IMG/VR virus record: IMGVR_UViG_3300032073_000293
Location: 1-22,042 of that record
Reading direction: 5' to 3' (one strand)
DNA length: 22,042 nucleotides
Origin: a virus
A program made the translations under genes and the position numbers. Of the stretch, positions 1 through 22,042 are shown piece after piece (positions within the stretch are counted from its first letter, which is position 1; every line of letters begins with the position of its first letter). The notes beneath the pieces were generated by a model that saw only the letters and a program-made list of their open reading frames with translations, searched no databases and was not told the DNA's origin.

Positions 1-90
1 TGTAACCACTAGGTTATCAACCTCTTGGACGATTTCATCATTCAAACGAATAATTAATCGACCTTTCATGTTTAAATCATCTGAAATCAT
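1..90 (-). CDS. Start of a gene running off the window; hypothetical tail-associated protein (partial)
   Basis: Only the first 30 codons are inside the window. The ATG at 90 is preceded by a good ribosome binding site (TAGGAG, six bases of spacing) and follows the stop of the 213-residue gene by nine bases. The visible residues begin MISDDLNMKGRLIIRLNDE and end in DNLVVT. A short protein opening with a KGxxxIxLND strand followed by a NLVVT stretch is a pattern I recall from small proteins in phage tail regions; I know of no proven function. The start is well supported; the function is not. Confidence 0.6.
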   Translation of the reverse strand, partial: MISDDLNMKGRLIIRLNDEIVQEVDNLVVT

Positions 91-99
91 TGTTTGCTC

Positions 100-741
100 C
101 TAGCCATTAAACGTTGCCGTATTCATGGTTGAGTTGTTTAAAAGTGAAAGAGTACCACTTACATAATTAATTGACAGTGCTTCTGCCATAGAAACGCTAT
201 CAGCTAACGAATTTTGCCCGTAACTAAAAGATATTTGTTCCGATATATTAGCTGAATCAGCCAGTGCTTTACCAACGGAAGTTGTTAAAACGTCACTGAT
301 CCCCACCACATTCTGTTTAAGTATTGACTGAACTGTTTGGCTATCAAACACTTCATCTACTGTAAACGCATCAGAAAGCGGTAACCCTATAGTTAACAAC
401 GGTGAAATACTGTCGCCCATGCTGACAGAATCACTAAATGTTCTAATGATATTCAGTAATGGACTAAAAGAATCGCTCATGCTAACTGAATCAGCTAACG
501 CTTTGCCCACGTTAATAACAGGAGCATCAGCTATGCCTACGCTATCTGCCACCGCTTTACTGTACGCAAATACAGGCGCATCACTAAAACCAAATGAGTC
601 AGCAAAATACTGGTTTAAAGAATCTGGATCGAGCCGGACATCAACCATCTGTATGTTTTGATAGGCCAATAGTCCCTGTGGCTGAGCATACGTAATCTCT
701 GCCTGAATGTTCTGAAAGGTAATTGTTACCTTGCTACTCAA
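100..741 (-). CDS. Repeat-rich fibre-like virion protein, 213 aa
   Basis: The protein opens with a strand-rich segment of about 43 residues (MSSKVTITFQNIQ, then LLAYQNIQMVDVRLDPDS). It continues with about eight degenerate repeats of 18-20 residues, consensus [AS]DS-V-S-M-[SAG]-[DE]-x-[FIL]-S, starting near residues 45, 63, 81, 101, 121, 144, 159 and 177. Such tandem Asp/Ser repeats suggest an extended beta fibre or spike, which fits the position at the end of the structural genes. The start codon is TTG: the sequence reads AGGAG, nine bases, TTG, and TTGA overlaps the stop of the upstream gene. The next in-frame Met is residue 33, inside the N-terminal strand region, so TTG is favoured. The fibre role is inferred from repeats and context, not from a recognised family. 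Confidence 0.7.
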   Translation of the reverse strand: MSSKVTITFQNIQAEITYAQPQGLLAYQNIQMVDVRLDPDSLNQYFADSFGFSDAPVFAYSKAVADSVGIADAPVINVGKALADSVSMSDSFSPLLNIIRTFSDSVSMGDSISPLLTIGLPLSDAFTVDEVFDSQTVQSILKQNVVGISDVLTTSVGKALADSANISEQISFSYGQNSLADSVSMAEALSINYVSGTLSLLNNSTMNTATFNG

Positions 742-1112
742 TCGAAATCGCTCCTAACCTTTAACTTAACCAGATCATACACAGTATGTATGCCACCATT
801 TGAAAAGGTAATCTCTATCTCGCCTTCAAATGTGCCTTCTTTTGTCAGTGTGCCAGCAGGAAAGTTAGTAGTTACTTGCCCTGCAGTTGCATTGGTTACT
901 GTGCATGTCAAAGTAGATAGCACCGTAGTCGTACCTACTTCTCTGATTCGTAGCTTAACCGTTGCTCCAGACAACGCAATTGCTGACCAAGTATCACTGT
1001 CACTAGAGTCTAGTGTTTGCCCTGTTGCTGCTGTAGTAGAGTCTTTCAGGGTAAACGTCAACTCAGGTAACGTATCACCCGTGACTAAATTTAATGTGCT
1101 TGAATATGCCAT
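738..1112 (-). CDS. BppU N-terminal-like Ig-fold protein, probable tail/baseplate component, 124 aa
   Basis: The sequence follows the pattern of the N-terminal domain of phage baseplate upper protein (BppU) and relatives. It has an opening TGDTLPELTFTLKD, then a strand GATVKLRIRE, then the closing AGQVTTNFPAGTLTKEGTFE and IHTVYDLVKLKVR. In that family this pattern forms an immunoglobulin-like sandwich used to attach receptor-binding parts. Here the domain stands alone, with no C-terminal fibre. The gene overlaps the next repeat protein through TTGA, so the pair is probably translated together: an adaptor followed by its fibre. The ATG at 1112 has AGGAA six bases upstream. The fold call is moderate; the exact role is inferred. 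Confidence 0.6.
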   Translation of the reverse strand: MAYSSTLNLVTGDTLPELTFTLKDSTTAATGQTLDSSDSDTWSAIALSGATVKLRIREVGTTTVLSTLTCTVTNATAGQVTTNFPAGTLTKEGTFEGEIEITFSNGGIHTVYDLVKLKVRSDFD

Positions 1113-1130
1113 GTTCTATTCCTGTATACC

Positions 1131-4100
1131 CTAAAGTTGATTATAAATAGGTATTAACCGTTGTTCTAAAGTTTTTCCTATATTAAAACCGTTTTTTGCA
1201 ATTGTTTCTAAAGTTTCTGCAGTAGGTCCTAATAATGGCGATATAGGGGATCGACCCCATTCACTTGATTGTTGCATCATATTTAAAATAGTAAAAGGAC
1301 CGTATACACCCGACCTATCTACTATTTCAGCCATATATTCAGACCAATCCATACGATCTGTCCTAAAGTATTTATCAGAAGCTTCTACTCCTGGTAGTAA
1401 CCAAGCTAACCCATTCTTAGCATACTCACGTAATTCAAGCCCAAGCATAGTTAAAGGTAAAGTTGTTAAAGCAGCTAATGCAAGAAACCCAGCAGTAGAA
1501 GAATATGCTGCAGCTGCAGTATCTCCTTCTTTTAATCTAGTACGAGCTTCTCTAGCTCCCCCTGCAAGAATTACTTTGCCATAGGCCCAGAAAAAAGATT
1601 TTAACTGCCAAATCAATGCAAATCTTGGGTCTGAAGCCCACATTGGTCGTTCTGCTGCATTAGGTCTAAGAATAGAGCTTTCTACAAAACGGGTTAAACC
1701 ATCACGAACTTTTACCCCTACATCTGTGGACATATCTCTACCACTAGCTAACCATGCTTTAACCTCATCAGGTTTTAAACCTAATTCATCTAAATATCTC
1801 AATGACCGATCATTCATTGTTGCTGGATCAGCGTGTCGAATAATAAAGTTAATCCCCATATTAGTCGCAAAAATACGAGTAAATTTTGTAAAAACATTTA
1901 ACCCAGTATATTTAAAAAAGAAATCAGAAGTTTTTCTAGCTGCAGGAGACAAAAATTGTCGTTCTGATTCTGTTAAAAAAACAGTCGCTACAGTTTCTGA
2001 AGCAATAACACCAATATCTCTTGCAAAAATTTCAGCCTCTTTGTAGTTTTTTATACTGTTAATTATTTCTTTCAAACCAGAAGTTAAACCAACAAAATCT
2101 TTTGAAGCTATCATTGGCCCTGCTAATTCAGTAAAACTAGCTAATGTTACAAAAGGTAAAATAGTGTAAAACTGAATTACTTGCGCCCATGAATTTACGT
2201 TTCTCCAAAATGGATTCATAGGAGATTTTTGATACCCAAGATATGTTTCAATTATTTCACGGGCTTTTTCTCTATTTTTAGGAGACAACTTTTCTAATTC
2301 AGGGCCAAGAATATCCTGACCTTTTTCATTTTTAGTATGGCGATTCCATTCAACTCGTTTTGTAACACTATTGATGTATTCAGTTACTGTTTCATCAGGT
2401 TTACGTAAAAAACCAGCATCACGCAAAGCTTTAGCATTAACTTGAGCAGTTAGTTTACGGCCTCTTTGTCTAGCTGCTTGTGGGTTTGGCTCCCATACAG
2501 ACTGTTCGGCTAAATTTTGAACATTATCCATTTGTTCAATCATTTCAATAATTGCTTTTTTAACATCATTCTTAGCTTGTTTATTATCTAGTTGTCCAGA
2601 CTCTCTTAAAACAAGTTCTAAGTATGCATTAGGATCAGAAGCTATTGCTTCTAAATCTAATATTACAGGAGTGTAATTATCACGTTGCCCAATTTTTGTG
2701 TTACTTGGGGCTATATAATCATTAAATACTTTTTTATAAAAATCCCTAACCGCTTTTGCTTGATCAGATAACTGGTCATATGTAAAAGTTTCATTTTCTG
2801 CTTCTTGTATTGCTTCAACTATTGCAGGGTCTGTTGGATCACCGACAGTATCTAAAAATAAACTTTCTAAACGTTGTCTTGCTCTGCCTATTTCTGGGAC
2901 CATTCCTAAAACAGTAGCCCCTGATTCCCGTTGAGATTTACCTTGTTGCGCTCTTACATAGAATATGTCTGCAATTGCGCTTGAAGCAATCCTTCGTAAA
3001 TAACTATCTGCACTAAATAAAAGATTGTAAACAGGTTTAATCTCTTCGCCATTAAGAATACGATCTGCAATTTGTTTTACAGCTGATACGGTTCTTTCTA
3101 ATTCCGTACCACCTTTTTGTTGGGTTTGTTGATTTAGTTTTTTAATAAAACGTTTTTCAACCCAATAATCAGGTTTAATTCGGTCTGTATTTTTTCGACT
3201 TTCTACAACTGTATCTATAAAAGTTTCAAATGTTTGGTTAAGCGGAGTACCCCAACGTTCTTGATAACGTGCAGAAGCTTGCCTCCAAAACTTTCTCATT
3301 TCTCTTATAAAATCTTTAAAAGCACGATCTACAATATTTTTTGGCTTACGATTAATAAATCGTTTAGTAGCTCTTTTAGCTATTTGATCAGCAAAAAACT
3401 CATTAAAAGCTTTACTTTCATCTTGATATTGTTGCATCAACAAATCATAACTAGGGTCATTTTGAAAAGCCCGAAATAAACGATCTCGTATTTCTGAATT
3501 TTCTAAAAGAGTATCTTTAAACTCATTAACAAATGCATGACCTATTTCATGGGCAGAAGTTAAACCTAAACCCAAAGTATTTTGCGTGGGCCTTATTAAA
3601 ATAAGTGTCCTACCATCTTTAAGCCTAATAGCTCTACCAAGAGCAGAAGTATTTGGGTCAATAAAATTCTTAGTTGCATCAATAACGCCACTGTCTTGTA
3701 TTACTTCTGCACCAAGTACCTTTTTAAAAACGTCATCTAAAATGCCAGCGGCTTCTAAGTTTTGAATTATTTCAGAAGAAAGAACAATGGGTGGGTTTTT
3801 TAATTTTAAAAAAGAAAGCAAATCTTTAATATATGCAACTACTTTAGCGTCTTTTAATCCGTAATCCATAGGTAATTCAAGTTGACCATCCACAAGAGCA
3901 AGACCAGCTTCTTGCGCTCTTTTTACGGCTATGAATTTTTCTGCAGCGGAATCTTGTGGGTCTGGAGGAGTAGGAGGATTTACCCCATATTCTAAGGTGT
4001 CAATAGTATCGTACAGCCTAGTAAACTCATTAATTTCTTGCGTGGTTAACTCAGAAAAAGGTTTCTTTCCATCGTTAGTAAGCTCGTTTAACTGCCTATG

Positions 4101-7100
4101 GAGTTCAATTATTTGAGCATCTGTATCTGAAGTATCTAAAGTGTCATCGTCATAAATAGGCTGAGTGTCAACAATAGTTTTTCCGTCACTGTCTTTAACT
4201 ATATTGCCATTACTATCAAACCTAACAGTATTATATTCAGTAACTGGAGTAGCTGATAGTTTTCTTCGTCTTCCTCTCGCTACGTTATTTGGTTGTACGC
4301 TTCTTCTATAACTATTCCAATAATCCCATATCCAACTTGCATTACCCCCTAACACTGTTAAATTTTGTTCCATTTCTTCAAGCGTTACTGAAGAATCTTT
4401 TCCTACATTTTGATTTTCATTTGCTTTAATTGTTTCTGGTTCTGATAAAGTAACTGTTCCAACAGCAGGTGTAGTAGGCCCTCTTGTTAAATTAGGAGTG
4501 TCAGTAGTCTCTTGGTCTATGCGTCTAGCTGGTCTGTAAACTATGTCACCATCTTCATCTCTAATAATGTTTCCGTCTTCATCACGCTCTGGTATCAAAT
4601 TTTCTGACATAACTTCTGTTTCAGAACCTAAACCAGCTTGCTCTTCACGAGGAGGAGTTATAGGTTCTCTACGCCTAGCTGTAATTATTCGCCCACCAGA
4701 AGGAACTGATTGTCTAAGTTGATTACGATTTCGCTCTAAACTTGCTTCAGTTGTAACTTTTTCTGAAACAATAACACCGTTACGATCCACAACTTGAAGG
4801 ACTAAATTACCTTGCGTTTGTTCTTCAGGGCGTAAACCAAAACCACGAACTTCAGGTAATTCAGGATTAATACGAGGCTTACCATTTTTGTCTCTGACAA
4901 TATTGCCTTGATTATCTCGTAAGTATAATGATGCGCCTCCCTCCCGTTGCGCTTTTATTAATTGAGCAATGGTAAGTTCGTTGCCGTCAATTATAGCCGC
5001 AGGAATGTTTAAGTTAGCTAAACTAGCTACATCAGTAATTGATTCACCATTAAAAGAAACATCATACCCAGCGATTAAAAGTTCAGCCATTATGTCGCTA
5101 AACCCTTGTAAAGCAGTATTAAAAGGATCTGTCCCTTCAAACCTACCTGTTGACGCTTCCGCTACTCTCTGACCAGAACGATTTAAATCTACTAAATTCA
5201 CACGGGAAGTTTTACCATCAGGAGAGGTAATGGTAACCCTAGAGTTTTTTGCAAATTTCCCTTTCTTTGCTTTTCTTACCGCTAGTCGTAAAAACTGAGC
5301 AAGAGGAACACGTACTACTTGTTGTTCGGGAGGAAGAGAACGATCTTGAAATGTAAATAATTGCTCTGAGCTAGGAGAAATTCTAACAAGTTGAAAATCA
5401 CCATCTGCGTTTCTAATTTCAATTTGAGCATCAGGATCAAAGTTTTTTAAATCAACTGCATTCCTTAACAAAGACTGTGTATAGAAACGGGCTTCCCCGT
5501 TCTCAAAATCAGTAGGGCCAAATAAAGCCTCATATTGATCTCTAAGTTCTTGCTCCCCTGGAAATAAAGGCCCTTGATTTCTACTAGAAAAAGTTCGTAA
5601 TACTTCCTCTTGTATATCTTGTTCTGTTAAATCAGGATTAAACTCTTCTTGAAACTCTTCTTGAAACCCTTCGGGAATCTCATCTGAAAAACCATCAGGA
5701 TAAGCTCTTTCATAAAGTATTCTACCTGCTTCTTCTGCGCCATAAACCCTTGTAAGTCTTCTCCGTTCTATAATCTCCAAAGCCATTTCAGGATCATTAG
5801 TTTGCTCCACAAGCTCACTAAAATACTGTTCATCTTCAGCAGAATACCTACGCCTATCTTCTTCCTCAAGATCAAGATTAGGATCGTCAGCAACCTCTTC
5901 AGCAAGCCTTCTTTTATTCCTAGCTTCTAACGTTTGAGTTAATGTAGCAGTTTCAACCCGCCCGTTTTTTGGGGCTAATCGTCTTCCTGCTTCCATTGCA
6001 TTTTCTAAATTTTCTTGTGTAGTTACTTCTTCAGAAACAACATTATTATCTTTATCAAATACTTGAACGACTAAATCTTCACCTGTTACTTGACTTTTTA
6101 CTGAACTATAACCAAGAGCTTCTTTTAAAGAACGGTCACTTGCATTATCTCTAATAACAGCTTCAACAAGGTTTTTGTATGGACTTATGATTGTTCCTTT
6201 GCCTGGAACAAAGGCTGTGTAAGTTGCAAAATCATTAATTACTGTATTTTGTATTTGCCCGTCCCGTGTAGCTCCCTGTGTTGGGTTTTTACCTGCTACC
6301 CAAACAGCGTTCTTTTGGCTTCCTCCTATAGAACGATCTGTCATTGCTTCTAATTGGGCATTAATATCTTTCTGAGACTCTGGAGTAGTAATACCAGCGT
6401 ACATATCCCCGTACTGTTCTGCTTCAATCGCACGAGAAACAATAACATCTCGCCCTTTTTCTTTTAGATCATTAGCTTTATCAAAGATTTCTTTTGTTAA
6501 ATTTTGAGCAAATTCATTATTTTGTACTTGTGAAACACCACTAGCTAAAGCTCCACCAGCTGCACCAAGAGAACCCCCACCAAAGAAACCCATAAAAGCT
6601 GCTTCTGCAAGACGCATCTGAGCCTCTTCTACGGTATAGTCATCGTCCAGTGAAAACCGATTAGCAACAGCAATACCTTCTTGGACAAGTTCTGTTCCCG
6701 ATTCAACAGTAGAAGAACGCAACGCAGACTTTCCAATATCAGACGCAAAACGAGATAAAAAACTATCTTCGCCAATAGACCTTTTTTTAGCGACATTAAA
6801 TAATGATTTTGCTACTAAAGCTTCACCACCTACGCCAATGGCAGCTTGCGGTAGAGCAATTCCTGCAGCCCTTAAAGCTGTGCCTCTATCTAGCTCTTGA
6901 CCTGACTCCAAAGCTTCAGAAAGATTGCTGCCAGAAAGAGGAACAAATTCAGAAGCACCTGCACCAACTAAAGCACCTGTTGTTATTGCCCTACGAGTCT
7001 CTTTCTTTTGTTGTTGGCGAAATAACTTATAAGCATTTTCAGCTAATTCTAGTTCATCAAGATCAGCTTCATTTCTAGCAACTTTTTCTACTGTATCTTG

Positions 7101-7553
7101 TAAAAGCCTTTTAGCAACAGAACGGTTAGTAGATGTTAAAATCCCTTTACCAACAGCAGCTGATACGCCACCAACTCCTGCACCAACAATAGAGCTAACA
7201 GCGTAAGGAAAAAGTTGTCCTGTTCCTTTTGCTATTTGGGTAAAAAACCCACCAACTGTAGGTTCGTCTACGAATTGCGAAAAAGATTCTATTGTTTGAA
7301 CGGGTGCAGCTGCAAGGTCTTCTTCTACTCTAGCTTGTTCAATGTTTCTTGCTGCTGATTCTGAATCACCTAATAAAGTATTTGTAATAGCTTTGAAATA
7401 CTCAACATCAGCACCAAGCTGTTTAGCTGTAGACCTAACCCCTGCTGTAAATGAATCTACTACCCCAGTAACAGGAGTAGGAGCAAACTGTTGTTCTTCA
7501 GGACGAACAGTTCTAAGAGCCTCCTTACGAATCAGATCATCAAATTCACTCAT
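1131..7553 (-). CDS. Giant internal/ejection virion protein with zinc-metallopeptidase motif, 2140 aa
   Basis: Inferred to be carried in the virion and ejected into the host envelope. Numbered from the ATG at 7553: a Gly/Ala-rich hydrophobic stretch lies near residues 110-140 (PYAVSSIVGAGVGGV) and another near 200-260. A duplicated module sits near 485-545 and 905-965. Acidic, Arg-rich linkers fill 560-700. HEIGH at 1335-1339 with FNEFFAD (E1385) downstream forms a gluzincin-like zinc site. Hydrophobic helices lie near 1790-1820 and 2010-2040. The motif RPNAAERPMWASDPRFALIW near the C-terminus is one I recall from large internal proteins of other environmental phages. I prefer the ATG at 7553 to the one seven codons earlier (7574) because AGGA precedes it and the overlap with the upstream gene falls to 8 bases (ATGAGTGA). 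No lytic transglycosylase motif was seen. The gene looks more AT-rich than the packaging genes. Confidence 0.8.
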   Translation of the reverse strand: MSEFDDLIRKEALRTVRPEEQQFAPTPVTGVVDSFTAGVRSTAKQLGADVEYFKAITNTLLGDSESAARNIEQARVEEDLAAAPVQTIESFSQFVDEPTVGGFFTQIAKGTGQLFPYAVSSIVGAGVGGVSAAVGKGILTSTNRSVAKRLLQDTVEKVARNEADLDELELAENAYKLFRQQQKKETRRAITTGALVGAGASEFVPLSGSNLSEALESGQELDRGTALRAAGIALPQAAIGVGGEALVAKSLFNVAKKRSIGEDSFLSRFASDIGKSALRSSTVESGTELVQEGIAVANRFSLDDDYTVEEAQMRLAEAAFMGFFGGGSLGAAGGALASGVSQVQNNEFAQNLTKEIFDKANDLKEKGRDVIVSRAIEAEQYGDMYAGITTPESQKDINAQLEAMTDRSIGGSQKNAVWVAGKNPTQGATRDGQIQNTVINDFATYTAFVPGKGTIISPYKNLVEAVIRDNASDRSLKEALGYSSVKSQVTGEDLVVQVFDKDNNVVSEEVTTQENLENAMEAGRRLAPKNGRVETATLTQTLEARNKRRLAEEVADDPNLDLEEEDRRRYSAEDEQYFSELVEQTNDPEMALEIIERRRLTRVYGAEEAGRILYERAYPDGFSDEIPEGFQEEFQEEFNPDLTEQDIQEEVLRTFSSRNQGPLFPGEQELRDQYEALFGPTDFENGEARFYTQSLLRNAVDLKNFDPDAQIEIRNADGDFQLVRISPSSEQLFTFQDRSLPPEQQVVRVPLAQFLRLAVRKAKKGKFAKNSRVTITSPDGKTSRVNLVDLNRSGQRVAEASTGRFEGTDPFNTALQGFSDIMAELLIAGYDVSFNGESITDVASLANLNIPAAIIDGNELTIAQLIKAQREGGASLYLRDNQGNIVRDKNGKPRINPELPEVRGFGLRPEEQTQGNLVLQVVDRNGVIVSEKVTTEASLERNRNQLRQSVPSGGRIITARRREPITPPREEQAGLGSETEVMSENLIPERDEDGNIIRDEDGDIVYRPARRIDQETTDTPNLTRGPTTPAVGTVTLSEPETIKANENQNVGKDSSVTLEEMEQNLTVLGGNASWIWDYWNSYRRSVQPNNVARGRRRKLSATPVTEYNTVRFDSNGNIVKDSDGKTIVDTQPIYDDDTLDTSDTDAQIIELHRQLNELTNDGKKPFSELTTQEINEFTRLYDTIDTLEYGVNPPTPPDPQDSAAEKFIAVKRAQEAGLALVDGQLELPMDYGLKDAKVVAYIKDLLSFLKLKNPPIVLSSEIIQNLEAAGILDDVFKKVLGAEVIQDSGVIDATKNFIDPNTSALGRAIRLKDGRTLILIRPTQNTLGLGLTSAHEIGHAFVNEFKDTLLENSEIRDRLFRAFQNDPSYDLLMQQYQDESKAFNEFFADQIAKRATKRFINRKPKNIVDRAFKDFIREMRKFWRQASARYQERWGTPLNQTFETFIDTVVESRKNTDRIKPDYWVEKRFIKKLNQQTQQKGGTELERTVSAVKQIADRILNGEEIKPVYNLLFSADSYLRRIASSAIADIFYVRAQQGKSQRESGATVLGMVPEIGRARQRLESLFLDTVGDPTDPAIVEAIQEAENETFTYDQLSDQAKAVRDFYKKVFNDYIAPSNTKIGQRDNYTPVILDLEAIASDPNAYLELVLRESGQLDNKQAKNDVKKAIIEMIEQMDNVQNLAEQSVWEPNPQAARQRGRKLTAQVNAKALRDAGFLRKPDETVTEYINSVTKRVEWNRHTKNEKGQDILGPELEKLSPKNREKAREIIETYLGYQKSPMNPFWRNVNSWAQVIQFYTILPFVTLASFTELAGPMIASKDFVGLTSGLKEIINSIKNYKEAEIFARDIGVIASETVATVFLTESERQFLSPAARKTSDFFFKYTGLNVFTKFTRIFATNMGINFIIRHADPATMNDRSLRYLDELGLKPDEVKAWLASGRDMSTDVGVKVRDGLTRFVESSILRPNAAERPMWASDPRFALIWQLKSFFWAYGKVILAGGAREARTRLKEGDTAAAAYSSTAGFLALAALTTLPLTMLGLELREYAKNGLAWLLPGVEASDKYFRTDRMDWSEYMAEIVDRSGVYGPFTILNMMQQSSEWGRSPISPLLGPTAETLETIAKNGFNIGKTLEQRLIPIYNQL

Positions 7554-9984
7554 TTGATCCTGTTGCCCTTGCATTATTAATTGCTACTCTAGTCAGCAAG
7601 TAATTTTTAAGCATTGGAAGCGTTTTAAGATCATCTCTTACATCTATATCGCCACCAATTTTTTCACCATTGCCATCAACAACATAAAATTCAGTAACCT
7701 TATTAGGATCAGTTGAATTAGCTCTTAATCTATCAAAACCTGCTCCTTTACCAAGTGTAGAAGCATTAAAAGTAGCTAAAAAATCTTCCTGTGTTACTGC
7801 ATCAAATAAACCTTCATTTTCTTTTGCTAATGACTGCAGCACTCCCATTGCAGCCCTATCAGATTCTTTTGTAACAAAATCAAAATCCTTTTGGTTTCTT
7901 GTTCCAGTAATTTGACCACCACTACCTCTAACAACAAACCTGTCTACCTGTTGATCTAGCTCTCTTATAATAGAACTAGCCTGTCGTTGGAAATTATCAT
8001 CAGTTGGGGATAGCGAAATAATATTACTAATTCTTTGTGACAAACCTAAATTATCTGGATCAGTTGAATTAAAGGCATCAAGCGTAGAAGTAAATTCTTC
8101 TCGATCATCTTTAGAAAGCTCGCTTAACTGATCTGTTACGGTCTCTAAATACTTAGTTTTAGCTTCTTGTGCATTTGTATCTGCATTTTTAGCAGAAGTT
8201 TCTGCATTCATTCTATTAATTTTAGTTGTTTCTATATTTGTTGCAGCAGTAACTGCTGAAGGCGTAGATAAAGTCGCGTCACCCGTTGCTAATACATTAT
8301 CTATTGCTTTACGAATTGCAGTACGTTCAGCTGGATTTTCTGTTCCTGCTAACACAATCGCACGGGTAACTAACTGATCTTTAAGAGGTGCTGATCTCAA
8401 ACTAGCTAAAGTAGCTTCAACTCCATGCTCTTCCAATACTTTCTGAGCTTGATTCGCTTCTTCCCCTGTAATATTAAATTCACCTGCTTCTATTTTTGCA
8501 TCCATTTCACGTAAAACTTCAGGAAGTGCATTTGGATCAGCTGCGTTAAGTTTTGCAAGATTTTCTTCTGAAAATACTTTTTTCTCTAACGATTTATAAG
8601 CTACTTTTTCCATTTCAGGTGTAGCAACTCCAGCGTCAATAAGACCAGAAAGTTCTTTTTCTTTATCGGCTAAACTCGCTTCCAAAGAAGCTTTTTGATT
8701 TGCAGGAGCTAGTTCAATGTCTTTCTTAATTGTTTTAATTTCTTCTTTTGTTTTAGCGTAAATATTTGAGTTAGCAGTATTAATTAAAGTATTTCTTTGT
8801 GCAAAAAGATCACTTCTTTCTTGTTCTTTAGCCTCTCTATTTTTATTAGTAAGAGAGCCTGATAGCTCTTGATTTAATTTTTCAAGGTCTTTATCAATAC
8901 TTTTAACTTTAGCTCTATCTCTTCTAATCCCTTTATTAAATTTAGTATCACCACTTAGGTCGGTACTAAATAAGGAAGTTGTTGCGCCTACAACGGGTCC
9001 TGAAGTAGGGAAACGGGAAGAAGTCCCACGTTCCCCAGCAATTTCTTCTGGATCAACACCAACTGCTTCAGTTTGAAGGACGGGATCAACTTCAACGCCC
9101 AGCGTTTCAGCCATGTCCATAATAATGCCATTTCTTTCTTCTTCAGTTTCTGCGGCATCGTAAGCCATTTTAAACTTACGGGAAAAAGAAGCGTCATCAT
9201 TTGCTTGTGCAACGCCATCAACTGCGGTCATAACTTCACCTGCAAGTTTGTCTTTTTCTGCTTGCAGGGCAACTGTTCTTGCGTCTAAATTACTTAAAGT
9301 AACAGCAACCTCTCGATCAACGTTTCGACCAAATTCTGTGCCACTCATAATCTCATTCCTGATATGAGTTCCAAATTGAGAAGAAATTTTACTAGCGGTT
9401 AATAATACACCTGGGTCTGTTTCAGCTGCGGTTGCGTTTTCACTAAGAACACCATCTGTTCCGTCTTCATAAGTACCGCCAGCCCCAAATAACATTTTGC
9501 CATCTGGCCCTGTTTGAACAGGAAAAACTTTATCAAAAGTAAAACCGCCTTCTCGTTGCGCTGCATTCTTTGGTTGAAAATTTAACATCCCTTCGACTAA
9601 CGATTTTGCAGTCCTATCCCCTGATTCAAGCGCAGCGGCAAGAACACCATCGTTATAATTAATGGTTTTTCCATTTTCTCCAAAAGTTATGTATTTTTTA
9701 CCATCAAATTCAAAGTTCTTAGCAACATTAAAAACCTGTTGTGCATTATCTTCTCTGTTTGCTCTGTTTGTTACTCTAATTTGTTCAGCTGAGAGAGCAG
9801 TTTTAGCCTCAGTGCTAGCGTTACGAAAAGCTTCTTGGCCGTCAAATTGCCTTCTTTGTTCATCAAGTCTATCTCGACCTAATTGTATTTGTTGTTCTTG
9901 TAATTCAGCAGTACGCCTATTTGCGCTTTGCTGCATGAACATGCCAGCGAGTTGAGTAAATGCAGATGCTGGATTTTGTGCCAT
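7546..9984 (-). CDS. Coiled-coil internal virion (ejection-type) protein, 812 aa
   Basis: A large, hydrophilic, Gln/Ala/Glu-rich protein with no enzymatic motif that I can recognise. The N-terminus (AFTQLAGMFMQQSANRRTAE, then LQEQQIQLGRDRLDEQRRQF) is a Gln-rich amphipathic helix. Heptad-like coiled coil is clear near residues 345-450 (IDKDLEKLNQEL, IKTIKKDIEL, LEASLADKEKELSGL) and 575-625. It lies between two smaller structural proteins and the giant metallopeptidase protein, where podoviruses usually encode the proteins injected before the DNA. The ATG at 9984 has AGAGG seven to eight bases upstream, and the 3' end overlaps the next gene. The gene is real; the ejection role is inferred from size, composition and place. 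Confidence 0.7.
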   Translation of the reverse strand: MAQNPASAFTQLAGMFMQQSANRRTAELQEQQIQLGRDRLDEQRRQFDGQEAFRNASTEAKTALSAEQIRVTNRANREDNAQQVFNVAKNFEFDGKKYITFGENGKTINYNDGVLAAALESGDRTAKSLVEGMLNFQPKNAAQREGGFTFDKVFPVQTGPDGKMLFGAGGTYEDGTDGVLSENATAAETDPGVLLTASKISSQFGTHIRNEIMSGTEFGRNVDREVAVTLSNLDARTVALQAEKDKLAGEVMTAVDGVAQANDDASFSRKFKMAYDAAETEEERNGIIMDMAETLGVEVDPVLQTEAVGVDPEEIAGERGTSSRFPTSGPVVGATTSLFSTDLSGDTKFNKGIRRDRAKVKSIDKDLEKLNQELSGSLTNKNREAKEQERSDLFAQRNTLINTANSNIYAKTKEEIKTIKKDIELAPANQKASLEASLADKEKELSGLIDAGVATPEMEKVAYKSLEKKVFSEENLAKLNAADPNALPEVLREMDAKIEAGEFNITGEEANQAQKVLEEHGVEATLASLRSAPLKDQLVTRAIVLAGTENPAERTAIRKAIDNVLATGDATLSTPSAVTAATNIETTKINRMNAETSAKNADTNAQEAKTKYLETVTDQLSELSKDDREEFTSTLDAFNSTDPDNLGLSQRISNIISLSPTDDNFQRQASSIIRELDQQVDRFVVRGSGGQITGTRNQKDFDFVTKESDRAAMGVLQSLAKENEGLFDAVTQEDFLATFNASTLGKGAGFDRLRANSTDPNKVTEFYVVDGNGEKIGGDIDVRDDLKTLPMLKNYLLTRVAINNARATGSNE

Positions 9985-9995
9985 AGTAATTACCT

Positions 9996-10607
9996 CTAAA
10001 TTGCCAAGGCCATAATAGCCATTGCGCCTAATGAACCAACTGCGCCAATAGTTTGTTGTTTAGCTTGCGCCCTTGCAGACTGATAGGCCCTTTTTCTAGC
10101 ATTTGCATCAGAAGCTGCACTGCCTAACTGTTGTAGGCTAGTCCTATTTACACCTTGTCCTATATTAATTAAATCAGCAAGCAATCTTTGATTTGCATCT
10201 CTTTGAGCAATACGAGCATCTGCAACAGACTGAACACCACCAAGCGTAGTCCCCCTACTTAAACTACGTTGTTGCTCTTGCAGTTGCGCTGGGGTTAAAG
10301 CAACCCCATACCTTGACCGATTTCTTTCAGCAATCTGACGGGTTCTTTCTTCTGACGCTAAAGCATCTTCCTTCGCATAATCAATCAAACTGGTATCTGT
10401 CTGGGCTTGCTCTATCAATTCTTTTTCAAATTCACGGTAATTTTCAACATAGTCCATGTATTCTTGACGAGTTATGTTAGCGTAGGTTTGCTCTGGATCA
10501 CTTACTGCAGGAAGATTATTAACATAGTCACCTCCAGCACCATCAGGTTCAAATTCACCTGTCTCTTGATTAAATCGACCTCGCCCTTGCATTAAAGGAC
10601 CAAACAT
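9996..10607 (-). CDS. Probable internal virion protein with C-terminal hydrophobic helix, 203 aa
   Basis: A strong GGAGGG site sits five bases before the ATG at 10607, and the gene starts two bases after the upstream stop. The N-terminal 50 residues are Gly/Asn-rich. Residues about 50-170 are predicted helical and rich in Arg, Gln and Ala (EERTRQIAERNRSRYG, LTPAQLQEQQRSLSR). The last 20 residues form a hydrophobic segment (IGAVGSLGAMAIMALAI) long enough to insert in a membrane. A helical body with a membrane-seeking tail, next to two larger proteins of the same kind, suggests a small ejection protein. I do not recognise a named family. Confidence 0.65.
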   Translation of the reverse strand: MFGPLMQGRGRFNQETGEFEPDGAGGDYVNNLPAVSDPEQTYANITRQEYMDYVENYREFEKELIEQAQTDTSLIDYAKEDALASEERTRQIAERNRSRYGVALTPAQLQEQQRSLSRGTTLGGVQSVADARIAQRDANQRLLADLINIGQGVNRTSLQQLGSAASDANARKRAYQSARAQAKQQTIGAVGSLGAMAIMALAI

Positions 10608-10609
10608 AA

Positions 10610-11254
10610 CTACCCTCCGATTAAATTACCAAATGAACCAGCTTGTAGTCGATCCCTAAAACCAAGCTTTCTATCAGGAGTTGCTGGTGTATCTCCTACT
10701 GCTGGTTGACCAAGTTCAGTGCCGCCAAAGAAGCTACGCCCCTGCTTCATATTTGATAAACCTTGCATACCTAGTGCGCCTCCAATCTGAACTCCTGCAG
10801 TAAATTTAGCTTGTGCAAGAGCCTGATTTTCTTTTGCTCTTTGTAATGCTGTTGCTGTTTCCATGCGAGAAACTTGAGCCAAACCAGACTGTGCTTCAGC
10901 AGCCTGACCCCTAGCAGTACCAAGCACACCAGTTGCCATTTTATTCTTAACTGACTTTGCTCCTTCATCTGCTTTCTGCAATTGCCCACTGTAGGCTGCA
11001 GCAGTATCTCCTGCAGAGGCTACATTTGTTACTTGTCCTAAAGACAAGTTACTCGTAAGTGCTTGAGCAACGTCTGCAGAAGCACGCCCTCTAATGGAGT
11101 CACGATAGTTTTCATCTTTAGCTTTGTCACGCATCTTAATGAGAAGCGGTTCATAATTAGCTTTAAAAAACTCATACTCTGCTTTTGCTACAGCAGCACT
11201 AGCCTTTTCTGCTTCAGAAGGTTTGTAATCTTGCTTTTTAGGTTTACTACTCAT
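10610..11254 (-). CDS. Ala/Gln-rich structural protein, probable internal virion protein, 214 aa
   Basis: The reading frame is open further upstream (to 11308), but the start is placed at the ATG at 11254. AAGGAG lies six bases before it, and it overlaps the upstream stop as TGATG, like its neighbours. The protein begins MSSKPKKQDYKPSEAEKASA. It is Ala/Gln/Lys-rich with helical segments (RMETATALQRAKENQALAQA), a short hydrophobic Gly-rich patch near residues 150-170 (FTAGVQIGGALGMQGL), and a Gly/Pro-rich tail. No catalytic motif is visible. Its place between the neck genes and the larger internal proteins suggests that it belongs to the ejection set. The function is inferred from context only. 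Confidence 0.65.
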   Translation of the reverse strand: MSSKPKKQDYKPSEAEKASAAVAKAEYEFFKANYEPLLIKMRDKAKDENYRDSIRGRASADVAQALTSNLSLGQVTNVASAGDTAAAYSGQLQKADEGAKSVKNKMATGVLGTARGQAAEAQSGLAQVSRMETATALQRAKENQALAQAKFTAGVQIGGALGMQGLSNMKQGRSFFGGTELGQPAVGDTPATPDRKLGFRDRLQAGSFGNLIGG

Positions 11255-11667
11255 CAAACTCTCCTTGTATAAACAGAATGGTTTAGTTTCCATCCTGCGT
11301 CTAACCAACGCTGCGTAAACGGCTTTGGTGTACGAACTTCTAGCTCTATGTACCCTGCCTTACTTGCTTGCTCAGAAAAAAAGGGCATATGCTTTAATAC
11401 ACAATCTTTTCCCCTTTCTTCTGCCCATGCTATCCAAATCAATAGCGTTGACGTTCTTGCATACTCATCTTTTAAACCAGTGGTTACAACAAACCCTTCT
11501 GAAGCTACCCACAACTGTGCTTCACCATTAACACAAGCTGCATACACATCCTCTGGTATAAAAGTTAATTGCTCCTGATCTGTTAATATCTCCTGTATCC
11601 CATCCTTAACCCAAGGCCAGTGATCCCGAATATCAGATAACTGCGGCTCATCGGATCTCTCTTCCAT
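11254..11667 (-). CDS. Conserved phage protein, possibly GNAT-like fold, 137 aa
   Basis: The sequence (DHWPWVKDGIQEIL, PEDVYAACVNGEAQLWVA, TLLIWIAWAEERG, FFSEQASKAGYIELEVRTPK, WLDAGWKL) has the alternating strand-helix pattern of a compact alpha/beta protein. The central strand, the helix and the closing 'AGW...YTR' strand resemble GNAT-like acetyltransferase folds. I recall similar proteins of the same size beside podovirus neck genes. The acetyl-CoA loop (R/Q-x-x-G-x-G/A) is not clear, so activity cannot be claimed. It starts inside the end of the upstream gene with a 20-base overlap and an AGGAG site about nine bases upstream, and its stop overlaps the next start. It could be an inactive structural relative. 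Confidence 0.6.
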   Translation of the reverse strand: MEERSDEPQLSDIRDHWPWVKDGIQEILTDQEQLTFIPEDVYAACVNGEAQLWVASEGFVVTTGLKDEYARTSTLLIWIAWAEERGKDCVLKHMPFFSEQASKAGYIELEVRTPKPFTQRWLDAGWKLNHSVYTRRV

Positions 11668-12334
11668 ACCTGTTTCTCCTCCTGTTTAATGGTAGGAATG
11701 GCCCACCATATCGCACTTTCCTAGCTACGCCAGTATCTGACTGCGTTGCTTTACGCTCTGCAGTAGTTAAACCAACGTTATATATTTGCCTGTATACATC
11801 GGCTCCTCGTAGATCACTCCATTCTCGATTTGGCATACGCAACAATCGGAACAAAGTACCATTAACAATGGCTTCTCTGTGATCATCCATGATGTCATCA
11901 CTGCAACTGGTAGACGTATGTAACGGCTTTAATTGAACTCGTAACCGTGTACTGTTTGCCGTTGTCTCATTAGGCACGGGTACAAGATAAAACAATGTAC
12001 GAGACTGCTTAACAAAGTATTCAGGCGTGCCATAGTAAGAAGGCTCACGCCATTTAGGTTTGCGCTCCTCTAGTAACGTAGTAGAGATAGGCTCTAAAGC
12101 ATCTCCGTTGTACAACACCCACATAATTTTATGGACAGCTGTATCAGCTGGTGGCTCAAGGTCGTACTCATATATACCGGATACTGTTGTAATAGGATCT
12201 AGCTCTGCCTGATACACTCCTGTTTGCTCACATAACTCAATTACAGTAGAGCGAATATTTGATTCAATCAGTGAATCAGGGCAGCTTTGTACCATCGGGA
12301 TTATTTCAGGTAATAAAGACTCATACGTAGCCAT
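11648..12334 (-). CDS. Probable head-tail adaptor / neck protein, 228 aa
   Basis: The protein starts with a helical segment (YESLLPEIIPMVQSCPDSLI, then SNIRSTVIELCEQTG) followed by strands (GIYEYDLEPPADTAVHKIMW) and a module with LLEERKPKWREP and YFVKQSRTLFYLVPVP. This resembles small neck proteins of podoviruses, which bind under the portal and use an N-terminal helical bundle. The C-terminus is Arg-rich (LNRRRNRYGREIR). The ATG at 12334 directly follows the stop of the previous gene (TAA-ATG), with GGAG about ten bases upstream. The neighbouring 343-residue gene has the same adaptor style, which supports the role. I cannot match it to one named family with confidence. Confidence 0.65.
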   Translation of the reverse strand: MATYESLLPEIIPMVQSCPDSLIESNIRSTVIELCEQTGVYQAELDPITTVSGIYEYDLEPPADTAVHKIMWVLYNGDALEPISTTLLEERKPKWREPSYYGTPEYFVKQSRTLFYLVPVPNETTANSTRLRVQLKPLHTSTSCSDDIMDDHREAIVNGTLFRLLRMPNREWSDLRGADVYRQIYNVGLTTAERKATQSDTGVARKVRYGGPFLPLNRRRNRYGREIR

Positions 12335-13366
12335 TTAACCTACTCCCCCCATTTGAGCTTGTGGATTAACCTCAGTATTTGGGCTGGTTGTTAAATCAAT
12401 TTGAGACTTCCCAGTAACTAAAGCTAAGAATAAATTATAATAAGAGTTTGCTTTTTGTTGACTACCTACATACTCACTATCTTTCATATAACACATATAT
12501 AAAACATAATGCATAACGGCATTTGCAAACACATCAGGGACAGCTAAATTACCATTTGCAGCTACTGTCGCTGGATTAGCTGAATAAATAATTTCTAAAA
12601 AAGAAGAAGCCCCACTAGCAACCCCAGGATAAACATAGTAATTACGAGGGTTTTGATCTTCATACATATAATGCTTAATTAAAGAGCCGTGCTTTGCATC
12701 CCCTTTTACAGTAGGGTCATGCCAAGACGGTTGTATTGAATCCAATGAATCTCTTGAAACTAAACGAGTAGCTCGTTTTCCTGTGCCTACTCTTGTGCCT
12801 GTAAGAACCAAAAATCCCATCCCAGCATGTGCCGTACAATAGGTGTATAACGTAGGTGCGTCAATTCCAACGGTGATCTTTGTAAATGCCGTACCAGATC
12901 CAGGTGTGCCTGACGTTGTTACACCTGTTGTATACTCAGAACCACCGCCATGTGAGCCGTTAGCCGTTGTAGAAAACCGTAGTGGATGCCCACTGTTACT
13001 AGAGTGAGACTGATCAAAAGTATAAGTGCTACCCTCTTCAAGCGTTAGTGTTTGAAAAGAACCGTCAGTATAAAACTTATTACCACCAGAATTAACCACA
13101 GTTATAGTGTACGTCTTTTCAATCATCGCCATGTTGCGTACTACACGGAGCAAACGATTACCGTCATCCGGTATTGTCTGCTTAGTGCCTTCGCTTAACG
13201 CAACGGTTGCATTGGTAGCAGTCGCATCAGGCTTATAAAGAGCTATCTCTCGCTGAGCGTCATTAACCCAAAGCACCAGTTCATTAGTAGAAGACCAGCG
13301 AATGCCAGCAGTATCTTGTAACGTTTGTTGAACCCTATCTAAAACACTTTGAACTGAAACAGTCAT
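12335..13366 (-). CDS. Head-tail adaptor with inserted cupredoxin-like domain, 343 aa
   Basis: Residues 1-82 and about 193-330 look like one phage adaptor family (I recall DUF6682). The N-terminal helix is VQSVLDRVQQTLQDTAGIRW with WVNDAQREIALYKPDA. The rest runs RATRLVSRDSLDS, IKHYMYEDQNPRNYYVYPG, ANAVMHYVLYMCYMKDSEYV. The adaptor is split by an insert of about 108 residues (85-192) with the repeated strands of a cupredoxin: FYTDGSFQTLTLEEGSTYTF, SGHPLRFSTT, TLYTYCTAHAGMGFLVLTG. His127, Cys177, His180 and Met183 match the His, Cys, His and Met ligands of a type 1 copper site (C-x2-H-x2-M). Similar inserts occur in marine phage structural proteins, from memory. Copper binding is inferred. The ATG at 13366 is preceded by AGGTGA. 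Confidence 0.8.
   Translation of the reverse strand: MTVSVQSVLDRVQQTLQDTAGIRWSSTNELVLWVNDAQREIALYKPDATATNATVALSEGTKQTIPDDGNRLLRVVRNMAMIEKTYTITVVNSGGNKFYTDGSFQTLTLEEGSTYTFDQSHSSNSGHPLRFSTTANGSHGGGSEYTTGVTTSGTPGSGTAFTKITVGIDAPTLYTYCTAHAGMGFLVLTGTRVGTGKRATRLVSRDSLDSIQPSWHDPTVKGDAKHGSLIKHYMYEDQNPRNYYVYPGVASGASSFLEIIYSANPATVAANGNLAVPDVFANAVMHYVLYMCYMKDSEYVGSQQKANSYYNLFLALVTGKSQIDLTTSPNTEVNPQAQMGGVG
12791..13114 (-). other. Cupredoxin-like insert domain within the adaptor gene
   Basis: This is the part of the 343-residue gene encoding residues 85-192. It is rich in Thr, Ser and Gly and predicted to be all beta. It interrupts an otherwise helical adaptor between NMAMIEK and GTGKRATR. The candidate copper ligands His127, Cys177, His180 and Met183 all fall inside it. 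The domain boundaries are judged by eye. Confidence 0.6.
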
Positions 13367-13369
13367 TTA

Positions 13370-13792
13370 TCACCTATCTAAATAGGCTTGCCATGCAGCT
13401 TCCCTTTCATCTGTCCCTACGGTGCGACCAGCAACTCGATTAACAGCGGCAGCTTTTGGAGAGTTATCCGTCTTAAAGTCTTCAGGATTACTTTCATTAA
13501 CAAGCGTTTCTATTGCAGCTACTACAGCGTCTAAGTCCTCAAAGGTTTTAGGCTCGTCATTAAGATTAATCTCAATGTCGGTATCCATTGCAGCTACTTC
13601 TTCTACCCAAGTTTCAGCAGGTTCTTCAGTTGATTCCACAACTGGTTCAGGTAAACCAGAGATTTTTGCTCCCATTTGCAATGCAACGGAACCTATCTCA
13701 TCAGAGACTTCACGCTCAACTCCTGCTTCAAATAAAACAACTGCTCCACTAAGTAGTGCTACTCGTAGATCAGCTTCAGAAACTACTTTCAT
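13370..13792 (-). CDS. Conserved phage structural-module protein of unknown function, 140 aa
   Basis: First gene after the terminator, with a strong AAGGAG five bases before the ATG. It has three parts. The N-terminus is a short strand/helix region (VSEADLRVALLSGAVVLFEA, GVEREVSDEIGSVALQMGAK). The middle is an acidic linker at residues 48-80 rich in Glu, Pro and Asp. The C-terminus is a small helical module, NPEDFKTDNSPKAAAVNRVA followed by GRTVGTDEREAAWQ. That C-terminal pattern (NPxDF-x-x-x-x-x-PK...G-x-x-V-x-x-x-ERxxAW) recurs in small phage proteins encoded between capsid and neck genes. No enzymatic motif is seen. A role in head completion is possible but inferred only from place. Confidence 0.6.
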   Translation of the reverse strand: MKVVSEADLRVALLSGAVVLFEAGVEREVSDEIGSVALQMGAKISGLPEPVVESTEEPAETWVEEVAAMDTDIEINLNDEPKTFEDLDAVVAAIETLVNESNPEDFKTDNSPKAAAVNRVAGRTVGTDEREAAWQAYLDR

Positions 13793-13803
13793 AGTTGCTC
13801 CTT

Positions 13804-13834
13804 AAAATGAGTCCTCCCCCGAAAGAGAGGACTC
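13804..13834 (-). terminator. Rho-independent terminator after the capsid/decoration genes
   Basis: On the minus strand GAGTCCTC pairs with GAGGACTC (8 bp). Three further pairs (TCT with GGG, two of them G-T) close a TTCG tetraloop, and ATTTTAA follows. The hairpin is 26 bases long (13809-13834). It lies eight bases after the decoration gene stop and before the ribosome binding site of the next gene. The U-tract is short, so termination is probably partial and downstream genes could be reached by read-through. Confidence 0.7.
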
Positions 13835-13842
13835 GATAGGTT

Positions 13843-14286
13843 TTACCCTACAATGAGGTACATAGTTAGTGTACCAGTTGTAGCACCAGTAGCAGGTCCT
13901 GCTTGTACTGTCACATCAATTGTGTCATCAGCAGTAAATGTTACTGGGGCAGTTGCTGTACTACCGTGAGTAGCGTTACCTATTGCAAGGCTAGAGGCTG
14001 TACCGCCAGCTTGACCAATAGTTGAGCCATCAATGATAGAAGCAGCTGCGCCACCATAACCAACGTCTAGGACGATAGAAGGTGAGCCACCAGTGTCAAG
14101 GTCAGTCGTAGTTAAGATAGCACCATATACTGTCTCACCTTTAAACACATCAACCATCTGAACAATATCAGCGGCTGAAAGTGCAGCAGTGATTGAGTAG
14201 GAAGCTACCCGAACTCCTAAGTTACCTTGGGGAAAGTTCTGGAACGCGGAGTTACCAGATACAGAGTTAGATGTAAATGTCGCCAT
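13843..14286 (-). CDS. Probable capsid decoration / head fibre-like protein, 147 aa
   Basis: A small, Ala/Thr/Gly-rich, mostly beta protein with no cysteine, encoded 13 bases after the major capsid gene and followed by a terminator. Recognisable segments are GNLGVRVASYSITAALSAAD, VFKGETVYGAILTTTDLDTG and the closing APVTFTADDTIDVTVQAG with GTLTMYLIVG. The even strand spacing and the cotranscription with the capsid gene fit a protein needed in capsid-like copy number that coats or reinforces the shell. A strong site (AGGGGGAA) lies six bases before the ATG. The decoration role is inferred from context and composition; I do not recognise a named family. Confidence 0.6.
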   Translation of the reverse strand: MATFTSNSVSGNSAFQNFPQGNLGVRVASYSITAALSAADIVQMVDVFKGETVYGAILTTTDLDTGGSPSIVLDVGYGGAAASIIDGSTIGQAGGTASSLAIGNATHGSTATAPVTFTADDTIDVTVQAGPATGATTGTLTMYLIVG

Positions 14287-14299
14287 TTGTCATTCCCCC

Positions 14300-15445
14300 T
14301 TATTGTGCAGTATCAAGAGCAATCACACCAAAGTCTTGAACAGACCCACTTTGATCACTGTTGTACTTAGGTTTACGGAGGCCAAAGATTTTGCCTATCG
14401 AAATACCAGCTTGGTTCTCGTAGTCAAAAGTATCTTCAACGATTTCAGGCAACCCAATGTCAGCCATAGCTAGGGATTGTGCGCCACAGAACAAGGCTCT
14501 CGCACCTGTTACGTTAGCGTTTGCACCCCACTTGTAGCCAGCTGCACCAGCATTAGAGTTAGTACCTGTAGTTGCGCCAGATGTATTATAAACGTGACGG
14601 AACTCATGGACCATTACGCCATCAACCATCAAGCTAGAAGTGCCTGAGAACAATTCGTTCTGAGGTCCTCTAACTGAAGCTTGTCTAACGTTAGCCAAGA
14701 AGTCTGAGTCAAGCTTGAGATCAGCCATCTGAGAAGGTGTTACAAATAAATGGAACACTTCTTGGTTTCCTGCAGCACGCATACCACGGAGATAGTTATC
14801 CTTGGCAAAGGCTTTAAGATCAACAATATGTCGATACTTCAGAACGTCAGTAGCAGCTACTGCAGTAGTGTCACCTGCTGCAAGATTGTCACCATTGACT
14901 CTTCTGTGCCTGTCGGCTGTAGGAGCAGAAACATCAGAGGAGAACTCAAGGTCTGCCAAATCATGTCCTGCTGTTGGAGATGCATTTCTCAATGCGCCAT
15001 TTGTTTTGTTGGTGTAAGCAACACCTGCTAACGTTAAAAACGCTAACTGGTCTATTCGATCAGACATAGCATAAGCTAGTGCATCACGAGATTGCTCACG
15101 GAAGTTAACAACACTCTTCTGGTCAGCCAATCTACCAGACATGCGGTTTGCAAATCGTAGTTGATCTAGCTCGATGGTGATGTCAAAGCTTCTGAGTGCT
15201 TCTTCATTACCTTCCAGAGTGTTGTCACCAGTGATACCATCGCCTGTCATATCCGCTAATAGCGTTATAACAGCCTTAGTACCCTTCTCGTTCTTTGTTA
15301 ATTCGGTTACACGCTGTACCATAGCGTTCTGACCAGCCCCTGCGAACTGATTAATGAACGACATGTTACGTGCAACTCGCCAAAAGTCGCGTGACCAAGC
15401 GGTTAGTTGATTGCTAGTCAGCGACGCAAAGTTAGTAAGAGCCAT
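14300..15445 (-). CDS. Major capsid protein, N4 gp56 family, 381 aa
   Basis: The sequence matches the N4-gp56 family of HK97-fold major capsid proteins. The N-terminal block is FWRVARNMSFINQFAG, then AMVQRVTELTKNEKGTKAVI, then GDGITGDNTLEGNEEALRSF. It is followed by FANRMSGRLADQKSVVNFRE and SRDALAYAMSDRIDQLAFLT, which form the spine-helix region. The C-terminus has ARALFCGAQSLAMADIG and FGLRKPKYN. The length is close to the roughly 400 residues usual in the family. GGAG lies eight bases before the ATG at 15445. Uniquely in this window, the gene has its own long upstream region with a promoter-like element and stacked hairpins, which fits its need for the highest expression. The family assignment is firm. 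Confidence 0.95.
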   Translation of the reverse strand: MALTNFASLTSNQLTAWSRDFWRVARNMSFINQFAGAGQNAMVQRVTELTKNEKGTKAVITLLADMTGDGITGDNTLEGNEEALRSFDITIELDQLRFANRMSGRLADQKSVVNFREQSRDALAYAMSDRIDQLAFLTLAGVAYTNKTNGALRNASPTAGHDLADLEFSSDVSAPTADRHRRVNGDNLAAGDTTAVAATDVLKYRHIVDLKAFAKDNYLRGMRAAGNQEVFHLFVTPSQMADLKLDSDFLANVRQASVRGPQNELFSGTSSLMVDGVMVHEFRHVYNTSGATTGTNSNAGAAGYKWGANANVTGARALFCGAQSLAMADIGLPEIVEDTFDYENQAGISIGKIFGLRKPKYNSDQSGSVQDFGVIALDTAQ

Positions 15446-15653
15446 TTCGGTTCTCCATTATGCGTTACACTTTGGGCATAAGCCCACCCTAGCCGTTTTA
15501 TGGGACGGCTAATCCGTTTCCTCGTATCGTGAGGTACGTCTTAGCGCAGATTTGAACAAGGCGCGACCCTTGGAACCTTTAACGTCTGTCAGACGAGGCC
15601 GTTTTTACCGTGTACGACACGCTCTAATATCGTTTAGAGGGACGAAAGACTGT
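15446..15653 (-). ncRNA. Structured 5' leader of the capsid gene (multi-hairpin RNA region)
   Basis: About 208 bases without a plausible gene. Inverted repeats follow one another: 15622-15639 (6 bp, six-base loop), 15609-15621 (5 bp), 15583-15595 (5 bp), 15557-15572 (5 bp), 15520-15534 (4-5 bp), 15490-15511 (7 bp) and 15473-15486 (5 bp, four-base loop). The upstream promoter-like element would place the RNA start near 15647, so most of the region would be the capsid mRNA leader. The capsid ribosome binding site lies just beyond the last hairpin. It could stabilise the mRNA, be a processing site, or act on RNA polymerase. I do not recognise a known RNA family. Confidence 0.5.
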
Positions 15654-15683
15654 ATATTAGTAACACTCAACCAATTTGGTCAA
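15654..15683 (-). promoter_or_regulatory. Sigma70-like promoter upstream of the capsid gene
   Basis: On the minus strand TTGACC (15683-15678; five of six to the -35 consensus) is followed by an 18-base spacer and TAATAT (15659-15654; four of six to the -10 consensus). The -35 box begins one base after the stop of the last small basic gene, so the element opens the only long gap in the window. The -10 is modest and phage-specific promoters cannot be ruled out. Confidence 0.5.
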
Positions 15684-15684
15684 G

Positions 15685-15939
15685 CTATTTTCTGTATCTT
15701 CTCGTTTTTTTCGCTACTTTTTTAGGTTGAGCAGAGAATTGCTTACCTTTTTTGGTGTCTGCCTTCTTTTTTCGGCTAGTTGCAGCGTATTCTTTAGAAG
15801 AAAGCCGCTTTATCGCCTTCTCAGGCAGATATCTCTCACCTGTAGCTTTAGCCCCTTGGGTACTAGGCTTGCCAGACTTGGTTCGCCACTTCTGTTTCGT
15901 CCATTTCTTTAGACTTTTCTGTGGTTTTTTAAGTGCCAT
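15685..15939 (-). CDS. Small basic protein, DUF5872-like, 84 aa
   Basis: Lysine and arginine make up 31 of 84 residues and acidic residues only four, a net charge near +27. The core (SLKKWTKQKWRTKSGKP, ERYLPEKAIKRLSSKEYAAT, KKADTKKGKQFSAQPKKVAK) matches a short family I recall as DUF5872, seen in aquatic phages and also in giant viruses. There is no catalytic motif. Its charge and its place between scaffold and capsid genes suggest DNA condensation in the head or RNA binding, but this is inference. The start overlaps the stop of the previous gene as TGATG. It is the last gene before the capsid promoter. Confidence 0.75.
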   Translation of the reverse strand: MALKKPQKSLKKWTKQKWRTKSGKPSTQGAKATGERYLPEKAIKRLSSKEYAATSRKKKADTKKGKQFSAQPKKVAKKTRRYRK

Positions 15940-16160
15940 CAGCTTTTATACCCACCACCTGCGGCTTTATACTGTTTTGCAAGCATCTGGGCTTTGCGCC
16001 CCGACCATTGCCCAGGTTTACCGCCTTTTCCACCTGCTTTAATCTTATTAAACAGGTTCTTACGCAGAGTTGGCTTAGTATAGTTACCAGATTCATTGAC
16101 CCGTGACTTAGCTTTTGGCTTGGCTTTCGCTTTTGGCTTGCCAGTTCTACGGTTTACCAT
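15939..16160 (-). CDS. Small basic conserved phage protein, 73 aa
   Basis: The N-terminus is a Lys/Ala/Pro tract (RRTGKPKAKAKPKAKSRVNE) like the tails of linker histones. The C-terminal 45 residues form a conserved-looking block: KPTLRKNLFNKIKAGGKGGK, then PGQWSGRKAQMLAKQYKAAG and GGYKS. I recall the 'PGQWSxRKAQMLAKxYKxxGGGYK' signature from many environmental phages, where its role is unknown. The start overlaps the previous stop (TAATG) with AAGGTG nearby, and its own stop overlaps the next start. The pattern suggests a nucleic-acid-binding protein with a flexible tail; this is inferred from charge only. Confidence 0.75.
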   Translation of the reverse strand: MVNRRTGKPKAKAKPKAKSRVNESGNYTKPTLRKNLFNKIKAGGKGGKPGQWSGRKAQMLAKQYKAAGGGYKS

Positions 16161-16336
16161 TACTTACCCACCTTTTTCTGAGCTTTCTTATGAGCAGCAG
16201 AGAAACTTGTTCCTGCTTTCATTTCTTTACGCATCATAGCCATGTGCTTTGCGCTATGATGCACCGAATGCTTCTTCAAAGTAGCCTCTTGCCGTGCCGT
16301 TAGCTTCTTTGCAGTAGGCTTCTTCTTGGCTGGCAC
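16160..16336 (-). CDS. Small basic protein with GTG start, 58 aa
   Basis: A gene easily missed because it starts with GTG. The minus strand reads AAGGAG, six bases, GTG. The GTG shares its first base with the TAG stop of the gene before (TAGTG), and the TAA stop shares a base with the ATG of the gene after (TAATG). The product begins MPAKKKPTAKKLTARQEATL. It continues with a His/Lys/Met-rich helix (KKHSVHHSAKHMAMMRKEMK) and ends AHKKAQKKVGK. It has 15 Lys, 2 Arg and only two acidic residues. I recall related short proteins beside capsid genes of other aquatic phages. Function is unknown; nucleic-acid binding is plausible. Confidence 0.75.
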   Translation of the reverse strand: MPAKKKPTAKKLTARQEATLKKHSVHHSAKHMAMMRKEMKAGTSFSAAHKKAQKKVGK

Positions 16337-16620
16337 TAGCTTCTCCTTTTAGGGCGAGGAATCGGACCACCCATTAACCCCGAAGGGCGATTTTTACGGG
16401 GTTTAGGTTTACGTTTAGCTGCAGCAGCTTTTGCTGGCCCACTGTCTTTTTTTCCAATAAGGCTTTTTCGTTTACGACCAGCCACAGTTCTCTTAGTTTT
16501 AGCAGCACCAGCCCCACTCACAGAACCACCGCTTGAAGCTTTTTGCCTTTTCAGTTTCTCTTTTCTATTGGCTTCTCGCATCCCTTTTGGAACCATTATC
16601 CCAACAGGTTTCTTTTTCAT
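16336..16620 (-). CDS. Small, highly basic protein, 94 aa
   Basis: Lys and Arg account for 32 of 94 residues, against three acidic ones. The N-terminus has a conserved-looking short module (KKPVGIMVPKGMREANRKEK). The rest is low complexity, with SSGGSVSGAGAAK, KRTVAGRKRKSLIGKK, AAAAKRKPKPRKNRP and GGPIPRPKRRS, resembling a linker-histone tail. The start lies one base after the stop of the 36-residue gene with only a weak ribosome binding site, so translation is probably coupled. Its stop overlaps the GTG of the next gene. The expected role is binding DNA or RNA, or the acidic scaffold; this is inference. Confidence 0.7.
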   Translation of the reverse strand: MKKKPVGIMVPKGMREANRKEKLKRQKASSGGSVSGAGAAKTKRTVAGRKRKSLIGKKDSGPAKAAAAKRKPKPRKNRPSGLMGGPIPRPKRRS

Positions 16621-16621
16621 C

Positions 16622-16732
16622 TTAGTACCCCATTCGCTTTGTAGGTTTCTTCTTGGCTGGCTTTTTCTTCTTCTTCATGCCATTCATGCCCTTCATTGTC
16701 TTCTTACCACCGCCTTTTTTCATACCGTACAT
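16622..16732 (-). CDS. Tiny Lys/Gly/Met-rich protein, 36 aa
   Basis: An ORF too short for ordinary cutoffs but with good signals. AGGAG sits nine bases before the ATG at 16732, and the TAA stop is one base before the next start. The product begins MYGMKKGGGKKTMKGMNGM, continues with five lysines and PAKKKPTKR, and ends MGY. Fourteen of 36 residues are Lys and none is acidic. It fills what would otherwise be a gap of about 140 bases in a tightly packed operon, and its composition matches the flanking genes. No family is recognised. It may work with the other basic proteins. Confidence 0.65.
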   Translation of the reverse strand: MYGMKKGGGKKTMKGMNGMKKKKKPAKKKPTKRMGY

Positions 16733-16761
16733 AGTTCTTTACTCCTAAGTTATTGAAATTA

Positions 16762-17049
16762 CTACCATTTTACTTTGTGTGACCAATACCGCGCAGATAA
16801 TTTAGAAGGATTAGAGTCCTGTGCGTTGTGTCGCGCATAGTACGACTTCTTTCTGGCCTTATCTTTTGCTGATTTTGGGTTTTTACCAGCCCCACTCACA
16901 CCTTGTTGCCCAAAACGTATCGTCTTCACCTTGTCGCCCTGCTTAGCAACGACAACGTGAGACTTTGTTTTGTGGTTAGGTGTGCGTTTCGGCTTGTTGT
17001 AACCAGATACACCTGCCCGTGCTAATCTGGGGTCTTTCTTTTTAGGCAT
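16762..17049 (-). CDS. Small basic conserved protein (DUF6321-like), 95 aa
   Basis: The sequence (MPKKKDPRLARAGVSGYNKP, HKTKSHVVVAKQGDKVKTIR, FGQQGVSGAGKNPKSAKDKA, RKKSYYARHN, KLSARYWSHKVKW) is strongly patterned. It has a basic N-terminal tail, a strand pair around VVVAKQGDKVKTIRFG, and a C-terminal helix ending in 'ARYWSxKVKW'. I recall this as a conserved family (DUF6321, from memory) in aquatic phages and some giant viruses, with no proven function. The ATG overlaps the TAA stop of the scaffold gene (TAATG) and has GAGGAG about ten bases upstream. It opens the basic cluster. Binding to packaged DNA or assisting head assembly is inferred from charge and place. Confidence 0.75.
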   Translation of the reverse strand: MPKKKDPRLARAGVSGYNKPKRTPNHKTKSHVVVAKQGDKVKTIRFGQQGVSGAGKNPKSAKDKARKKSYYARHNAQDSNPSKLSARYWSHKVKW

Positions 17050-18050
17050 TACAAGACATCTCCTCTAAGCCTTTTCAAAGTTGCATCGGGTAAAGCGTCA
17101 AACTCTTCAGGTGTCATGTTATTCACATCTAACGCTTTCTCACCCTTGGCTGCAGAGCTTTCTCCTGGTAGTTCAGGAGGTTGAGCATCAGCTGCTTTGA
17201 GTTTTTTGCTAACTTGAGAGCGTTGCTTTTGCTCTTTAGCCTGACCCAAAGCAGGTACATCTGCAACAGTAGAAGAATCTAGCATATTATTTTTTTGTAA
17301 TACATAGGTTGTTGCTTCTTCCAGTGCTTCTACAGGATTCTGCCCTGAAGAGATAAACCCTGTCATGTATTTATTTACTTCGTCAGTTAATGCTTTATTA
17401 AATTCAGGGGCGTTAGCATCAAAAATAGGAAAAGCTTCTTCAATTGCAGACGCAGCATCTTGCACTGCATTAGCAGTAGAGTTACGAGTTACTTTTGTTT
17501 CAATGTCTCTTGTTAATTCTGTTTCCATTTTAGTTGCTTCAGCTTGTCGTATTTCTTTACGGATTGCTTTCGCTTTGTCTTTGTCACCATCGAGTACAGC
17601 GTCCATATACTCTTCTTCTTTTGCATCAAAGTCATAAGCATTAGGCGCTTCTTCAGCTGCTTTTTCTGCCTCTTCAGTCTGTGCAATTCGTTTCTTCAGT
17701 GCTTTATTTTGTGCAAGCACTTCATCAAGCCGTGACTTAGGAATCATTGGAGATTTTGTTTCTTTTTTCTCAGGCTCTGTTTCTTTCGCCTCTACTTTCT
17801 CAGTCTCTTCAGTTTCAGTTTCAGTTTTGGTTTCATGTGAAACATCTTCTCCAACTTCGGCTTCTGTTACTTCCACTTCTACTTCAGCTTCGGCTTCAAC
17901 TTCTGTTTCTTCTGCTTCAGTTTCAGCTTCTTCGCCAAAAGCAAAATTCATATCAAGGTCATCCCCTTCCTGCCCTTCCAAGGCATCAGCCCCAGGCATA
18001 GTCTCATACTTGATTGTTTCTTCAGTTGTATCTTTAGCTTGTTCACTCAT
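17049..18050 (-). CDS. Capsid scaffolding protein, 333 aa
   Basis: The gene lies between portal and capsid genes with the composition of an internal scaffold. Residues 40-97 form a very acidic low-complexity tract of Glu, Thr, Val and Ala (EEAETEAEETEVEAEAEVEV). It is followed by a helical region (SRLDEVLAQNKALKKRIAQT) and long charged helices (AKEEEYMDAVLDGDKDKAKA). The C-terminus (NNMTPEEFDALPDATLKRLR) is a short helix-loop-helix ending with basic residues, the part of scaffolds that usually contacts capsid protein. AAAGGA precedes the ATG at 18050. No protease catalytic motif is seen, so a separate protease would be needed if the scaffold is cleaved. The role is well supported by context and composition. 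Confidence 0.8.
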   Translation of the reverse strand: MSEQAKDTTEETIKYETMPGADALEGQEGDDLDMNFAFGEEAETEAEETEVEAEAEVEVEVTEAEVGEDVSHETKTETETEETEKVEAKETEPEKKETKSPMIPKSRLDEVLAQNKALKKRIAQTEEAEKAAEEAPNAYDFDAKEEEYMDAVLDGDKDKAKAIRKEIRQAEATKMETELTRDIETKVTRNSTANAVQDAASAIEEAFPIFDANAPEFNKALTDEVNKYMTGFISSGQNPVEALEEATTYVLQKNNMLDSSTVADVPALGQAKEQKQRSQVSKKLKAADAQPPELPGESSAAKGEKALDVNNMTPEEFDALPDATLKRLRGDVL

Positions 18051-18061
18051 TGAATAGTCCT

Positions 18062-20221
18062 TTAAGTAGGTAAGTTTTCAGGGGTACGCATGTTAGGTAT
18101 ATCAGTTTGCGCTGGTTTTTTTGCAGCCGTCTGCATTGCTGTTGCTGCAATACGTGCTGCTGCGTTGGTTGTTTGTTGATTTGTTCTAACTTGATTTGTT
18201 GCCGCTGATAATTGTTTACGGAGATTCAGTTCTTCTTGCTTCATTTGCATCTTAGCTTGAAGTTCTGCAATCTTCATTTGAGGATCAATTTCAGAAGTTT
18301 CCTGAACCTTCGCAATATTAACTGCGGAGTCTGTTTGTAACTTCCTAACTTCAGCTTCCAGTTTCGCAAGTTCAAGCTGCACACGCTCCATTTCCATCTG
18401 CTGTTGCATCTGCATAACTTCTGCTTGTTCTGGTGTAGGCGGCTCTTGTCCTGTCATTGAACGAATGCGCTGAGCCAACTCATCTTTCTTAGCAAGATGT
18501 GAATACTGAATGATTGCATCATCAGGTATCGCCACGCCCACTTGTCGCAAGTTAAGTGCTTCAGCGAACTGCACTTCATCAAACGAATCACGAGCAGGAG
18601 CAGTAGACACAATCACATCATACTCGCCTAGCGTTAGGTCATTTATAATTTGTCCTTCAGGCGTTTCAACGTTAATGGCTACTTCTTCTCTTGGCTCCAT
18701 TGGCATATCTTCATTTGTTACCATGATAATTCTTTCTTCTGTGTAGAAGGTCTGTAACAAATTAAGCACACGCTCTGCCAGATACTGACGAGCCTTTCGC
18801 AAGTTATCCAGCGGAACCTGAATCATTATGACCCCACGATTCTGCTTTGCTTGAATCGCTACGCCACTCACTTCAGCAGAATCTGACCCCAGCATAGAGT
18901 CGTTGATACCAGAAATCGTCTGTATATTAGCGGCAGCTTTCTGCCCGATCCGGTCTAGCCCCGTAGGTATTTGATTAGGTTGGATTTTTACAGGGGGCGT
19001 AGAGCCACGGTTGTACTCCAGCACTAGCCCTGTTTCTGCGCCATGCTCTTCAAGGTCATCAGTTTGCAAGCCAACTAACGAGCCACTTTCTACCATCCAG
19101 CCGCTGTTAGCGGTGGTATTAACAATGTGTAGTTCCTGACTCGCAATCTTGTTGAGTTGTTCTTGCGGTGACAAAAGATTACGCACCATACCAAACGGAC
19201 GGCCCCTACGGAAATACGCAAAGAAAGGCACAATCGTAAAGTCGTTGTAAGGTGAAAAGTCATCATGCAGCACTACTCTGTCAGCAGTCACTGTCCAGCG
19301 CACCCTACGCTTAACTTTTGAAATAACGTTTAGCCCATATTCTTTAGCAAATTTTTTTGTCTTTTTATCGCCCCATGCTTCAGGTACGTCTCTTTGGTCC
19401 CCTGTCATGGGGTCAACGAAACAATCTACACGGTGCATCTTTTTGTACTGCCGTTCTATAACTCTAATAGAACGCACATTTCTGTAGTCATCTTCACTTG
19501 GCACACCTGACCCAAAATAGTCATCAGTCGGATCAAGATCACCGAATCGAGTTTCCTCATACTCAATGCTGTCGCGCCCGTAGCTGTTGCCGTTCTCAGC
19601 AACGAAACGTATCTTCTCTGCTTTGTCCTTGCCGTATAACTCTTGTATCTCGTCAAGCGTCATCCAGCGAGTTTCATATATTTCGTTCCAAGTCTTAGGG
19701 TCAGAGTCTTTTGCATCAGGATCAATCAATATATCAAGTGGATCTTTTGCAGTGATGCGTATCTCACCTTCAACGTGATCACTGAAATCCATACGCACAT
19801 CAAAGTACCCACGCCCGTCCATGATCAAGCCGTCACTGAATACCTGCTGCTCGACCCAATCTAACTTATTGTTATCAGCAATCTGCATAAACAATTTATT
19901 GAGTGTCATTGCAATCTCATTGTCACCGCCTCGTCTGGGCTTGAACTTAATGTCAGCCCTACGAGTAGCTTGCTCACCCAGAACAGTATTGATAGTAGGT
20001 AGAATAGTGTTGATCGTTAATGCAGGTCGGCCTTCTGCTTCAAGGTTTGCTAGGTCCTGTTCGTCCCATTGGTCCCCTCTATAGAAAGCATCGCATCGTT
20101 TTGCCATCTCAATATAATCAAGATGTCCATTGTCTCTTGCTCTGGTGTACCGACTCCACTGCGTTGTTGCAATCTCTTGCTCTTCTGCTGGAGAAACTTT
20201 TCTGCCTTTAATCTGCGCCAT
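18062..20221 (-). CDS. Portal protein, P22-type, 719 aa
   Basis: The dodecameric ring at one capsid vertex through which DNA is packaged and leaves. The length is almost that of P22 portal (725 aa). Recognisable blocks are MAKRCDAFYRGDQWDEQDLA, EGRPALTINTILPTINTVLG with EQATRRADIKFKPR (wing and clip start), DGLIMDGRGYFDVRMDFS, DPLDILIDPDAKDSDPKTWN, and RPFGMVRNLLSPQEQLNKIA with SGINDSMLGSDSAEVSGVAI (crown/stem region). Residues about 600-645 form a Gln/Met-rich coiled coil (QMQQQMEMERVQLELAKLEA), matching the barrel helices of long P22-like portals. The ATG is two bases after the terminase stop with a weak ribosome binding site, so coupling is likely. Confidence 0.92.
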   Translation of the reverse strand: MAQIKGRKVSPAEEQEIATTQWSRYTRARDNGHLDYIEMAKRCDAFYRGDQWDEQDLANLEAEGRPALTINTILPTINTVLGEQATRRADIKFKPRRGGDNEIAMTLNKLFMQIADNNKLDWVEQQVFSDGLIMDGRGYFDVRMDFSDHVEGEIRITAKDPLDILIDPDAKDSDPKTWNEIYETRWMTLDEIQELYGKDKAEKIRFVAENGNSYGRDSIEYEETRFGDLDPTDDYFGSGVPSEDDYRNVRSIRVIERQYKKMHRVDCFVDPMTGDQRDVPEAWGDKKTKKFAKEYGLNVISKVKRRVRWTVTADRVVLHDDFSPYNDFTIVPFFAYFRRGRPFGMVRNLLSPQEQLNKIASQELHIVNTTANSGWMVESGSLVGLQTDDLEEHGAETGLVLEYNRGSTPPVKIQPNQIPTGLDRIGQKAAANIQTISGINDSMLGSDSAEVSGVAIQAKQNRGVIMIQVPLDNLRKARQYLAERVLNLLQTFYTEERIIMVTNEDMPMEPREEVAINVETPEGQIINDLTLGEYDVIVSTAPARDSFDEVQFAEALNLRQVGVAIPDDAIIQYSHLAKKDELAQRIRSMTGQEPPTPEQAEVMQMQQQMEMERVQLELAKLEAEVRKLQTDSAVNIAKVQETSEIDPQMKIAELQAKMQMKQEELNLRKQLSAATNQVRTNQQTTNAAARIAATAMQTAAKKPAQTDIPNMRTPENLPT

Positions 20222-20223
20222 TG

Positions 20224-21861
20224 TTATGCACTCATCGATGACTTGGTTCGTTCAGGCTTCATCATGCTGTTTAACCTGTCGCGCCAACTGGGTGTATGAA
20301 TTACAGGGGCTTGATAGCTAGAAAATTCAGTCATCATAAGACCCAGCCATGCTAATGCATCTACTTGGTCATCATGTATGCCGCTTGGGAAACGCAACAA
20401 CTCTGCAACTAGCGGTCCTGTGAAGATCGCATCTTTGGGGAAATACACCATTCCTTGTTGCATCCGTCCCTGTATTGCTCTTGCCCTAGCTTCTTTGTCT
20501 CTTCTACCTGTCTTCAAGTCCTTAATGTATATCTCGTATAATCCTCTCTCCCGTATCCGCTTCTCCAAAAACGGACCTAATGCCATTTCAATGTGTCCTT
20601 TTTCAATGCCCACCATTGATGGTTTCCATTCTTCATAGAGATCAAGTATGCGCTCTACGATCTCGAAACCATCAAATCTACCACGTACTACATCAATGAC
20701 AAAGAGTTCATCTCTGTCATTGACTCCTATGACCATGCCTACGGTATAGTCATTTCGATCACGTTTACCTATCGCCAAGTCCCAAGCACAGTAGTAGCGC
20801 ATGGATTCTGGGTCAATGTCCTCGTCATCGTAATACTGAATCATCTCACGAGTAAAGTATTCTCCGTCATCTGATACCGGATTCTGCTGATATAGTGCTG
20901 ACCAATCACGGGGTCCTACTGCACTACGGATCTGACCCAACGCAGCTAAACTGTATCTTTCTGGGTGGAGTGCTTCTCCATGATCTCGATATTCTTCTTT
21001 CTCTTCTGCGATGGCAGGGTAGCGTACAACTTCCCAAAGGTCACCGCCCTCATCAGACGCTTTAAGCAATCGCCCAGCCAAGTCATCGTCATGCCAACGA
21101 GTAAGTATGACCAGAATGCCCCCACCAGGAGCCAATCGGGTATAGGCTGTGGAAGTGTACCAATCCCAATTAGCCGATCTATTATTCTCCGACTCACTGT
21201 CCTCACGGTTCTTGATAGGATCGTCAATAACGAGAACGTGCGCTCCTTTACCTGTGATACCACCGCCAACACCTGCAGCCACATAGCCGCCACCGCCTGT
21301 AGTCAGCCACGCTTCAGCCGACTGCGAATCTGGGTCAAGGCGTGTTTGAAACGCTGTTTTGTAAGTTGGCTCACGCAATAGTTGACGAACTTTACGACTG
21401 AATCCCATAGCCAACGAGCCTGAGTACGAACAAGAGATAAATTCGTGTTCAGGATTCCTGCCCAAGTGCCAAGCTGGGAAGGAGACAGATGCAAGCGTAC
21501 TTTTGCCATGACGAGGCGGCATAAAGAGCATAAGCCTTGGAGACTTTTTTGCCACCACATCACGACTGAATTGTTCCAAGCGTCTGCAAATATCTTTATG
21601 AACCCACCCTGCTTGGTAATCTGCGTTAAACCGTTCAACAAACGGGAGTAGCCTCTTGCGAGTAAGGATTCGGAGGGCGAGTTCTTTTCTTGCTTTGTCT
21701 TCAACGCTTAACTCCTCTGTTGTTTCTTGTGCCTGAATAGGTGCTGGTGCAGGAAGAGACTCTGTTCGATCCGCTTTACAGTAGACGCAAACGCCATCTG
21801 TCCCACTAAACAAAGTCTCTACGTGAAAATTGGTGCAAACAGCACACTGTTTTTTATTCAC
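20224..21861 (-). CDS. Terminase large subunit with N-terminal zinc ribbon, 545 aa
   Basis: The packaging ATPase and nuclease. The ATPase carries Walker A at 114-121 (MPPRHGKS), Walker B at 209-214 (VLVIDD) and the TRWH motif at 254-257. The RNase H-like nuclease shows D361 in CAWDLAIG, E420 in VGIEKGH, and D498 and D501 in HDDQVDALAW. Before the ATPase is an added module of about 30 residues with CxxC at 6-9 and CxxC at 25-28, a small zinc ribbon that many large terminases lack. The start is GTG, with GGAG five bases upstream, and overlaps the stop of the preceding gene as GTGA. All key catalytic residues are present, so the enzyme should be active. Confidence 0.95.
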   Translation of the reverse strand: MNKKQCAVCTNFHVETLFSGTDGVCVYCKADRTESLPAPAPIQAQETTEELSVEDKARKELALRILTRKRLLPFVERFNADYQAGWVHKDICRRLEQFSRDVVAKKSPRLMLFMPPRHGKSTLASVSFPAWHLGRNPEHEFISCSYSGSLAMGFSRKVRQLLREPTYKTAFQTRLDPDSQSAEAWLTTGGGGYVAAGVGGGITGKGAHVLVIDDPIKNREDSESENNRSANWDWYTSTAYTRLAPGGGILVILTRWHDDDLAGRLLKASDEGGDLWEVVRYPAIAEEKEEYRDHGEALHPERYSLAALGQIRSAVGPRDWSALYQQNPVSDDGEYFTREMIQYYDDEDIDPESMRYYCAWDLAIGKRDRNDYTVGMVIGVNDRDELFVIDVVRGRFDGFEIVERILDLYEEWKPSMVGIEKGHIEMALGPFLEKRIRERGLYEIYIKDLKTGRRDKEARARAIQGRMQQGMVYFPKDAIFTGPLVAELLRFPSGIHDDQVDALAWLGLMMTEFSSYQAPVIHTPSWRDRLNSMMKPERTKSSMSA

Positions 21862-22042
21862 TTAGGCTCCAGATACGCAGTTTCTCTCCCTGCAATCTCC
21901 AGTAGTTCCTCGTCAGTCAGTCGCTCCAACTGCTTAGCAGTCGTATTGATGCTTATGTTCACCTGCGTAGCGTTATCTGGCTCTCCTAGCCCGTGCAACT
22001 TGACCAAAGAATCTACTGTGTTCTTCATCTCTGTTGCATTTG
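21858..22042 (-). CDS. C-terminal end of probable terminase small subunit (partial)
   Basis: The last 60 codons of a gene whose start lies beyond the window. The visible part (MKNTVDSLVKLHGLGEPDNA, QVNISINTTAKQLERLTDEE, LLEIAGRETAYLEPK) has a short helix, a strand-like QVNISIN and a closing LTDEELLEIAG helix. That tail resembles the C-termini of several phage small terminase subunits, which form the ring that recognises viral DNA. The position directly before the large subunit, with a GTGA overlap, agrees. Without the N-terminal DNA-binding helices the call stays moderate. Confidence 0.55.
   Translation of the reverse strand, partial: NATEMKNTVDSLVKLHGLGEPDNATQVNISINTTAKQLERLTDEELLEIAGRETAYLEPK

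Follow-up and report, generated by a model that had tools for sequence, protein, structure and literature searches.

The stretch of DNA analysed here (the window) is a viral record of 22,042 bases, whose minus strand carries a cassette of head genes (Table 1). Among named phages, the capsid protein is closest to those of the KPP25 group of Pseudomonas phages (52.7% identity), and the terminase to that of Aeromonas phage phiA008 (48.6% identity). As expected for an adaptor of the SU10 type, the gene studied in this work lies among the terminase, portal and capsid genes. Directly downstream of it is a second gene of the SU10-adaptor family, which has no insert, so the two form a tandem pair of related neck proteins. 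Note that the window also contains, on the minus strand, a 2147-aa ORF (1131-7574) without any Pfam match at E 0.01, whose product is likely to be a very large virion protein of the internal or ejection type. An 812-aa ORF (7546-9984) likewise had no Pfam match at E 0.01.

Table 1. Coordinates of the features discussed in the text, with the evidence for each (residue numbers are those of the 343-aa protein).
Feature	Position	Strand	Evidence or remark
Terminase	20224-21861	minus	head cassette
P22-like portal	18062-20221	minus	head cassette
Capsid protein	14300-15445	minus	head cassette
Adaptor CDS, 343 aa, intact ORF	12335-13366	minus	PF24175, phrog_399, PDB 8jov chain 2
Adaptor N-terminal half, residues 1-80	13127-13366	minus	end-to-end alignment with the same half of insert-free adaptors (232-241 aa)
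Inserted cupredoxin-like domain, residues 81-192	12791-13126	minus	absent from L097, L098, L137 and others; AF2, Foldseek and profile matches
His127 codon (GHPLRF), predicted first copper ligand	12986-12988	minus	31/31 copies below 70% identity
Cys177 codon (CTAHAGM), predicted copper thiolate ligand	12836-12838	minus	30/30; ends predicted strand 94-98 of the domain model
His180 codon (CTAHAGM), predicted second His ligand	12827-12829	minus	30/30
Met183 codon (CTAHAGM), predicted axial ligand	12818-12820	minus	29/30; substitutions only Met to His (2 copies) and Met to Leu (1 copy)
Adaptor C-terminal half, residues 193-343	12338-12790	minus	PF24175 positions 68-185; aligned with insert-free adaptors
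Second SU10-adaptor-family gene	11648-12334	minus	PF24175 (E 3.6e-10), phrog_437

According to its family matches, the predicted 343-aa product is a head-to-tail adaptor of the SU10 type into which a further domain has been inserted. It matched the SU10_adaptor family PF24175 with an E-value of 8.5e-27 (95.3 bits, the curated cut-off being 27) and phrog_399 with an E-value of 3e-49, and both flanks of the insert belong to the latter as they do to the former. Chain 2 of PDB 8jov, presumably a protein of the Ralstonia phage GP4, was matched with an E-value of 1.8e-20 by residues 6-79 and 194-317 of the query, and the two matches are separated by only 3 residues of that chain. Thus, compared with the family that includes gp11 of phage SU10, the protein is an ordinary member that has gained about 109 residues at position 80.

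Close homologues of 232-241 aa lack the block of residues ~81-192, and they read VVRNM-SAASSGTGKR where the window protein reads VVRNM-[domain]-GTGKR. The first-pass annotation had taken the two adaptor halves for one family and had proposed aligning adaptors with and without the insert; PF24175, phrog_399 and 8jov chain 2 agree with the former, and the alignment gave a block insertion at residue 80. Its residue numbers were also correct, and the coordinates that it gave for the domain (12791-13114) correspond to residues 85-192. The insert is present in at least 11 distinct metagenomic adaptors (plus fragments) and absent from ~38 close homologues. The existence of both carriers and insert-free homologues indicates a true domain insertion and excludes an assembly chimera. 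In the phage collection, no record with the combination of adaptor and insert was found.

Nucleotide comparison with four close relatives gave dN/dS values of 0.13-0.27 in the insert, indicating purifying selection, although the constraint is looser than in the N-terminal half of the adaptor (0.05-0.08). In the adaptor tree, the presence or absence of the insert requires two state changes, which would allow two independent insertions. This possibility was set aside, since in the domain tree all the adaptor copies form a single clade with a support of 100/98. A single acquisition by the adaptor, followed by loss or transfer, would be the simpler history, and it is the one we prefer from these trees. 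Note that the L097 and L098 adaptors are near the insert clade yet do not carry the domain, which is therefore dispensable in those adaptors.

AlphaFold2 modelled the domain with high confidence (pLDDT 94.2, pTM 0.87) as a nearly all-beta structure, a beta sandwich of 9 strands. When this model was compared with the PDB using Foldseek, about 48 of the 50 matches listed were cupredoxin folds, with probabilities of 0.87-1.00; these included laccases, CueO, amicyanin, AcoP, nitrite reductase and the A domains of factors V and VIII, and the others among the 50 listed were one semaphorin and one antibody. The PDB matches were weak (best E-value 6e-3, TM 0.39-0.57; about 16-19% identity in the amicyanin alignments), so the relation to the classical cupredoxins is remote. 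Viral predicted structures matched the model far better, with E-values down to 3.5e-16 and TM up to 0.95, and some of them carry this very domain. Two short ‘beta-sandwich proteins’ in BFVD, A0A481Z6J5 (Pithovirus LCPAC302) and A0A481YVH3 (Marseillevirus LCMAC201), had a TM of about 0.68 to the predicted fold.

Profile searches gave the same family of proteins. A profile built from 119 members (A1) matched, in the PDB, copper nitrite reductase (1.6e-4), copper oxidase (1.6e-3), pseudoazurin (2.4e-3), plastocyanins (0.0065 to about 0.02) and amicyanin (0.13), as well as rusticyanin, and in the clearer of these alignments the first His of the query, the Cys with the next His, or all of them, were aligned on their counterparts in the blue copper proteins. 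The model touched by most of the individual members was the NCBIfam amicyanin TIGR02657 (22/119, best E-value 2.3e-4), while the best single-member scores were 1.6e-4 for the NCBIfam plastocyanin TIGR02656 and 5.4e-4 for the Pfam Copper-bind PF00127. For the window’s own domain there was no match to any curated copper model, neither to these three nor to others in Pfam and NCBIfam. A match of the insert to the carbohydrate-binding family CBM_4_9 (E 0.012-0.039) was partial and below the cut-off, and was rejected.

Type 1 copper sites use His, Cys, His and Met, with the Cys, His and Met clustered near the C-terminal strand. The order of the predicted ligands in the insert is the canonical one, and so is their arrangement in sequence and model: Cys177 ends the penultimate strand, and His180 and Met183 lie in the loop ahead of the last strand. 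The C-x2-H-x2-M spacing of the family is that of amicyanin. Conservation was assessed on 301 copies reduced to 31 below 70% identity (pairwise identity median 35%, minimum 15%). Just 3 of the 105 alignment columns were invariant, and these were His127, Cys177 and His180 in the numbering of the window protein; the Met183 column was tied with two others, a Gly and a Phe. These four are the top metal-type columns of the family. No other conserved Cys or Met column exists in the 31-member set, and the one other His column (16/21), that of a GxHGGG motif, was ruled out as a fifth ligand because of this low count and because the residue is lost in the pelagiphage Baldr.

Because a profile search might itself favour ligand-bearing copies, the four ligand columns and their neighbours were masked and the copies searched for again. 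The masked profile found 301 copies, and C-x2-H-x2-M was present in 297 of them. A residual bias remains, since the loci were first gathered by short patterns, some of them on ligand motifs; any one of the six patterns sufficed, however. The four exceptions were two changes of Met to His (CGNHSNH, in L213 at 2480-2761 and in L216), one of Met to Leu (CPTHAGL, in L270) and one decayed copy of phage S-RIM2 (L166, ORF 2294-7432, residues 570-686), which keeps the first His and has lost the Cys, His and Met. A second copy in the same S-RIM2 protein (residues 377-468) retains the C..H..M. Natural cupredoxins also vary at the axial position. Persistence of the ligand pattern across 301 homologous copies is far beyond chance, and it is, as far as alignments without binding data can tell, what a working metal site would show.

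Together, fold and conservation support the proposal of the first-pass annotation that the adaptor contains a cupredoxin-like domain with a full type 1 ligand set. That proposal would have fallen if the predicted fold had not been a Greek-key sandwich, or if the ligands had not been conserved. A beta sandwich was predicted and its nearest solved structures, though remote, are overwhelmingly cupredoxins, and His127 (in GHPLRF) and Cys177, His180 and Met183 (in CTAHAGM), whose numbering we confirmed, are conserved. This support covers the fold and the ligands; copper loading and any role in redox activity, stability or attachment are inferences without support of their own. We consider it very probable that the insert is a divergent cupredoxin whose type 1-type site is intact, a statement made without any metal measurement. 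It shares with amicyanin, plastocyanin and pseudoazurin the His...Cys-x2-His-x2-Met pattern, the sandwich and the ligand-on-ligand profile alignment. These three proteins, in contrast, are free soluble electron carriers, whereas the phage domain is part of virion structural proteins; moreover, its close subfamily has a conserved mid-domain stretch of its own, GxHGGGSEYTTGV, unlike those proteins.

The domain is not restricted to adaptors. A tblastn search with the insert found matches in 160 of 50,697 phage records, which were named as Synechococcus, Prochlorococcus, Pelagibacter or Methylophilales phages, as cyanophages, or as uncultured or marine phages, and the first scan of viral contigs gave at least 595 relatives. 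The carriers scored as tail fibre, T4-like baseplate wedge (phrog_708), fibre connector (phrog_677) and virion structural proteins, and the PHROG families with the domain were 693, 30742, 27200, 708 and 677. Tail fibres, T4-like gp9/gp10 baseplate proteins and adaptors of marine phages thus all contain it. In tail proteins of phages such as S-TIM5, P-HM2, HTVC028P and Melnitz, the homologous domain has the same ligands and sits on a fibre, baseplate wedge or connector, not on an adaptor. The statement in the first-pass annotation that marine phage structural proteins bear similar inserts is borne out by these records and PHROG carriers. The annotations of these phage carriers are tail fibre, baseplate, structural or hypothetical only, and no copper annotation was found among them. 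The domain is a widespread phage domain family without a Pfam or NCBIfam entry.

A scan of genome contigs, with a single sequence as the query, located the domain on 36 contigs, nearly all of them marine MAGs and single cells as judged by their titles; all 38 copies on these contigs keep C..H..M. Some carriers look like cellular proteins of the surface type and retain the ligands: L377 is a fusion to the PEBP family, L375 is of the cadherin type, and L359 is a giant protein of Bacteroidetes, encoded on a contig of 1.06 Mb, that contains Big and FG-GAP domains. Proteins of the L359, L375 and L377 types are a possible cellular source of the family. The domain behaves as a mobile, exposed module, and its placement in fibre, wedge, connector and adaptor families and in bacterial surface-type proteins is consistent with an exposed role.

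In SU10 a dodecamer of the adaptor sits on the portal, and the protein combines a bundle of helices with a fibre-dock domain and an embracing segment at the C-terminus (PMC9509320). The T7 adaptor has the same dodecamer architecture, and its fibre dock is a small beta barrel (PMC6702177). In the window protein the insertion is mid-chain: the N-terminal helices precede it, the C-terminal helix pair follows, and the part in which it falls appears to be the beta-rich one. From this position we infer that the domain is an outer decoration of the neck at the fibre dock; by analogy with these relatives, the insert is probably located in the region where long tail fibres dock, so that the neck may be encircled by as many as 12 copies. 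Outside the insert, the AlphaFold2 model of the full-length adaptor was of poor quality (overall pLDDT 52, mostly below 50 in the adaptor part), so this placement rests on sequence alignment and on the published descriptions of the relatives.

The best overall explanation, which we infer and regard as likely, is a grafted divergent cupredoxin that is displayed on the neck, takes up metal after lysis and has a role in attachment or at the dock. Of this, the data show the insertion, the family, the conserved ligands, the purifying selection and the remote homology to blue copper proteins, whereas the events proposed for the virion are inferred. A copy of the mobile family would have entered the beta-rich middle of the adaptor once. 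Its apo form would fold in the host cytoplasm, and since this is reducing and copper-poor, we infer that the site would fill after lysis; the metal, copper or another soft one, would come from the medium or from the lysed host. The bound metal may then rigidify the C-terminal ligand loop and make a surface patch near the fibres, which would aid a first, reversible attachment to the surface of the host or keep the fibre dock in working shape. That copper is bound in the virion is an inference, made without metal measurement, that we hold to be somewhat more probable than the contrary. Reversible attachment near the fibres is the likeliest use and a structural metal staple is nearly as likely, and the window cannot separate them; attachment as the main use of the domain can be inferred only tentatively.

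Several other explanations have to be weighed. The site could hold zinc, iron or a further non-copper metal, or structural Cu(I) only, and serve as a staple that hardens the neck and fibres in seawater, with no part in redox chemistry or attachment. In vitro, zinc and Cu(I) also bind to sites made of His, Cys and Met. There is a precedent on fibres, the seven iron ions in the HxH motifs of T4 gp37 (as cited in PMC11705849). Like those motifs in T4-like tail fibres, the domain would be a proposed metal site on a virion protein that is exposed in marine phages (PMC11705849), but the iron sites are trimeric and their fold and ligands are unrelated to those of the cupredoxin-like domain. The conserved Met and the amicyanin-like spacing are a copper signature, and insert-free members of the adaptor family evidently assemble, which goes against a staple. 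We consider this explanation rather unlikely, without dismissing it.

The domain could also be a pure adhesion or decoration module, a metal-free beta sandwich of the Ig-like kind that is common on phage particles, in which the Cys, His and Met have a structural role or persist as a relic. In bacterial proteins it adjoins Big, cadherin and FG-GAP adhesin domains, it is promiscuous among tail proteins, Pfam Ig-type models score weakly on some members, and among the structural relatives one is annotated as an immunoglobulin domain protein. A relic, however, cannot explain why three of the four ligand columns are invariant and the fourth is kept in 97% while most other columns vary, or why, bar one decayed copy, the ligand changes are limited to Met to His or Leu; this makes a metal-free module improbable. 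Least convincing is a ‘copper Trojan horse’, in which copper on the virion, or mimicry of a copper-handling protein of the host, would bait the metal uptake of the host outer membrane: the domain does occur on fibre and fibre-proximal proteins, and the Ferrojan Horse hypothesis makes an analogous proposal for iron in marine phages (PMC11705849), but no receptor is known, nothing in the window indicates one, and the hosts (Synechococcus, Prochlorococcus, Pelagibacter and Methylophilales) are diverse.

We therefore return to a metal-binding divergent cupredoxin displayed on the neck. No description of a cupredoxin, blue copper protein or plastocyanin in phage particles was found in the open literature, as far as titles and abstracts extend and with most subscription journals outside that body. 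The components, cupredoxin and SU10 adaptor, are known; their combination in an adaptor, and a virion-wide family with near-invariant ligands, appear to be undescribed. Our analysis gives an identity to a domain that is now filed merely as tail fibre, baseplate, structural or hypothetical.

Finally, since the ligand residues are nearly unchanged in hundreds of related virus proteins, the particles may carry copper on their surface. The broader idea that unrelated lineages of marine phages bear true type 1 copper sites on their virions as a mobile family shared by adaptors, fibres and baseplates, and use the copper in attachment or genome delivery, is possible, but at present doubtful; such phages would represent a previously undescribed class of viral structural metalloproteins. 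If the site binds copper, the L213 and L216 (Met to His) and L270 (Met to Leu) copies would be useful spectroscopic variants, and particles of abundant marine phages would be copper carriers. This would provide a concrete virion metal chemistry, a counterpart of what has been proposed for iron in phage tails, with a possible part for phages in marine copper speciation.
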